Origin: an uncultured Cytophagales bacterium
GTDB taxonomy: Bacteria; Bacteroidota; Bacteroidia; Cytophagales; Thermoflexibacteraceae
Length of the DNA: 64,000 nucleotides
Assembly (NCBI GenBank): GCA_938039675.1
Contig: CALHUI010000003.1
Coordinates: 310,001 to 374,000 of the forward strand
Direction of reading: 5' to 3'
Shown: in pieces, positions 1 through 64,000 of the stretch
Position numbering within the stretch: the stretch's first letter is position 1
Layout: every line of letters starts with the position of its first letter
Program-made: the position numbers and the translations under genes
Notes under the pieces: model-generated
What the model saw: only the letters and a program-made list of their open reading frames with translations
What the model was told of the DNA's origin: nothing
Database searches by the model: none

Positions 1-1988
1 CTTATGCTTATGCTAAACGCAAATATCTGAAAGGCACATTCCGCATAGGGGAGGGTTTGATAGGTCAGGCCGCCATCGAGCAAGACACTATCCTAAGGAC
101 AGAGATACCCTCGCATTATATGACCATCTCCTCCGGCATTCTTGGCGACCGTAAACCCGAGTGTTTATTGATAGTGCCTTTAATTACCAACGAAACAGTT
201 TACGGGGTTATAGAATTAGCTGGCTTCGAACGGTTTAAAGAAGTAGAAATTAAGTTTGTTGAAGAAATCAGCGCCATTACAGCGCGAACCATTTTCAATA
301 TTAAGGTCAATGAGCGCACCCTTCGCCTGCTTGCCGAGGCACAACAAATGAGCGAGGAACTACAAGCAAGACAAGAAACACTGCGCGAAAATGCCATTAT
401 CATGGAAGCAACGCAGGAAGAGTTGCGCCGCACAAATGCCCAATTGGAAGAGCAGATACAAGAAGTAAACCGTTCACAAAAACGGATGCAATTACTGCTC
501 GAGAACGCTTCCGAGGTAATTACCATCTATGAAAAAGACGGTTACATTCGCTACATCAGTCCTTCGGTAGAAGCCATCCTTGGCTATACGCAGGACGAGA
601 TGATAGGTATCAACGATATCATATATGTACATCCGAACAGCGTAGCCATTGCCCGCCAAATGTTCCGCGACTTGTTGGAAAACCCGAACGAAAAGGTAAT
701 GGTACAGTTCGAGTATCTGCAAAAAAATGGCGATACCATTTGGCTCGAAGCAACAGGTAATAACCTTCTGTCAGACCCCGCCATCAGAGGTATCGTAGTT
801 AATTACCGCGATATTACCGAACGCAGGTTAGCCGAGCGCGAAGCACGCATGCGTGGTCAAATGCAGGCACTTTCCGAAAACTCTCCCGACCTGATAACAA
901 GGATTAATCCGGAAGGGAAACTGTTTTACATTAACCCTGTTATTACTTTTTATACAGGTAAGACTCCATCCGAGCTTCTCGGCAAGCGCATTCAGGAGAC
1001 AGGTCTTGATGAAGAACTGATTCATCAGTGGGCGCAACTGCTTCATAATGCTATTTCGGCTAACAAGATTATAAAAACGGAAATGCCGTTCCCATCTCTG
1101 TCGGGTAATAGAATCATGCAGGTAAATGCTATTCCTGAACAGAATGAGAATAAAGAAATCGAATCTGTGCTTATTGTTTCGCATGATATTACGGAAATTA
1201 AGGAAGCAGAAATGGAGATACTTTCCATTAACCGTAAGATTACGGAAAGTATCAACTACGCCAAGCGTATTCAGAGCGCTATTTTGCCCGATACAGCTAC
1301 TATCCAAAAAGTGCTGCCCAATTCATTTATTTACTACCGTCCGCGCGATGTAGTAAGCGGCGACTTCCCTTGGTTCTTGCAAAAAGGCAACGATACGTAC
1401 ATAGCCGCAGTAGATTGTACCGGGCACGGCGTACCCGGGGCGCTAATTTCGCTGATTGGTTATTTTATCCTGAACGATGTAGTCAATACACAAAATACGA
1501 CCGATGTAGGCCAAATATTAGACCTTTTGAACGATGGCGTAACCCGCACACTGCGGCAAGATGTAAACGCCACTACGCGCGATGGTATGGATATAGCACT
1601 TTGCAAAATTAATCTGGTTTCCCGCAAAGTGCAGTACGCCGGTGCACATCGTCCGTTGTATTATGTAACCAACGGAGAGTTACAGGTACAAAAAGGCGAT
1701 AAATTCCCGGTAGGCGGCGGACAAATCCGCAACCGCACTGGTTTTAGCAGCCATGAGTTTACGGTGTCCAAAGGAGATTCTATCTATCTGTTTTCAGACG
1801 GCTTGCCCGACCAGTTTGGCGGTCCGGAAAACAAGAAGTTCTCACCGCGTCAAATCAGGGAAATTATTGCTCAAAACCATGACAAACCTATGCATGAGAT
1901 ACGTCGTATATTTGACAATGCCTTTGAGAATTGGCGAAACGGGCACATGCAAACAGACGACGTACTGCTGATTGGAATTAAATTTTAA
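1..1988 (+). CDS. GAF-PAS-PAS-SpoIIE (PP2C) serine/threonine phosphatase, 5' end cut by window
   Basis: The frame is open to the left edge, so the true start lies outside the window; the TTG at 57 is internal. In order: the end of a GAF domain (to about 305), a long Gln/Glu-rich coiled coil (about 320-500), two PAS domains (about 500-830 and 850-1200), and a C-terminal SpoIIE/PP2C phosphatase domain (about 1230-1985). The phosphatase shows VVSGDF with a following Trp, DCTGHGVPGA and a terminal TDDVLLIG, which carry the metal-binding Asp residues of the family. It probably dephosphorylates a protein partner in response to a ligand or redox signal sensed by GAF/PAS. The next two genes encode SiaB-like and SiaC-like proteins, so it is probably the SiaA-like phosphatase of that switch, here a soluble sensor rather than the membrane HAMP protein of Pseudomonas. 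That assignment is inference from context. Confidence 0.88.
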   Translation, partial: YAYAKRKYLKGTFRIGEGLIGQAAIEQDTILRTEIPSHYMTISSGILGDRKPECLLIVPLITNETVYGVIELAGFERFKEVEIKFVEEISAITARTIFNIKVNERTLRLLAEAQQMSEELQARQETLRENAIIMEATQEELRRTNAQLEEQIQEVNRSQKRMQLLLENASEVITIYEKDGYIRYISPSVEAILGYTQDEMIGINDIIYVHPNSVAIARQMFRDLLENPNEKVMVQFEYLQKNGDTIWLEATGNNLLSDPAIRGIVVNYRDITERRLAEREARMRGQMQALSENSPDLITRINPEGKLFYINPVITFYTGKTPSELLGKRIQETGLDEELIHQWAQLLHNAISANKIIKTEMPFPSLSGNRIMQVNAIPEQNENKEIESVLIVSHDITEIKEAEMEILSINRKITESINYAKRIQSAILPDTATIQKVLPNSFIYYRPRDVVSGDFPWFLQKGNDTYIAAVDCTGHGVPGALISLIGYFILNDVVNTQNTTDVGQILDLLNDGVTRTLRQDVNATTRDGMDIALCKINLVSRKVQYAGAHRPLYYVTNGELQVQKGDKFPVGGGQIRNRTGFSSHEFTVSKGDSIYLFSDGLPDQFGGPENKKFSPRQIREIIAQNHDKPMHEIRRIFDNAFENWRNGHMQTDDVLLIGIKF

Positions 1989-2010
1989 ATGATAGGGTGT
2001 GAAATAGCTA

Positions 2011-2057
2011 AAAAGTACTAAATTGAGCCACAAAACACATGTAAAGTACTTTTTTTG
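2011..2057 (+). terminator. possible weak terminator hairpin after the phosphatase gene
   Basis: AAAAGTACT at 2011-2019 pairs perfectly with AGTACTTTT at 2045-2053 and runs into more T residues to 2056. The loop is 25 bases, long for an intrinsic terminator, so it may only reduce transcription into the siaB-like gene. Confidence 0.35.
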
Positions 2058-2113
2058 CAATTTTCATCATTGTCATAACTGAAAAAAACCTTACAATGCA
2101 AACTTGATATGCA

Positions 2114-2662
2114 ATGAAATATATTTATGATTTGCACAGGATAATGCTTAGGCAAAACCTGATTTTGGTGTACGAAGGCGAGTTTACCCAAGAGATAACC
2201 AAATCGGTCTTGGCAATGGCAGAACGCAACATGGATGCTTTCGGCGAGGAAGCTTCCATTAAAAGAAAAGTATTTAACGTAATGGTCGAATGTTTACAAA
2301 ATATCTGTAAACATGCCGAATCATACGATACGGAAAGCTATGGTAAAAATAGTGCCATATTCATGATAGGCAAGCATAACAACGAGTACATCATCACGTC
2401 GGGTAATGCTGTCCCCAAAGACCGAGTAAAAGACCTATCCGCGCGCCTTGCTCATATCAACAGTTTAGACAAAGAGGGTCTCAAAGAACTTTATAAAGAA
2501 ATCATTAAAAACGGAGAACTTTCTGCTAAAGGAGGAGCAGGCCTTGGTTTTATAGATATGGCACGTAAGTCCGGACAAAAACTCCGCTACGACTTTGAGC
2601 CTATTAACGATGCTCTTTCTTTCTTTTCTCTTAGAACCACTATTTCAAGAACAAACAGCTAA
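2114..2662 (+). CDS. siaB: SiaB-family protein kinase
   Basis: This 182-residue protein matches SiaB-type kinases (DUF6272), a GHKL-like ATPase fold. An N-box-like stretch, VMVECLQNICKHAE, lies near residues 56-70, and a glycine-rich ATP-lid segment, GGAGLGFIDMARKSG, near 141-155. In Pseudomonas aeruginosa SiaB phosphorylates SiaC and the SiaA phosphatase reverses it. Here the SiaC-like gene follows after 12 bases and a SpoIIE phosphatase precedes, which reproduces the A-B-C order. It is probably cytoplasmic, with no signal peptide or membrane segment. The start is the first ATG of the frame. The family call is firm; the substrate is inferred from the neighbour. Confidence 0.85.
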   Translation: MKYIYDLHRIMLRQNLILVYEGEFTQEITKSVLAMAERNMDAFGEEASIKRKVFNVMVECLQNICKHAESYDTESYGKNSAIFMIGKHNNEYIITSGNAVPKDRVKDLSARLAHINSLDKEGLKELYKEIIKNGELSAKGGAGLGFIDMARKSGQKLRYDFEPINDALSFFSLRTTISRTNS

Positions 2663-2674
2663 TTCATATAATCA

Positions 2675-3040
2675 ATGGAAATCATTAACTTGGAAGGCAC
2701 AGAAGATACGCCCAAAATCATTTTAGACAAAGACAAGGCGTTATTCGAAATCTCGGGAAGATCTTTGCCGGAAGATGCTGCGGAATTTTACGCACCCATA
2801 TTAGAGTGGCTCGATAAGTATAAAACTGCTCCTAATGTGGAAACCAACTTTTCATTTAAGTTAGAGTATTTCAATACAGCATCCTCAAAATTGATTTTAG
2901 ATATTCTTTCCAAGCTAGATAATATCTCCGGTGCACGTGTTACATGGTATTACCACGAAGACGATGAAGATATGGAAGAAGCCGGTGAAGAATTTTCGGA
3001 ATTGGTTGAAAATTTACCATTTGAGTTCAAATCTTATTAA
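2675..3040 (+). CDS. siaC: SiaC-family (DUF1987) anti-sigma-antagonist-like switch protein
   Basis: This 121-residue protein has the DUF1987/SiaC fold: a short beta start, then the helix around YAPILEWLDKY, then the conserved FKLEYFNTASSKLILDIL segment. Thr68 in the FNTASSK motif has the same number as the threonine phosphorylated in Pseudomonas SiaC. The acidic C-terminal part (DEDMEEAGEEF) is also typical. In Pseudomonas, unphosphorylated SiaC binds and activates the diguanylate cyclase SiaD. No GGDEF protein is encoded in this window, so the target here is unknown. It lies 12 bases after siaB and is very probably co-transcribed, and a strong terminator follows. Confidence 0.87.
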   Translation: MEIINLEGTEDTPKIILDKDKALFEISGRSLPEDAAEFYAPILEWLDKYKTAPNVETNFSFKLEYFNTASSKLILDILSKLDNISGARVTWYYHEDDEDMEEAGEEFSELVENLPFEFKSY

Positions 3041-3063
3041 AAATATGCTCTAAATTATAGTCG

Positions 3064-3114
3064 CACTGCAAAGTCAAAAAGTGCATTTACCTAAGACTTT
3101 GCAGTGTTTTTATT
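3064..3114 (+). terminator. strong intrinsic terminator after siaC
   Basis: CACTGCAAAGTC (3064-3075) pairs perfectly over 12 bp with GACTTTGCAGTG (3095-3106), followed at once by TTTTTATT. It lies between the siaC stop and the ABC transporter start, so most siaBC transcripts should end before the transporter. Confidence 0.8.
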
Positions 3115-3137
3115 GGAGTACAGCATTCTAATTTACC

Positions 3138-6100
3138 ATGAGTGAGGAAATACTCAAAGCACTAACTCAACTTTTTGCCATTATCTCCAAACAAGATACG
3201 GGCGTGAGTGAAGCTGAACGAAATTTTATCATCAGCTTCTACCAACAAGACCTTGATTCTGAAACAATGGCCGAATATTTGGCGCTGTACGATAAATATG
3301 CCGAATATGGTATCGATGACGATTCGGAGGAAGGGGATACCAAAGTTGAGCGCAAAAAAAGAGTTACTCGTGTAAATGAGGCAGTGCGCGTGTTGTCGCT
3401 TTGCCGTAGAATCAACAAAACGCTGACACAGAAGCAAAAAGTTATCGTACTTTTTAAACTGTTGGAAATGGTCGGTTCAAACCGCAGTTTTACTGCCCAA
3501 CGCATGGAAATTATCCAGACCGTTGCTTCTGTTTTCAATATTCCCAAAGAAGAATACAAACTGATGGAGTCCTATGCCATACAAGAACATTCATCCGCAT
3601 TAGACTCCGAAGATATTCTTATATTTGATGACGAGCCTCCAACCGAAGGTAGCAAAAGACGCTACATAGACAGCGGTAAGCTGGATGGCGAAATTATATT
3701 CATCCGTGTCAGAAGTGTAGATTTGTATTTTATCAAATACACAGGCCACGATGAAATCTACCTGAACGGGCAGCTTATAAAGCGCAATAGCATCATCTTG
3801 TTTTCCAACGGTAGTATCATTAAAACTCCCAAGGGCGCACCGCTTTATTACAGCGATCTTGTTAGCAAGTACACCGCCGATACTGTCAGAAACAACATTT
3901 CATTTAATGTTGATTCGGTTTGGTTTAAATTTCCTAACGGTACTATCGGCCTGCGAAATATCAATATTTCCGAAGGTGCGGGCAAACTGATAGGTATTAT
4001 GGGTGCCAGTGGTGCAGGCAAAACGACCTTGCTCAATGTAATGGCAGGGTTGGAAACTCCATACAAAGGCAAAGTAACTATTAACGGTTTCAACATTCAC
4101 GACCCCGTAGAAAGGAAAAACATTGAGGGCGTGATAGGGTACGTATCGCAGGATGATTTGCTGATTGAGGAGTTAACCGTATTCCAAAACCTGTTTTACA
4201 ATGCTAAGTTGTGTTTCCGCGACTTGTCTGATGAGGAGATAACCCAAAAGGTTGTTAGCATATTGGAGAGTTTGGGCTTAGACCGTATCATGCACCTGAA
4301 AGTTGGCAGCCCGCTGAATAAAAAAATAAGTGGCGGCCAGCGCAAACGCCTCAATATTGCTCTGGAACTCATCCGTGAACCGGGAATTCTCTTTTTGGAT
4401 GAGCCAACGTCCGGCCTTTCTTCACGCGACTCTGAAAACGTAATAGATTTGCTCAAAGAACTTTCCCTGAAAGGGAAATTGGTATTTGCGGTTATACACC
4501 AACCCTCATCAGACATCTACAAGATGTTTGACAAGATGTACATCCTCGATACCGGTGGCTATCCGGCATTCTACGGCAATCCGGTAGAGGCTGTTACATA
4601 TTTCAAAAAGGCAACACGTCAGGTAGGCAGTGAACGCGGTCAGTGTATGACCTGCGGCAATGTAAACCCCGAACAGATATTCAATATTATCGAAGCCCGT
4701 GTAGTTGATGAATACGGTGAGTTTACCAACAAACGGAAAATTACGCCTGAGGAATGGAACGAAATGTATCAGGCTAATTTTAAAATAGAGCGAGTAGAGG
4801 AAGTTCGTGAGAAGCCGCCCAAAACACTACATATTCCGTCCAAACTCAAACAAACAATTATCTTTACCACACGTGATGCCATTGCTAAAATCAGTAACAG
4901 GCAATATTTGACTGTAAACCTGATTGAGGCTCCCGCACTTGCCTTGTTAATGTCTTTGGTGATTCGTTACAAAGACAGCTTAGGTAAAGGAGAGTATGTA
5001 TTCCGCTACAATGACAACATTCCGGCCTACATACTTATCTGCATTATTATCGCATTGTTTATGGGGCTTACCGTCAGTGCAGAAGAAATTATCAGCGACA
5101 GAAAGATATTAAAGCGGGAATCGTTTCTTAATCTGAGCCGTACAAGCTATTTGTTCTCAAAACTGATTATTCTGTTTAGCTTGTCGGCCATCCAAACCCT
5201 TTCATTTGTCGTAATCGGCAATTTGGTGCTTGGCATCAGCGAGCAATATCTTACCTATTGGTTGGTGCTGTTCTCTGTTTCCTGCTTTGCCAATGTATTG
5301 GGGCTGAATATATCCTCAGCTTTCAACAATGCGGTTACGGTTTACGTATTAATTCCGTTGCTGCTGATTCCGCAAATGATACTTAGCGGTGGTATTTTCA
5401 GTTTTGATAAATTAAATAATGCAATTGCAAGCAAGGGTAAAACGCCTCTAATTACCGACATATGGGCATCCCGATGGGCATATGAAGCCATTTGCGTTGA
5501 GCAGTTTAAATCGAACCCGTATGAGCGGATGTTCTACGAAATAGACCAAAAAGAAAGTGCCGCCAATTACAAAACATCGTTTTGGTTGCCCAAAATAGAT
5601 GAACTGCTTGTAGCGGCAAGTGATTTAACCGATAGCCGTATTGCATCTGAGCAAGAACAAAGAAAGAATAACCTCGCAATAGCAGCTGCCGAACTGAAAA
5701 AAGATAAAATGCCTGTTCCCGGTAAGCAGGAAGCTATTGAATTGCTCGATGCAGCCTCATTCAATGAGGAATCATTAGAGAAAATCAGGTTGCACACTCG
5801 GCAGTTGAATATTCTGTATGGTCAGATTCAGGCACGTATGGCAGATGCCCGCGATTCTATTATCATGGTTTTTGAAGAGCAGGCGCGAAAATCCGGCAGT
5901 GCCATCACCATCAATCAGTTAAAAGACCTTTATCACAACGACAACCTTGCCGATTTTGTCAAGAATGAAAACGTACTTGATAAAACATTCATAGAAAACA
6001 ATAAAATTATCCAAAATACAGACCCTGTATTTACACTGCCCGAGCCGGAACATCTGCTGGACTATCGCACACATTTCTTTGCACCGTTCAAACACTTTGG

Positions 6101-6239
6101 CGGCAATCTGATAAGTACTTACTATTTCAATCTGATAGTTATTTGGTTGATGACCGTGTTGTTGTATATTGCACTCTACTTTGAGTGGTTACGTAAGTTG
6201 ATTAAACTGTTCGATAAATTAGAATTTGCAAAGAGATAA
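3138..6239 (+). CDS. TerB-like / FHA-like / ABCG-type ATP-binding and permease fusion
   Basis: A 1033-residue ABC half-transporter of the reverse ABCG layout. Residues 1-140 are an acidic helical TerB-like region. About 160-255 is a beta-rich segment with a possible FHA-like tail (EIYLNGQLIKRNSIILFSNG), but the usual GR and SRxH phosphothreonine-contact motifs are not obvious. The ATPase follows: Walker A GASGAGKTT near 290, signature ISGGQRKR near 397, Walker B ILFLDEPTSG near 417 and switch His in VIHQPSSD near 452. A CMTCGN cysteine pair lies near 505. About 590-1030 is an ABC2-type membrane domain with six predicted helices, the last two separated by a helical insertion of about 230 residues, probably periplasmic. 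It should export a lipid or other hydrophobic molecule; the substrate is unknown. The gene follows the siaC terminator. Confidence 0.85.
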   Translation: MSEEILKALTQLFAIISKQDTGVSEAERNFIISFYQQDLDSETMAEYLALYDKYAEYGIDDDSEEGDTKVERKKRVTRVNEAVRVLSLCRRINKTLTQKQKVIVLFKLLEMVGSNRSFTAQRMEIIQTVASVFNIPKEEYKLMESYAIQEHSSALDSEDILIFDDEPPTEGSKRRYIDSGKLDGEIIFIRVRSVDLYFIKYTGHDEIYLNGQLIKRNSIILFSNGSIIKTPKGAPLYYSDLVSKYTADTVRNNISFNVDSVWFKFPNGTIGLRNINISEGAGKLIGIMGASGAGKTTLLNVMAGLETPYKGKVTINGFNIHDPVERKNIEGVIGYVSQDDLLIEELTVFQNLFYNAKLCFRDLSDEEITQKVVSILESLGLDRIMHLKVGSPLNKKISGGQRKRLNIALELIREPGILFLDEPTSGLSSRDSENVIDLLKELSLKGKLVFAVIHQPSSDIYKMFDKMYILDTGGYPAFYGNPVEAVTYFKKATRQVGSERGQCMTCGNVNPEQIFNIIEARVVDEYGEFTNKRKITPEEWNEMYQANFKIERVEEVREKPPKTLHIPSKLKQTIIFTTRDAIAKISNRQYLTVNLIEAPALALLMSLVIRYKDSLGKGEYVFRYNDNIPAYILICIIIALFMGLTVSAEEIISDRKILKRESFLNLSRTSYLFSKLIILFSLSAIQTLSFVVIGNLVLGISEQYLTYWLVLFSVSCFANVLGLNISSAFNNAVTVYVLIPLLLIPQMILSGGIFSFDKLNNAIASKGKTPLITDIWASRWAYEAICVEQFKSNPYERMFYEIDQKESAANYKTSFWLPKIDELLVAASDLTDSRIASEQEQRKNNLAIAAAELKKDKMPVPGKQEAIELLDAASFNEESLEKIRLHTRQLNILYGQIQARMADARDSIIMVFEEQARKSGSAITINQLKDLYHNDNLADFVKNENVLDKTFIENNKIIQNTDPVFTLPEPEHLLDYRTHFFAPFKHFGGNLISTYYFNLIVIWLMTVLLYIALYFEWLRKLIKLFDKLEFAKR

Positions 6240-6334
6240 TCTTTGACCATAGTGCTCATTTTTGGCTTTTTTTTTGATTAACTAAAACGTAGATAACTGT
6301 GGACGCTACCTTAACTACAAGACTTGTTTTTATT

Positions 6335-7240
6335 ATGAAAAGATTATATCTGTCGTTTTCCTTAGTATTAATGCTTGCCTGCGGTGCCAATACCCCCGAA
6401 AGCAATACTCAGCAGGTGGTGAAAAATGCTCCTGATGCTGCAAGTCAAGCAGCTTTACCCCAAATTTCGGATGATTTGGTTGCCAATATCATGCAATCTA
6501 TACCTTCTCCGATTGAAACCTCCTTTCTGATTAAAGGCATTGGTGCTCCATACAATGTTTCCAACCTGAATGACCACAATCTGGTAACAAATTATAATAC
6601 CAACTACAGCCAAGCCTTGAATTTGGGTGTTTACAGTACAGACCTTGGTTTTGCCAATTTGTACGACAAAAATCAGGATGTGCTCAATTACCTGAACGCT
6701 GTTAAGAAACTGGCAGATAACTTGGGTATTGGACAGTATTTTGACTACAAAACCATCAAGGAACTCGCTTCCAGCAGCGGTAATGTAGAGCAACTGCTCC
6801 AATTGACACAGCAGAATCTGGAAAAAATTCACAACCACCTCAACGAGCAGAAGCGCGAAAGTTTAACTATCCTGATTCTGACCGGCGGATGGGTTGAAGC
6901 ACTTTACTTAACCACGCTTGTGAATCAAAAAGCCAATAATAAAGAGTTAAGAGACCGTATTGGCGAGCAAAAAATTGCCTTAGAGCAAATTTTGACTATC
7001 TTAGATGTTTATAAGACTAAGCCTAACTTTGCAACCTTGATTGCAGACTTGAAAGAGTTAAACAAGATTTACAGCAAAGTTCAGATTAAGACTACTGTTG
7101 GTAAGCCCACACAAAAGGTAGTAAATGGTGAAATTATTACAGAAGATAATACTGTCAGCACCATTATTATTGATGATGCCGATGTGCAGGCAATTACCAG
7201 CATGGTTAAGTCTATTCGTAATAAAATTATCAAGTCTTAA
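6335..7240 (+). CDS. hypothetical lipoprotein, about 301 aa
   Basis: The frame opens with a GTG at 6299, but the ATG at 6335 gives a clean lipoprotein signal: Met-Lys-Arg, a hydrophobic run, then the lipobox LMLAC with Cys at residue 16. The mature protein is mostly helical and rich in Asn, Gln and Leu, with no catalytic motif I recognise. It probably sits on a membrane facing the periplasm or on the cell surface. It lies 95 bases after the ABC transporter on the same strand, and a second exported protein follows after 28 bases, so the three may be co-transcribed. The function is unknown. Confidence 0.75.
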   Translation: MKRLYLSFSLVLMLACGANTPESNTQQVVKNAPDAASQAALPQISDDLVANIMQSIPSPIETSFLIKGIGAPYNVSNLNDHNLVTNYNTNYSQALNLGVYSTDLGFANLYDKNQDVLNYLNAVKKLADNLGIGQYFDYKTIKELASSSGNVEQLLQLTQQNLEKIHNHLNEQKRESLTILILTGGWVEALYLTTLVNQKANNKELRDRIGEQKIALEQILTILDVYKTKPNFATLIADLKELNKIYSKVQIKTTVGKPTQKVVNGEIITEDNTVSTIIIDDADVQAITSMVKSIRNKIIKS

Positions 7241-7268
7241 TTCTTTTTAAACTTCTTTTTTTGTGAAT

Positions 7269-7700
7269 ATGCGAAATGCACTAACTAAAACAGCAGCATT
7301 ATTGCCTTTCTTATTCTTCTCTATCGGTGTATTTGCTCAGTGCGATGCAGAAGGATATAGCCAAAAGGCACTGAAAGCATTGCAACAGGGGTATACCTTT
7401 GTGAAAAGCTATAAAGTAGATGGTAAAAACGGCGTTCGCAAGAACATTGAATATACCTGCGTATTTAGCAAAGACACTAACTATATGCTCCGTATTGAAG
7501 GTAAAGATGGCGGCGCAAAAGGTATTGTAGCAACCTTACTGGATAATCAGCGGCAGGAGCTTACGACGAATAACTTGAATGGCAAGTCTTATCCAGGGTG
7601 GACTTATCGTTGTCGCTCTACGGGGATTTACTACATCCTGTTCTCATTCAAAGAGTCTGAAAGTTATTGCGGCGCTGCCGTACTCGGCTTTAAGCGATAG
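7269..7700 (+). CDS. small exported hypothetical protein
   Basis: A GTG lies at 7263, but the ATG at 7269 begins a typical signal peptide ending VFAQC, so I place the start there (143 residues). The mature part is beta-rich, with Cys residues at the processed end, in YTCVF, in YRCRS and in SYCGA, suggesting disulfides in the periplasm. No family recognised. It follows the lipoprotein gene by 28 bases and is closed by a bidirectional terminator. Confidence 0.7.
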   Translation: MRNALTKTAALLPFLFFSIGVFAQCDAEGYSQKALKALQQGYTFVKSYKVDGKNGVRKNIEYTCVFSKDTNYMLRIEGKDGGAKGIVATLLDNQRQELTTNNLNGKSYPGWTYRCRSTGIYYILFSFKESESYCGAAVLGFKR

Positions 7701-7721
7701 TTTCTGCTTACATGCATAAAC

Positions 7722-7757
7722 AAAAGCCCTCAGAGTTGTATGATTCTGAGGGCTTTT
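7722..7757. terminator. bidirectional terminator between convergent genes
   Basis: AAAAGCCCTCAGA pairs with TCTGAGGGCTTTT around a short loop, with A and T runs on both sides. It lies between the plus-strand exported protein (stop 7700) and the minus-strand peptidase (stop 7769), so it can serve both. Confidence 0.85.
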
Positions 7758-7768
7758 CCTACTTGTTT

Positions 7769-8839
7769 TTACTTGATGTATCTAAAATCCGTTCCGGCAG
7801 GTAACTGTGCTAAGAAACTGTACATCAGATGAATGCAGTTTTCTACATCTTCCTGATGTGCCATCTCTACGGTGGTGTGCATATATTTCAGAGGCAGTGA
7901 AATAAGAGCAGACGCTGTTCCTACGCTTGAATAGGCAAATGCGTCGGTATCTGTACCGGTGCTGCGCGAAGCTGCCGCCCGTTGGAACGGAATGTTTTCC
8001 TTCTGAGCTACTTCAATAATATTTTTAAGTAAGTTGTTTTGAACCGCCGGCCCGTAGGTAAGGACAGGCCCTTTGCCACAGACTTGTTCACCACTTTTAA
8101 TTTTGTCGTACAACGGTGATTTGGTGTCGTGGCACACATCGGTACAAACGGCCACATCGGCTTGTAAGCGGCGTGCAATCATTTCTGCCCCACGCAACCC
8201 GATTTCTTCCTGAACCGAATTGACTACGTAGAGTGTGTAAGGAAGTTGTACGCCGTTTTCATGCAGGCGGCGGACTACTTCTGCAATCATAAAGCCGCCT
8301 ATTCGGTTGTCTATTGCACGACCTACGAAGTACTTGTCGTTGAGTTCCGTAAAACCGTCTTCATAGGTAACTACGCATCCTACGTGGATTCCCAATGCTT
8401 CTACTTGTTCTTTGGTGTCGCAGCCGCAGTCTATGATGATATTTTTTTGGGAAGGTTTGGGGTCGTCTTTGTCATCGCGCACGTGAATAGCCGGCCATCC
8501 GAACACGCCTTTGACAATACCTTTTTCGGTATGGATATTTACCCGCATGGATGGGGCAATGGCATAGTCAGAGCCGCCATTGCGGATTACATAGATATAT
8601 CCATCCGGTGAAATATAATTTACAAACCAAGCAATTTCATCGGCATGTGCCTCAATCACGACTTTGTAGGGCTTGTCGGGATTGATGACTGCTACGGCTG
8701 TGCCATAGGTATCGGTGAAGTAGCTGTGTGTGTATGGTTTGAGGTAGTCCAGCCAAATTTGCTGGCCGGGTGTTTCAAAACCTGTGGGGGAGGCGTTGTT
8801 CAGGTAGCGATAGAGAAACTCTTTGCTTTTACTGTCCAT
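7769..8839 (-). CDS. M42-family metallopeptidase (glutamyl/deblocking aminopeptidase type)
   Basis: This 356-residue protein carries the M42 dinuclear metal-site motifs in order: HADE, GRAIDNR, VQEEIGLRG (catalytic Glu and ligand), CTDVCHDT and KYMHTTVEM. The length fits the family, whose members form dodecameric tetrahedral aminopeptidases that degrade cytoplasmic peptides; some relatives are annotated as endoglucanases (FrvX), which the motifs do not support. There is no signal peptide. The start is 14 bases after the FkbM methyltransferase stop, so it is probably the last gene of a minus-strand operon ending at the 7722-7757 terminator. Confidence 0.9.
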   Translation of the reverse strand: MDSKSKEFLYRYLNNASPTGFETPGQQIWLDYLKPYTHSYFTDTYGTAVAVINPDKPYKVVIEAHADEIAWFVNYISPDGYIYVIRNGGSDYAIAPSMRVNIHTEKGIVKGVFGWPAIHVRDDKDDPKPSQKNIIIDCGCDTKEQVEALGIHVGCVVTYEDGFTELNDKYFVGRAIDNRIGGFMIAEVVRRLHENGVQLPYTLYVVNSVQEEIGLRGAEMIARRLQADVAVCTDVCHDTKSPLYDKIKSGEQVCGKGPVLTYGPAVQNNLLKNIIEVAQKENIPFQRAAASRSTGTDTDAFAYSSVGTASALISLPLKYMHTTVEMAHQEDVENCIHLMYSFLAQLPAGTDFRYIK

Positions 8840-8853
8840 AATGCAAAAATGGT

Positions 8854-9681
8854 TTAGTTATCAGTGGATGAGTATTGTCGGATAAAATGGAGATAGCGTT
8901 GCAGTGCCTGCTCAAAAAGTATCTGATAATCAGGTAGTATGGCTATAAAATTGCCCCAACCTTGTGCATTTTGTAAGCGGGAAGGGTAGGGCTTAATGCT
9001 GTCCCATTCATGTTGAGTGCCGTACTGTACGATGGGTTTCCATTCGGAAAGATATACCAGATAGCCTTTGTCGCACAAAAAATCGCCCAGTGTAGTGTAC
9101 GTGTAGCCGTTAGGTACGGTTTTGTAGTCCTCAAATTCGCAGAGAATAATCGTAGGTTGGCAGGTTTCAAACGGGAAGCCTTTGAGGGCAAACAAATCAT
9201 GCCCTTCAATGTCAATTTTCAGAAAATCTACCTGTGTAACTTTTTCCTGTTGTAAAATGGTGCGCAGCGTAACGGTTTTTACCTGTGTTGCGGGTAAATG
9301 CGAAGAATGAAAAGCCGATAAGGATGAGATACCCGACGAAATGCGACTGGTGTAGAAGTTCACCACTTGGTTGTCTTGGTTGCTGACGGCAAGGGGAAGC
9401 AGTTGCAGCCCCTTAATGGGCGGAATTTTGGCGCGATTGTTCGGGTCGGGTTCAAAGCCAATCACTCGCCAGCCTGCTGCTGCGTATTCTGCACAGGATT
9501 CCCCGAAATGTACGCCTACGTCTATCATAGTACACGGATGCGCCGGTTTGAGAAAATCAAAGAAGAAATCCGCAATAATCTCTGCTTCCGAAAAATGGGG
9601 CTTTCGGTTAGGGCGTAACCGATAGAAGAGTTTTTGGGTATTACGTCTTCCCAGAAGCCTGTAAATCAGATTTTTAAGCAT
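8854..9681 (-). CDS. FkbM-family methyltransferase
   Basis: The first possible codon is a TTG at 9702, but the ATG at 9681 (MLKNLIYRLL) is the better start, giving 275 residues. An N-terminal basic, weakly hydrophobic segment is followed by the SAM-binding fold: motif I MIDVGVHFGES near residue 53, FEPDPNN at the end of strand 2, and VDFLKIDIEGHDLFALKGF, the diagnostic FkbM segment. Such enzymes O-methylate sugars or other small hydroxylated molecules. No glycosyltransferases flank it, so the substrate is unknown. It sits 21 bases after the dehydrogenase gene on the same strand. Confidence 0.85.
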   Translation of the reverse strand: MLKNLIYRLLGRRNTQKLFYRLRPNRKPHFSEAEIIADFFFDFLKPAHPCTMIDVGVHFGESCAEYAAAGWRVIGFEPDPNNRAKIPPIKGLQLLPLAVSNQDNQVVNFYTSRISSGISSLSAFHSSHLPATQVKTVTLRTILQQEKVTQVDFLKIDIEGHDLFALKGFPFETCQPTIILCEFEDYKTVPNGYTYTTLGDFLCDKGYLVYLSEWKPIVQYGTQHEWDSIKPYPSRLQNAQGWGNFIAILPDYQILFEQALQRYLHFIRQYSSTDN

Positions 9682-9702
9682 AGGCGGGTTATTGCAGCAC
9701 AA

Positions 9703-10635
9703 TTACTTAATTCCTAAAAAGCCAAACAGCAATTCTATGGCGCGCATACTTGCCCTGTGTACGGCTTCTACCGTATTAGAGCCGTTGTGTGTGCCAAAAA
9801 TGCATTGCTCAAAATGGCGCAGCGGAGAGTCTGGCGGAAGCGGCTCATTTTCAAATACATCCAGCGCTGCTGCCGCTACTTTGCCCGTTTTGAGTGCTTC
9901 AATCAGTGCCTTCTCGTCTATCACAAGCCCGCGCGATACATTGACGATGCGCATACCGTCTTTGCCCATGCCAATTGTGCCAGCATTGACCAGATGAAGG
10001 GTTTCGGGAGTCAGTGAGCAAGTAACAATCAGAAAATCGGCATAGGAAAGTCCGTTCGGAAATGTCTGAAATTCAACACCTTTTATCTTTTCGCGGAAAC
10101 GGGTATAGGGGTCGTAAGCTATCAGGTGCATATCAAAAGCGGCGAGCCTTTTGGCAACGTGCATCCCAATATCGCCATAGCCCAAAATAGCAGCGGTTTT
10201 ACCTTGCAGGCTTATACCGGGCGGTTTAGGCCAACGGCCTTCCATTACGCCTTTGTGAATAGGAAAAGTGTGCCGCGCCAGCGCCAATACATAGGAAACT
10301 GCTAAGTCGGCTACTTCATTGCCGAACATATAGGGCGTATTGGAAACGGGAATTCCCAACTTTTCACAGGCTTTAAAGTCCACATTATCCACGCCGATGC
10401 CCCATTTGACACAGGCTTTCAACTTACCTGCTTTGCCTGCGGTCAGCACTTTTTCGTTGGCAGGGTCATCACCGATAATCCAGCCATCAAATTCGGGCAG
10501 TAACTCAATGAGTTGTTGCTCGGTCAGGGTTTGCACAAAGTTCGGTATAACCAATTCAATGCCCTGTGCTTCAAACAGATGCCTAAACTCATGGATTTGC
10601 CCAATCATGGGAGGGCAGCTAAGCAATACTTTCAT
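9703..10635 (-). CDS. D-isomer-specific 2-hydroxyacid dehydrogenase (phosphoglycerate dehydrogenase-like)
   Basis: The ATG at 10635 (MKVLLSCPPM) is chosen over an upstream start at 10674; it gives 310 residues. The two-domain fold is clear: the substrate domain, then GYGDIGMHVAKRLAAF as the NAD-binding Rossmann motif near residue 150, then the catalytic Arg in VNVSRGLVID, the Glu in ALDVFENEP and the His in GTHNGSNT. It oxidises a D-2-hydroxyacid with NAD. It lacks the ACT domain of SerA and has no serine-pathway neighbours, so it may act on another acid such as a sugar-derived one. Confidence 0.85.
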   Translation of the reverse strand: MKVLLSCPPMIGQIHEFRHLFEAQGIELVIPNFVQTLTEQQLIELLPEFDGWIIGDDPANEKVLTAGKAGKLKACVKWGIGVDNVDFKACEKLGIPVSNTPYMFGNEVADLAVSYVLALARHTFPIHKGVMEGRWPKPPGISLQGKTAAILGYGDIGMHVAKRLAAFDMHLIAYDPYTRFREKIKGVEFQTFPNGLSYADFLIVTCSLTPETLHLVNAGTIGMGKDGMRIVNVSRGLVIDEKALIEALKTGKVAAAALDVFENEPLPPDSPLRHFEQCIFGTHNGSNTVEAVHRASMRAIELLFGFLGIK

Positions 10636-10703
10636 AGGATGGAATAAAGAGCCTATTGGCAGACAAAAGTACAATAGTGTAAGGACTTTCTGTAGGAAAG
10701 TTT

Positions 10704-13700
10704 CTACTGTTCCAGCATCAACAAACTGCCATTATTGCGGGCAACCAACCACCGCTGCTTGCCGCCAATGGTAACGGTTTGAATATCACGTACTTCGCCT
10801 TCGGTTAGCCAGCCCGACTGATGCGGCAGCAGGCTTTTCCACTGCCCGTTGCCTTGGTTGAGTAATATCAGACCGCAGAAAGCATCGTAACGCCCCTGAT
10901 AAGTGCTTACGCCGTACAGGTTGCCGCCAATAAGTACATCGGGGCGGTTGTCCTGATTAACATCTGCTACATAGAAAGTGAAAATTTTACTCATTTGTGC
11001 TTCGGCAGGCAGTGGCAGCGGTTTAAAATTGCCTTTGCCATCGTTACGCAACCACAGGGAGGCGAAGGTGTTCACCAATTTGCGGGTGGCATTCTGCATG
11101 AGTTTATCATCCATAATTTCGCCCAACGTTTTGCCGGCGTATTGGTTGTAGGCAGTAAACTTCTTGTTGATAACGGAAGGAATCTGTTTGCCAACTTCAT
11201 CCTTAAAGGCTACGGGATAGACTTTATTGCCGCGATTGTAGGCAAGAATTTGCTCATCTCTGCCGTTTTTGTCAAAATCTTTAACGAAAATATGCAGTAA
11301 AGGATTACTGTCTTTGATGAGCTTGGTGTTCAGACCGATATTGCCTGCCAGAAGGTCTGTATCACCGTCGCCGTCTAAGTCTGCTGCGGTGATTGTCTGC
11401 CACAGGCCGTTGAGGTTTTGCAAGCCATTGTCTTTTGCTGCTGTCAGTTTGCCCTTTTGGTTCAGGAATACAACAGGCGACATCCAGTCGCCGACTACCG
11501 TCAAATCCGGCTGTTTGTCGCCGTTCAGGTCTGCCCAGCGTGCATCGGTAACCATACCCACGTCTGTAAGGCCGCTTACCGTGCTTGTAATATCTTTGAA
11601 ATTGCCCTTGCCGTCATTTTGTAAGAGGTAGGAGCGCGGTGTGCGCCCGTAGGCATAAGCTACCACGCGCCCACCGACGAACAAGTCTATATCGCCGTCG
11701 CCGTCAAAGTCGGCAGCACGCACGCAACTTTTATTGTCGGGCATTGGTGGCAGGGCCTGACGGTCGCGGGTGAAATTACCCTTTCCATCGTTGCGGTAGA
11801 GGCGGTCATACTGCTCCTCCATTTGTCCAAAAAACTCATTGCCGCCACTGACTACGTACAAGTCCAAATCGCCGTCTTTATCTGCATCAAAAAACAGTGC
11901 ATCCACATCCTCATAAACCGAATCTGCTTCAATATCAGCCACTTGCAACAATTTGAACCCGTTGACTGTTTGTGTATAAAGTGCGCCGCTCTGATACTTT
12001 GCACCAGACAAATACAGGTCGTCTAAGCCGTCGCCGTTCACATCGCCCACAGCTATTTTGGGTCCTTCGGTAGAAACTTTGAAAGGAATGAGTGGTTCGC
12101 GATTGAAGTCAAAGAAGGTGTTTTCGCGGTGTTGCCAATCTATCGGGGCGTTTATGAGCGTAAACAGCGGTTTTTCTTGCGGTGCAAATAAAGGCAAGGG
12201 TGTAGGCGGAGCTTGCATCTGCGCATTGGCGATGTCTAAGGTAATGATTTGATTAACAGGTACTTGTGTTTTTATTTCAGTGCGGAAATCCGACCAAATC
12301 ACTACGAGTGAATCAATGGTTTGTGCTTGTCCTAAGCCGAAGTGCAACACGGGCGCAACCGCCGAAAGGAAACCACGCGTAAGCATGAGTTGCTGCATTT
12401 GTGTTTCGCCGTTAGCTTTTACAAAAACTTTTGCCCCAACGCCGAAACGATTCAGCGAATCGCCCTTAAAAGTGAAGTTTATCCAATTGTTCGGACTGAT
12501 TTTTTCGGCATTATTCCGATAAATTCCTGCGGTTTGGTTGATGCGATTGGTTACCAAGTCCAAGTCGCCGTCGTTGTCTAAATCCACATAGACCGCGCCG
12601 TTGCTAAAATCGGGCTCATCAAACCCCCATTTAGCCGAGTGGTTGCTGAAACGATAGTCTTTTTCGCCTTTAAAAATATAGTTGTGCACTTTGCCTTTGG
12701 GCATAAGCGCAATAGATTGGCGGTCAATTTCCTGCGGGTTGCCGATGGCGCGGCGCAGCGAGTCATTCGCCAGAAATTTAATGTAGTCCAAGTTATTCGG
12801 GCGGCGCGGGATGCCGTTGGTAACGAAAATATCCTTGCGCCCGTCGTTGTCGTAGTCGGCAAGCAGGGCGCTCCAACTCCAATCGGTGGCAGCTACTCCG
12901 GCCTGGGAAGCAATTTCCGCAAATTTTTTCCCGCCCAAATTCAACTGCAAACAGTTGCGACTGAACTGATAGGCGAACCCATAAGCCAATTTGAATTGAT
13001 AAATGTCAAAAGGGTCTTCGCCTACGGATGATTTTTCCACCGTTTCGTCTTCGGGATACATATCCAACGACATAAGGTCTATGTAGCCGTCGTTGTTCAG
13101 GTCTGCCGCATCGCAGCCCATTGTGAAGCGGCTGATGTGTCCGAATGCACTTTTAAGGCTTTCGGTGAACGTGCCGTTGCGGTTGTTGATATAGTAGTAG
13201 TCGTCTTCGTGGAAATCATTGCCTATGTAAAGGTCTTCCCAGCCGTCATTGTTCAGGTCTGCTACTACTATGCCCAGCCCGTAGCCCATTGCCGCGCCAA
13301 AAATACCTGCTTGTTCGGAAACATTGGTGAAAATTTTAGCAGGCTTTTGCCCTTTCAAATCTTTGGAAGGGATGGTTTCATTGCGAAACAGGTAGTCGCC
13401 CGATTCGTTATTGCGAAGGTTACGCGCCGTTACGCGGTCGTAGGAGCGCGAGGTGTGCACGGCATGGTTGAGTAGGTAGCAGTCCAAGTCCCCGTCTTTG
13501 TCGTAGTCAAAAAAGGCTGCTTGCGTAGAAAAACCCGTAAAATCCAGCCCATAGTCGGCGGCTTTTTCGGTGAAAGTCAAATCGCCGTTGTTGATGTAGA
13601 GTTCGTTTGCGCCTTCCAACCCTTTGTAGTTGCCAACGGCACAAATGTAAATATCAGGATAGCCGTCTGCGTTTACGTCGGCAATGGTTACGCCTGTTTT

Positions 13701-14045
13701 CCAGTCGGCATAGCCGCCCACGCCTGCTTTTTCGGTGATGTCTTCAAACGCAAAATTGCCTTTGTTGATATACAGGCGGTTTTTTACCTGATTACCCGTA
13801 AAAAATAGGTCAAATTTCCCGTCTAAATTGAAGTCGGCAGCAGCGACCCCGCCGCCGTTGTAGTAGTAGAGGTAATCCAGAATGTTGATTTTTTCCGTAT
13901 CGGTTAGGGTATTAGCAAAACTGATACCTGTCTGCGTAGGTTCTAAGGCAGTAAATAGCGGATTTTCAGCTTTTTGTGTTTGTTCGTTGTGGCAGGAAAC
14001 CAGCAACAATGCTCCGAAAAAGATTCCGTACAGCGTCGCTTTCAT
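10704..14045 (-). CDS. giant FG-GAP/VCBS-repeat lipoprotein with ASPIC/UnbV domain (CRTAC1-like)
   Basis: From the ATG at 14045 the protein is about 1113 residues and begins with a lipoprotein signal ending LLLVSC. The body holds two sets of FG-GAP calcium-binding repeats, seen as many copies of D-x-D/N-x-DG-x-x-D (for example DFNLDGKFDLF, DYDKDGDLDCY, DLDGDGDTDLL), forming beta propellers. Between them is an ASPIC/UnbV domain, with NWINFTFKGDSLNRFGVGAKV and a following HFGLG. Such proteins are surface-exposed in Bacteroidota and probably bind glycans or other partners. It lies 74 bases after the LytTR regulator gene on the same strand. The fold is secure; the partner is unknown. Confidence 0.9.
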   Translation of the reverse strand: MKATLYGIFFGALLLVSCHNEQTQKAENPLFTALEPTQTGISFANTLTDTEKINILDYLYYYNGGGVAAADFNLDGKFDLFFTGNQVKNRLYINKGNFAFEDITEKAGVGGYADWKTGVTIADVNADGYPDIYICAVGNYKGLEGANELYINNGDLTFTEKAADYGLDFTGFSTQAAFFDYDKDGDLDCYLLNHAVHTSRSYDRVTARNLRNNESGDYLFRNETIPSKDLKGQKPAKIFTNVSEQAGIFGAAMGYGLGIVVADLNNDGWEDLYIGNDFHEDDYYYINNRNGTFTESLKSAFGHISRFTMGCDAADLNNDGYIDLMSLDMYPEDETVEKSSVGEDPFDIYQFKLAYGFAYQFSRNCLQLNLGGKKFAEIASQAGVAATDWSWSALLADYDNDGRKDIFVTNGIPRRPNNLDYIKFLANDSLRRAIGNPQEIDRQSIALMPKGKVHNYIFKGEKDYRFSNHSAKWGFDEPDFSNGAVYVDLDNDGDLDLVTNRINQTAGIYRNNAEKISPNNWINFTFKGDSLNRFGVGAKVFVKANGETQMQQLMLTRGFLSAVAPVLHFGLGQAQTIDSLVVIWSDFRTEIKTQVPVNQIITLDIANAQMQAPPTPLPLFAPQEKPLFTLINAPIDWQHRENTFFDFNREPLIPFKVSTEGPKIAVGDVNGDGLDDLYLSGAKYQSGALYTQTVNGFKLLQVADIEADSVYEDVDALFFDADKDGDLDLYVVSGGNEFFGQMEEQYDRLYRNDGKGNFTRDRQALPPMPDNKSCVRAADFDGDGDIDLFVGGRVVAYAYGRTPRSYLLQNDGKGNFKDITSTVSGLTDVGMVTDARWADLNGDKQPDLTVVGDWMSPVVFLNQKGKLTAAKDNGLQNLNGLWQTITAADLDGDGDTDLLAGNIGLNTKLIKDSNPLLHIFVKDFDKNGRDEQILAYNRGNKVYPVAFKDEVGKQIPSVINKKFTAYNQYAGKTLGEIMDDKLMQNATRKLVNTFASLWLRNDGKGNFKPLPLPAEAQMSKIFTFYVADVNQDNRPDVLIGGNLYGVSTYQGRYDAFCGLILLNQGNGQWKSLLPHQSGWLTEGEVRDIQTVTIGGKQRWLVARNNGSLLMLEQ

Positions 14046-14119
14046 GTACAAATAGTTGTTTGTGTCTTCGTCTGAATAACACAAATAAAGCGAATCGGTT
14101 TGGAATATAATATGGAAGC

Positions 14120-14812
14120 CTACAACTTCCTGATTTTTCGGAAAAAGTCTTGTTGATAGGTGCGGCTGATGGGAATTTCTTTGCCTTTGATGACGATTTC
14201 GTTGTCCTCAATGCTTTCTATGCGGCTGATATTGACAATGTAGGAACGATGCACTCGGACAAAACGGTTGTCGGGCAGTTTGTCTTCAATGGATTTGAGC
14301 GTGGTATCTACCACATATTGCCGCTGTTCGGTATGAATCAGCACATAGTCGGAAAGCCCCTCAATAAACCAAATGTCAGCAGCAGATAGGCGCACCATTT
14401 TGTTATTAACCTTAACAAAGAAGTCGTCGCTGTCGCCCGATTCATTGGCTGTTTTGTTGCGAATACGTTCCGAAATCTTGGCAGCCGACCGCGTAAAGCG
14501 TGGAAAATCAATAGGTTTAACCAAATAGTCGGTAGCGTCCAGCTCAAATGCTGCCAGTGCGAAATTGGTATGCGATGTTGTAAAAATGGTTGCGGGCGGT
14601 TGCGGCAGTGCTTTCACCAATTCAATACCCGACAGTCCGGGCATATCTATATCTACGTACAATACATCCACGGGAGATTGTAGAAGGTAACTCAGCGCCT
14701 CTGTTCCGGAAGAAAAAACAGCTGTGCAGTCCAGAAAACTGGTTAAGCCGATAAAATGCTCTAAAATCTTCCGCGATTGTTCATCGTCGTCTATGACTAC
14801 ACATTTGAGCAT
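14120..14812 (-). CDS. LytTR-family response regulator
   Basis: The start is the ATG at 14812 (MLKCVVIDDDE), 230 residues; the upstream frame extension to 14920 has no receiver similarity. The receiver domain has the acidic triad IDDDE, the phosphoacceptor Asp in LYVDIDMPGLSG, Thr in IFTTSH and Lys in YLVKPIDF. The C-terminal LytTR DNA-binding domain follows from about residue 130 (VKVNNKMVRLSAADIWFIEG, then FVRVHRSYIVNI). No LytS-type histidine kinase is next to it, so it is an orphan regulator in this window. It directly precedes the FG-GAP lipoprotein, which could be its target. Confidence 0.92.
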   Translation of the reverse strand: MLKCVVIDDDEQSRKILEHFIGLTSFLDCTAVFSSGTEALSYLLQSPVDVLYVDIDMPGLSGIELVKALPQPPATIFTTSHTNFALAAFELDATDYLVKPIDFPRFTRSAAKISERIRNKTANESGDSDDFFVKVNNKMVRLSAADIWFIEGLSDYVLIHTEQRQYVVDTTLKSIEDKLPDNRFVRVHRSYIVNISRIESIEDNEIVIKGKEIPISRTYQQDFFRKIRKL

Positions 14813-15351
14813 GAGCAGGGAGGGGTAATAGTTTTGGTCATTTTCACGGGTTTTGCAAAAATAACTGCAAAAAGGTAGCCAAAAAAAGAAGATGTCACCA
14901 AAAGCAACATCTTCTAACAAACTACATAATTAGGATTAATGTATATCTGAACGCCGAAGCAATAATTGCGATACAAAACATCCCCGCGAATGGCGGGGAT
15001 GGCAAGTTAGGTTGTAAGTTTGACCTTAATAGGTTTGTGCTCGATACTAAGACCCTGTTTGCAGAAAGAAGGTTGCAAAGGGGTGATATTTTTTTACATG
15101 AAGTTAGCACATAAGCATTTGCGTAAGTTAAGGGGGATTTTTGGAGCAAGCAAAATGCTTAATCGGTGTTCGTTGGTATTATACGCACACCTGACGAGCG
15201 CCTAAGACTCGTTAGGTGTAAGCTGTCGTTTTTCAATGATTTACATGAAAATATTCACCAATCACCGAGGTTTTTGCATAAATCCCTAATCCGAGTTCCC
15301 CAATAGCGGTTTATTGGGCGTTTCTTCAAAGTAACGCAGTCAATTGCCCGG
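14813..15351. other. non-coding gap with hairpins
   Basis: No convincing reading frame is visible on either strand in these 539 bases. It holds three hairpins: ATCCCCGC/GCGGGGAT at 14980-15000, whose minus-strand reading is followed by GTTTTG and could be a weak terminator; a 12-bp palindromic element at 15187-15219, described separately; and CCCAATA/TATTGGG at 15299-15318. It separates the LytTR regulator from the DUF2141 gene, both on the minus strand. Confidence 0.6.
15187..15219. repeat. palindromic element, copy A (CCTGACGRG family)
   Basis: ACACCTGACGAG (15187-15198) pairs with CTCGTTAGGTGT (15208-15219) over 12 bp with one G-T wobble and a 9-base loop. The core CCTGACGAG...CTCGTTAGG resembles the hairpin at 38754-38782 (CCTGACGGG...CCCGTCAGG). 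It has no T tract, so it is not a classical terminator. A dispersed REP-like element is likely. Confidence 0.5.
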
Positions 15352-15795
15352 CTACCAGTAAATCATCTGTATCTGTTGCCTGATTTCGGGCTTGTCTAAA
15401 ACAAACTTTGCATCTGCATATTTGGGTGCACCCAGCGAATTTTTGGCGTTATTGGAGGCAGCGTAGCCTTCTTTGGGGATGCCCAGCATGTTGGTATCCA
15501 TTTTTCCATTGTCGTTTTCATCGTGCAGCAGCGAAAAAGCATATTCCCCATACGGTACTTCAAATACAATTTGTGCCTGCTTGCCCGAAAGATTTATCCG
15601 GGCCGTCGCTATTGCTGATTTTTCGTCTTTCATAAACCCTTTTTCGCTTTTGTAGAGGGCAGCCAACACCTTGCCGTCGGCACTGCGCAGGTGGCTTATT
15701 TCTACTACTATTTTGCCGGTCTGTGCGGCTGCTTTGCCACCCGACCACATCAGTAAGATAATGACCGCACCCAACAATTGGCTTTTCAAGTTCAT
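15352..15795 (-). CDS. DUF2141-family exported protein
   Basis: 147 residues with a signal peptide ending KAAAQ, followed by a DUF2141 beta-sandwich: VEISHLRSADGKVLAALY, then VPYGEYAFSLLHDENDNGKMDTN with the conserved H-D-N-G-K-x-D segment, then GIPKEGYAASNNA. The family is common in Bacteroidota; its function is not established, and it is periplasmic or surface located. It diverges from the membrane-protein gene at 15882. Confidence 0.85.
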   Translation of the reverse strand: MNLKSQLLGAVIILLMWSGGKAAAQTGKIVVEISHLRSADGKVLAALYKSEKGFMKDEKSAIATARINLSGKQAQIVFEVPYGEYAFSLLHDENDNGKMDTNMLGIPKEGYAASNNAKNSLGAPKYADAKFVLDKPEIRQQIQMIYW

Positions 15796-15855
15796 GAAAC
15801 CCTGATTTTTATAAAACTTGTCGCAATTTTTACACCAGATTCACTGCTTACTCCA

Positions 15856-15863
15856 TAACTTTG
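15856..15863 (+). promoter_or_regulatory. candidate -7 promoter box
   Basis: TAACTTTG matches the Bacteroidota -7 consensus TAnnTTTG and lies 18 bases before the ATG at 15882. It overlaps the TTG at 15861, which argues against that codon as a start. No clear -33 TTTG is visible at the usual spacing. Confidence 0.4.
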
Positions 15864-15881
15864 TTATGTAACTTTTTTGCA

Positions 15882-16490
15882 ATGAAAAGCGAAACTCTAT
15901 CGGGTAAACAATTACTCTACCTCATCATTCAGGGATTTATCGCCTACGTAGGAATTGTACTGTGGCATGAAGGCACACTGCGGAGCGAATATGAAGCTAA
16001 CGTAGCGGCTTTGTATGAAAAATCGGTACAAAAATTAACACAGGAATCACCTGAGGCGGTTGCCCGATGGGCTGTACTGGAGCGCAACTATCTGAAACAA
16101 TTGACGCGCGATAAGGGAAATCCTATCAATAAAATTTCTGCCGAGAACCGCAACAGGGAAAAATACGGCAATCCTATTGGCCCGACCTACGAATTTCTCA
16201 CTGCCGAACTGTTGAAAAAAGGGATTCCTGCCGATATGACCGACCAGCAGATTATTTCCAGCGCTGCCACGTCTAATGAAAGCATCAATCAGCGCATGAA
16301 CCAAGTGGCTATTATCGGTATTAGTTTGTGCCTGTTTTATGTAGCCATTACGGCCATCAAAGTATTTGTTTCGCACGAAGACAAAGTTGCCGTACTCAAA
16401 CGGGAGTTTATCGGCCTGATGGCCTCGCTTGCATCAGGCACACTTATCTCTCAGGTACTTGCCAATGCGTACTACTTTTTCATTGATTAA
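15882..16490 (+). CDS. hypothetical membrane protein, 202 aa
   Basis: The start is placed at the ATG at 15882 because a promoter-like box covers the upstream TTG at 15861. A first membrane helix (about residues 11-30, YLIIQGFIAYVGIVLW) is followed by a soluble, probably periplasmic segment of about 100 residues, then two more helices near 145-165 and 180-200. I do not recognise a family. It stands alone between divergent and downstream genes and is followed by its own terminator. Confidence 0.65.
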   Translation: MKSETLSGKQLLYLIIQGFIAYVGIVLWHEGTLRSEYEANVAALYEKSVQKLTQESPEAVARWAVLERNYLKQLTRDKGNPINKISAENRNREKYGNPIGPTYEFLTAELLKKGIPADMTDQQIISSAATSNESINQRMNQVAIIGISLCLFYVAITAIKVFVSHEDKVAVLKREFIGLMASLASGTLISQVLANAYYFFID

Positions 16491-16516
16491 GTAGAAGCAA
16501 CTTACCGAAAAAATGC

Positions 16517-16550
16517 AAGCCATTCCCAAAGATAGGGGTTGGCTTTTTCT
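16517..16550 (+). terminator. intrinsic terminator after the 15882 gene
   Basis: AAGCCATTCCC (16517-16527) pairs with GGGGTTGGCTT (16535-16545) with two imperfect positions, followed by TTTT and CTTT. It separates the membrane-protein gene from pfkA. Confidence 0.6.
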
Positions 16551-16604
16551 TTACTTCCTGTCAAATTAGGTATATTGGCATCGTTTTTTTTGAATAGTTA
16601 AGCC

Positions 16605-17708
16605 ATGCCTAAGAAAAAGAAAGTGCTCGTACTTACCGGCGGAGGCGATTGCCCCGGCCTGAATGCCGTTATCCGTGCTATTGTTAAACGTGCTTCGCAA
16701 ACGCCCGAATGGGAGGTTTGGGGTAGTATGGAAGCCTACAACGGCATTTTGCGACAACCGCAAGAGCTTGTTTTATTGGACAACAAAGCAGTGGCAGGCA
16801 TTCATGTAAAGGGTGGGACGATTATCAAAACTACCAACAAAGGAGGACCCTTTAATTGGCCTGTCAAAAATCCCGATGGCTCGTGGAGTAGCACTGACCG
16901 TTCGCAGGAGTTGGTGCAATTGATTAAAAATCAGGGGTTTGAGGCTGTTATCAGCATTGGTGGCGATGGTTCGCAGCGTATTAGCAAGGCACTGTACGAC
17001 ATGGGCGTGCCTATGATTGGTGTACCCAAAACAATAGACAACGACTTGGGGGCTACTGATTACACTTTTGGCTTTCAAACGGCGGTTCAAATAGCTACAG
17101 AATGTTTTGACAAACTCGTAACCACTGCCGAAAGCCACCACCGCGTGATGATTATGGAAGTTATGGGGCGCGATGCGGGATGGATTGCTTTGCATACGGC
17201 TATTGCAGGCGGTGCGGAGGTGTGTCTTATCCCCGAAATCCCTTATGACATACAAAAAATTACTGAGCGCCTGAACAGCCGTTTTGATAACGGGCGCGGG
17301 TTTGCGCACATCGTCATTTCCGAAGGAGCCAAACCCAAAGAAGGCACTGTAACTGCCCGTGCAGCCACCGAAGCAGGTTATGAGAACGTGCGCTTAGGAG
17401 GAGTAGCCTATCAACTTTCTGCACAACTCAAAGCCGCCGGATGCACTGCCGATATCAGGGAAACCGTTTTGGGGCACATACAGCGCGGCGGTACACCCAT
17501 CGCCTTCGACCGCATATTGGCCACACAGTTTGGCGTAAAAGCCTTTGAAATGGTGCTGGCCGGCCAATTTGGACGAATGGTGAGTTACCGCAACAATACC
17601 ATCACTACCGTAACGATAGAAGAAGCCACTGCCCGCTACAACGGTGTAACGACCGACTCCTACCTCATCCAGACCGCCCGCGGCATAGGGATTAGCTTGG
17701 GAGATTAA
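16605..17708 (+). CDS. pfkA: 6-phosphofructokinase
   Basis: 367 residues with the PFK signature: LTGGGDCPGLNAVIRA at the start, GGDGSQ near residue 119 and PKTIDND near 140 with the catalytic Asp, then MEVMGRDAGWIALH and LGHIQRGG. It phosphorylates fructose 6-phosphate in glycolysis. The position equal to E. coli residue 104 is Gly, which favours ATP, while the position equal to 124 is Lys (PKT rather than PGT), as in pyrophosphate-type enzymes. This mix is known in some ATP-using group III PFKs, so ATP is the more likely donor. The gene is flanked by its own intergenic spaces and is probably monocistronic. Confidence 0.92.
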   Translation: MPKKKKVLVLTGGGDCPGLNAVIRAIVKRASQTPEWEVWGSMEAYNGILRQPQELVLLDNKAVAGIHVKGGTIIKTTNKGGPFNWPVKNPDGSWSSTDRSQELVQLIKNQGFEAVISIGGDGSQRISKALYDMGVPMIGVPKTIDNDLGATDYTFGFQTAVQIATECFDKLVTTAESHHRVMIMEVMGRDAGWIALHTAIAGGAEVCLIPEIPYDIQKITERLNSRFDNGRGFAHIVISEGAKPKEGTVTARAATEAGYENVRLGGVAYQLSAQLKAAGCTADIRETVLGHIQRGGTPIAFDRILATQFGVKAFEMVLAGQFGRMVSYRNNTITTVTIEEATARYNGVTTDSYLIQTARGIGISLGD

Positions 17709-17815
17709 GCAGGTTAGAGTGAGTGAATAACTGCGCGAATTGTTGCGAATGGTATGGTTTTTTGCTGATTGTTATATCCGAAAATACCAATCTGCTTTCC
17801 GGAATACCGGTTTGT

Positions 17816-19328
17816 CTACTCCACCTTAAACCGTTTGTCAGCCGTTTTTTCGGGCAGGCTGTCGGTGCGGAAGGGAGTCAAGGGCAACCCGATGGCATTG
17901 TACACATTGGCATCGGCGGGGTTATTGGCCTAAGCATAGCGCACATACTCGGGGCGGCTCACCTGCGCACATGAAACAATGATGCGGTCGTTGCCGACAA
18001 TGCGCGCCTGTGCAGGATAAAATATGCCGTCTTTTCCTGCGAGCTCAAACCCCCGCACATAGCCGTAGCGGTCATTTTTTACCGCCAGTTTGCCGTAGGT
18101 GTTCTTGAAATACAGTATCAAAGTTTCATCTTCCATCACTTTTTCGGCAAAGATAGGGTGCGAAAAAGCTATGTTGCGTTTGTAAACCAGATGCAGTGCC
18201 TGCAAGGCCAAACGCTTGCCTACATCCTGCTTGTTGCGAGGGTGAATATCTTCCGAGTCGCCTGTGTCTATGGTTACAACCATTGTGGTTTGGGGCAATT
18301 GCAGTGCCGCTGGTTGTGCCTCGCGCAGTTCTGCCCATTCGCTGCCACCGTTTTGGCTGTTACCACCTGCCGCTTTCCAGTTGGCTAATTGCACAAATAG
18401 AAAAGGCAATTCTTCGCCCCATTGTTTGCACCGCTCTGTAATGAGCAAGGGAAAAGTTCGGGCATATTGCACTGCACGCACGGCATTAGTTTCGCCCTGA
18501 TACCATATCACACCGCGCAGTGCATAGCGTTTCAGCGGGTAAATCACAAAATTGAAGGGTAGCGGTTTGGGTTTGGCTGTATCACAGAATCGGTCAAAGT
18601 ATTTCCAACGGCAGGAACGCGGGCTAATTCGGGGGAAATATCGGGCAGTGTAGCAAGACTTGCGCGGCTTGTCCATGACTCTACTTGTGTGCCACCCCAG
18701 TTGCTGTTTATCAGACCAATAGGTACTTTAAGCGAATCGTACGGATGGCGGGCAAAAAAATATGCCACTGCCGAAAAATGCGGCACAGTTTGCGGTGTAG
18801 TCACCTCCCATTTACCGACGGCCAAGCTGTCTTCTAACACAAGGGAGGCACGGCGCATAGCTTTTACATGGCGAATCAGCGGAAAATCGGCAGCGGCGGA
18901 CTCTGCATCGGCATTGTTGTTTAGCCTGACCGGTCATCTATTAGACTGGCCGGAACAGAGCCGGGCCTCACCAATGGCTACGTTTTTAAACAGAATGGTA
19001 TTCTGTTTGGGCTGTGTAATCATCAGGTTGTAATTGCTGCCAACGGGCAGGCTGTCCATTCAATGTACCAGATGCCGCTTTGTTTGTCTGCCCTGCTTTT
19101 CCAACTGCGGTTGTCTATTTGTATGCTGACGAGCTGCTCGGGCACTCCCTTGCCCCATATCGGGATTTTTTTACCCCGCTGCCACCATATTATCGCTGAA
19201 AATAGGGGCTGCTTTGAGCAACTGTGCGGGCTTTTGCTTGACTTTTTTTGTGCTGCCGTTGGGAGAGCTAACCATAAGCAACTGATAAACAGGATGTACC
19301 GAAATATGCCCTGTATGATTGTCATCAT
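17816..19328 (-). pseudogene. sialate O-acetylesterase (SGNH family), decayed
   Basis: Read on the minus strand, fragments of one sialate O-acetylesterase appear in order: a signal peptide with PLFS and QRGKKIPIWG (from 19328), then a shift near 19060 into ITQPKQNTILFKNVAIGEARLCSGQSN, then GLINSNWGGTQVESW, then a shift near 18600 into LRGVIWYQGETN and FLFVQLANW, and finally VRYA-stop-ANNPADANVYNA and GLPLTPFRTD to a stop at 17816-17818. Lesions: a compensating pair of small indels near 19190, two frameshifts, TGA at 18934-18936 where the family has the Trp of SNMEWPV, and TAG at 17930-17932 where it has the Trp of VRYAW. Five lesions make a real pseudogene rather than sequencing error. The intact enzyme would remove O-acetyl groups from sialic acids in the periplasm. 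Confidence 0.88.
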
Positions 19329-19358
19329 AGGGGGTCATGCTGTATGATAAATCGGAAA

Positions 19359-20501
19359 TTATGCAAATGCTGCTTTCAGACCTTCTGTCAGGGTTTCTAT
19401 ATCTGCCGGTGTGTTATACAGGTGCGGTGAGATTCGCATGGCATCGCCTCTGTAAGACACCGGCACATGTCGGCGACCAAGTTCTTCGCGTACGCGTTCT
19501 ATGGCTACTGTTTGCGGAAAACGAACACCTAACAGGTGCTCGCTGCGCCAGTGGGGGTCTTCGGTGTAACAGCCTGCCTCTGTCAAAAAATCAATGAGCG
19601 GTGCGGTCAATTGGCTGCAGTGAGACTGTATCTGTGCTGTTCCCCATTCCCGTATCAGGTGTAAGGCTTCCAAAAACATGGGAATCAGGATAAAGTTGCT
19701 TTTTTCGCCTACATCGTAGCGCACGGCACCGGGCTGATAGTCCACCAATCGGCTAAAGTCTTCGCTGTTCAGTCGTCCCATCCATGACTCTTCCAGTGGC
19801 CTGCCATTGTCAAAAACAGGTCCGAACCAAGCCGCACCGATGCCATAAGGCCCCATCATCCACTTGTAAGAAGCCGCAACAACGGCATCCGCATGAATTT
19901 CGCGCAGGTCAAACGGATAGGTTCCGATGCTTTGTGTACCGTCTATTACCAGCACTCCGCCGTAGCGATGTACCTTGTCGGCAATGGCGGCCAATTCAAA
20001 GCGTGTGCCGTCTGCCCAATGAAAATGTGGCAAAGCGACTAATGCGGTTTTATCGGTAATGGCCTTTAAAATGGCTTCATTCCACAAAGCACCCCGATTG
20101 TGCAAAGTTTTAGGTGGCGCAATTGTTTTGATGGTCAGTTGTCGCTCTTTGGCAAGCACCTGCCATGCATAAATATTGCCGGGGAATTGTTCGTGTGCCA
20201 CTATGATTTCATCGCCTGCTTCGCAAGGCAGGTTGTGGGCAACTGTGGCAATACCATAAGAAACCGAAGGGATAACGGCGACACGCTGCGGCTCGCTGCT
20301 TCCTATGAGGTTCGCAAACACATGACGCACCTTTTCTACATCCGTAAAAAAATCTGCCTGACTGATTTTGTAAGGCTCTGCCTTGCGCAGAAGGCCTTTC
20401 ATACCGGCAACAGACACCGCATTGGGCATAGGCGACACGTAGGCACAATTCAGGTAATGCACATCGTCGGCAATACTGAACAAAGAACGGTAGTTTTTCA
20501 T
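19359..20501 (-). CDS. class V aminotransferase-fold PLP enzyme
   Basis: 380 residues with the class V fold: VSYGIATVAHNL for phosphate binding, HFHWADGTRFEL, the PLP-binding Asp in VLVIDGTQSIGTYPF and the Schiff-base Lys in AASYKWMMGPYGIGAAW. Relatives include cysteine desulfurases, isopenicillin N epimerases and kynureninases, and the sequence does not decide among them; no sulfur-relay or Fe-S cluster genes flank it. It is cytoplasmic. It is divergent from the permease gene at 20568, with a 66-base shared promoter region. Confidence 0.82.
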   Translation of the reverse strand: MKNYRSLFSIADDVHYLNCAYVSPMPNAVSVAGMKGLLRKAEPYKISQADFFTDVEKVRHVFANLIGSSEPQRVAVIPSVSYGIATVAHNLPCEAGDEIIVAHEQFPGNIYAWQVLAKERQLTIKTIAPPKTLHNRGALWNEAILKAITDKTALVALPHFHWADGTRFELAAIADKVHRYGGVLVIDGTQSIGTYPFDLREIHADAVVAASYKWMMGPYGIGAAWFGPVFDNGRPLEESWMGRLNSEDFSRLVDYQPGAVRYDVGEKSNFILIPMFLEALHLIREWGTAQIQSHCSQLTAPLIDFLTEAGCYTEDPHWRSEHLLGVRFPQTVAIERVREELGRRHVPVSYRGDAMRISPHLYNTPADIETLTEGLKAAFA

Positions 20502-20567
20502 ATTGGCAGTTTGACGAGTATCAAATATAACTTTCGTTTTTTTATCTTTCCGCTATTACATCTAATT

Positions 20568-21998
20568 ATGTCCCAATCGCTGCTTTATACGCTGCTGGCA
20601 CTTTTGTTGCTGCTGGGCGGCATTTTTACATTGCGTCGCCTGTGGATAGGAGCGCTCGCAGGCGTGCTGTTTCTTGGCATTGCCCATGTGCGGTCAAAAG
20701 GAGTGGAGGCGTTGCTTCCCGCAGCGTCAGATACCCTATTTATTTGGGCAGAGCTTGGTTTACTGATTGTCGGAGCTTATTTGTTTTATCATTTGCTGCA
20801 CAGGCAACAACAGATGGAGGTCTTTCATCAAAAAATAGGCGCTTCGGGTGCGGGGCTACCTGTTGTGTTGCTGTTTGGCTGGTTTTTGGGTAGCTTGATG
20901 GAAGGTATTGCCGGCTTTGGTATTCCTGCAATGCTGGTAGCCCCGTTGCTGTATAGTTTCGGGTTTCGGCCGCTTACTTGTGTGGTTATTCCGTTGGCGG
21001 CCAATACCGCCTCCGTAACTTTTGGCGCACTGGCAACACCTTTGCGCATTGGTATAGGTGTAACATCTCCCGCAGATGCAGTGGTGCAGTACACTGTTTT
21101 GCTAAATGTGTTGCCCATTCTGGTCATGCCTTTTGTGCTGGCATGGCTTTACAGCCAAACAGAAGGAATCGGCCTGTCGTGGCATAAGGAAAGACAAACG
21201 CTGTTGCTGGCAGGTGTTTGCTTCCTGATTCCCTATATAGTCGGCAGCCGCATCAGTGTAGAACTGCCTACCGTATTGGCGGGCAGTATTGGCCTGTTTG
21301 TATTTGTTGCGCTGGCCATACCCAAAGAAGCTAAACCGCCTGCACGGCTTTGGTGGCAAAGTTTTTGGCCTTACCTGTTGTTCATTGCCTTGCTGATTCC
21401 TGCAAGTTGGCTACTCAAACCTATCGGCTGGCAATGGTTAGAAGGCGGGAAAAAATTTTCAGCCTTTCAGCCGGGACTTTTGTTTGTTATTGCCGGAATA
21501 CTTTACCAAGCAATCGTCGTTAAACAAGGTGCACGCAAAGGTTTTTTACATGCTTGGCAGCAAACTATGGGCAAAATGCGCATGACTTTGTTTAGCATAT
21601 TGTTGCTGGTGCTGTTTACCCAACTCATCCGCACAGATATGACGGCAGCATACGCTGAACTTACACCGCAGCATCCGTGGATGGCATTGCTCGTTTTTCC
21701 GGGCGTTTCGGGGGTGATGGGCAGTTTTATTACAGGCAGTGCCACTATGGGCAATCTGCTTTTTGCGGGAGGGCTGAAACATTTGCTTGCGGGGCAATCG
21801 TGGATGATGCTTGCATTAGCCGTACTTCACTCGGGCAGTGCCGTGGGGAATGCCATTTCGCTGCAAAATATTCTGATGGTCAAGTCTATCGTGCCCGATG
21901 AGATGGAAGAAGCTCGCATTATGAAAATCAATGCACCTATGGTAGCTCTTTACATGTTGTTGGTGTGGTTGGCAGCATGGCTGATAATGAGTTTATAG
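20568..21998 (+). CDS. L-lactate permease (LctP) family transporter
   Basis: The frame is open much further upstream, but the part before 20568 lies inside the antisense aminotransferase gene; the ATG at 20568 (MSQSLLYTLLALLLLL) begins the hydrophobic protein. The 476 residues contain about 12 membrane helices, with the family segments GSLMEGIAGFGIPAMLVAPLL and PLAANTASVTFGALATPL, and near the end GVMGSFITGSATMGNLLF and AVGNAISLQNILM. It probably takes up lactate or glycolate by proton symport. It is somewhat shorter than the E. coli protein (about 550). Its end overlaps the convergent GSCFA gene by a few bases. Confidence 0.85.
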   Translation: MSQSLLYTLLALLLLLGGIFTLRRLWIGALAGVLFLGIAHVRSKGVEALLPAASDTLFIWAELGLLIVGAYLFYHLLHRQQQMEVFHQKIGASGAGLPVVLLFGWFLGSLMEGIAGFGIPAMLVAPLLYSFGFRPLTCVVIPLAANTASVTFGALATPLRIGIGVTSPADAVVQYTVLLNVLPILVMPFVLAWLYSQTEGIGLSWHKERQTLLLAGVCFLIPYIVGSRISVELPTVLAGSIGLFVFVALAIPKEAKPPARLWWQSFWPYLLFIALLIPASWLLKPIGWQWLEGGKKFSAFQPGLLFVIAGILYQAIVVKQGARKGFLHAWQQTMGKMRMTLFSILLLVLFTQLIRTDMTAAYAELTPQHPWMALLVFPGVSGVMGSFITGSATMGNLLFAGGLKHLLAGQSWMMLALAVLHSGSAVGNAISLQNILMVKSIVPDEMEEARIMKINAPMVALYMLLVWLAAWLIMSL

Positions 21999-22973
21999 GG
22001 TTTTTAGCCGCGCTTGCAATTCAGTCATTTCTTTGCCTACATCTAAATGCAGTGCAATTTCGACTAATTTTCGCAGCAATTGCTCTAAAAAGCGGCGATG
22101 AGCATTGCTGTTGGCATGTAGTGGGCGATGTGCTAACCCCTGCCTGATTTTTTGCCAGCGTTGCATGAGTTGTAAGGTAGGCGTGCGAAAATATGTCGAA
22201 GCGAATTTGTCAAAAATATAATCAACTGCCTGTTCGGACGGGTGGAGCATATCGGCGGCATAAAAGCGGTAGTCGCGCAAGTCGTCTAATAGCAGTTCAT
22301 AGGCAGGAAAATAGTCTGTTTGAGGAAACCTTTCAGTGATTTGATGTACGGCAAGCCGCAATACAGACTTACTCACCGCATTAAGCGGCAGAGTATCTTT
22401 GATATGCCGCACGGGGCTGACTGTCAGTATAACGCGGCAGTTTTTGGGTAAGATAATAAGCATTTTTTCAAAATTGTCGATAATTTCTTTGGTTTGCAGT
22501 AGGCGTTTGCAGAAATTATTTGCAGGCATTTTGTGGCAATTGGCTACGGGAACGCCGCTGTCTGCCAATTCATAAATCCATGCTGTTCCGAGCGTGATAA
22601 TTAGCCACTTGTCCGAGTCGGCAGGTGTTCGCAAAAAATCGGCAGTGTGTTGCATTTGCCTTTGCACGAGTCGGTTAATAGTTTCGGGGCTTTCGGCAAA
22701 ATAGCGGCTGTGCAGCCCGTAATGAAAAAAAAGCCCGTCGCGCTCAACGGGCATGGTGCGCAAGGGTTCGCCACTGAACGATTTTTCCAACAACTCAAAG
22801 AGGCTCAACGGGTTAAAAATTGTCCCGAAAGGATTGACAAGCACCTGAAATTTATTGTCGGCGAGCTTTTGTCCGACCTCATTGGCAAAACAAGAGCCGA
22901 CCGTCAGCAGGCGGCTATTGTGCGTAATGGCTCTGTCCGAAGGCGAAACAGTTAGTTTGGTGCGAAATTCCAT
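21993..22973 (-). CDS. GSCFA-domain protein
   Basis: The ATG at 22973 (MEFRTKL) is preferred over a TTG two codons upstream; it gives 326 residues. The defining motif TVGSCFANEVGQKL lies near residue 25, followed by NPFGTIFNPLS and later ITLGTAWIY and VILTVSPVRHI with HPSEQAVDYIFDKF, consistent with the SGNH-like hydrolase fold of this family. Its substrate is unknown. It starts 6 bases after the DUF1080 remnant on the same strand and overlaps the end of the convergent permease gene. Confidence 0.85.
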   Translation of the reverse strand: MEFRTKLTVSPSDRAITHNSRLLTVGSCFANEVGQKLADNKFQVLVNPFGTIFNPLSLFELLEKSFSGEPLRTMPVERDGLFFHYGLHSRYFAESPETINRLVQRQMQHTADFLRTPADSDKWLIITLGTAWIYELADSGVPVANCHKMPANNFCKRLLQTKEIIDNFEKMLIILPKNCRVILTVSPVRHIKDTLPLNAVSKSVLRLAVHQITERFPQTDYFPAYELLLDDLRDYRFYAADMLHPSEQAVDYIFDKFASTYFRTPTLQLMQRWQKIRQGLAHRPLHANSNAHRRFLEQLLRKLVEIALHLDVGKEMTELQARLKTL

Positions 22974-22979
22974 GTGCAA

Positions 22980-23240
22980 TTACAGGCTGCGGGTGCGAAT
23001 ATTGCGAAACCATACTTGGTCGCTGTGGTCTTGCAAGGCAATGTACCCCTTGCCGACTTTGCCTATGAGCATAAAACCTTTTGGGTTTTGCTTCCACTTT
23101 TCGTTGATGGTCGGACTTTTGAAGTTGCGCCAAGCGTTTAAGGAAGATAAATTTTCCCGGCGTTCCTTTCTTTGGGCGGTAGCCGCTGTGGCAAAACAGA
23201 GCAATAAAAGAAGGGTTGTGAGTGTTCTCGTTTTGTGCAT
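22980..23240 (-). pseudogene. DUF1080 (3-keto-glycoside hydrolase-like) gene with centre deleted
   Basis: An 86-residue frame from the ATG at 23240 has an intact signal peptide ending ATAAT-AQ, then LSSLNAWRNFKSPTINEKW, which matches the start of a DUF1080 domain, and continues directly into KGFMLIGKVGKGYIALQDHSDQVWFRNIRTRSL, which matches its very end. About 120-150 residues that should lie between are missing, in frame. The beta-jellyroll cannot be complete, so I treat it as a deletion remnant, though it could still be expressed and secreted. Intact relatives act on keto-sugar glycosides in the periplasm. Confidence 0.75.
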
Positions 23241-23354
23241 AATCAAGTGCTGATGTTACCAACCGCAACATAACAACCTGTGCGGTTTTAAATTGCTTGT
23301 ATTAACAAAACTACAAATCCACAGGCTCAAATCCCAAATCCGAAAGGTGCGGTG

Positions 23355-23362
23355 TATTTTTG
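23355..23362 (+). promoter_or_regulatory. candidate -7 promoter box of hemB
   Basis: TATTTTTG matches TAnnTTTG exactly, 21 bases before the ATG at 23384. It supports that start over an upstream codon at 23360. No clear -33 element is visible. Confidence 0.45.
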
Positions 23363-23383
23363 CAGCCAATCAACATATTGCTT

Positions 23384-24358
23384 ATGTTACATCGCCCCAG
23401 AAGAAACCGCAAGTCCGAACCTATCCGCCGCATGGTGCAGGAAACCCGCATAGATACCGACAACCTCATCTATCCGCTGTTTCTCACCGAAGGCAGTGGC
23501 TTGCAAGTGCCTATCAAATCTATGCCCGGCATTTTTCGGCTGTCGCCCGATGTGGCGCTGCGCGAAATAGAGGAGTGCCTTGCCCTTGGGCTGAAAGTTT
23601 TTGCGCCTTTCCCGCATATTGAGGACAGCCTCAAAGATAAATTTGCTTCCGAAAGTTGGCGCCGGGATAATTTATACCTCCGCACCATTCGTCTGATAAA
23701 AGAGCGTTTCCCCGAGGCAGTGCTGGTTACGGACGTAGCCATGGACCCGTATAGCTCCGACGGCCACGACGGGCTGGTAGAAAACGGCGAAATTATCAAC
23801 GATGCCACGCTGGAAATTCTTGCTAAAATGGCTATTGTGCAGGCACAGGCAGGCAGCGATATTTTAGGGCCTTCCGACATGATGGACGGACGCGTACAAT
23901 ACATTCGTGAAGCCCTTGATAATCAGGGGTTTACCAATGTTTCTATCATGAGCTACACGGCAAAGTACGCCAGCGCGTTCTACGGACCTTTTCGCGATGC
24001 TTTAGACTCTACCCCCCGTTCAGGCGATAAAAAAACCTATCAGATGGACCCTGCCAATGCCCGTGAGGCACTGATAGAAGCCACATTAGATACAGCCCAA
24101 GGCGCTGACTTTCTGATGGTAAAGCCTGCCTTAGCTTATTTGGACATCATCCGTTTGTTGAAAGATAATTTTGATTTGCCTATTGCAGCCTACAACGTCA
24201 GTGGCGAATATGCTATGATTAAAGCCGCCGCTGCCAACGGTTGGATAGACGGCGAGCGGGCAATGAAAGAATGTTTGCTCAGCATCCGACGCGCGGGCGC
24301 AACAGCAATTCTGACCTATTTTGCCAAAGAATTTGCTCAATTGCAGGCCAATAAATAA
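23384..24358 (+). CDS. hemB: delta-aminolevulinic acid dehydratase (porphobilinogen synthase)
   Basis: From the ATG at 23384 the protein is 324 residues and aligns over the full family. It condenses two 5-aminolevulinates to porphobilinogen in haem synthesis. Active-site lysines are in SYTAKYASAFYGPFRDA and LMVKPALAYLDII. The metal-site region reads VTDVAMDPYSSDGHDG, without the cysteines of the zinc-dependent type, so it should be the magnesium/potassium kind. No other haem genes are adjacent. A -7 box at 23355-23362 supports the start. Confidence 0.95.
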   Translation: MLHRPRRNRKSEPIRRMVQETRIDTDNLIYPLFLTEGSGLQVPIKSMPGIFRLSPDVALREIEECLALGLKVFAPFPHIEDSLKDKFASESWRRDNLYLRTIRLIKERFPEAVLVTDVAMDPYSSDGHDGLVENGEIINDATLEILAKMAIVQAQAGSDILGPSDMMDGRVQYIREALDNQGFTNVSIMSYTAKYASAFYGPFRDALDSTPRSGDKKTYQMDPANAREALIEATLDTAQGADFLMVKPALAYLDIIRLLKDNFDLPIAAYNVSGEYAMIKAAAANGWIDGERAMKECLLSIRRAGATAILTYFAKEFAQLQANK

Positions 24359-24480
24359 TCAGATAAGCGACGTTCGGAGTGCGGATTTTGGAATTGAAAA
24401 TCTGCTTGTACTATCTGTAAAAAAATCCGGATACGTGATGTTATATATTGCCTACCAATCAATTAAAATCACACATGCTG

Positions 24481-25467
24481 ATGAAGAAATACTTGTTGTT
24501 GGAGCTGTGCTTATTTATTGTTGCGCTGCGCATACATGCACAAAGTATCAGCGAGCGCGGCATGGCTCTCCCCGAAAATTACCAGTTTCCTCAAAAGAAC
24601 ACATTTACTATTCTGAATTGGAATGTAGAGCACTTTGTAGATGCTTTTGACAACCCCTACATCCACAACGAGCACGAGGATGTAAAAGATGTCAAAGCAC
24701 AGGAGGAAGTGAAGCAAAAAGTTGCGATGTTGGTAAAAGCCCTTCGTGAAGCCGATGCCGACATTGTCGTTTTGCAGGAGTTTGAAAGCATTGCCTTTCT
24801 GCGTCAGATTGCCCGCGAGCACCTTGCCGATATGGGTTATCAGTTTTTTGCAGGTTCGGAAAGTCCTGATTGGTACATGAACGTGGTGATAATGAGTCGC
24901 TACCCAATGGGAATGACTTACAGTTTCCGCAGTCTTTATACTCCCTTACCAGGCATTAAAAACAAAGACGGCCAGCCCCGTACTCAGATTAACATCAACT
25001 CCCGTATAGTTGCGCAGGAAATTTTTATCTGCCCCGACTATGCTTTTTTGCTGACAGGTGTGCACTTAAAAGCAGGCCGCACGGAGGAGGACATTGCTAC
25101 GCGGCTGGGGCAAATTCAGGCTATTCAGTATCAGTTGCGGCAATTGCGCAAACGCAATAAACGTCTGCCGATGGTTTTTGCAGGGGATTTTAACTCATTG
25201 GACGGCAGCCGCGAAATAGCGGAACTGTTGCGCAAAGATAATCCGCTGCAATGGCATGACCCTTGGCAAGGCAAAACCGTATTTACGCATTCCTCAGACA
25301 AGCCCGAACGCCGGTTTGATTATATTCTGGTGAACAAGGCTATGCAGCCCTTAGTAAGGCGTGAAGAAGCCATTATTGGTGGTTTGTTGCAAAACGACCA
25401 TGCTGCACAGCATGTCATTAGCGACCATATGCCTGTGCGAGTAGCGTTTTCGGTGCCTGTAAAATAA
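24481..25467 (+). CDS. exported endonuclease/exonuclease/phosphatase (EEP) family protein
   Basis: The start is the ATG at 24481 (an ATG two codons earlier is possible); the signal peptide ends HAQ. EEP motifs follow in order: TILNWNVEHF, VVLQEFES, LLTGVHLKAGRTEED, FAGDFNSLDG and, near the end, the catalytic SDHMPVRVAF. It hydrolyses phosphodiester bonds outside the cytoplasm, in nucleic acids or phospholipids; the sequence does not say which. The gene stands alone, and a minus-strand tRNA begins 5 bases after its stop. Confidence 0.88.
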   Translation: MKKYLLLELCLFIVALRIHAQSISERGMALPENYQFPQKNTFTILNWNVEHFVDAFDNPYIHNEHEDVKDVKAQEEVKQKVAMLVKALREADADIVVLQEFESIAFLRQIAREHLADMGYQFFAGSESPDWYMNVVIMSRYPMGMTYSFRSLYTPLPGIKNKDGQPRTQININSRIVAQEIFICPDYAFLLTGVHLKAGRTEEDIATRLGQIQAIQYQLRQLRKRNKRLPMVFAGDFNSLDGSREIAELLRKDNPLQWHDPWQGKTVFTHSSDKPERRFDYILVNKAMQPLVRREEAIIGGLLQNDHAAQHVISDHMPVRVAFSVPVK

Positions 25468-25471
25468 GTTG

Positions 25472-25546
25472 TCGGAGTGAGAGGATTCGAACCTCCGGCC
25501 TCCACGTCCCGAACGTGGCGCGCTAACCGGGCTGCGCTACACTCCG
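25472..25546 (-). tRNA. tRNA-Pro (CGG)
   Basis: The minus strand folds into a full cloverleaf: acceptor CGGAGTG/CACTCCG, D-arm containing AGCCCGGTTAGC, anticodon stem CCACG/CGTGG with loop TTCGGGA (anticodon CGG), and T-loop GTTCGAATCC. The discriminator is A, and CCA is not encoded. Confidence 0.95.
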
Positions 25547-25586
25547 ATTCCACTGCAAATTTATCAATATTTCATTTCAGACAATA

Positions 25587-26081
25587 TTAATCCCGTTTCA
25601 TGTTCACAAATTGGAGCGGGATATTATAATCTTTTTGGCGCATCAGGGCGATAACTTCCTGTAAATCGTCTATTTTCTTGCCTGTTACGCGCACGGTTTC
25701 ATCCATGATGCTGGCTTGTACTTTCAGCCCGGAGTCTTTGATGTCTTTGACTATTTTTTTGGCAATGTCTTTTTCAATACCCTCTTTCACGCTAATATCT
25801 TTGCGCACCATATTGCCCGATGCATACTCTGCTTTGCCGAAGTCTAAGCATTTGGCATCCAAATTTTGCTTCACCATGCGTTCAATGATTACTTTGGTAA
25901 CCGATTTGAGACTCATTTCGTTATCGGTAACAATGGTGATGTGCAGGGTCTTTTTGTCAAGCGTAATTTCGGTTTTGCTGTCTTTCAGGTCGTAGCGCGT
26001 GGCAATTTCCTTGCGGGCGGTGTTGATAGCGTTATCCAGTAATTGGTGGTCAATCTTATTAACAATGTCAAAAGAAGGCAT
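25587..26081 (-). CDS. YajQ-family nucleotide-binding protein
   Basis: 164 residues covering the whole YajQ family: MPSFDIVNKIDHQLLDNAIN, then RYDLKDSKTEITLD, DISVKEGIEKDIAKKIVKDIKDSGLKVQ and a terminal DYNIPLQFVNMKRD. Two ferredoxin-like halves form the fold. Members bind c-di-GMP in Xanthomonas and Pseudomonas and may bind RNA; the ligand here is not known. It is cytoplasmic. It lies downstream of no obvious operon partner, with the tRNA-Pro gene 40 bases beyond its stop. Confidence 0.92.
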   Translation of the reverse strand: MPSFDIVNKIDHQLLDNAINTARKEIATRYDLKDSKTEITLDKKTLHITIVTDNEMSLKSVTKVIIERMVKQNLDAKCLDFGKAEYASGNMVRKDISVKEGIEKDIAKKIVKDIKDSGLKVQASIMDETVRVTGKKIDDLQEVIALMRQKDYNIPLQFVNMKRD

Positions 26082-26187
26082 AGGCGTGCAGGTTTTTTAA
26101 TGTGATTAGCTTCAAGTGCTCAAATTTGGCGACAAATCGGCTTTTTTACAATGAAGCACAAGATTTGCAGCATGTGTAGGTAGAAAA

Positions 26188-27870
26188 ATGGCTACTTTCT
26201 TACCGTATCTAATGGGCTTTATATGGTTTATGGCAACTGTGCAAGCTGCCGCACAAATTGTCATTCCCGATTCGCTGCAACAGGAAGGCAAAACCGTTCG
26301 GGGCAACCGCGAAGGCACTTGGAAATTTTATACGCCTTCCGGAAAGGTATTGCAAGCAGAAGGCAGCTACCGAAACGGAAAACCCGAGGGCAAGTGGTTT
26401 TGGTACGCGGCTAACCGCATTTTTTTTGAGCAGAATTATCGCAAAGGATTGCCGGAAGGTTGGGGCAAGTGGTATGCAGAGGGTAAACTTATCCGTGAGC
26501 AATGGTTTCGCAAAGGCTTTGCAGACAGTGTTTTTGCTTACTACAACCGCGCGGGACACTACGCCCTGCGCGGCATGACCGATAAAAGCCGCCCGCGGGG
26601 CATGTGGCAGGTCTATTTCCCTGATGGTAAACTGGCTGCTGAGTGGCATTGGTTCAAGCAAGGGGCTTACCAAGGGGCTTCACAGTGGTTTTATACAAAC
26701 GGAAGGTTATTTGCCAAAGGACATTTCATAACGGGGCTTGCCGAGGGAAAGTGGGAGTTTCACACGCCCGACGACACTCAATTGATAACAGGAAATTTCA
26801 AAGATGACGTGCCGCACGGTATTTGGGAAATCAGCGAACGAGGCAAACGCATAAGCCGAATGTTGTTTAAAGACGGAAAACTTAACGGACAACAACTGAA
26901 TTACGACGCAGAAGGGCAGGTTTTGGAAAAAATAACTTACAACAACGGGCAATTGATGCGCTTGGAAACAAAAGATAATGTACTGATAGACTCCGGCACA
27001 GGTGAGCGCATTTTTAGAGATTGGCAGGGCAATATTGTTGCCAAAGGTATTTACAGCAATGGACGACCGGAAGGTACCATGCAATATTTTACTGATTTGC
27101 AGGAAGTTGTAACAATTGCTTACCGAAAGGGACAACCCCAAGGCGCTTTTGAGTGGCGCACAGCCAAAGGAGAGTTGCTCATGCGAGGCATTTATCGCTC
27201 CGGAGCTTTGGATTCGCTTTGTTTATTTTTTTATCCTAATGGAAAAGTAAAAGCGCAGGGGATGCTCTTGGTAGGTCGGGAAACAGGTATTTGGCAATTC
27301 TTTCATCCTAATGGACACCTGCAAGCAGCGGGCGAATACCAAAACGGCATATCCGAAGGCAAATGGACGTATTACGATGAAGAAGGCCACATGACAGCCA
27401 CGGGTCGGTTGTATGGCGGCTGTATGGTAGGGGAGTGGACTTTTTACGACAAAGGTAGCATGATTGCCAAAGGTTACTGGGAAGATGGGCTTAAAAGCGG
27501 TCCATGGACAGACTATTATCCCAACGGGCAAATTAGGGCAACGGGTAGCTACGTCCATAACCATGAGCATGGAGAATGGCGCTACTTTCACAGCAACGGC
27601 TCACTGCGTCAAACAGAGTGGTGGGAAGCAGGAAAGTTATTGGAAATCAGTGATTTTATGGGTATTAATGGGCGAATATTGCCCAAAGGCACTTTTAAAA
27701 GAGGCAATGGCAGCCGGCTGATTTATCATGAAAAACGACAAAGAACGGTAAGCATCAGCGGCTACTATAAGAAAGGCCTGCCCGATGGCCGTTGGCGCTA
27801 TTACGACCGCAAAGGAAGACTTCAAAAAGAGCGTATTTTTGTACAAGGCAAACCCCAATCCGATGACTAA
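26188..27870 (+). CDS. exported MORN-repeat protein, 560 aa
   Basis: A signal peptide (cleavage after QAAAQ) is followed by an almost unbroken series of roughly 20 MORN / YwqK-type repeats, each near 23 residues with the pattern GxWxFYxxxGxLxxxGxYxxGxxxG (for example GKWFWYA, GTWKFYTPSGK, GEWRYFHSNGS). Such repeats build a long beta-meander that can bind lipid or protein. The family name 'YwqK antitoxin' is a database label and not evidence of an antitoxin here. The stop overlaps the start of the next gene by 8 bases, pointing to coupled translation and a shared role at the cell envelope. The role is unknown. Confidence 0.85.
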   Translation: MATFLPYLMGFIWFMATVQAAAQIVIPDSLQQEGKTVRGNREGTWKFYTPSGKVLQAEGSYRNGKPEGKWFWYAANRIFFEQNYRKGLPEGWGKWYAEGKLIREQWFRKGFADSVFAYYNRAGHYALRGMTDKSRPRGMWQVYFPDGKLAAEWHWFKQGAYQGASQWFYTNGRLFAKGHFITGLAEGKWEFHTPDDTQLITGNFKDDVPHGIWEISERGKRISRMLFKDGKLNGQQLNYDAEGQVLEKITYNNGQLMRLETKDNVLIDSGTGERIFRDWQGNIVAKGIYSNGRPEGTMQYFTDLQEVVTIAYRKGQPQGAFEWRTAKGELLMRGIYRSGALDSLCLFFYPNGKVKAQGMLLVGRETGIWQFFHPNGHLQAAGEYQNGISEGKWTYYDEEGHMTATGRLYGGCMVGEWTFYDKGSMIAKGYWEDGLKSGPWTDYYPNGQIRATGSYVHNHEHGEWRYFHSNGSLRQTEWWEAGKLLEISDFMGINGRILPKGTFKRGNGSRLIYHEKRQRTVSISGYYKKGLPDGRWRYYDRKGRLQKERIFVQGKPQSDD

Positions 27871-30013
27871 CTACCGAAACTTATTTTTTTTCGTGTTGCT
27901 GTTGTTTCTGCCGCTTACTTTTTTTGTTGAGGCGCAACCACGTACAGGCAGAACCCCCGTTCTGCGCGATGTGGTGCTTTGGATAGATACGGCATATTAC
28001 GCATGGAGTATCAATAGTGTTATTTTTCAGGGAGTCAAACAGTTAGCTTTTCCGTATCAGGAGAGTACTACCGTTGCTGAGTTGCGGATATATTTTACAC
28101 ATCCGGAAGCTATCCAACAGTGGCGGTTATTACCTTCCGCTGACTTTCAGGTGCTGGATTCGCTAATGCCTGCTCCTTCGCATGATTACCTCGTTGCCCG
28201 CTTGCGCTTTCACGACCTGAGTACCGCTCAATTTCTTTCGCTGAATTTCTGGCTCATCTACAACGACGGAGGCCTGCGCGAACAATTTTTCAATATCCGC
28301 CTGTTGCCTTACAAAATACCGCAGGTGCGTTTTCACTTGACAAAAGATGAGTTATACGTAGGCGAAGAGGAAATTATGGACATAGAAGTCAGCGACCCGA
28401 AAATACTACTAATTGAAAATAAATGGACCGAAAACCAAGTGATTGACTATAAAATTTCTGAGTTTCAGGGGCGCGTGAGGCTGCATTTGAGCGCCAACCA
28501 ACCCGGTACACACAACCTAACGATTCAGTTGGCCACACGGCAACCTTTCATTGGCCCAAATGGACTGCCTACCTACCAACTGCCCCCTATTCAGATGACC
28601 ATACAGGCAAGGCAAAGCCGCCTAATGTTTTTGCGCCTGCATAAAAATGACATTGTTTACAACGAACAGAATGGTGCAGAGTTGGAAGTAGAAATGGACT
28701 ATAACAAAAGTCTAATCATGCGAAAAACCTACCGCATTGAAAATCAGGAAGAGGCAGGAGGTAGGCTTATCGGTGAAATTTTTACCAAAAGTAAATTGAG
28801 TACCAACCGCGTATTGTGCGATTTGCGACTCTACGGCCTGCATCGACAGCAAGATGGCTATCTTTACATCAAAGATGGCGACAAAGCGGTTTATCTGACC
28901 AATACCAATATCATTCCTCGTACAACCATTTCCCGCGTAACTGTTTCGCGCGACGGGGCAGAGTGGACGGATAACCTGAGTGTACAGCCCGGGGAGAGTT
29001 TAGACCTGCGCATAGAGGGCAAGTCGTTGCACAAAGCTACTTTTTCTTTTGACGGGCTGACAACTGCCCGCCAAGACAGTGTATTGCGCAACGAAAATCT
29101 GATTCAGTTTCATCTGAAAATCCCTTCCGATATTTCCCGCCGCCGAATTGCGCTGGTAATGAACGGACAAAACTCCGGTTTTAATCTCACCGTCAGAGAG
29201 TTTCAACGTGCCAAACCACTGGATTTTATCAAGATAGACTACGGCAAAGGCTACCAACGCATTACAGACATCACTGCTATTGTATTGTACGACAAAGTTA
29301 TACAGGAAGTGAGCATCGCTTTTGAAGCCGACAGCATAGACCTGCCCAACCGCTTTTTCGGCAAGCAGTACTTAGAGGCAGAGGTACGCATCAGTTCGCA
29401 GACCAACCAGTTGCTAGAGTTTCGCCGCATAGAAAACCTGTGTGCCTGTCCTTCGGAAAATTCGCCGCGGGGGGCTGCCTACGACCGCAAAGACTGTACG
29501 AAAGGCGTTGTGCTGCTCAATAGCATTCTCAGCCGCAAAACCCGCGATTTGGACGATTGGAGCAAAATTGAAATCGTGTTCCGGCATCGTCCCGATAGGC
29601 ACAGCGGCGATGTTTACAGCCATAAAGTGGAAATCGTATTGCAACGGCATTACTCATTTGATATTGACGTATCATTTCCGGCAGGCTTGATTACCAAAAA
29701 GATAGGGGAGGAGGGCTTTACTTCTTTGGGCGGTATCAGCCTTGCGATAATTGCACAGTTTCGCTTTTTTCAGCCCAATAAAGTATCAGCCTTGCGCCCT
29801 TACAGGATAGGGGTGGGCGCGCTGGCGCTAAATGCTTTCAATTTCAATACCACCAATGACAACCGCGATTTAGGACTTGTGGTGTTAGGTTCTGTTTACC
29901 CCAGTCGCCGCGATTTGAAGCTTAGTTTCCCGCTGTTTGGTGGTTTTGGCTACCTGATTCGCGAAACCAAGTGGTTTTTTCTGGTAGGTCCGGGGGTTAG
30001 AATTCAGCTTTAA
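27863..30013 (+). CDS. large exported protein with possible C-terminal beta-barrel-like end
   Basis: The frame opens at 27785 inside the MORN gene, but the ATG at 27863 starts a good signal peptide ending FFVEAQ, giving 716 residues. The start overlaps the MORN stop as ATGACTAA. The mature part looks like several beta-sandwich domains, and the last 100 residues alternate polar and hydrophobic residues with many Gly, ending GPGVRIQL, as outer-membrane beta strands do. A single CACPS-x-x-C... cluster lies near residue 545. I do not recognise a family. Together with the MORN protein it probably forms an envelope complex. Confidence 0.7.
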   Translation: MTNYRNLFFFVLLLFLPLTFFVEAQPRTGRTPVLRDVVLWIDTAYYAWSINSVIFQGVKQLAFPYQESTTVAELRIYFTHPEAIQQWRLLPSADFQVLDSLMPAPSHDYLVARLRFHDLSTAQFLSLNFWLIYNDGGLREQFFNIRLLPYKIPQVRFHLTKDELYVGEEEIMDIEVSDPKILLIENKWTENQVIDYKISEFQGRVRLHLSANQPGTHNLTIQLATRQPFIGPNGLPTYQLPPIQMTIQARQSRLMFLRLHKNDIVYNEQNGAELEVEMDYNKSLIMRKTYRIENQEEAGGRLIGEIFTKSKLSTNRVLCDLRLYGLHRQQDGYLYIKDGDKAVYLTNTNIIPRTTISRVTVSRDGAEWTDNLSVQPGESLDLRIEGKSLHKATFSFDGLTTARQDSVLRNENLIQFHLKIPSDISRRRIALVMNGQNSGFNLTVREFQRAKPLDFIKIDYGKGYQRITDITAIVLYDKVIQEVSIAFEADSIDLPNRFFGKQYLEAEVRISSQTNQLLEFRRIENLCACPSENSPRGAAYDRKDCTKGVVLLNSILSRKTRDLDDWSKIEIVFRHRPDRHSGDVYSHKVEIVLQRHYSFDIDVSFPAGLITKKIGEEGFTSLGGISLAIIAQFRFFQPNKVSALRPYRIGVGALALNAFNFNTTNDNRDLGLVVLGSVYPSRRDLKLSFPLFGGFGYLIRETKWFFLVGPGVRIQL

Positions 30014-30136
30014 TTATTTTTTATGAAATTTACACTTCAGACTAACCCAAGTTTGGTACAAAACAATGGCTACTAATCCGAAAAAGGAAGAAAGCTAAAA
30101 AAAGTACGTAATTGCAATAAAAAATTTTATTTGAGC

Positions 30137-30170
30137 GACTCTGCTTTTTTATGGGCAGAGTCAATTTTTT
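30137..30170 (+). terminator. intrinsic terminator after the exported-protein gene
   Basis: GACTCTGC (30137-30144) pairs with GCAGAGTC (30155-30162) around a loop that includes six T residues, followed by AATTTTTTAT. It insulates the SusC operon from the MORN pair. Confidence 0.7.
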
Positions 30171-30268
30171 ATTTGATTGATAATCAGTGGTTGTGTTTTT
30201 TATTAGATGTTGCAACACCTTTTTTAGAAGAGATACACTCTTCAGCGAAAGAAGTTTGCTTTTGTTGT

Positions 30269-30300
30269 TTTGGTTTTAAAAATTTTTTTTGATTCATTTG
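30269..30300 (+). promoter_or_regulatory. candidate Bacteroidota promoter of the SusC-SusD operon
   Basis: A -33 box TTTG at 30269-30272 is followed, after exactly 20 bases, by TTCATTTG at 30293-30300, which matches seven of eight informative positions of the consensus TTTG-N20-TAnnTTTG with T in place of A. The ATG is about 37 bases downstream. Confidence 0.45.
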
Positions 30301-30336
30301 CGACAGACACATTCTTGTAAAAAACATAACCAAGTA

Positions 30337-33300
30337 ATGATGAAGCGATTGTTACACTTGAGCTTTGCATGGTTCATTGCAGTGCTCTTCGCAAGTGCCG
30401 CTTCGGCACAGACCAGAACAGTATCCGGAAGAGTTACTTCTTCTGAAGACGGCTCACCACTCCCGGGTGTTACCGTACAAGTAAAAGGTACTAACACAGG
30501 TACACAGACCGATGCTGACGGGAAGTTCAGTCTTTCTGCTCCTGAGAATGGTACACTTGTATTTCGTTTTGTGGGTTTGAAAACCCTCGAGATTGCTGTC
30601 GGTGGTCGTTCGTCCATCGATGTGAAGATGGAAACCGATGAAAAAGTATTGTCTGAGGTAGTGGTAACCGGTTACGGTGCTTTGGAGAAACGTGAAATTA
30701 CGGGCTCTATTGCCTCAGTAAAAGGTGATGTAATTCAAAACCTGCCTATGCAAAGCTTCGACCGCGCGCTGCAAGGTCGTGCTGCAGGCGTATTGGTACA
30801 GGCTGCTAACGGTGTTCCCGGCGGTGCAGTTTCTGTACGTATTCGCGGTGTAGGTTCTATTTCTGCCGGTAACGAACCGCTCTACATTGTGGACGGTGTA
30901 GTAATGAACAACTCCAGCACTACCAACTTTTCCAGCTCTAACCCGTTAGCATTCTTGAACCCCAACGACATTGAGTCTATTGAGGTATTGAAAGATGCTG
31001 CCGCTGCTTCTATTTACGGCGCACAAGCGGGTAACGGTGTAGTTTTGGTAACTACCAAAAAAGGCCGTGCCGGTAAAACAGAGTTTAACCTGAACTACTA
31101 CTATGGCAGCGTTGAGCCTATCCGCTACATGAACGTACTGAATACTCAGCAATGGATTCAGGTGCGAAAAGAAGCTATTCGTAACCAAAACCCTGCCCTA
31201 ACAGAAGCTCAAGCATTATCTGCTGCTTTGACAGGTATTCGTTTGGCAGGCAACCTGACTCCTGAGCAAATTGCTGCTCTTCCTACCTACGACTGGCAGC
31301 GTGCTTCTTACCGTCAGGGTGCTATCAACAACATAGAACTTTCTGCGCGCGGCGGTGACGACAAAACTACTTTTGCATTGTCAGGTTCTTACAATCAGCA
31401 AGATGCAAACGTAATTGCCGTTGATTTTAAACGCGCAACTGGCCGCATGGCGGTACAGCATCAGGTGAATAACAAACTGCGTTTTGAAACCTCAATAAAT
31501 CTAAGCAATATCAAGCAGCGCGGTCCTTTTGGTAGTCCTAACGGTGGTTCTTTCCTCGGTTCTCCTACCTTCTCTTCTCCATTGATTCTTCCGATTAATC
31601 CAATTTATAACGAAGACGGTTCTTATTTTGGTACTCCACAAACAGGCGGTTTGGCCGGTATCTTGAACCAGAACGTTATTATGAACGCCGAGTACAATAC
31701 TATTCAAAACATTACTCGTCAGGTAGTAGGCAATGCCAAGGTGGTATGGAATCCTTTCAAAGAGCTTACCGTAAGTTCTTTCTATGGCTTAGATTACCGC
31801 GAAATCAAAGGCGAATACTACGCTGACCCGCGCACAGCTGACGGTTTTGGTGTGAGAGGTCGTTTGACTAGTGAGAGCGAGTATAACGCTACTTTTACAG
31901 CCAACCCAATAGTAATCAACTTTGCTAAGAACATAGGTTCTGACCACAAGTTGAATACCACTCTCGCTACTGAATACGTGCAGGAAGTTTTTGAGGGTAT
32001 CTCTCAACAGGTTACAACCTTCCCTACTTCTCAGTTCCGTACTGCCAACACAGGTGCTACGCCAATCTCTACCGGCGGCTTCTGGACAAGCTATCGCCGT
32101 GGCGGTGTAGTTGGTAGCGTACAGTATGGTTTGAAAAATCGCTACTTTGTAAATGCAGTTATCCGTCGCGATGGTTCTTCACGTTTCGGTAACCAAAACC
32201 GCTTCGGTACTTTCGGTTCAGTTTCAGCGGCATGGTTGCTAACAGAAGAGGCTTTCTTAAAAGACCAATTCGAGTGGCTTGATGAGATTAAATTGCGTGG
32301 TAGCTATGGCTCTACCGGTAACTCACAAATCGGTAATTTCGATTCTCGAGGTCTGTTTGGTGGTGGTGCAAATTACGGTAACGATGCAGGTATTGCACCA
32401 AGCAGCCTGAATAACCCTACCTTGCGTTGGGAGCGTCAGATTAACTCTGAAGTCGGTTTAGATTTAGCTTTCTTCAATCGCCGTCTGACTTCAACCATCG
32501 GTTATTTCAACAAAGAAAGCCGTGACCTGTTGTTAAGCCAGCCTGTACCTTGGACAAGCGGTTTCTCAAGCATTACCAACAACGTTGGTCGTCTGTACAA
32601 CCGTGGTATCGAGTTTGAACTCAATACTGTAAATATAGATGCCGGCGGATTTAAGTGGAGCACTTCATTCAACATTACTAAACTGGAAAACAAAGTAACC
32701 CGTTTGGCCGATGGTGATACTGTTTTGCCGGGTAATCCTTCCGTACGTATTGGTCATCCGTTAGGAGCTATTTTTACCTCTCAATACGCCGGTGTAAACC
32801 CTGCAACAGGTCGCCCGATGTGGTATGACGTGAATGGCAATCTGACTTACCTGCCATTAAACCCGACCGATTTCCGTGTGTTAGGAACTACCCTGTCTAC
32901 ACTTTTCGGTGGATTTACCAATACTTTCTCTTACAAAGGATTGGAACTGACAGTGTTCTTCCAATATGACTTTGGAAGAAAACAATTCAACAACCAAAAC
33001 TCTTTCCTGATGGAAAACGGTGGTCGTTTGTTCAATTCCTTGGTAGATATATATGAGCGTCGCTGGACTACCCCGGGACAAATCACAGACGTACCGCGTC
33101 CTATCAACGGCAATGCCGAAGTACGCGGTGCCAGCCATCTGAGTGGTTCGCGTACTTTGGAAGACGCTTCTTACATCCGTTTGAAGCAGGCTACTTTGGC
33201 CTACAATCTACCTCAAGACTTGTTGCGCAAAGTGAAAATTAACCGTGCTCGTGTTTATGCGCAAGCAATTAACTTGCTGACATGGACTAAGTGGACAGGC

Positions 33301-33393
33301 TTTGACCCTGAGTTTTTAAACTTGGGTGCAGGTAATAACGGGGTTGTTCCTCAGTCGCGCAACTATACTTTTGGTGTTGAAATTGGTTTCTAA
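30337..33393 (+). CDS. SusC/RagA-family TonB-dependent outer-membrane transporter
   Basis: From tandem ATGs at 30337/30340 the protein is about 1018 residues. It has a signal peptide ending SAQ, an N-terminal carboxypeptidase-regulatory-like domain (VSGRVTSSEDGSPLPGVTVQVKGT), a TonB plug with VVVTGYGALEKREITGS and SVRIRGVGSISAGNEPLYIVDGV, then a 22-strand barrel ending in an aromatic residue (FGVEIGF). It imports oligomers across the outer membrane with the SusD partner encoded 22 bases later. No ECF sigma/anti-sigma pair, hybrid two-component sensor or glycoside hydrolase lies beside it, so the substrate is not indicated. Confidence 0.95.
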   Translation: MMKRLLHLSFAWFIAVLFASAASAQTRTVSGRVTSSEDGSPLPGVTVQVKGTNTGTQTDADGKFSLSAPENGTLVFRFVGLKTLEIAVGGRSSIDVKMETDEKVLSEVVVTGYGALEKREITGSIASVKGDVIQNLPMQSFDRALQGRAAGVLVQAANGVPGGAVSVRIRGVGSISAGNEPLYIVDGVVMNNSSTTNFSSSNPLAFLNPNDIESIEVLKDAAAASIYGAQAGNGVVLVTTKKGRAGKTEFNLNYYYGSVEPIRYMNVLNTQQWIQVRKEAIRNQNPALTEAQALSAALTGIRLAGNLTPEQIAALPTYDWQRASYRQGAINNIELSARGGDDKTTFALSGSYNQQDANVIAVDFKRATGRMAVQHQVNNKLRFETSINLSNIKQRGPFGSPNGGSFLGSPTFSSPLILPINPIYNEDGSYFGTPQTGGLAGILNQNVIMNAEYNTIQNITRQVVGNAKVVWNPFKELTVSSFYGLDYREIKGEYYADPRTADGFGVRGRLTSESEYNATFTANPIVINFAKNIGSDHKLNTTLATEYVQEVFEGISQQVTTFPTSQFRTANTGATPISTGGFWTSYRRGGVVGSVQYGLKNRYFVNAVIRRDGSSRFGNQNRFGTFGSVSAAWLLTEEAFLKDQFEWLDEIKLRGSYGSTGNSQIGNFDSRGLFGGGANYGNDAGIAPSSLNNPTLRWERQINSEVGLDLAFFNRRLTSTIGYFNKESRDLLLSQPVPWTSGFSSITNNVGRLYNRGIEFELNTVNIDAGGFKWSTSFNITKLENKVTRLADGDTVLPGNPSVRIGHPLGAIFTSQYAGVNPATGRPMWYDVNGNLTYLPLNPTDFRVLGTTLSTLFGGFTNTFSYKGLELTVFFQYDFGRKQFNNQNSFLMENGGRLFNSLVDIYERRWTTPGQITDVPRPINGNAEVRGASHLSGSRTLEDASYIRLKQATLAYNLPQDLLRKVKINRARVYAQAINLLTWTKWTGFDPEFLNLGAGNNGVVPQSRNYTFGVEIGF

Positions 33394-33415
33394 TCCTTAG
33401 ACAACAAAGAAAACC

Positions 33416-34858
33416 ATGAAAAAATTATCATTATCTATAAAGGTGTTGGCTATTACTTCAACAATATTTTTTGCTTCATGCAGTAACTTATTGAACGTTG
33501 ACCCGCGTCAATCTATTGACTCTGCCACTGCGCTTACCACACAAGAAGCCCTAGAGGCGGCAGTGTCTGGTGCATATGATTATTTGCAAGCGCTGCGTAT
33601 GTATGGCCGCGATTTTATCGCATTGCCTGAGGCATTATCTGACAACGGCCGTGCAACCAATAAATCAGGTCGTTTGCAAGCAGAATATCAAAATCAACCC
33701 AATGCTCATTTCTCTGCAGGGACCTGGCAGTTATCATATGCAGCAATTAACCAGATTAATTTGATTCTGGACAATGCACCCAAAGTAAACATGCCTGCTG
33801 CCACCCGTAATAACATTGAAGGTCAGGCGCTTTTTTTGCGTGCATTGATTTATCACAATCTCATGCGTGTATATGCGTATGACCCGGGTGCAATCGTAAC
33901 ACAAAACAGCCGTGGCGGTGTACCTTTGGCATTGACTCCGATTTTGGGCTCTGACCAGATTGAAAAACTCTCACGTGCACCTATTGACGCTGTGTATGCG
34001 CAAATCTACAAAGACTTAGACGATGCGATTGTAAAACTGGCTACAACACCCAATAGCCGCGCACCTTTCTATGCAACTCGTGCAGCAGCAGAGGCGCTGT
34101 ACAGCCGCGTAGCACTGTATCGTCGTGATTATGCAAACGTTGTTCGCTTTGCTGATGCTGCTTTGAGTAGAGGCGTAGGAACATTCGTAACTAACGCGCA
34201 GTATGTAGCCAGCTGGAGAGCAGCTATTCACCCTGAATCTATTTTCGAGCTGCAATACGTTACTGCTGAGAACCTCGGTGTGAACGAAGCACTGCAAACT
34301 ACCTACACTACTTTGCTTGCTGTTGGCGACCGTAGCCGTACAGGTGGTTTTGGCGACTTAGTACCTACTGCCGATTTATTAAACATCATGCAAGCAGAAG
34401 GTAACGACGTGCGCCGTCAATTGTATGAATTGGGTACAGCAGGTCGTGGTACTGCCGAGATTGAATGTACCAAGTTCATGGGTAAAGGCGGTCAGCCAAA
34501 CTTGGATAACATCCCTGTTATCCGCGTATCAGAAGTTATTCTGAACCGTGCAGAGGCTTATGCTATGCAAAACAACGATGCTTTGGCTTTGGCAGATTTG
34601 AACCGCATTCGCAACCGTGCAGGTTTACCGTCTGTAACTTTGTCAGGTGCCGCTTTGCTGGAAGAAATCCTTAAACAACGTCGCATTGAACTGGCTTTTG
34701 AAGGCGACCGCTGGTTTACACTGAAGCGTTTAGGCCGCGATATCGTAAAGGCTCCACCTGTGCAAACTGTGCCTTTCATCGACTTCCGCATTTTGGCTCC
34801 TATTCCGGTGCGTGAAATTCAGGCTAATCCTAATTTGCAACAAAACTTTGGTTACTAA
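33416..34858 (+). CDS. SusD/RagB-family substrate-binding lipoprotein
   Basis: 480 residues with a lipoprotein signal ending FFASCS, the N-terminal SusD segment LNVDPRQSIDSATALTTQEALEAAVSGAYDYLQ, TPR-like helices (RAAAEALYSRVALYRRDYANVVRFAD) and the C-terminal RagB motif LADLNRIRNRAGLPS...LLEEILKQRRIELAFEGDRWFTLKRLG. It caps the SusC barrel on the cell surface and captures the substrate. It follows susC by 22 bases in the same operon. Overall this is a standard member by length and motifs. Confidence 0.95.
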   Translation: MKKLSLSIKVLAITSTIFFASCSNLLNVDPRQSIDSATALTTQEALEAAVSGAYDYLQALRMYGRDFIALPEALSDNGRATNKSGRLQAEYQNQPNAHFSAGTWQLSYAAINQINLILDNAPKVNMPAATRNNIEGQALFLRALIYHNLMRVYAYDPGAIVTQNSRGGVPLALTPILGSDQIEKLSRAPIDAVYAQIYKDLDDAIVKLATTPNSRAPFYATRAAAEALYSRVALYRRDYANVVRFADAALSRGVGTFVTNAQYVASWRAAIHPESIFELQYVTAENLGVNEALQTTYTTLLAVGDRSRTGGFGDLVPTADLLNIMQAEGNDVRRQLYELGTAGRGTAEIECTKFMGKGGQPNLDNIPVIRVSEVILNRAEAYAMQNNDALALADLNRIRNRAGLPSVTLSGAALLEEILKQRRIELAFEGDRWFTLKRLGRDIVKAPPVQTVPFIDFRILAPIPVREIQANPNLQQNFGY

Positions 34859-34879
34859 TCTCTCTCATAGCTTTCTCAT

Positions 34880-34903
34880 GGTTGGCATGCGCCTTTGCCA
34901 ATC
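34880..34903 (+). promoter_or_regulatory. intercistronic hairpin after susD
   Basis: GGTTGGCA (34880-34887) pairs with TGCCAATC (34896-34903) around an 8-base loop, without a T tract. It may protect the upstream mRNA or lower expression of the last gene; it is not a clear terminator. Confidence 0.35.
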
Positions 34904-34939
34904 ATAGAAAAAGCAAGTTTACTTAAAAATATAACAACC

Positions 34940-35404
34940 ATGAAAAAGATATTTAATTTGCTCTTATTCTTATGTATTGCACTTGTGGCATCTTCTTGTT
35001 TTGAAGATAACCGTGTTACATGGCAGGGTGCAGTATTAGAATTTGACCAGGCTGTAACAACAACGCCGGCCCTGGGTGTCAAATACCCGATTATTACAAC
35101 CACTCGCGGCGCTGCTATTCGTACACGTATCAATTTGGTAGGTGCACAACGCCCTAATGATGAAGTAATTACAGTATCTGTAGACCCTGCAAGCACGGGT
35201 CGTGAAGGAGTACATTTTAACATGCGCAACGGTGGACGTGTAACGATTCCTGCCAATAGCAGCTTTGGTTTCTTGGAAGTGGATGTGTTGAACCCTCCAC
35301 CTGCCCCTGGCACAAACGTTGTTTTTGTGTTTAACATTGAAGGCAACGAAAACCTGAAGCCAAGCCAAAACTATCGCCGTATTGGCTTCCGCCTGAACCT
35401 GTAA
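34940..35404 (+). CDS. small surface lipoprotein with Calx-beta-like domain, third gene of the SusCD operon
   Basis: The ATG at 34940 starts a lipoprotein signal ending VASSC (154 residues). The rest is an immunoglobulin-like beta-sandwich resembling Calx-beta/DUF4843 proteins: RTRINLVGAQRPNDEVITVSVDPAST, then GREGVHFNMRNGGRVTIPANSSFGFLEVDV and a conserved ending YRRIGFRLNL. Proteins of this kind often follow SusCD genes and are displayed on the surface, perhaps holding substrate. It is 81 bases after susD and is followed by a clear terminator. Confidence 0.75.
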   Translation: MKKIFNLLLFLCIALVASSCFEDNRVTWQGAVLEFDQAVTTTPALGVKYPIITTTRGAAIRTRINLVGAQRPNDEVITVSVDPASTGREGVHFNMRNGGRVTIPANSSFGFLEVDVLNPPPAPGTNVVFVFNIEGNENLKPSQNYRRIGFRLNL

Positions 35405-35430
35405 TCTGTTACTTTATTGATTGGTAATAA

Positions 35431-35468
35431 GAACCGATAGCTCCTAAAAAGCTGTCGGTTCTTTGTAA
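35431..35468 (+). terminator. terminator of the SusC-SusD-lipoprotein operon
   Basis: GAACCGATAGCT (35431-35442) pairs with AGCTGTCGGTTC (35450-35461) over 12 bp with one wobble, followed by TTTGTAATTTTTT. Confidence 0.8.
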
Positions 35469-35898
35469 TTTTTTGCCAACTGGACAGATACGCATTGCAA
35501 TCTTTGATGTTTATTGCAGGGAGAGTATAAATAAACCCGACCTGTATTTAAAAACTTTCGGATTTTTAAATAACTGATATTCAGTTATTTATACAAGCTG
35601 TTTTTCCCAACCCGTTTGTGCTTTTGTAATAAGTAAGAGAGCAGTTTAAATCACCTTTATGAAAATCAAGAACTTTGCCTGTCGGCCGTAGTACTTCCCA
35701 CGCCTTGTGAGCAGTCGCAAGACCCTAACAGCACTTGAATCCCATGCGGTTCAATTTTTTACCTCAGTTGAGCAAATTTGAGCAAACGGGATAAGCCGCG
35801 AGTTGCTGTTGAGACAGAGGGGGCTTACACCGATTTACATCTCAAATCTGAATGCCGCAATATTGCTTTATTCCGGTTATCCACCGGTAATTGACTCA
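35469..35898. other. non-coding gap
   Basis: About 430 bases with no convincing reading frame. The centre (35640-35830) is less A/T-rich and contains short open stretches interrupted by stops, for example around 35740-35870, with no protein I can recognise. It could be a decayed gene, but no family signal supports that. Confidence 0.5.
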
Positions 35899-36510
35899 TT
35901 AGACTAACAATAAAAAACTCAGAAACAATATCACCCATACCACGTCCAGAAAATGCCAGTAAACAGCAAGCATTCTTGCTTTGACTAACTCATGTTGGCT
36001 GCTGAGTACGATGAGTGCTTGAACGGCATCTTTGCTTATTTTCTTTGCAGCAAGTGCTTGTACCATCGTATAAATCAGTCCACCTATGAGGTGAAGAACA
36101 TGCAGCCCGGGCAGCAAATACAGATATGCTCCGGTAGCTTTGCCTGTAAGGTAAACCCCGCTATTTGAAAGCTCTATCCAGCCGGTTATTTGCGAAACAG
36201 TAAAAATGATACCTGTAAGCAGTAAACCATTAGCAGCATGGCTCAATTCTGTGGGGCGGTCATGTTTGAAATGTTGAAGGTATTGATGTGCAAAATAGCT
36301 GCTCATCAGCAAAACAGCCGTACTGAAAACAAACGATTTTGGCAGCGGTATAGCTACTTGTTGTTGTAAGGCAGTGCTAATGAACAACAGCGAAAGGAAA
36401 AAGAAAATCAACGAACTGCCAATCACACCTGTGTACATCAGCATCAGGTGCGGATGGATTTTTTCCAAACGCTCAATTAAGGACGGCGAGTCTTTTTCAA
36501 CAGTTTTCAT
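35899..36510 (-). CDS. haem-copper oxidase subunit III
   Basis: 203 residues with five membrane helices. The family ending is clear: LLPGLHVLHLIGGLIYTMVQ and later YWHFLDVVWVILFLSFLLLV, with the His and Glu residues of subunit III (QHELVKARMLAVYWHF). It belongs to the inner-membrane cytochrome oxidase that passes electrons to oxygen. No subunit I, II or IV gene, nor assembly factor, is in the window, so this is an isolated, perhaps extra, subunit III gene. Confidence 0.9.
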   Translation of the reverse strand: MKTVEKDSPSLIERLEKIHPHLMLMYTGVIGSSLIFFFLSLLFISTALQQQVAIPLPKSFVFSTAVLLMSSYFAHQYLQHFKHDRPTELSHAANGLLLTGIIFTVSQITGWIELSNSGVYLTGKATGAYLYLLPGLHVLHLIGGLIYTMVQALAAKKISKDAVQALIVLSSQHELVKARMLAVYWHFLDVVWVILFLSFLLLV

Positions 36511-36785
36511 ACTATTAAAACCTTGAATCAGTCCGCAAAGTTTTACGGATTTATCAGCCTTTCCACTGATGGGTAATTATTTTTTTCGGGCAATAGTTGT
36601 TATAATTGTTTGGGGGTTTGCTCATTCTGTAATCGTAAGTAATATTGCTGATACAAAAGGGAATCAGGTGCATTTACCGTAAATAATTTTCTATATGAAA
36701 TCAATTTTTATTAATTTGCATTTGAATTGCAAACGTTGCACGCGTAACCCGAAAATTGTTTTCCCATTTTTTTACATCACTTAAT

Positions 36786-37370
36786 ATGGCAACTTGGTTT
36801 CAGTGTAAAATCCAATATGCAAAGTTTTTAGAGAACGAAAAGGTGAAGATGGTTTCCGAAATCTATTTGGTAGATGCCGTATCATTTACCGATGCGGAAG
36901 CACGGCTATATAGGAGTCTTGGCAGCACCATCCCCGATTTTTTGATTCAAAGCGTTTCTAAAACAGGCTTTAAAGAAATTTTTAACTACGAAGACTGTGA
37001 AACATGGTACAAGTGTAAAGTTGCTTACCATGATGTGGACGAGTCAAGCGGCAAAGAAAAGCGTTTTACTTCTTTGATGCTTGTATCGGCACAAAACTGC
37101 CGTCAGGCGATTGAACGTATAGATGAACAGTTGAAATCATGGATTATTCGGTATGATATAACCGATGTAAATCTCAGCCCGATTATAGAGGTGATACCGT
37201 ATGTTTCAGAAGAAGAGGAGATGATTAACTCCGGCAGGCTGAAACGCGTACAAGCCCCTGAAATAGATGATACTTTTGCCGTAGAAGAAGAAATTATTGA
37301 AGAGTTTGACGTGGAGGACGAGCCGCTGAATGACAAACAGCCCGGTGAGGCTTCTTCAGCAATTGTGTAA
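36786..37370 (+). CDS. DUF4494-family protein
   Basis: The ATG at 36786 (MATWFQCKIQYAKF) is chosen; 194 residues. The DUF4494 core is plain: VSEIYLVDAVSFTDAEARLYRSLG, then FNYEDCETWYKCKVAYHDVDE and FTSLMLVSAQNCRQAIERIDEQLKSW. The C-terminal 45 residues are very acidic and look disordered. The family is widespread in Bacteroidota and uncharacterised. It appears cytoplasmic. The upstream 275 bases hold no gene. Confidence 0.85.
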   Translation: MATWFQCKIQYAKFLENEKVKMVSEIYLVDAVSFTDAEARLYRSLGSTIPDFLIQSVSKTGFKEIFNYEDCETWYKCKVAYHDVDESSGKEKRFTSLMLVSAQNCRQAIERIDEQLKSWIIRYDITDVNLSPIIEVIPYVSEEEEMINSGRLKRVQAPEIDDTFAVEEEIIEEFDVEDEPLNDKQPGEASSAIV

Positions 37371-37442
37371 GCTATCTGTTATTTTATATTAGTTATGTAA
37401 TAAATTTCGATAATCTGCAGACTTCCTTTTGTTAATATAGTA

Positions 37443-37450
37443 TACTTTTG
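37443..37450 (+). promoter_or_regulatory. candidate -7 promoter box of the globin gene
   Basis: TACTTTTG fits TAnnTTTG. It ends 14 bases before the first ATG (37465) and 29 before ATG 37480, so the later codon is as plausible a start as the first. Confidence 0.4.
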
Positions 37451-37464
37451 CATATCTAACTAAA

Positions 37465-37899
37465 ATGATTAACATGCAAATGGCAAGTGCAAAAAGCATC
37501 CAAATTGTAAAAGATACATGGGCGGATTTGATTGGGCATGGCCCTGAAATCGGGGAGCGGTTCTATAAGCAATTGTTTCAGTTGCATCCAGAATATAGAA
37601 ACTTGTTCAAAGATGACAACAAAGACCAGCACAAGAAATTAGCTTTTGCCATCACGCTGGTAGTTACCAAGTTGAACAAATTAGACCAAATCGGTGAAGA
37701 AGTAAGGTCGTTGGCAGCCCGCCATGTAAAATACGGTGTCAAGCCTGAATATTTCCAGCCTTTTGTTAAACTTTTAGTAGAAACGATTGCCAGTGTACGC
37801 CATGAGCATTGGAAACCCGAATATTCTGCTGCTTGGTATGAAGTAATGAAAGTTGTTGGTGATGCCATTGCGGACAATATATCCGCTCAAAAAAAATAA
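37465..37899 (+). CDS. single-domain bacterial globin
   Basis: 144 residues from the first ATG; ATGs at 37474 and 37480 (MASAKSIQIVKDTW) are also possible and fit the family start well. The globin fold is full length: FYKQLFQLHPEYRNLFK for helices B to E, the proximal His in ARHVKYGVKPEYF, and WKPEYSAAWYEVM for helix H. Single-domain globins of the Vitreoscilla type bind oxygen or detoxify nitric oxide. There is no fused reductase domain. It is cytoplasmic and appears monocistronic. Confidence 0.92.
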   Translation: MINMQMASAKSIQIVKDTWADLIGHGPEIGERFYKQLFQLHPEYRNLFKDDNKDQHKKLAFAITLVVTKLNKLDQIGEEVRSLAARHVKYGVKPEYFQPFVKLLVETIASVRHEHWKPEYSAAWYEVMKVVGDAIADNISAQKK

Positions 37900-37956
37900 C
37901 TGCTATCCGTTTCACAAAATCATCTCATAAGGCGTCCTTATTAGGACAAGGTTTTT

Positions 37957-38508
37957 CTACCGAAGTACATTCACCAATCGGAAATAGTCAATCATAATTT
38001 TGCGAAAAGGTTCGCGCTCACGTTCTCTTGCAAGAAACGGCACTTTGCAAGAATCTGTTTGTAACCATAACTTATGTTCCTCCTGTATGCTATGGTAGAT
38101 TTGGGCGGCAAACTTGTAATGTGTGCGTCGGTCGCCATTGGGGAATATATATTTACCGCTTATTTGCCGAACGGTATCTTGCCAGATAAAGTACAGCGTA
38201 TCCGCAGCATTAGCCAACCACTCATTGCGCTCTAAAATAACCGAAGCCTCATCTTGTGCCCACATGTAAACAATGGCAGGATACAACAGTGGAATAGTTT
38301 TATCTCTTACTCTGTCCCGCATCCGATAAATAGTAGCCTTGGCTGCATTGTTTTCCTGCCGTTCATAATAAATCTGCCTGACATTTTTGAAAAACATCAC
38401 CGAGCTTGCCGATATCGCAAAGTGCACTTCTTCGGTATTGACTTTGGTTTTTCTGTCAGGGTTACAGGCAAGCAGCCCCATACAGCACATGAAAAGCAAT
38501 TTTTTCAT
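37957..38508 (-). CDS. hypothetical lipoprotein, 183 aa
   Basis: A lipoprotein signal (MKKLLFMCCMGLLAC) is followed by a helical, basic protein with many Arg, Tyr and Trp residues, including TIYRMRDRVRDKTIPLLYPAIVYMW and LAREREREPFRKIMIDYFR. No family or catalytic motif recognised. It is convergent with the globin gene and has no partner on its strand. Confidence 0.6.
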   Translation of the reverse strand: MKKLLFMCCMGLLACNPDRKTKVNTEEVHFAISASSVMFFKNVRQIYYERQENNAAKATIYRMRDRVRDKTIPLLYPAIVYMWAQDEASVILERNEWLANAADTLYFIWQDTVRQISGKYIFPNGDRRTHYKFAAQIYHSIQEEHKLWLQTDSCKVPFLAREREREPFRKIMIDYFRLVNVLR

Positions 38509-38590
38509 ACTGTCATAAACCCGGCAGCAATGGAAATGTTCACGGGTAGTAGTGTATTTTTGAATCTATCATAGACCTAAAAAACAAAAA

Positions 38591-38753
38591 ATATTTTACA
38601 TACTTTGTTGCAGTCTTGTCATAGCTGCCTGCGCACCCGATAATCAAGAGAAGCAGCCCCTGAATAGCACGCAAACCCTTGCCGATACAAGCCCTGATGA
38701 GCGATACAGTTGACGAAAATGTTTTGCTTGAATTACTGAAAAAAGTTATTTAG
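38591..38753 (+). pseudogene. possible small lipoprotein remnant
   Basis: From 38591 the frame reads IFYILCCSLVIAAC-APDNQEKQPLNSTQT, a clear lipoprotein signal and lipobox, but it has no start codon (AAACAAAAAATA where ATGAAAAAA would be expected) and ends at TGA 38711-38713. A neighbouring frame continues MSDTVDENVLLELLKKVI to a stop at 38751-38753. One start loss and one frameshift explain both. The evidence is short, so this is a tentative call. Confidence 0.4.
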
Positions 38754-38782
38754 TCCTGACGGGTCTTCAAGGCCCGTCAGGA
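38754..38782. repeat. palindromic element, copy B (CCTGACGRG family)
   Basis: TCCTGACGGGTC (38754-38765) pairs with GGCCCGTCAGGA (38771-38782) over 12 bp with one G-T wobble and the loop TTCAA. It lacks a T tract and shares its core with the hairpin at 15187-15219. It sits between the lipoprotein remnant and the end of the esterase gene. Confidence 0.5.
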
Positions 38783-38796
38783 TTGTGTATATGAAA

Positions 38797-40527
38797 CTAA
38801 TACCGCCAACTGCGCAAATCAGCTCCGGCGGGGGCTGTTTTCATCATTCTGTCCATCATTTTTTGGACGTACATGGTGTTGTAGCGCAAGCGGGTAATGT
38901 AATTGGGCAGGTTCGGGTCGCCATTCCAGCAGTGTTCGGCGCGGTCGCCGTATTTCACCTCACCGTTGTAATAGGGGTTTTTGGTCTGTTCCAGAAATTC
39001 CTCCATCAAATAGACGGCATTGTTGAGATAAAAATTGTCCATATCGCCGCAATAGATGTGGATTTTTCCTTCCAATTTAGGGCCAAGTTTAGCCCAGTCG
39101 CGTTGCAGGATATAACGCAGGTCGTAGTTTTCGCGCCAGTATTGGGCTACTTTGGGATTAATTTCACCTGTTTTTTTGTCAAAAATGCGCTGTGGGTAGC
39201 CATCGGGTCCTTGTGGCGAATAAACCGCTTCCCAAATATCCCACTGTTGCCCCGAACGGCTTTTGGTGCCTAATACCAACTCGCGGTGGTTCATCTGCTC
39301 TATGGTCGTACTGATTTGTCCCAGATAATCGCGGTGGCCGGGGCGTGCCAATTTTTTAAACGGAGCATCGTAGTAGTAGGCGTTTTTGTCTTCGTACAAA
39401 TTGATGAGCGTATAGGCGCGAAAATCAATCGGGTCGGGGCAGGCAGCAAAGCAGCCGTTGAACTCGTCGGGGTAGAAAATCTGTGCGGCCAATGCTTCCC
39501 AGCCGCCTGTGCTGCCGCCGTACGTAAACCGCGCCCAGCCTTGCCCAATACCACGAAATCGCTTTTCAATTTCGGGAATCAGCTCATACATAATTGCATC
39601 GCCGTAGGGGCCAATGTTGGCAGAATTAACCGCGTAGCTGTCGTCGTAGTAAGGGTTGGCATGCTGAATTTCCACAATCAGGAAGCGCGGAAAATTCGGG
39701 CTTGTCCATTTTTTGTAAAAATTATAGGCTTCTTCTTGCATAATTTTATTATAGCCCGAAATTTTGAAACGTTCGCTGTAATCGGGCTTTAGGTCAGGGT
39801 CGGGAGGGGAGGTGCGAAAGCCGCCAAAGTCGGCAGGGAAGTGCCCATGGAAAATACAGAGTGGGTAGCGCGCTTCGGGGTGCTGCTCAAAGCCGTCGGG
39901 TACGAGCACGTGCGCACCTAAGTACATGTCGCGCCCCCAAAACTTAGACAACCGCTCGCTGCGGATTTTGATGTGTTTGACAAATTCGGTGTCTTTGGGT
40001 TCTTCAATTGGCGGAATAATTTTGTCCAATTTGATGGAAAAATTGGCAGTCTTTGGGTCAAAATTGATTTTTTGCGGTATGCTGTAAATATTGCCCGGCT
40101 CTTGATTCCATTGCTGCCCTGCGCCTCTGTCCATCGGTACTTTGATGGTATGCCCTGTTGCTAATTGGCAGGTGGCGTACACATGGAGCAGTGCCTGTAC
40201 GTAGTATTCGCCCTTAGGGACTTTTGCAAGGCTTTCAATCGGATAGCCGAATACGTTGCTGTCAAAAACAATCGGTTGTCCGGGCTTCCAGTTTTCCACA
40301 TCAACACCAAAAATGAGTTGCGTTTGGTGTCCGTCTGTTATCGAAAAGCGGGGCTCGGGTGTGGCTTTGGTAGAAAGCATCAATAGCAGGCGGCCGTCAA
40401 AATAGGGTTTGCCTTCCGCCGCGGGGCTGTTGAGTTGTTCTTTGGAAAAAGTAACAATAAATCGCTGTGCGTGCACTTGCCACGTACAAAGGCAGCACAA
40501 AAGGACAAGAAGCAGGTTTCTCTCCAT
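38797..40527 (-). CDS. exported esterase-D/enterochelin-esterase-like alpha/beta hydrolase
   Basis: 576 residues with a signal peptide ending QVHAQ. An N-terminal beta-sandwich domain of about 170 residues precedes the catalytic alpha/beta domain. The nucleophile elbow is FTYGGSTGGWEALAA near residue 340; FPRFLIVEIQHANPYYDDSYAVNSANIGPYGDAI precedes it, and a C-terminal His in GDRAEHCWNGDPNLP is a candidate catalytic base. It probably cleaves an ester in the periplasm or outside the cell, for example on plant polysaccharide or a siderophore; the substrate is not determined. It reads toward the palindrome at 38754-38782. Confidence 0.82.
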   Translation of the reverse strand: MERNLLLVLLCCLCTWQVHAQRFIVTFSKEQLNSPAAEGKPYFDGRLLLMLSTKATPEPRFSITDGHQTQLIFGVDVENWKPGQPIVFDSNVFGYPIESLAKVPKGEYYVQALLHVYATCQLATGHTIKVPMDRGAGQQWNQEPGNIYSIPQKINFDPKTANFSIKLDKIIPPIEEPKDTEFVKHIKIRSERLSKFWGRDMYLGAHVLVPDGFEQHPEARYPLCIFHGHFPADFGGFRTSPPDPDLKPDYSERFKISGYNKIMQEEAYNFYKKWTSPNFPRFLIVEIQHANPYYDDSYAVNSANIGPYGDAIMYELIPEIEKRFRGIGQGWARFTYGGSTGGWEALAAQIFYPDEFNGCFAACPDPIDFRAYTLINLYEDKNAYYYDAPFKKLARPGHRDYLGQISTTIEQMNHRELVLGTKSRSGQQWDIWEAVYSPQGPDGYPQRIFDKKTGEINPKVAQYWRENYDLRYILQRDWAKLGPKLEGKIHIYCGDMDNFYLNNAVYLMEEFLEQTKNPYYNGEVKYGDRAEHCWNGDPNLPNYITRLRYNTMYVQKMMDRMMKTAPAGADLRSWRY

Positions 40528-40581
40528 ATGATTGTCAGGTTTAGCGCCTTCAATCTAAGAAAAACCTGCAAAAAAATATTT

Positions 40582-41218
40582 TTACAAAGGCATCAAAATT
40601 GCATGCGCAGGTGCGCCGTCAGCGCCTTGTATCTTCAGCGGTAGGCAGCAAAGCATATAATCGCTTGCCTCAACTTGCGACAAATCCAGCCCTTCCAGAA
40701 TGACAATTTCTTGGCACAAAATGATGCGGTGTGTTTCAAAACTGTCCTCATAGCGTTGGATGGAGAGGTAGTCAATGCCCAACAATTGAATATCGTTGGC
40801 AACTGCCCACTCGGCGGCATCCGGCGCTCAGGGCGCAAAAATCGGGATAGAAAGAGCTGTTTTGTGTGTGCCAGAGAGCGGAGTTGTCGGTTTTGAACAG
40901 TAAACGGGGGTGCAGCGTAAGTATTTGCTTTGCCTGTTGCAGCATTTGGGCGGTAATGACGCGATGTCCGCGAAAGTCTGACACAGAGCAGGGACCTACC
41001 ATGCGCGACAGTTCCAAATCGGCTGCATGGCGTGTTTTATCAACAAAATGCAGCGGCGCATCTACATGTGTACCGATATGCGCATTGGTGTGGATAATGG
41101 TTACATTGGCCTCATCGCCTGCGGCAATGCGCGCGGCATGAGAAGTGGAAAATCCTATGCCGCCCGGCCATGCTACCAATTGGGAGTGGAGCGTAACGGA
41201 GATATCGATGATTTGCAT
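40582..41218 (-). pseudogene. cyclase-family (kynurenine formamidase-like) protein with one frameshift
   Basis: The frame from the ATG at 41218 (MQIIDISVTLHSQLVAWPG) shows the metal motif HIGTHVDAPLHF and continues to FYPDFCALS, then loses similarity. A second frame takes over at once with PDAAEWAVANDIQLLGIDYLSIQRYED to a stop at 40582. One extra base in AGCGCCGG at about 40822-40826 explains the break; without it the protein would be about 211 residues, the normal family length. These metal hydrolases open ring amides such as N-formylkynurenine. With only one lesion, a sequencing error is as likely as a real mutation. No other kynurenine-pathway gene is near. Confidence 0.78.
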
Positions 41219-41251
41219 ATGTAATTAACCGAATAAATGCAGAATAAAACA

Positions 41252-41287
41252 AAAGACCACCTCAGCTTATATGCTGAAGTGGTCTTT
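41252..41287 (-). terminator. terminator of the tRNA operon
   Basis: On the minus strand AAAGACCACTTCAGC pairs with GCTGAGGTGGTCTTT with one mismatch and a 6-base loop, followed by TGTTTTATT. It lies just after the last tRNA gene. Confidence 0.8.
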
Positions 41288-41297
41288 GCCAACTTAA

Positions 41298-41371
41298 TGA
41301 CCCCAGCAGGAGTCGAACCTGCAACCTACTGCTTAGAAGGCAGTTGCTCTATCCGGTTGAGCTATGAGGTC
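41298..41371 (-). tRNA. tRNA-Arg (TCT)
   Basis: Cloverleaf on the minus strand: acceptor GACCTCA/TGGGGTC, D-loop AACCGGATA, anticodon stem ACTGC/GCAGT with loop CTTCTAA (anticodon TCT), T-loop GTTCGACTCC, discriminator A. Third and last in the tRNA operon. Confidence 0.94.
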
Positions 41372-41377
41372 TCAAAG

Positions 41378-41452
41378 TCGGGGTGGCAAGATTCGAACTT
41401 GCGACCTCCACATCCCAAATGTGGCGCGATAACCGGGCTACGCTACACCCCG
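41378..41452 (-). tRNA. tRNA-Pro (TGG)
   Basis: Cloverleaf on the minus strand: acceptor CGGGGTG/CACCCCG, anticodon stem CCACA/TGTGG with loop TTTGGGA (anticodon TGG), T-loop GTTCGAATCT, discriminator A. With the CGG copy at 25472 it is the second proline tRNA in the window. Confidence 0.95.
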
Positions 41453-41472
41453 AACACTGAAACTAAAAACGG

Positions 41473-41557
41473 CGGAGAGTGGGGGATTCGAACCCCCGGA
41501 CCAGTTACCCGGTCACGGTTTAGCAAACCGCTCCTTTAACCACTCAGGCAACTCTCC
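41473..41557 (-). tRNA. tRNA-Ser (GCT)
   Basis: Class II tRNA on the minus strand: acceptor GGAGAGT/ACTCTCC, anticodon stem GCGGT/ACCGT with loop TTGCTAA (anticodon GCT), a long variable arm (GACCGGGTAACTGGTC), T-loop GTTCGAATCC and discriminator G. It is first in the Ser-Pro-Arg tRNA cluster. Confidence 0.95.
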
Positions 41558-41647
41558 TTTTTGTTTTTGCGTTTCAAAAAATGTGGCACAAAGTTAATGC
41601 AGCACTTCTTAGTTGCAATACTTGTATCAAAAAAAGTTGGAAGTTTT

Positions 41648-43393
41648 TTATACTACTCTGATATGCAGTTCTTTTAACTGCTCATCGGTAATAGGGGATG
41701 GTGAATCTATCATCATATCGCGGCCGGAGTTGTTTTTTGGGAAAGCGATAAAATCGCGAATGGATTCCGCTCCGCCGAAGAGTGAGCATAAACGGTCGAA
41801 ACCGAAGGCAATACCGCCATGCGGAGGAGCACCATACTCGAAGGCTTCCATCAAAAATCCGAACTGCGCGCGTGCCTGCTCGTCGGTGAAGCCCAGCAAA
41901 CGGAACATTTTCGCCTGTAATTCACGGTCAAAGATACGGATGGATCCGCCGCCGACTTCTACGCCGTTAATAACCATGTCGTAGGCATTGGCGCGCACTT
42001 GGCCGGGGCTGCTGTCCAGTAGGGCGATGTCTTCGGGTTTGGGTGAGGTGAACGGATGGTGCATGGCAAACCAACGCTGTTCTTCTTCGCTCCATTCTAC
42101 CAGCGGGAAGTCCAGCACCCAGAGCGGTTCGTAAACGTCTTTGTTGCGCAAGCCAAGGCGGTTGCCCATTTCAAGGCGCAGTTCGTTGAGCTGCTTGCGG
42201 GTGGCGCTTGCTTCGCCTGAAAGCACCAGCATCAAATCGCCGGGTTTGGCGTTCATTTTTACCGCCCACTGCATCAAATCGTCCTGCGTGAAGAATTTAT
42301 CTACCGAAGACTTGAACGTGCCGTCGGCTTTGTATTGTACATACACCAAGCCCTTTGCTCCGATTTGCGGGCGTTTCACAAAGTCGGTGAGTTCGTCCAA
42401 CTGCTTGCGGGTAAACTCGGCGCAACCCTCGGCGCAAATACCTACTACAAGCTGTGCGCTGTCAAATACCTGAAAACCTTTGCCTTGGGCTATGTCGTTC
42501 AGTTCGGTAAACTGCATTCCAAAGCGCAAATCGGGCTTATCCGAACCGTAGAGGCGCACGGCATCGGCATAGCTCATGTGGCGGAAGTTACTCAACTCAA
42601 TGCCTTTCAGGGTTTTGAAAAGGTATTTTACAAGTCCTTCAAAGGTATCGAGGATGTCCTCCTGCGTAACGAACGACATTTCGCAGTCAATTTGCGTAAA
42701 CTCGGGCTGGCGGTCGGCGCGGAGGTCTTCATCGCGGAAGCACTTTACAATTTGGAAGTAGCGGTCAAAACCTGCCACCATCAAAATTTGCTTGAAGGTT
42801 TGCGGCGACTGCGGCAAGGCGTAAAACTCACCCGGATTGAGTCGGCTCGGCACTACGAAATCGCGTGCGCCCTCGGGTGTGGACTTAATCAGCACGGGGG
42901 TTTCCACTTCCAAGAAGCCCATGCTGTCCATGTAGTCGCGGGTGGCTTTTGCCATGCGGTGGCGCAGTTCCAAGTTTTGGCGCACCACGTTGCGGCGCAA
43001 ATCCAAATAGCGGTATTTCATGCGCAAATCGTCGCCGCCGTCGGTTTCGTCTTCAATGAGGAAGGGCGGCACTTTTGCCGAGTTGAGAACGGTCAGCTCG
43101 CGCAAGCGTATTTCAATGTCGCCCGTCGGGATTTTATTGTTTTTGGAAACGCGCTCAATTACTTCGCCCACTGCTTGCACGACAAACTCGCGCCCCAATC
43201 CGCGGGCTGCCTGCACCAACTCAGGCGCGGCGGAGGCTTCTTCTATTAATAATTGCGTGATTCCGTAGCGGTCGCGGAGGTCAATCCAAATCAGTCCGCC
43301 TTTGTCGCGGACGCGCTGCACCCAGCCACAGAGTGTAACCTGCTGCCCCACATGCGACAGGCGCAGTTCACCACAAGTGTGCGTTCTTAGCAT
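41648..43393 (-). CDS. aspS: aspartyl-tRNA synthetase
   Basis: 581 residues, the normal bacterial length. An N-terminal OB-fold anticodon-binding domain ([24 protein letters not shown]) is followed by the class II core: motif 2 in [33 protein letters not shown], the GAD insertion domain, and motif 3 in [40 protein letters not shown] is also typical. It charges tRNA-Asp, and without an identifiable GatCAB context its discrimination against tRNA-Asn cannot be told. The tRNA operon lies 90 bases downstream on the same strand and may receive its read-through. Confidence 0.97.
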
Positions 43394-43493
43394 AATCTGT
43401 TTGTATTCAAAAAGTTTGGGGCGAAGTTAGGGGATTTTTTTGGCTGAATGAATAACACGCACTAACTTGCCCGAACATCTTACATCAAAACTT

Positions 43494-44605
43494 ATGGAAA
43501 AGGCGAATGCTGCAAAAAAGTACCTGCTCGTTTGCATGGTTGGGATAGCCTGCATTGCCCAACTCAGCGCACAGGACAGTGCAAGGGTTCAAAAAGATAA
43601 ACACCTGAAAATCAGCGGCTATGCAGAAATTTATTACGTTTATGATTTCGCCCACCCTGCCGACCACAACCGCCCTGATTTTTTGCATGCCTTCAATCGG
43701 CACAACGAAGTGAATTTAAATATTGGTTTTGTTCAGGTGGAATATGAAAACAATCGCATCAGAGGGAAATTTGCACTCATGGCAGGCACTTACGCCAATG
43801 CTAATTTGGCAGCCGAACCGGGCGTGCTGAAAAATATATTTGAGGCGAATGCAGGCGTAAAACTTGCTGCCCAAAAAATTTATGGGTAGATGCGGGCGTT
43901 TTTGCTTCGCATTTGGGTTTTGAGGGGGCTGTCGGTGCTGATTGCTGGACGATGACGCGCAGTTTGGTAGCAGAAGGCGCGCCTTACTACCTTTCGGGTG
44001 CAAAAATTACTTACACATCCGACAACGGGCAGTGGCTACTCGGCGGCTTGGTACTGAACGGCTGGCAGCGGATACAACGCGTTCCGGGCAATCAAACGCC
44101 TGCCTTTGGTCATCAGATTAACTACATGCCCAACGAAAAAATCACTATTGGCAGCAGTTCGTTCATTGGCAGCGACACACCCGACAGTGCGCGGTTGATG
44201 CGCTACTTCCACAGCCTCTATGGGCAATTTCAACTCACGCCCGCGCTGGGGCTGATTGTAGGTTTGGACATCGGCGCACAGCAGCAACGCCCAAGCAGCA
44301 GACAAATGCACGTTTGGTATTCGCCCATTGCCATTGTGCGCCTGAAACCCGTCGCTTCCGATTGGTCGGTGGCAGCCCGTGCAGAATACTACGCCGACCC
44401 TAACGAAGTTATCGTCGGCAGCCCGAACGGCTTTCAGACTTTCGGCTATTCGGTCAATATAGACCGCCGACTGGGCAATAACTTGCTTTGGCGCACCGAA
44501 TTGCGTACCTTCCAAAGCCGCCGCGATGCCATCTTCACCGACCGCGACAACCGACCCGCTACGGGCAATTGGTTTATCGGTTCTTCGCTGGCACTGTCGT
44601 TCTAA
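43494..44605 (+). pseudogene. outer-membrane beta-barrel porin (BBP2-type) with one frameshift
   Basis: From the ATG at 43494 a signal peptide ending LSAQ and the barrel start LKISGYAEIYYVYDFAHPADHNRPDFLHAFNRHNEVNLNIGFVQ are intact. The frame stops at 43889, but from 43877 the adjacent frame continues without loss: NLWVDAGVFASHLGFEGAVGADCWTMTRS, through to the barrel end FIGSSLALSF at 44605. One missing A in the run of six at 43873-43878 explains the break; the repaired protein would be 371 residues. Because it is one base in a homopolymer, an assembly error is quite possible. The porin would admit small solutes. Confidence 0.78.
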
Positions 44606-44691
44606 GGCAGGATATACCAATGTAAGGAAAATAAAATGACTCTTCAGAGTACAGATTTGCGATTTTGGTTGCTCAACCGCTTGCTACAGTA

Positions 44692-45939
44692 TCAATTGAA
44701 CCGGATAGCCTTTACAGGCGTAATACGTACAATGAGGATTGTTGGCAGGAAAATAGCGCCGCCCACCACCATAGTAGTCAGCAGATTGACAATGGCGAAT
44801 GCTAACCAATCCCATTGAATGGGTACTGTTTCCATGTAATAGTTTTCGGGGTCTAAGGGGATGAGGTGGAAATAATATTGCACGGCAGCTAACCCAAGTG
44901 CCAACAGGTTACCCCAAAGCAGCCCTCTGGTAAGGATACGCATACCCTTCCAAAAGAAAATAGCCTTGATTTGCCGATTGGATGCCCCTATTGCTTTCAA
45001 TAGCCCAATCATTTGTGTGCGTTCCATTATCAGAATAATCAGGATAGATATAGTATTAAAAGCCGCAACCGATAAAATAATCGTTAGAAATACGGTAACA
45101 TTTCGGTTGAGCATAATAAACCAGTCAAAAAAGTGAGCATATCTGCCCTCTACGGTTTCCATTTGCATACTATAATCCATCGCATCGTACACCTCTTCGG
45201 CCACTTGTGCCAATTTGCTGAAATCGCGGATATATATTTCATAACCGCCTGTGAGCGTATCTCCCCAGCGGTTGAGTTGCTGTATCATGCGGTTATCTGC
45301 CAGTACAACCATTTCATCAAAATCTTCTAATCCCGTTTGATAAATACCGCAAATGGTTAGCCTGCGTGCTCTAGGCGGCTTCTGAATAAAGTAAGCCGTT
45401 AGTCGGTCGCCCACTTGCAGTTTCAACTTGTCGGCTATTGGCTTGCTTACAATCAGGTCGGGTGAATGTGCTGCTGTATCGGGGAATTGCAGAAATCTGC
45501 CACTGATAAGATTTTTTGCAAAAAAATTACTATCAGACTTGCTGTCTATGCCTTTGATAAGTACTCCCATCACTTCTTCGTCGGTTTTGAGCAGTGCCGA
45601 CTTCTGGCTGTAGGGTTCTATGCGGGCAAGTCCTTGAATATGAGGGGCTTTCTTCAGGAATTGGGTGTTGAGCGACAGCGGTGAACCTTCGGGAGAACTG
45701 CCGCCGTCAAACTTAGTCAGGCGGATGTGTCCAGCAAGGCTGAAAATTTTTTCCTGAATGGCATGTTTAAAACCTTCAAAAATCATGAAAGACAGAATCA
45801 TGGCAGCTACGCCAATGGTAATACTCGCCACAGCGATGCGCGTAACCAACGCCGAGAAATTACCTGTCAGGCTGTTGTCTTGCAACCGCGAGGCAATCAG
45901 CCATGTAAAAGAAGTTGCCTTTTTTTTTCCCTGAACCAT
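44692..45939 (-). CDS. FtsX/LolE-type ABC transporter permease
   Basis: The ATG at 45939 is chosen over a TTG one codon earlier; 415 residues. One N-terminal helix (RIAVASITIGVAAMILSFMIFEGF), a periplasmic MacB-like domain of about 230 residues, then three helices at the end (VTVFLTIILSVAAFNTISILIILIMERTQMIGLLKAIGASNRQI is the FtsX signature). It resembles LolC/LolE, which extract lipoproteins from the inner membrane, but no LolD ATPase gene lies beside it. It is convergent with the porin gene. Confidence 0.87.
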   Translation of the reverse strand: MVQGKKKATSFTWLIASRLQDNSLTGNFSALVTRIAVASITIGVAAMILSFMIFEGFKHAIQEKIFSLAGHIRLTKFDGGSSPEGSPLSLNTQFLKKAPHIQGLARIEPYSQKSALLKTDEEVMGVLIKGIDSKSDSNFFAKNLISGRFLQFPDTAAHSPDLIVSKPIADKLKLQVGDRLTAYFIQKPPRARRLTICGIYQTGLEDFDEMVVLADNRMIQQLNRWGDTLTGGYEIYIRDFSKLAQVAEEVYDAMDYSMQMETVEGRYAHFFDWFIMLNRNVTVFLTIILSVAAFNTISILIILIMERTQMIGLLKAIGASNRQIKAIFFWKGMRILTRGLLWGNLLALGLAAVQYYFHLIPLDPENYYMETVPIQWDWLAFAIVNLLTTMVVGGAIFLPTILIVRITPVKAIRFN

Positions 45940-45965
45940 CAATCCCTAAAAACCATTCAATTCAT

Positions 45966-45973
45966 TACCTTTG
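45966..45973 (+). promoter_or_regulatory. candidate -7 promoter box of the namZ-porQ operon
   Basis: TACCTTTG matches TAnnTTTG, about 60 bases before the ATG at 46035, in the divergent space with the FtsX-type gene. Confidence 0.4.
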
Positions 45974-46034
45974 AAGGAGTGGCAATTTAATGCCCGTTTG
46001 TTTCATGTCCAATTTTTTACTTATGTATCCATTG

Positions 46035-47237
46035 ATGAAAACCGCCTTCCGGCTTTTTCTGGCAAGTATCACATGGTTGTCGCTTGTTGCTTGCGAAAAA
46101 GCACAAACGGCTGCTAACCAGTCAATTAGCCTTACAAATAGCGATATTCTGCCGGGTGCTGCCCGTTTTTCGGAATACCTGCCTGCTTTACAGGGCAAGC
46201 GGGTTGCCTTAACGGTAAACCATACGGCAGCTATCGGAAAAACCCATATTGTGGATACGCTGCTGGCACAAAAAGTCGATATTGTCAAAATTTTTGTGCC
46301 GGAACACGGCTTTCGCGGAACAGCGGATGCAGGTGAGAAAGTTGATAATGAGAAAGATAAACGCACAGGTTTACCCCTAATCTCTCTTTACGGCAAGCGA
46401 GTTAAGCCGCTGCCCGAAGATTTGACAGATGTAGATGTCGTAGTTTTTGACATTCAGGATGTAGGTGCTCGCTTTTACACCTACATCAATACGATGCATT
46501 TGCTGATGGAGGCCTGCGCCGAGCAGAACAAAGACCTCATCATTTTAGACCGTCCGAACCCCAACGGTTGGTATGTGGACGGCCCTACGCTGGACATGCA
46601 GTATAAATCGTTTGTGGGTATGCAGCCCATTCCCATTGTACACGGGCTGACCGTCGGCGAACTGGCACAAATGATTAATGGTGAAGGATGGCTGGCCAAT
46701 GGTGTAAAGTGTCGCCTGCAAGTTATTAAGTGCCTTCATTATGACCATACGAAGCGCTATTCGCTGCCTGTGCGGCCGTCCCCGAACCTGCCCAATGACC
46801 GCGCCATTGCCTTGTATCCGAGCCTGTGTTTATTTGAAGGAACGATTGTAAGCGTAGGCAGAGGCACGGAAGCCCCGTTTCAAATGATTGGTTTTCCGGA
46901 GAACCCCGATAAAACGTACAGTTTTACGCCGCGAAGTACCGAAGGCGCAAAAAATCCGCCTTATAAAGACGTAACCTGTTATGGCATAGACTATCGCACC
47001 ATGGATGTGAGCAACTTTCGATTCAGCCTGCAACCGCTGATGGAAATGTACCGCTTAGCACCTCAGAAGGATAAGTTTTTTATTCCTTTCTTTGAAAAAC
47101 TGGCAGGAACGGGCGAACTACGCAAACAAATTACCGTAGGCATGAGCGAGGAAGCCATTCGCGCCACATGGGCGAAAGACTTGGCCGCATACAAAGCTAT
47201 GCGCAAAAAATACTTACTTTATGCCGATTTTGAGTAG
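46035..47237 (+). CDS. namZ: exo-beta-N-acetylmuramidase NamZ-type (DUF1343) lipoprotein
   Basis: The ATG at 46035 starts a lipoprotein signal (WLSLVAC), so upstream ATGs are not used; 400 residues. DUF1343 hallmarks are TVNHTAAIGKTHIVDTLL, KIFVPEHGFRGTADAGEKVDN, FDIQDVGARFYTYI, LDRPNPNGWYVDGP and PIVHGLTVGELAQMINGE, plus PSPNLPN. Characterised members remove terminal N-acetylmuramic acid from peptidoglycan fragments, so this one probably works in cell-wall recycling in the periplasm. It is 38 bases before porQ. Confidence 0.87.
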   Translation: MKTAFRLFLASITWLSLVACEKAQTAANQSISLTNSDILPGAARFSEYLPALQGKRVALTVNHTAAIGKTHIVDTLLAQKVDIVKIFVPEHGFRGTADAGEKVDNEKDKRTGLPLISLYGKRVKPLPEDLTDVDVVVFDIQDVGARFYTYINTMHLLMEACAEQNKDLIILDRPNPNGWYVDGPTLDMQYKSFVGMQPIPIVHGLTVGELAQMINGEGWLANGVKCRLQVIKCLHYDHTKRYSLPVRPSPNLPNDRAIALYPSLCLFEGTIVSVGRGTEAPFQMIGFPENPDKTYSFTPRSTEGAKNPPYKDVTCYGIDYRTMDVSNFRFSLQPLMEMYRLAPQKDKFFIPFFEKLAGTGELRKQITVGMSEEAIRATWAKDLAAYKAMRKKYLLYADFE

Positions 47238-47275
47238 TGTATTACGATTCTTCGTTTCCTCACCAATTGTAGCAA

Positions 47276-48472
47276 ATGGCATTGAACAAACTTAGCGTTT
47301 TCTGTGCGACAAAAAGAATGACAAACTCGGTGCTCTTTGCAGGGGAAAAGAACAAATTTAATGCTCTTTGCGGCAAACTTATTTTAGCATTTTTGCTGCC
47401 GCTTTTTGCCGAAGCTCAAATTGGCGGAGGGCAAAGTTTCAGTTTTCTGCAACTGCCGCCCAATGCCCGCACAATAGCACAGGGCGGCGTACAGGTGGCC
47501 TCTGTCGGTGTCGATGCCTCGCTGTGGCTGAGCAATCCTGCACTGAATACGGACTCAGCAAATTATCAGGCGGCTTTGCATTTGCAATCGCTTGCCGGAC
47601 AGGCCATGTATACCTCGCTGGTGTATGTGCTGCCTGTGCGCAAGCATCAGCGGTTAGGCATTGGTTTACAATACATCGGTTACGGACAGTTTCAGGGCTT
47701 TGACCCTACCGGTGCGCCAACGGGCGATTTCTCGGCGGCCGAATATGTACTTGCCCTCAATTATGCACATACCATTGCACCATTTACACTGGGTGCAACG
47801 TTCAAAATAGCAGGCTCTTCTGTCGCTGCTTTTAACTCAACTGCCGTGCTGGCAGATGCAGGCGCACTGTTTCGCCATCCCCAAAAAGATTTCAGCGTAG
47901 GGCTGACGGTGCGCAACATCGGGTTTGCCATGAGCAACTACGCCGATGCTTCGGATTGGGTAATGCCCTTTGATGCACAGTTAGGCATCAGTTTTAGACC
48001 CGAAAAGATGCCGCTGCGGTTCTCCCTGACTGCGTGGCAATTAGCCCCCCGCGGCGACATTGTGTACAAAGACCCTTCGCAGCCTGCAGGGTTTGATGCG
48101 AACGGCAATCCGCTATTTGACGCAACCAACAACTTGCAGCGACTTGCACGTCGGCTCGTAGTGGGCGGGGAGTTGGTGCTGAATCCCAATTTTCAGTTGC
48201 GAATGGGCTACAATGTGCTGCATCGGCAGGAGTTAGGCTTAGCGCAAAGGCGTGCCCTCAGCGGGTTTTCTTTTGGAATAATGCTGAAAATCAAAGCTAT
48301 AGAGATTTCTTACGGCTATCAGGTGCGCCATGTGGCAGGCGGCATCAGTGCCTTTGGGGTAGTAGCCGATATGCGCCGATTACTGCCCAAAAAACGCCAA
48401 AGGGTGGAAATGACAGATTCGCGGAGGCATCGTATGCAACGCCTCTACCATATATTTGCAGCGCATTGTTAG
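47276..48472 (+). CDS. porQ: type IX secretion system protein PorQ
   Basis: 398 residues; a signal peptide ends EAQ after an unusually long N-terminal extension, so the true start could be one of the internal ATGs (for example 47318). The mature part is a FadL/PorV-like outer-membrane barrel: GGQSFSFLQLPPNARTIAQGGVQVA, NPALNTDSANYQAAL, then NIGFAMSNYADASDWVMPFDAQLG and FSFGIMLKIKAIEISYGYQVRHVAGG. PorQ is an accessory of the type IX secretion system, which passes proteins with a C-terminal signal through the outer membrane. No other por genes are in the window. The next gene starts 7 bases later. Confidence 0.85.
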   Translation: MALNKLSVFCATKRMTNSVLFAGEKNKFNALCGKLILAFLLPLFAEAQIGGGQSFSFLQLPPNARTIAQGGVQVASVGVDASLWLSNPALNTDSANYQAALHLQSLAGQAMYTSLVYVLPVRKHQRLGIGLQYIGYGQFQGFDPTGAPTGDFSAAEYVLALNYAHTIAPFTLGATFKIAGSSVAAFNSTAVLADAGALFRHPQKDFSVGLTVRNIGFAMSNYADASDWVMPFDAQLGISFRPEKMPLRFSLTAWQLAPRGDIVYKDPSQPAGFDANGNPLFDATNNLQRLARRLVVGGELVLNPNFQLRMGYNVLHRQELGLAQRRALSGFSFGIMLKIKAIEISYGYQVRHVAGGISAFGVVADMRRLLPKKRQRVEMTDSRRHRMQRLYHIFAAHC

Positions 48473-48479
48473 AATTATT

Positions 48480-49226
48480 ATGATAACGCTGAAAAAAATC
48501 ATTTCATGGCTGATTTGGCCATTTTTTGTGCTTGTATTTTTCCTGCTGCTGCTGATTTTTCATGCCATACAGGTAGTTGCACGCACACTTGGCGGCTATG
48601 AAGCCCATAAAAAGTCGGTGGACTGGCTGCTTGCTTTGCTACTCTGGCAGTTGCGTTTGATGCTGGGCACACGGATTACACTCCGTTTGCCCTACCAACT
48701 GCCACCCGATTGTCCGTTAATTGTGGTCAGCAACCATCAAAGCATGTACGATATACCGATGCTGGGTATTTTGTTTGCCGACCGCCACCCCAAATATGTT
48801 TCCAAAGTGGAACTGGCCAAAGGTATTCCAAGCATTTCTTATAACTTGCGACATGGCGGTTCGGTTTGCATAGACCGCAAAGATGCGCGCCAGTCCCTGC
48901 CTGCACTCAAACAATTTGGCGAGTATTTGGAAGCCAATCGCTATGCAGGCTGTATTTTTGCCGAAGGCACGCGCTCACGCAACGGGCAAATGAAACCATT
49001 TAAACCACAAGGGTTGAGCGTCTTGTTGAAGACTATGCCAAGCGCCCTTGTGATTCCCGTAGCCATTCAAGGCTCATGGGAGTTGGCACGCTATGGCTTT
49101 AAGCCTATCCCGATAGGGGTGCATATGCAATGCACAGCCCTGCCGCCGATAGACCGCACAGGAAAAACCAACGAAGAAATTGTCTGCGAAGCGGAGCAAG
49201 CCATCCGCAACTTTCTGGGGCAATAG
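48480..49226 (+). CDS. 1-acylglycerol-3-phosphate acyltransferase (PlsC family)
   Basis: The ATG at 48480 (MITLKKIISWLIW) gives 248 residues with a membrane anchor at the start. The acyltransferase box NHQSMYDIP holds the catalytic His and Asp; KVELAKGIP, EGTRSRNG and a VIPVAIQGSW segment follow. It makes phosphatidic acid at the inner membrane. It starts 7 bases after porQ and should be co-transcribed, so it joins namZ, porQ and the M20 peptidase gene in one probable operon. Confidence 0.9.
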   Translation: MITLKKIISWLIWPFFVLVFFLLLLIFHAIQVVARTLGGYEAHKKSVDWLLALLLWQLRLMLGTRITLRLPYQLPPDCPLIVVSNHQSMYDIPMLGILFADRHPKYVSKVELAKGIPSISYNLRHGGSVCIDRKDARQSLPALKQFGEYLEANRYAGCIFAEGTRSRNGQMKPFKPQGLSVLLKTMPSALVIPVAIQGSWELARYGFKPIPIGVHMQCTALPPIDRTGKTNEEIVCEAEQAIRNFLGQ

Positions 49227-49272
49227 TTTTTTGAGATGAAAAAAGTTAATTTTACAGTTCCATAGAATTACT

Positions 49273-50643
49273 ATGCAACAAACGCAAAGCTATATAGAGG
49301 CAAACAGACAACGTTTTCTGGATGAATTGTTTGATTTGATTCGCATTCCTTCCGTTAGCACAAACCCCGACCACGATAAAGATTTGCAGCGTGCTGCCGA
49401 GTTTGTTCAGGATTGCCTGAAAGCAGCAGGTGCAGACAAAGTGGAAATTTGCCCCACCAACCGTCATCCGATTGTATATGCGGAAAAAATTATCGACCCC
49501 AAACTGCCAACCGTATTGGTATATGGTCATTACGACGTGCAGCCTGCCGACCCGATAGAACTATGGGACGCTCCTCCCTTCGAACCAACCTTAAAGGACG
49601 GCAAAATATTTGCTCGCGGCGCTTGCGACGACAAAGGACAGATGTTTATGCACATCAAGGCATTTGAAGCCATGATGGCAACAGGCGAGCTGCCTTGCAA
49701 TGTTAAGTTTATGATTGAAGGTGAGGAAGAAATCGGTTCTGAAAACCTGCCACAGTTTATTAGGGAAAACTCGGAAAAACTGAAAGCGGATATAGTGCTG
49801 ATTTCTGACACGTCGATGATTGCCAACGACATCCCTTCTATTACAGTAGGGCTTCGCGGTATCGCTTATGTACAGGTGGAAGTAACAGGACCCGACCGCG
49901 ACCTGCACTCAGGTAGTTACGGCGGCGGCGTGGTGAATCCTATCAACGCCCTATGCCAAATGATTGCCAAACTCAAAGACGATAAAAACCGCATTACTAT
50001 CCCCGGTTTTTACGATAAAGTTGTGGAACTGAGTGCAGAGGAGCGTGCTGCCATGGCAAAAGTACCTTTTGACCTCGAAGCCTATAAAGCAGACCTTGGT
50101 ATTGAAGATGTGGCAGGAGAAGAAGGCTATACAACATTGGAGCGAGTATCGGTGCGCCCTACGCTAGACGTAAATGGAATATGGGGAGGCTACACAGGCG
50201 AAGGAGCAAAAACCATAATTGCTTCTAAAGCATATGCCAAAATTTCCATGCGCCTTGTCCCTAATCAAGAGTCGGAAGAAATTATCCGATTGTTCAGCAA
50301 CTATTTTACCTCTCTTGCTCCTAAGGGAGTAAAAGTAAAAATAGATTACTATCACGGCGGCGAGCCTGTGGTAATACCTACCGACTTGGCGGCTTATAAG
50401 GCCGCAGAGTTGGCCATGAGCCAAACTTTCGGTAAAAAGCCGATTCCGCAGCGCAGTGGTGGCAGCATTCCAATCGTACAACTGTTTAAAAGTGTGTTGG
50501 GCGTTAATTCCGTGCTCATGGGCTTTGGGTTAGATTCGGATGCCATTCACTCACCCAACGAAAACTTTGGTCTATTTAACTATTACAAGGGCATTGAAAC
50601 CATCCCGTACTTTTATAAAAATTTTGCCGAATTGAGCAAGTAA
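49273..50643 (+). CDS. M20-family dipeptidase
   Basis: 456 residues with two domains. The zinc-site motifs are YGHYDVQPADPIELW, FARGACDDKGQMFMH, MIEGEEEIGSENL, LISDTSM and, at the end, a His in DAIHSPNENFG. The dimerisation domain lies between about 210 and 350. It cleaves dipeptides in the cytoplasm; related proteins include carnosinases and N-acyl deacylases. It follows plsC by 46 bases and is closed by the terminator at 50674-50710. Confidence 0.92.
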   Translation: MQQTQSYIEANRQRFLDELFDLIRIPSVSTNPDHDKDLQRAAEFVQDCLKAAGADKVEICPTNRHPIVYAEKIIDPKLPTVLVYGHYDVQPADPIELWDAPPFEPTLKDGKIFARGACDDKGQMFMHIKAFEAMMATGELPCNVKFMIEGEEEIGSENLPQFIRENSEKLKADIVLISDTSMIANDIPSITVGLRGIAYVQVEVTGPDRDLHSGSYGGGVVNPINALCQMIAKLKDDKNRITIPGFYDKVVELSAEERAAMAKVPFDLEAYKADLGIEDVAGEEGYTTLERVSVRPTLDVNGIWGGYTGEGAKTIIASKAYAKISMRLVPNQESEEIIRLFSNYFTSLAPKGVKVKIDYYHGGEPVVIPTDLAAYKAAELAMSQTFGKKPIPQRSGGSIPIVQLFKSVLGVNSVLMGFGLDSDAIHSPNENFGLFNYYKGIETIPYFYKNFAELSK

Positions 50644-50673
50644 GCCTTGATTATCAGCGCATTTATAATCTGT

Positions 50674-50710
50674 AAAAACCCGATGTATTGCTAAGGCGCA
50701 TCGGGTTTTT
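50674..50710 (+). terminator. terminator of the namZ-porQ-plsC-M20 operon
   Basis: AAAAACCCGATG (50674-50685) pairs perfectly with CATCGGGTTTTT (50699-50710) around a 13-base loop. Confidence 0.85.
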
Positions 50711-50759
50711 AGTTTATGCACACATTTTTTCCTAAATTGTTCCGCCACAAAATCACCCT

Positions 50760-51620
50760 ATGAAAAACAAAATCAGCATTGTAACAGGTGCCAATTCGGG
50801 TATCGGGAAAGTAACAACTCTTGCGCTGGCCAAGCAAGGTTTTACGGTAGTGATGATGTGCCGAAATCGCGCCAAAGCAGAGGCAGCACGCCAAGAAATT
50901 ATCCGTCTTTCGGGGAATAATCAGGTAGAAATCATTCGGGTAGATTTTGCTTCGCAGCGGCAAATCAGAGAGGCAGCAGCACAATTTTTGGCAAGATATG
51001 ACCAACTGGATGTGTTGGTAAATAATGCGGGATTTTTGGCTTCCGACAAGCGTGAACTAACCGAGGACGGCATAGAAGCAACTTTTGCGGTCAATCATTT
51101 GGGATATTTTCTGCTAACGGGTTTGCTCATGCCTGCTTTGGAGAAAGCGGCTGCCGAAAATGGGGAAGCCCGCGTAGTTTCGGTAGCTTCCGAAGCACAT
51201 CGCTATGCCCCATTTAGCCTTGACAATGTGCAAATGCAGCGCGGTTATAGTGGCATAAAAGCCTATTGTATCTCCAAACTTTGTAATATTTTGTTTACGG
51301 CAGAGTTGGCGCGCCGAGTGGCAGGGAAAAATATTACGGCTAATTCGCTGCATCCGGGAGCGGTCAATTCAGGTTTTGCAAGCAATACGCCCGGATGGTT
51401 TGCTTGGCTGTTCAAATTGGCCAAACCTTTCCTGATGAGCGAGGAAGAAGGCGCTGAAACTTCTATTTATCTGGCAACCTCACCCGATGTGAAAGGTGTC
51501 AGCGGTGGCTATTTCTATAAAAAAAGACGGCGACGCAACATGATTCCCACGGCTATCGACGAGAAAATCGCCCGCAGCCTATGGGAAATGAGCGAAAAAT
51601 TAACAGGCATTCAATATTGA
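50760..51620 (+). CDS. short-chain dehydrogenase/reductase
   Basis: 286 residues with the classical SDR pattern: VTGANSGIGKVTTLALA for NAD(P), a basic residue soon after (CRNRAKAE) that suggests NADP, NNAGFLA, the catalytic Tyr and Lys in IKAYCISKLCN, and SVASEAHRYA. It resembles retinol dehydrogenase-like proteins, which reduce or oxidise lipid or small alcohol groups. It appears monocistronic, with the minus-strand MazG gene right after its stop. Confidence 0.9.
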   Translation: MKNKISIVTGANSGIGKVTTLALAKQGFTVVMMCRNRAKAEAARQEIIRLSGNNQVEIIRVDFASQRQIREAAAQFLARYDQLDVLVNNAGFLASDKRELTEDGIEATFAVNHLGYFLLTGLLMPALEKAAAENGEARVVSVASEAHRYAPFSLDNVQMQRGYSGIKAYCISKLCNILFTAELARRVAGKNITANSLHPGAVNSGFASNTPGWFAWLFKLAKPFLMSEEEGAETSIYLATSPDVKGVSGGYFYKKRRRRNMIPTAIDEKIARSLWEMSEKLTGIQY

Positions 51621-51622
51621 AG

Positions 51623-51949
51623 CTACTCCAATTTTTCATTCTCTTTATGTCGGTTGGCATCGCGTTTAGTCTTTTTGTCCATCCGTTTTTGAAAAGCCTC
51701 TGTCAGATTGATACCTGTTTGATTGGCTAAGCAAATCAGGACAAAAAGTACGTCCGCCATTTCTTCGCCCAAATCCACTTCTTTGTCGGAGGCTTTGAAT
51801 GATTGCTCACCGTATCGGCGTGCCATAATGCGGGCTACTTCGCCCACTTCCTCCATTAGGATAGCCGTGTTGGTCAGTTCGTTGAAGTAGCGCACGCCAA
51901 TGGTGCGAATCCACTCATCAACGGTATTTTGTGCTTCTTGAATGGTCAT
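51623..51949 (-). CDS. MazG-like nucleotide pyrophosphohydrolase
   Basis: 108 residues matching a single MazG domain: MEEVGEVARIMARRYG and DLGEEMADVLFVLICLANQTGINL, with the acidic residues that bind magnesium. It hydrolyses nucleoside triphosphates to monophosphates and may remove damaged dNTPs. Its start overlaps the dtd stop as ATGA, so the two genes are translationally coupled. A highly charged tail (KKTKRDANRHKENEK) follows the domain. Confidence 0.9.
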   Translation of the reverse strand: MTIQEAQNTVDEWIRTIGVRYFNELTNTAILMEEVGEVARIMARRYGEQSFKASDKEVDLGEEMADVLFVLICLANQTGINLTEAFQKRMDKKTKRDANRHKENEKLE

Positions 51950-52398
51950 CTTTTGTTTTTTGAGTCAATGATGATGGTTACGGGGCCGTCGTTGAGCAAG
52001 CGGACTTTCATATCAGCCCCGAAAACGCCTGTTTCAATTTTTTTACCTGTCAGTTGTTGCAGGCGTTCTATCATAGCCTCATACAATGGGATAGCCACAG
52101 GTGGCGGCGCAGCCTCGATGAACGAAGGCCGATTGCCTTTTTTAGTGCTTGCATGAAGCGTAAACTGACTGATTAACAGGATATTGCCGTCAATATCGGC
52201 CAGCGCGCGATTCATTTTGCCTTCATCGTCGCTGAAAACGCGCAATCCTGCTATCTTCCCTGCAAGCCATTCCACGTCTTCGGCGGTGTCATTGTGGGCA
52301 ATACCCAGCAGTACCAGAAAACCCATTGCTATTTTTCCGTGTACACAACCTTCTATGGTTACAGAGGCTTCCGTAACACGTTGAATGACAGCAATCAT
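51946..52398 (-). CDS. dtd: D-aminoacyl-tRNA deacylase
   Basis: The ATG at 52398 (MIAVIQRVTEASVTIEG) is the correct start; 150 residues. The hallmark SQFTLHA and the Gly-cis-Pro motif in LNDGPVTIIIDS are both present, as is GNRPSF. It removes D-amino acids and glycine wrongly attached to tRNA. It lies 8 bases after surE and overlaps the MazG gene by four bases. Confidence 0.94.
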   Translation of the reverse strand: MIAVIQRVTEASVTIEGCVHGKIAMGFLVLLGIAHNDTAEDVEWLAGKIAGLRVFSDDEGKMNRALADIDGNILLISQFTLHASTKKGNRPSFIEAAPPPVAIPLYEAMIERLQQLTGKKIETGVFGADMKVRLLNDGPVTIIIDSKNKR

Positions 52399-52406
52399 GG
52401 CAAGAA

Positions 52407-53234
52407 TCAGAAATTGTCGTAATGTTCTTTTACTACCCGCGGCACTGTTTCCTGCAAAATTTGCCACTCATCGTTGAGTGTGGCGATGGCGTGGTGTGCA
52501 GTTAGGTCAAACAGGCAGGGTACTACCGAAACATAGTTGTTGGCGATGGCCCACTCGTCAGTATCTTCGCCTTTGTCGGAGTTTTCAAAACTACCGGCCA
52601 GCCAAAGGTATTTTCTGCCGTAGGGGTCGGTGCGTTCGTCAAATTCTTCTTTCCAGCGGGCTTTTGCCTGGCGGCAAATTTTGATGCCTTTAATGGCTTC
52701 TTTCTGCTTGCGCGGAAAATTGACATTGAGGGCTGTACCGCGTGGCAATCCTGTTTGCAATACTTGCTGTGCAATAGCCGTTACGTAAGGGATAATATGG
52801 CTGAAATCTGCATTGTTGCCATAGTCGCAGAGGGAGAAACCAATTGCAGGCATGCCCTCAATAGCCCCTTCAATGGCGGCAGACATAGTGCCGGAATACA
52901 GGATACTGATGGAAGTATTGCTGCCGTGGTTAATGCCGCTCACCACCAAATCAGGTACGCGGCCTTTGAGGATGCAATATTTTGCCAGCTTAACGCAGTC
53001 GACAGGTGTGCCGGAACTTTCGTAGGCCTCAACGCCTGCAAATATGGACGAAGGGTGAATTTTCAGTGGGGAGTGGATGGTGATAGCATGCCCCATGCCC
53101 GATTGGGGGCTGTTAGGTGCTACAACCAGCAAGTTGCCCAGTGGGCGCATGGCCTCTACAAGCACACTAAGTCCTTTGGCAGAGATGCCGTCGTCGTTGG
53201 AAATTAGTATGAGAGGTCTGTCAGAATTTTTCAT
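52407..53234 (-). CDS. surE: 5'/3'-nucleotidase SurE
   Basis: 275 residues. The metal site is in ILISNDDGISAKG, and AKYCILKGRVPDLVVSGINHGSN and SGTMSAAIEGAIEGMPAIGFSL follow, all standard for SurE. It dephosphorylates nucleotides and helps survive stationary phase. Its ATG overlaps the MFS stop by one base (TGATG), so it is coupled to that gene. Confidence 0.94.
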   Translation of the reverse strand: MKNSDRPLILISNDDGISAKGLSVLVEAMRPLGNLLVVAPNSPQSGMGHAITIHSPLKIHPSSIFAGVEAYESSGTPVDCVKLAKYCILKGRVPDLVVSGINHGSNTSISILYSGTMSAAIEGAIEGMPAIGFSLCDYGNNADFSHIIPYVTAIAQQVLQTGLPRGTALNVNFPRKQKEAIKGIKICRQAKARWKEEFDERTDPYGRKYLWLAGSFENSDKGEDTDEWAIANNYVSVVPCLFDLTAHHAIATLNDEWQILQETVPRVVKEHYDNF

Positions 53235-54496
53235 CAGGAAACAGGATAAGTACTTTTTCTTAAATCTTTAATAAATAAAGTGCTCAAAATCATTACAAAT
53301 GCAAGAGGTATGGCCATCAATGCCAACAGCATACTGGGCGTAAACAGTTTGTTTACCCATTGAAAAAACAGGCCGCTTAACAGGGTCGCACCGGACATAA
53401 CAAAGGTAATAATGCCCAGTATGATGCCGCGCTTATTGGCGGGTGTATGGTAAGTTACCATTCCAATCAGGAGCGGTACAATGCCTCCATTGGTAAACGA
53501 CAAAAAGACAATGAGCATTATAGGGGGTGGCAGTTCAGCCATCGTATCGGGAATAGAGTTGATTGGGTAGTCATACATGCTAACAGCAAATGCCATAGTG
53601 AATACAATGTTGGCAGATATTATTATGAGCAAGAGGCTGAGTAGAGGCAAGTAGTGCGCAAGTGCAGCTACGACTAGCCTGCCGCTGATGGCAGAAAGCA
53701 TCAACACAATAGAAAACCACCAAACAAGGTTATCGCTTAGCTGTAAGGTGGCTGTATTGAACAGGTTTACCCAGTTTAGTACAAACGTGGTTACGATAAT
53801 GGTCAGTCCTAAGCAAAACATGGCAAGGATAACCAATGTGCTGCTCAGTGCACTAAATATTTCCGGCAGTGTACGCAGCCACAGCCGTGCAACCTCACGT
53901 GCGGTTGCCTGCGATTCATCAAATAAAAAATGCTGTTTCCGGAAAATAACAAACAGCCCTACTGCTGCACAAATGATTGCGGTTACAAGGTATAAATAGT
54001 GCAATTCAAATTGCTGAAACTTCATGGCAATCCCTGAAACAATAAGCATGGCTAAAATCCCCGATACATACACGGCTTCGAAGTGGCAAACGTCTGACAG
54101 TAGGCCTGTTTCATGTTTATTAATACTTGCCAGTTCGTTGAGAAAGCCAATTTGAAGAGCACCAAAAATAAAACCAAGGCTGATATACAAAATATGGAAT
54201 GCAATAGCCGAGGGATGTATAAAAATTACCAGCGAAATAATGGACACCAACAGAAAAGAAGTCGGCAAAAGTCTGCGCAAGCCTATAGCCGGAATGATTG
54301 CCGCCAGCAAAAGCCCGCTTGCCAGTGTGGCAAATTCTCTATACAAACCGATATGCTGCACGGCCGTAATATCCACATCATACTGATAAGCTGCTACACT
54401 CACAGAGTTGACCGAAAAAATCAGCATGGCAACTATGCTATAGCACCAGTATATTAGGGCTCTCAATCTAACTATACTTGCAACAACTAAACTCAT
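53234..54496 (-). CDS. MFS-type transporter
   Basis: The ATG at 54496 (MSLVVASIVRLRALIYW) gives 420 residues with about 12 membrane helices; a TTG seven codons earlier is unlikely. The two halves are joined by a loop containing FRKQHFLFDESQATAREVARLW. The PANKRGIILGIITFVMSGATLLSGLFFQW segment resembles the MFS A-like loop. I cannot name the substrate. It is the first gene of the MFS-surE-dtd-MazG operon, with all junctions within 8 bases. Confidence 0.82.
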   Translation of the reverse strand: MSLVVASIVRLRALIYWCYSIVAMLIFSVNSVSVAAYQYDVDITAVQHIGLYREFATLASGLLLAAIIPAIGLRRLLPTSFLLVSIISLVIFIHPSAIAFHILYISLGFIFGALQIGFLNELASINKHETGLLSDVCHFEAVYVSGILAMLIVSGIAMKFQQFELHYLYLVTAIICAAVGLFVIFRKQHFLFDESQATAREVARLWLRTLPEIFSALSSTLVILAMFCLGLTIIVTTFVLNWVNLFNTATLQLSDNLVWWFSIVLMLSAISGRLVVAALAHYLPLLSLLLIIISANIVFTMAFAVSMYDYPINSIPDTMAELPPPIMLIVFLSFTNGGIVPLLIGMVTYHTPANKRGIILGIITFVMSGATLLSGLFFQWVNKLFTPSMLLALMAIPLAFVMILSTLFIKDLRKSTYPVS

Positions 54497-54594
54497 AACA
54501 ACGGTGCAAAAGCTCAACTAAGCAAATGTATTAATTTTCTGTTAGAAACCCTTTTGTATATTGCTTGCCGAAATACAAAACCGATGATTGTTAA

Positions 54595-55119
54595 ATGATT
54601 CCTTCACGTATTTATTTAGTAGGTATGCCGGGTTCCGGAAAAACCACCTTAGGCAGGTTGTTGGCCAATCGGATGGCCTACCATTTTACGGACTTAGACG
54701 AGCTGATTACCGAGCAGGAACAGATGAGTATTGCCGATATTTTTGCTCAGAAAGGTGAAGATTATTTTCGCCAAAAAGAAAAACAAGCATTGCACAGTAC
54801 TTTCAAAATGTTGCGCTGTGTTGTTGCAACTGGCGGCGGAACGCCTTGCTTCTACGACAACATGGAGCAAATTAATAAGCACGGTTTGGCTGTTTTTATC
54901 AATATTCCGCTTTCAATCATTGCCGGCAGAGTTGAACGGCAACAACAGGAGCGACCACTGTTGGCAACGGCAGATGCGGAGGACATGCTCGAGAAGTTAA
55001 AGGAATTATACCAAAAGCGGTTTCCGTACTATGACCAAGCCGAAATGGCAGTAAGCGGTGTGGATTTGAACGCTGACTATATTTACAACAAAATCCACAA
55101 GTACCTGTCGGAACAATAG
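54595..55119 (+). CDS. aroK: shikimate kinase
   Basis: 174 residues with the P-loop GMPGSGKTTLGRLLA, the shikimate-binding Asp in FTDLDELI, CVVATGGGTPCFYDN and ERPLLA of the lid. It phosphorylates shikimate in aromatic amino-acid synthesis. No other aro genes are near. It is divergent from the MFS gene and appears monocistronic. Confidence 0.94.
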   Translation: MIPSRIYLVGMPGSGKTTLGRLLANRMAYHFTDLDELITEQEQMSIADIFAQKGEDYFRQKEKQALHSTFKMLRCVVATGGGTPCFYDNMEQINKHGLAVFINIPLSIIAGRVERQQQERPLLATADAEDMLEKLKELYQKRFPYYDQAEMAVSGVDLNADYIYNKIHKYLSEQ

Positions 55120-55163
55120 TATGCACTGTTTATTGCATTTTTTTCAAAAAATTGCTTGCAAAA

Positions 55164-55195
55164 TTTGGAATTGACAAATGCACTTTATTTCTTTG
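55164..55195 (+). promoter_or_regulatory. candidate Bacteroidota promoter of the metY leader
   Basis: A -33 TTTG at 55164-55167 is followed by exactly 20 bases and TTTCTTTG at 55188-55195, one mismatch from TAnnTTTG. The transcript would begin near 55203, before the riboswitch. The same T-for-A change is seen in the SusC promoter. Confidence 0.45.
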
Positions 55196-55220
55196 TAGCA
55201 TCAGTCAATTGCTCAAGCAG

Positions 55221-55323
55221 TTGATTTATAAAGAAAGGGGGAGAGATTAGGCTCTGTGAACCCTTAGCAACCTGAAATTTTCAAGGTGCTAATTCCTAAC
55301 CCAATAAGGGAAATATAAATTGA
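55221..55323 (+). promoter_or_regulatory. SAM-I (S-box) riboswitch of metY
   Basis: Conserved S-box blocks occur in order: AAAGGGGGAGAGATTAGGCTCTGTGAACCCTTAGCAACC (55235-55272, parts only) with the A-rich turn, GCAACC and then AAGGTGCTAATTCC (55283-55296), as in the family consensus GGTGCCAATTCC. The closing helix P1 is formed by ATTTATA at 55224-55230 with TATAAAT at 55314-55320. SAM binding normally lowers expression of methionine genes. No terminator stem directly follows; a leader ORF begins 8 bases after P1. The family call is strong because metY and metX lie downstream. Confidence 0.85.
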
Positions 55324-55331
55324 TTGCTACT

Positions 55332-55481
55332 ATGAACATTCGGAGTAACATCTTTCAATCTTATTTTCTATCTGCATCAGTAGCCGAAAATCCTTCGGCC
55401 TTTTTGATAGCTACATCTACTCTTTCTCCAATTGTCGGCAACATTTCCATACGAATGTGCTGTTGCTGCTGTTGTTGCTAA
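55332..55481 (+). CDS. candidate poly-cysteine leader peptide (49 codons ending Cys7)
   Basis: An ATG at 55332, 8 bases beyond the riboswitch P1, opens a 49-codon frame that ends Arg-Met followed by seven consecutive Cys codons (TGC TGT TGC TGC TGT TGT TGC, 55458-55478) and TAA. An internal ATG at 55455 could make the shorter Met-Cys7 peptide alone. Seven tandem Cys codons are very unlikely by chance in a short upstream ORF of a sulfur-amino-acid operon. In mycobacteria poly-Cys upstream ORFs act as cysteine-responsive attenuators; here the same logic is inferred. The metY start is 114 bases after the stop. Translation itself is not shown by the sequence. Confidence 0.72.
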   Translation: MNIRSNIFQSYFLSASVAENPSAFLIATSTLSPIVGNISIRMCCCCCCC

Positions 55482-55508
55482 TTTTCCTGCTGTTGTTGCT
55501 GATTCTCC
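55467..55508 (+). repeat. 21-base tandem duplication of the Cys-codon tract
   Basis: TGCTGTTGTTGCT-AATTTTCC (55467-55487) is followed by TGCTGTTGTTGCT-GATTCTCC (55488-55508), 19 of 21 bases equal. The period is 7 codons, so in the leader frame the second copy again reads four Cys codons and then TGA. Confidence 0.8.
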
Positions 55509-55521
55509 CCCCATGGGTTTA

Positions 55522-55541
55522 GGCGCTGCCGTTACAGTGCC
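55522..55541 (+). promoter_or_regulatory. hairpin between the leader peptide and metY
   Basis: GGCGCTG (55522-55528) pairs with CAGTGCC (55535-55541) with one G-T pair and the loop CCGTTA. It is not followed by a good T tract. It could be a site whose folding or access (for example by Rho) depends on ribosome position in the Cys tract. Confidence 0.35.
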
Positions 55542-55589
55542 AACATTTGCATATGTTTATAATTTCTTCATTCTGTTTTAATTAATTAA

Positions 55590-56918
<1,329 letters not shown>

Positions 56919-56952
56919 CAATGTTGATAATCAAGTAATTGCAAGGGGTGTA

Positions 56953-56989
56953 GGGTTTGCAAAAAAACTGGACAAGGCAGTGCAAACCC
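56953..56989 (+). promoter_or_regulatory. hairpin between metY and metX
   Basis: GGGTTTGCA (56953-56961) pairs perfectly with TGCAAACCC (56981-56989) around a 19-base loop. No T tract follows, so it is more likely an mRNA stability or processing hairpin than a terminator. Confidence 0.35.
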
Positions 56990-57021
56990 CTGCATCCTGA
57001 GCGTTCTGGCAAATCAGGTTT

Positions 57022-58071
57022 ATGGAAGCAAAGTCTCGCACATATGTTTTTGAATCAAATCAGCCTTTTGTATTGGAGCAGGGGGCTGTTTTGCCACAGC
57101 TGCAAATTGCTTATACTACGTTGGGCATGATTAACGAAACGCGCGATAACGTTATATGGGTGTGTCATGCACTTACCGGTAATGCAGATGCAGCCGACTG
57201 GTGGAACGGACTGATTGGGGAAGGCTGTTTTTATGACCCGCAAGAGTACTTTATTGTTTGTGCCAACGTTATTGGCTCTTGCTATGGCAGTACAGGGCCT
57301 ATTTCTATCAATCCGCTGACGGGCAGCCACTATTACGCCGACTTTCCCGAAGTAACCATCCGCGATATGGTACGCGTGCATGAGCTTTTGCGCAAGCATT
57401 TGAATATCAGGCAGATTCACACCTGTATTGGTGGTTCTTTGGGCGGTCAGCAGGCTTTGGAGTGGGCAATTTCGCAGCCGCTCTTGATTCAGCATCTGGT
57501 TTTGTTAGCTTCCAATGCTTGCCATTCTCCTTGGGGCATAGCCTTTAACGAAGCACAGCGCATGGCCATTTATGCCGACCCGACTTGGTGCGAGCCGCGC
57601 CCCGATGCAGGTTTGAATGGGTTGAGGGCTGCACGTGCTATTGCCTTGCTTTCCTATCGGAACTATGAAGCCTATCAGTTGCGCCAATATGAACAAACCA
57701 ACGAAAAATTAAAAGGATTTAAGGCTGCAAGCTATATGCAATATCAGGGGGAAAAACTGACCAAGCGGTTCAATACGATTGCTTACTTGCGGCTTTCGCA
57801 AGCCATGGACAGCCACAACATAGGGCGGGGGCGTGGCGAAATTGCTCAGGTGCTTGCCACTGTTCGCTCTAAAACACTGGTAATAGGTATTTCATCCGAT
57901 ATTCTGTTTCCTCCTGCAGAACAACAACTGATAGCACAACACATTCCCCATGCTGTCTATGCAGAAATAGATTCCGTTTTCGGTCATGACGGCTTTTTGG
58001 TGGAATATGAACAGATAGAGAAAATCTTAACAACATTCTATCAAACTGCCATTTTGCAGATAGCAGCTTAA
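57022..58071 (+). CDS. metX: homoserine O-acetyltransferase
   Basis: 349 residues of the alpha/beta-hydrolase MetX family. The nucleophile elbow is GGSLGGQQALEW, and the catalytic Asp and His lie in ISSDILFPPAEQQ and FGHDGFLVE. VCHALTGNADAADWW and FFIVCANV-like YFIVCANVIGSCYGSTGP are standard. It makes O-acetylhomoserine, the substrate of MetY encoded upstream. Together they form the direct-sulfhydrylation route to homocysteine. Confidence 0.94.
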   Translation: MEAKSRTYVFESNQPFVLEQGAVLPQLQIAYTTLGMINETRDNVIWVCHALTGNADAADWWNGLIGEGCFYDPQEYFIVCANVIGSCYGSTGPISINPLTGSHYYADFPEVTIRDMVRVHELLRKHLNIRQIHTCIGGSLGGQQALEWAISQPLLIQHLVLLASNACHSPWGIAFNEAQRMAIYADPTWCEPRPDAGLNGLRAARAIALLSYRNYEAYQLRQYEQTNEKLKGFKAASYMQYQGEKLTKRFNTIAYLRLSQAMDSHNIGRGRGEIAQVLATVRSKTLVIGISSDILFPPAEQQLIAQHIPHAVYAEIDSVFGHDGFLVEYEQIEKILTTFYQTAILQIAA

Positions 58072-58077
58072 TTTTTT

Positions 58078-58175
58078 ATGAAAAAGTTCACGCTATCTGT
58101 ATTACTGGTATTATTATCTATACGATTTATGCACAAAATACTCTCAATGATAAAGTGCAAATTTTCTTAATATAA
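58078..58175 (+). pseudogene. remnant of an exported protein (signal peptide only)
   Basis: MKKFTLSVLLVLLS from the ATG at 58078 is a good signal-peptide start, but the frame then runs to an early stop at 58168-58170. A neighbouring frame from about 58116 reads IYTIYAQNTLNDKVQIFLI, which looks like its natural continuation with an Ala-Gln cleavage site, and stops at 58173-58175. One shift near 58111-58119 would join them. Only a fragment remains, so the family cannot be told. Confidence 0.4.
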
Positions 58176-58388
58176 ATAAAATTATCGCTGGCGAATATGT
58201 AAAAGAGGAAGGCTTTTTAAAGTGTCCGACCTGACATCAATGTTATCAAAAGAAACACGTGCATCATGTTAAGCATGTTGCTGTTTTTATATTTTAAACA
58301 AGACTGCCCACTTGAACAAGAAAAAACGTTAAATCCGTCTAAAATCTGTAGGGTGCGCAGTATTACGGAGTAACCGTGCTGAGAGGTT
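58176..58388. other. non-coding gap after the methionine genes
   Basis: A/T-rich, with no reading frame. It includes GGGTGC and CTGAGAGG around 58350-58377, which recall the first half of a TPP riboswitch, but no second half is present (see rejected items). The convergent recJ gene ends at 58389. Confidence 0.5.
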
Positions 58389-60092
58389 TTATTGTGACAA
58401 GTGCACGTCGCGCAGCAACAATTGGAGCGACTTGCGGCCTTTGTAGTCATTTTCCTGCAAATTGAAGGCAATGTCTATGAGTTGCTCGCTGCGTACAATG
58501 GCCTCATAATCAGGTGCCATGCTGAAACCTATTACATCGTAAACAACAGAATCATCCTGACGGACGGCAAATTTGAGATGAATATCTTTCAGTACGCGCA
58601 CACTTTCGGGCAATACTTGCACGCGCCGTGCTACCATCATGGGCTGCATATTTTGCGGCCCAAAAGGTGCCATTTGGCGGATGATATTGAGAAACTTAAA
58701 GGAAAGTTGCGACAAAGAAATCTCCAAATCAACTTCAATTTGTGGATACATGTTTTCTTCGCGCAGATTGGCGGCGACAATTTGCTCAAATCGCTCCTGA
58801 AAGGCCTGCAAGTTAGCAATAGGCATGGTTAAGCCTGCCGCATATTTGTGTCCACCGTACTGTTCCAACAGGTCGGCACATTCGGCGATGGCTTCATAAA
58901 TATCAAAACCGACGATGGAACGAGCAGAACCTGTGGCTTTTTCATCGCTTTTGGTTAAAATAATCGTCGGTCGGTAGAATTTTTCAATACATCGTGCTGC
59001 TACAATGCCAATCACCCCTTTGTGCCAATTTTCTTTGAACAGTACGGTGCTTTTTCGGTCAGGAAAATACTGCTCTATCATTTCAATGGCTTCACGGGTA
59101 ATGTTAGAGTCAAACTCTCGGCGCTCTTCGTTGTTGGCGTTGGCTACGGCAGCCAGTGCTACTGCTTCCTGCAAGTTATCGGAGGAAAGCAGACGGATGG
59201 CATGGCTGGCATGTGCCACCCGTCCAACGGCGTTGATGCGGGGGCCGATACCGAAAACAATGTTAGCTACTTCAATTTCGCCGCGCAGGTCGGAAATGTC
59301 TATCAGTGCTTTTAAGCCTGGTCGCGGATTGCTGTTGAGTTGTTTCAGTCCGAAATGTGCCAAAACGCGGTTTTCGCCCGTAATCGGTACAATGTCGGCG
59401 GCAATACTCACGGCCAGCAGGTCTAAGAAACTGAACAGCCACTCGGTAGGCAGATTGTTGCTAATGGAGAAGGCATGAAGAAACTTAAACCCCACGCCAC
59501 AGCCCGAAAGTTCTTTGTAGGGATACTCGCAATCGGTGCGTTTGGGGTCTAAAATGGCATAGGCAGGTGGCAGCGTATCGCCCGGCAGGTGGTGGTCGCA
59601 AACGATGAAATCTATGCCCAAATCGGCGGCATAGCCAATCGCACGATGCGACTTAATGCCGCAATCAAGGCTGATTATCAGCGAAATACCCTGTTCTTTT
59701 GCCCAGTCGATGCCGGTAATGGAAATACCGTAACCTTCTGTATAGCGGTCGGGCGTATAGAACAGCACGTTGCCGTAATAACGCCGCAAAAAAGTGTAGA
59801 ACATGGACACGGAAGTAGTACCGTCCACGTCGTAATCGCCATAGATAAGGATGCGCTCGCCGTTGCGAATCGCCTCTTCCAGTCGCCACACGGCTTTATC
59901 CATGTCCTTCATTAGGAAGGGGTCGTGCAACTGGTCTAAGGAAAGACGGAAAAACGCACGTGCTTGCTCAAAAGTATGCACTCCGCGTTGCAACAACAGG
60001 GTTGCCAGCGGTGTACTGATGTTAATAGCTGATGCGAGCGATGAAATCTGCTCCGAATCGGGGACGGGCTTAACTACCCAACGTTTCTCCAT
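58389..60092 (-). CDS. recJ: single-stranded-DNA-specific exonuclease RecJ
   Basis: 567 residues with the DHH-superfamily motifs: LIYGDYDVDGTTSVSMFY, LIISLDCGIKSHRAIGYAADLGIDFIVCDHHLPG, GCGVGFKFLHAF, and the DHHA1 domain with GHKYAAGLTMP near residue 410, then the RecJ OB domain. It degrades single-stranded DNA 5' to 3' in recombination and mismatch repair. It is divergent from the amidase gene at 60237 and convergent with the methionine genes. Confidence 0.95.
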   Translation of the reverse strand: MEKRWVVKPVPDSEQISSLASAINISTPLATLLLQRGVHTFEQARAFFRLSLDQLHDPFLMKDMDKAVWRLEEAIRNGERILIYGDYDVDGTTSVSMFYTFLRRYYGNVLFYTPDRYTEGYGISITGIDWAKEQGISLIISLDCGIKSHRAIGYAADLGIDFIVCDHHLPGDTLPPAYAILDPKRTDCEYPYKELSGCGVGFKFLHAFSISNNLPTEWLFSFLDLLAVSIAADIVPITGENRVLAHFGLKQLNSNPRPGLKALIDISDLRGEIEVANIVFGIGPRINAVGRVAHASHAIRLLSSDNLQEAVALAAVANANNEERREFDSNITREAIEMIEQYFPDRKSTVLFKENWHKGVIGIVAARCIEKFYRPTIILTKSDEKATGSARSIVGFDIYEAIAECADLLEQYGGHKYAAGLTMPIANLQAFQERFEQIVAANLREENMYPQIEVDLEISLSQLSFKFLNIIRQMAPFGPQNMQPMMVARRVQVLPESVRVLKDIHLKFAVRQDDSVVYDVIGFSMAPDYEAIVRSEQLIDIAFNLQENDYKGRKSLQLLLRDVHLSQ

Positions 60093-60204
60093 GATGCAAA
60101 TTTGCCGCTAAAGGTGCTTTTTTGCAACCGTAACAATGCGTTAATATTACAATTGTATGATTTACAGCCAATTATATTTCGTCAATTTTAATGCTGCCAA
60201 ATGC

Positions 60205-60212
60205 TATCTTTG
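60205..60212 (+). promoter_or_regulatory. candidate -7 promoter box of the amidase gene
   Basis: TATCTTTG matches TAnnTTTG and lies just inside the frame that opens with the ATG at 60201. A transcript starting a few bases after it could not include that ATG, which points to GTG 60237 as the real start. Confidence 0.5.
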
Positions 60213-60236
60213 TGGCAAAAATTTTATCCCGCAACC

Positions 60237-61100
<864 letters not shown>

Positions 61101-61192
61101 TGCATTGCCAAAAACAGCAAGGGTTGTCAGGTATGGCAGCCCTTAAACGTTCTTGCAAGCAGATTGTCAATCACACTAAATATTTTGATACC

Positions 61193-61912
61193 ATGTATTT
61201 GATACCTGCCATAGACCTGATTGGTGGCAAATGTGTACGCCTGACACAGGGCGACTATCAAAAAATGACGGTTTACCACGACAACCCCGTGGAAATGGCG
61301 CAGCGTTTTGAAGATGCAGGTATTTCGCACCTGCATCTGGTAGATTTGGACGGTGCAAAAGCCAAAACAGTGGTTAATTTGCATGTCCTAGAAGGCATTA
61401 CCCGCCATACATCGCTGCATATTGATTTTGGCGGCGGTGTACAAAGTGATGAGGACATTCGTCGCGTGTTTGATGCCGGAGCAGCGCAAGTAACAGGCGG
61501 CAGCATTGCCGTTAAAAATCCCGAAATGTTTACCCGTTGGCTGCAAACCTATGGCAGCAATCGCATCATTTTGGGAGCAGACGCACGCAATGGTAAGATA
61601 GCCGTTAGCGGTTGGCAGGAGATAACCGAATTGCCACTCAGCAATTTTATTGGTGACTATATCGCAAAAGGAGTCAAATATGTTATCTGTACCGATATTA
61701 GTCGTGACGGTATGTTACAGGGCGCAGCAGGCAAATTATATGCAGAACTTATGCAGCAATTTCCTGATTTACAACTGATTGCAAGCGGTGGCATCGGCAG
61801 TATTGCCGATGTGCAAGCCTTGCAGCCCCTCAACCTGTATGGTGTAATTATCGGGAAAGCGTTCTATGAAGGGCGCATTACGTGGGAAGAATTAAAATAC
61901 TACGCCGGTTAG
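61193..61912 (+). CDS. hisA: phosphoribosylformimino-5-aminoimidazole carboxamide ribotide isomerase (HisA)
   Basis: The ATG at 61193 (MYLIPAIDLIGGKCVRLTQGDY) is the correct start; 239 residues. The TIM barrel carries the two catalytic aspartates, Asp8 in PAIDLIGG and the one in CTDISRDGML, with HIDFGGGVQ and LIASGGIGSI as phosphate-binding loops. It isomerises ProFAR in histidine synthesis. It is separate from the other his genes, none of which are in the window, so it is an orphan hisA between an amidase and a riboflavin gene. Confidence 0.95.
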   Translation: MYLIPAIDLIGGKCVRLTQGDYQKMTVYHDNPVEMAQRFEDAGISHLHLVDLDGAKAKTVVNLHVLEGITRHTSLHIDFGGGVQSDEDIRRVFDAGAAQVTGGSIAVKNPEMFTRWLQTYGSNRIILGADARNGKIAVSGWQEITELPLSNFIGDYIAKGVKYVICTDISRDGMLQGAAGKLYAELMQQFPDLQLIASGGIGSIADVQALQPLNLYGVIIGKAFYEGRITWEELKYYAG

Positions 61913-62007
61913 TACCCAACTCCTGTCAAAGTACACAAGTAAAAATCTCTAACAACAGTTGCAGGCTCTGTTAGCAGATTTGTCGAAAAACCTGTATTTT
62001 AAAAAAA

Positions 62008-62241
62008 TTATGCTTCGCCAAAATGGTGCAGGTACAGGTTTATTAGATAAGGCTCGGGTAGGGAAGTGCTACTTATCCAGCCGCCAGTTTCAAAATAGAC
62101 TTCTACCAGAAAGTCGTAAATCAGATACAGCCTGACTTTGTAATTATTGCTTTGGCGACTGCCTAACAAATAGCCTTCCTTATCTAAAAGCGTGCATTGC
62201 CGAGTGAGAGAGAAGCGAAAAAATTCTGATGAAGTAATCAT
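62008..62241 (-). CDS. conserved small hypothetical protein, 77 aa
   Basis: The longer frame up to 62601 lies inside ribD and is not coding; the ATG at 62241 starts a compact protein MITSSEFFRFSLTRQCTLL with LDKEGYLLGSR, YKVRLYLIYDFLVEVYFE and a Tyr/Leu-rich end. It resembles small soluble Bacteroidota proteins that I remember only as conserved and uncharacterised. The low-complexity shadow it shares with ribD supports that the real gene ends before it. It is divergent from ribD. Confidence 0.65.
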   Translation of the reverse strand: MITSSEFFRFSLTRQCTLLDKEGYLLGSRQSNNYKVRLYLIYDFLVEVYFETGGWISSTSLPEPYLINLYLHHFGEA

Positions 62242-62319
62242 AGCAAGTCGGGTAGTGTGAAAAATCAGCCAATAATAAACGGCAGTAATTGAATAAGAAA
62301 CAAAAAAAGCAGTTAGAAA

Positions 62320-63348
62320 GTGCATACGGACGAAATTTTCATGCAGCGCGCCATAGCTATTGCCCAATTGGGGCGCGGCAGCGTTAGCCCTAACCCAATG
62401 GTTGGTTGTGTGATTGTACACAACGGAGTCATCATTGGAGAAGGTTATCACCGGCGCTATGGCGAGGCACATGCCGAAGTGAACGCGGTGAATGCTGTTG
62501 CCAATCCTGAACTGCTGTCGGAATCTACGCTGTACGTTACGCTTGAACCTTGCTCGCACTTTGGTAAAACACCTCCCTGTGCCGACCTGATTGTGCGCCA
62601 CCGCATCCCCAAAGTTGTTGTGGCGAATTTGGACATTAACCCTTTGGTGAGTGGCAACGGCATCCGCAGGTTACAAGAGGCAGGTATAGAGGTGCAAATG
62701 GGTGTACTGGCGCGCGAAGCAGCCGAAATGAATCGCCGTTTTTTTACGTTCATCCGCCACAACCGCCCTTATATCATCCTGAAATGGGCAGAAAGTGCCA
62801 ATGGCTTGATGGCCGCCGCTGACCGCCGCCCTGTATGGATTAGCAACCGCCTTTCACGGCAGTTGGTGCATAAGTGGCGCAGCGAAGAAGATGCCGTTCT
62901 GACAGGGTCGGGGACAGCCCTGCACGATAATCCGCGCTTGAACGTGCGCGACTTTCCGACAATCCGCCGCCAGCCCCACCGCATAGTCATTGACCGCCGC
63001 CTGCAACTACCTCCCGATTTGCACCTGTTTGACGGCTCACAGCCTACCATCTGCTACAACCTGTACCGCAGCGAAGAGCAATCCGGTCTGATTTGGCAGC
63101 AACTGCCGGCGGGTACATTTTTAACCGACCTATTTGCCGATTTGTATGAGCGAAAAATACAGTCGGTATTGGTGGAAGCCGGCCCGCGATTGCTGCAAAC
63201 CCTGATTGCTTTGGGTTTATACGATGAAATTCGCCTGTTCCGTTCAGCGCATCCCATGGGCGAGGGCATCGCTGCACCGCGTCCTCAGGGCAGAATGGTG
63301 GCACGGGAAAATCTGTTGGGCGATGAACTGCTGGTTTTCAGAAAGTAA
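62320..63348 (+). CDS. ribD: bifunctional riboflavin biosynthesis deaminase/reductase RibD
   Basis: Starts with GTG at 62320 (HTDEIFMQRAIAIAQLGRG), 342 residues. The deaminase domain has the zinc ligands HAEVNAV and PCSHFGKTPPCAD and the NPMVGCVIV segment; the C-terminal half is the reductase, with ILKWAESANGLMAAADRRPVWISN, and VLVEAGPRLLQTLI. It carries out the second and third steps of riboflavin synthesis. It appears monocistronic; no other rib genes are nearby. Confidence 0.94.
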   Translation: MHTDEIFMQRAIAIAQLGRGSVSPNPMVGCVIVHNGVIIGEGYHRRYGEAHAEVNAVNAVANPELLSESTLYVTLEPCSHFGKTPPCADLIVRHRIPKVVVANLDINPLVSGNGIRRLQEAGIEVQMGVLAREAAEMNRRFFTFIRHNRPYIILKWAESANGLMAAADRRPVWISNRLSRQLVHKWRSEEDAVLTGSGTALHDNPRLNVRDFPTIRRQPHRIVIDRRLQLPPDLHLFDGSQPTICYNLYRSEEQSGLIWQQLPAGTFLTDLFADLYERKIQSVLVEAGPRLLQTLIALGLYDEIRLFRSAHPMGEGIAAPRPQGRMVARENLLGDELLVFRK

Positions 63349-63487
63349 GCCGGTTGCGCAAATTCAAACGTATCGCTTCTTTCGCGTTGATTTCATTGCA
63401 AGCATACAAGTATGCAAAGTGTGAAATATCGCAAAGTTTGAGTATCAATTATTTGCAGTATATTTTGCAGTTATTAACTCAACCGAT

Positions 63488-64000
63488 ATGTCGTCAGCAC
63501 TGCAACAGCGGCTTTCCCGAAGCTCTCCCGTCGTCTTTTCTGCCTATGCCGCAGGGGCGGCTTTTTGTGCCTATACCTGTATTTTCGCCTTGCGAAAGTC
63601 TTTCACGGCTGCCACATTTGAGGGCTTCTCTTTTGCGGGGATAGATTATAAAATCTGGCTGATTACGGCGCAGGTGCTGGGCTATATGTTGTCCAAATTC
63701 ATCGGTATCAAGCTGATTGCTGAAATGTCGCGGGGCAAACGGGCGCTAAGCATTGCCGTTATGGTTGCCATTGCGCTGGCTTCATGGGTCGGGTTTGCAC
63801 TTGTGCCGCCACCCTATAACATTATCTGTCTGTTTTTCAACGGCTTGCCCTTAGGCATGGGTTGGGGGCTGATGATTGGTTATTTGGAAGGGCGGCGTGT
63901 AACCGAAGTACTGGGAGCAGGGTTATCTGTGAGTTTCATTTTCTCTTCGGGAATTTCTAAAACTATTGGCCTGTGGGTAATTAATGGTTGGGGAGTCAGC
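63488..64000 (+). CDS. DUF5690-family membrane protein, 3' end cut by window
   Basis: From the ATG at 63488 an open frame of 171 codons runs off the right edge without a stop. It encodes a hydrophobic protein whose segments CIFALRKSFTAATFEGFSF, WLITAQVLGYMLSKFIGIKLIAEM and FNGLPLGMGWGLMIGYLEGRR match the DUF5690 family, which is built like a 12-helix MFS carrier. The substrate is unknown. The 139 bases after ribD hold no other gene. Confidence 0.85.
   Translation, partial: MSSALQQRLSRSSPVVFSAYAAGAAFCAYTCIFALRKSFTAATFEGFSFAGIDYKIWLITAQVLGYMLSKFIGIKLIAEMSRGKRALSIAVMVAIALASWVGFALVPPPYNIICLFFNGLPLGMGWGLMIGYLEGRRVTEVLGAGLSVSFIFSSGISKTIGLWVINGWGVS

Follow-up and report, generated by a model that had tools for sequence, protein, structure and literature searches.

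Positions 2114-6239 of the analysed window, a 64,000-nt stretch of contig CALHUI010000003.1 from an uncultured Cytophagales bacterium, form the middle of a signalling locus conserved across the order Cytophagales. The conserved order is CheR, CheB, a GAF membrane protein, a dCache-HAMP-GAF-PAS-PAS-SpoIIE receptor phosphatase, SiaB, SiaC, a TerB-FHA-ABCG exporter, a lipoprotein and a secreted protein. An initial annotation had placed a SpoIIE phosphatase, SiaB, SiaC with Thr68 and a TerB/FHA/ABCG exporter here in that order, and the open reading frames, family profiles and PDB matches bear this out; that the conserved locus reaches further on both sides had been overlooked. Neither the lipoprotein-like partner (LP) nor the small secreted protein (SP) matched a family in Pfam and NCBIfam profile searches. 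The genes and elements are:

1-1988, forward strand: C-terminal 661 aa of the SiaA-like receptor phosphatase, GAF-PAS-PAS-SpoIIE (domain profiles, PDB match)
L001:8554-11988: full receptor phosphatase gene, 1144 aa, starting 1446 bp before the window
2114-2662, forward strand: siaB-T, 182 aa, SiaB-family Ser/Thr kinase, GHKL-like, with N-box Glu59/Asn63 conserved
2675-3040, forward strand: siaC-T, 121 aa, SiaC/DUF1987 STAS-like phosphoprotein, YFNTASSK motif with Thr68
3064-3106, forward strand: terminator-like hairpin in the siaC/exporter gap, 12-bp perfect arms, 19-nt loop, then TTTTT
3138-6239, forward strand: whole exporter open reading frame, 1033 aa, TerB/FHA/ABCG fusion
3138-3581, forward strand: exporter residues 1-148, TerB-like helical domain (weak PF05099; predicted structure)
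3600-3884, forward strand: exporter residues 155-249, FHA-fold domain (predicted structure, Foldseek)
3951-4412, forward strand: exporter residues 272-425, ATP-binding cassette, Walker A GASGAGK (PF00005, 111 bits)
4851-6236, forward strand: exporter residues 572-1033, ABCG-type membrane part (PF01061, TIGR00955)
6335-7240, forward strand: LP, lipoprotein-like exporter partner, directly 3' of the exporter in 71/73 named loci
7263-7700, forward strand: SP, small secreted protein with an apparent signal peptide, downstream in 65/73 named loci
7722-7757, forward strand: strong terminator-like hairpin with a 16-bp stem, closing the locus

The whole receptor phosphatase carries dCache and HAMP domains besides the GAF-PAS-PAS-SpoIIE portion, and the SpoIIE motifs SGDF, DCTGHG, DG and DD are present. 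The top PDB match of its phosphatase domain is 6k4e, the SiaA PP2C domain (E 7e-34); NF038263 covers the C-terminal half with 170 bits, below the equivalog cut-off of 700. siaB-T predicts a protein scoring 183 bits against NF038262 (cut-off 85), with the SiaB chain of 6kko as top PDB match (E 2e-17), and Glu59 and Asn63 of the catalytic Glu/Asn box are nearly invariant. Judged by sequence, the product of 2114-2662 is a true SiaB kinase with predicted activity.

SiaC proteins were compared across a sample of 148 genomes of the order and form two classes, one of 79 matches at 60% identity or above (76 genomes), this orthologue class being designated SiaC-T, and one of paralogues at 56% or below. 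At least one SiaC-type protein is present in 95 of the 148 genomes, with up to ~30 copies. SiaC-T of the window scores 139 bits against PF09345 (cut-off 24.5) and matches 6kko, 7e6g and 6k4f in the PDB. The YFNTASSK motif with Thr68 is invariant in 62/62 linked SiaC-T copies, and Thr68 falls at the start of helix 2, as is characteristic of the SiaC family, where it lies at a helix start and not in a loose loop (PMC7647112). Positions of Pseudomonas SiaC that touch SiaD (PMC8457831) are invariant but altered in SiaC-T, with D29R, Y31L and S69A relative to Pseudomonas. That Thr68 and the signatures of kinase and phosphatase are conserved, and that target-facing SiaC residues are altered, is directly observed.

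In the exporter, ABC_tran (PF00005) precedes ABC2_membrane (PF01061) on a single chain. It scores 250 bits against the pigment-permease/ABCG profile TIGR00955, below the cut-off of 736, and a long stretch near the C-terminus falls beyond the ABC2 profile. The TerB Pfam match is sub-threshold (19.4 bits against 24.4, E 0.0014), and a PDB sequence search with the N-terminal profile gave a weak FHA match only. In the predicted model of the N-terminus (pLDDT 86), residues 1-148 are helical and TerB-like, matching 2h5n with a VIA Z of 9.3, and residues ~155-249 have an FHA beta-sandwich fold; the leading Foldseek matches listed for the modelled FHA part are FHA domains (probability ~1, E ~0.01), and VIA Z is ~7, with Rv1747 FHA-2 at Z 6.3. 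The conservation profile of the linked exporters includes clade-specific invariant TerB residues (Q19, G22, Y51 and R122). A pattern search for the SiaC-binding stalk motif ISDxxQ was negative in all exporter N-termini (0/68), ruling out a SiaD-like docking stalk of this type.

The FHA-like fold had been taken initially to fit the reading of a phosphothreonine. The fold itself is borne out by the model, but the ligand contacts are not: in a single weak sequence alignment the canonical Asn loop falls on non-conserved exporter residues with no Asn, and the conservation profile shows no evident canonical Arg/Ser pair. Were SiaC phosphorylated at Thr68 the active form, it might be read by the exporter FHA domain in the way that FHA-I of Rv1747 reads pThr237 of Rv2623. 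The fold would suit such a role, and there is a precedent in Rv1747, an FHA-bearing ABC exporter modulated by the small phosphothreonine protein Rv2623 (PMC5549992). However, besides the contact residues, the placement of Thr68 at a helix start argues against this arrangement (PMC7647112), as do exporters of an unlinked clade, which share the N-terminal architecture without SiaBC alongside, and it is considered improbable.

Linkage of the exporter to siaBC in relatives, on which the earlier interpretation depended, holds throughout the order. The exporter lies directly downstream for 67 of the 79 SiaC-T matches, and in four further genomes the pair is either linked or interrupted by the end of a contig. 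Among the named genomes the exporter is downstream of SiaC-T in 77/79, SiaB upstream in 78/78 and SpoIIE upstream in 68/71. Of the 148 genomes sampled, 78 carry both SiaC-T and an exporter of this clade, and no genome was found with only one of the two; shared phylogeny of the genomes inflates this agreement. In seven genomes both are present yet unlinked. All linked exporters belong to one clade (SH-aLRT 100), and none of the 35 outside it is linked. Gene content, orthology, order and exact co-occurrence are read directly from the genomes. Cultivable hosts among the matches include Raineya orbicola, Marivirga, Fulvivirga, Flexithrix dorotheae and Thermonema rossianum.

Being preserved over the whole order, this arrangement of genes lies far outside what chance would produce. 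Shared descent would partly account for it, and the terminator that often parts the two halves of the locus would also fit a neighbourhood that was simply inherited, with no functional coupling. Such a reading is nevertheless very improbable, as the order is kept though the exporter N-terminus has diverged to ~45%, neither the paralogous exporters nor the paralogous SiaBC pairs show the linkage, and both presence and absence of the pair are found inside each of four families (f8, f15, f19 and f20), so that the two are missing together from genomes whose relatives have both. In addition, a genome of another order carries siaBC tail-to-tail with an exporter of the same family, an adjacency that co-transcription therefore does not explain.

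Also overlooked earlier was the hairpin at 3064-3106 in the siaC/exporter gap, a perfect inverted repeat of 12 bp with a T5 run after it; its z is -4.3. Terminator-like hairpins occur in 60 of 128 siaC-exporter gaps against 4.0 expected from shuffles. A simple siaBC-exporter operon is weakened by this finding: with a hairpin in about half of the loci, siaC and the exporter are not simply one operon. The hairpin could permit their separate expression.

A SiaD-type GGDEF protein elsewhere in the genome was also sought. GGDEF domains are absent from the source genome, which rules this candidate out, and were detected in only 1 of the 148 genomes of the order, one that lacks SiaC. No genome with SiaC-T has one, and therefore no SiaD is available in them. 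With siaBC-exporter linkage found across the order, and SiaD and GGDEF missing from every SiaC-T genome of the sample, the exporter as output of the switch, in the sense of functional coupling, is well supported.

The initial proposal that the exporter is the leading candidate target of the switch thus survives for functional coupling, and direct contact drew no support from fold prediction. In-frame siaC-exporter gaps of relatives were read through, with stop codons as Gly, and the resulting joined chains of SiaC and exporter N-terminus were modelled. Both parts fold well (pLDDT 89), and docking was not confident, with a pTM of 0.65 that is about the value for two unconnected domains and has no negative control beside it. 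SiaC-T may instead act on some other protein, with the exporter, lipoprotein and secreted protein serving the same physiological process without SiaC contact, for example by making the sensed signal or being its target. This would agree with the missing docking motif, the joined-chain result, the scope for separate expression, and a further SiaBC pair in the same genome that has its own partner (L147) with the SiaD-like stalk motif ISDxxQ. Yet co-occurrence is exact in 78 genomes, precisely this SiaC adjoins precisely this exporter clade, and the conserved order offers no further gene whose output type is unknown; we regard this alternative as rather unlikely.

Functional coupling of the SiaBC switch and the exporter is strongly supported by these comparisons of sequence and gene order. 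On balance we favour, by a slight lean, a receptor-driven partner switch with the exporter as its output, probably through the cytoplasmic TerB-FHA region. An extracellular signal would act on the receptor and alter SpoIIE phosphatase activity; SiaB would phosphorylate SiaC at Thr68 and the phosphatase would remove the phosphate. The state of SiaC would then set exporter activity through binding to the TerB-FHA region, a putative direct contact in which, by analogy with Pseudomonas, unphosphorylated SiaC is the likelier binder. CheR and CheB would probably adjust the receptor through its methylation. We offer more tentatively, as a possibility, the extended scheme in which the dCache-HAMP-GAF-PAS-PAS-SpoIIE phosphatase would resemble a chemoreceptor, be tuned by methylation through a CheR/CheB pair of its own, and act through the SiaBC switch to open or close the exporter directly, a chemosensory-like pathway without MCP/CheW or c-di-GMP.

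As in chemosensory adaptation, a CheR methyltransferase and a CheB esterase adjoin a dCache-HAMP receptor. Here, however, the receptor ends in a SpoIIE phosphatase, the CheB of the locus has no receiver domain, and the source genome has no MCP or CheW, which, like the lack of GGDEF, is a direct observation. In a genome that has no chemoreceptors, the locus links CheR and CheB with a receptor phosphatase; the literature searched held nothing on point for CheB/CheR with SpoIIE in Bacteroidetes.

STAS partner switches (SpoIIAA/AB/E, RsbVWX, BtrVW and HsbRA) combine a GHKL kinase, a PP2C phosphatase and a STAS-like phosphoprotein that binds the target, and their known outputs are sigma factors, secretion and cyclases. 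A transporter was not found described as such an output in the literature searched, and the locus is a candidate case in which a partner switch would control an ABC exporter post-translationally. Searches by family name in the open-access literature did not find DUF6272 or SiaB/SiaC-family proteins, and found DUF1987 in a single paper.

The exporter resembles Rv1747 of Mycobacterium tuberculosis, part of the Rv1747-PknF/Rv2623 system, in having an N-terminal FHA domain and an ABC exporter on one chain, descent not being implied, and in a genetic tie to a Ser/Thr kinase (PMC5549992, PMC3908365). Rv1747 differs in that it has two FHA domains, FHA-I being the phosphothreonine binder, and in that its kinase, PknF, is separate (PMC5549992, PMC3908365), whereas the Cytophagales exporter has one FHA domain without apparent canonical contacts, a TerB-like domain and a SiaB-type partner-switch kinase.

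The locus also resembles SiaABCD of Pseudomonas aeruginosa, which shares the phosphatase-kinase-phosphoprotein order, the SpoIIE/PP2C receptor, SiaB, and SiaC with NTxS and Thr68 (PMC8457831, PMC7647112); the top PDB match of each of the three switch proteins here is the Sia protein itself. In Pseudomonas the switch activates a second-messenger enzyme, the diguanylate cyclase SiaD. The Cytophagales locus differs in its dCache receptor, which has CheR and CheB next to it, in the exporter that stands in place of SiaD/GGDEF, and in a SiaC altered at target-contact residues. In the literature found, the only target described for SiaC is a diguanylate cyclase, of which the SiaC-T genomes have none; the SiaC-exporter locus offers the SiaC family a specific second output that can be put to the test.

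Four genes lie in order on the forward strand at the start of the window:

L001:8554-11988, + strand, SpoIIE phosphatase gene, read as an ORF; the window start falls inside it, and the entire gene is on L001, a longer DNA stretch
2114-2662, + strand, siaB, Pfam/NCBIfam family match
2675-3040, + strand, siaC, Pfam/NCBIfam family match
3138-6239, + strand, ABC exporter of 1033 codons, read as an ORF

The initial annotation had listed phosphatase, SiaB, SiaC with Thr68 and exporter in this order, and the ORFs, family profiles and best-matching Sia structures bear it out. The observation is accepted on gene order, family placement, the Sia structure matches, Thr68 and the full phosphatase reading. 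At full length, the phosphatase includes dCache and HAMP domains in addition to GAF-PAS-PAS-SpoIIE. By sequence comparison, the closest solved structures are the Pseudomonas SiaA phosphatase domain (6k4e) for the phosphatase, Pseudomonas SiaB (6kko chain A) for SiaB and Pseudomonas SiaC (6kko, 7e6g and 6k4f) for SiaC, in which Thr68 sits in YFNTASSK and aligns without gaps to NTSS of the Pseudomonas protein.

SiaC-family genes are present in 95 and the exporter N-terminal region in 91 of the 148 genomes sampled from the Cytophagales. The SiaC matches, with identity reckoned against the window copy, split into 79 at ≥60% (76 genomes), here SiaC-T, and paralogues at ≤56%. An exporter match is directly downstream and co-directional for 67 of the 79 SiaC-T matches, 18-869 bases away save one at 2048. 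Additional stretches show the pair linked in two more genomes (G088 and G111) and at contig edges in another two (G051 and G082), and seven genomes retain both genes unlinked. In G002 (contig C37, stretch L242), three tandem siaB genes precede a single siaC and the exporter. SiaC-T and the exporter clade that includes the linked exporters occur in an identical set of 78 genomes of the order sample, none being found with only one of them, a match still inflated by relatedness among the genomes. Four families (f8, f15, f19 and f20) each mix genomes with both genes and genomes with neither, so the co-occurrence does not reflect one single inheritance event. In a tree of 105 exporters, all linked exporters fall in a single clade of 70 (SH-aLRT 100), and 0/35 outside it are linked to SiaC. 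Paralogous TerB-FHA-ABCG exporters from outside this clade (e.g. on stretches L105, L106, L114 and L131) have no adjoining SiaBC.

The proposed linkage also held in an independent sample, in which searching named genomes for this orthologue of SiaC yielded 80 loci, some from the same genomes. The exporter is downstream of SiaC-T in 77 of the 79 loci with enough sequence, SiaB upstream in 78/78 and SpoIIE upstream in 68/71. The closest named match is a Bernardetiaceae bacterium (SiaC 94%), and among the cultivated relatives are Raineya, Rhodocytophaga, Marivirga, Fulvivirga, Flexithrix, Persicobacter and Thermonema. Beyond the order, one genome of a 296-genome phylum sample, G192 (same class, another order), was found with an exporter of this family. 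Here siaB-siaC are tail-to-tail with the exporter (L259:6272-11698), and a shared transcript therefore cannot explain the adjacency.

Other genes accompany the exporter. In 71/73 named loci a lipoprotein-like gene is downstream, and in 65/73 so is a gene for a small secreted protein; in G192 both are just upstream of the exporter. The lipoprotein family goes with exporters more widely, being upstream rather than downstream in 11 of the 35 loci outside the linked clade. Upstream of the phosphatase gene and of the window (L001:6192-8521) are genes for CheR, CheB and a membrane protein with a GAF domain; this CheB lacks a receiver domain. The complete CheR-CheB-GAF-SpoIIE order is found in 54/65 named loci, several others being cut at the stretch end. 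The genome contains three CheB domains but no MCP and no CheW, placing the CheR and CheB of the locus outside ordinary chemotaxis; they may methylate the receptor phosphatase.

The siaC-exporter gap of the window contains an inverted repeat of 12 bp, perfectly matched, with five T after it, and terminator-like hairpins occur in 60/128 such gaps, against 4.0 expected by shuffling. The two halves would thus often be separate or attenuated transcription units, yet they stay neighbours.

A SiaD-type GGDEF protein encoded elsewhere would have offered the switch its usual target. No GGDEF domain was found in the whole genome, and only 1/148 order-sample genomes has one, a genome without SiaC; as a control, the search was positive in 8/14 reference genomes. 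Within the reach of these assemblies, a hidden SiaD can be ruled out.

Pseudomonas SiaC residues that are reported to contact SiaD or were interface-tested include Q10, D29, Y31, Y65, N67, T68, S69, I71, M75, R103, L107 and E110, and T68 phosphorylation blocks SiaD binding (PMC8457831). SiaC-T retains Y65, N67, T68 and E106 (E110 of Pseudomonas) at matching positions. Position 10 is E in 61/62 copies, and R29, L31, A69, S71, L75, D99 and A103 are present in 62/62. The order's paralogues mostly have E29, Y31 and S69, nearer the Pseudomonas form; S71, L75 and D99 are not specific to SiaC-T, as the paralogues have them too. The target-facing surface of SiaC-T has thus changed and yet no longer varies between copies, which is what a dedicated partner would lead one to expect. 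In the TerB-like domain, the linked exporter clade is fixed for residues of its own (Q19, G22, Y51 and R122), where the unlinked clade has others. Unlike SiaD, which has the SiaC-binding stalk I81-S82-D83-R84-Y85-Q86, the exporter has no such motif (0/68 N-termini), and SiaC-T, if it binds the exporter, would use a different kind of docking site.

In the predicted model of exporter residues 1-252 (pLDDT 86, pTM 0.83), the helical part is similar to 2h5n (Z 9.3). The leading Foldseek matches of the beta part are FHA domains, and Rv1747 FHA-2 is among the VIA matches (Z 6.3). The FHA-like fold noted initially is therefore recovered in the predicted model, and the usual contact residues are, as noted then, not apparent. 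FHA-I of the Rv1747 exporter binds phosphothreonine 237 of Rv2623, by which the exporter is modulated (PMC5549992), a precedent for phosphothreonine reading by the present domain. Such reading is nevertheless unlikely here, given that canonical phosphothreonine contacts are not apparent and the SLNGT loop of Mek1 FHA falls, in a weak alignment, on non-conserved residues. Direct control by SiaC was also approached by joined-chain folding of relatives with an in-frame siaC-exporter gap, read through with stop codons as glycine (34 paired rows). The SiaC and exporter parts each fold well, but their arrangement is not confident (pTM 0.65, without a negative control).

Taken together, functional coupling of the SiaABC module with this exporter is very probable. 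Of the earlier proposal that the switch regulates the exporter, this part is supported by linkage and co-occurrence, while direct SiaC contact is something we infer; that SiaC directly controls the exporter is slightly favoured.

Other SiaC-family pairs in the same genome have different neighbours. On contig 15 (L147:6966-8470), the gene after a SiaB-SiaC pair encodes a coiled-coil protein of 164 aa with apparent membrane helices and SVSDRLQNKL, which matches the SiaC-binding stalk of SiaD; the arrangement is kept in three further stretches (L260, L261 and L262). A stalk with membrane helices in place of GGDEF suggests another, putative non-cyclase SiaC target. Two genomes from other families in the phylum have, after SiaBC, a similar stalk joined to a GGDEF domain (G276, L264) or to a histidine-kinase-like part (G424, L265), and the stalk resembles a mobile docking module for SiaC. 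A further SiaBC pair, on contig 18 (L145:7192-9576), adjoins a gene that may encode an ABC1/UbiB-type kinase. Two order-sample genomes (G047 and G102) each have ∼27-30 SiaC-family genes, an unusual expansion of partner-switch proteins, and six SiaC-family domains (G020:C11, G079:C140, G036:C72, G070:C1, G041:C2 and G097:C16) are in open frames of ∼325-350 aa, probably fusions with another domain.

The system at this locus is best described as a SiaABC partner switch whose output is different and whose input resembles a chemoreceptor, and Rv1747 is the nearest functional precedent for its exporter.
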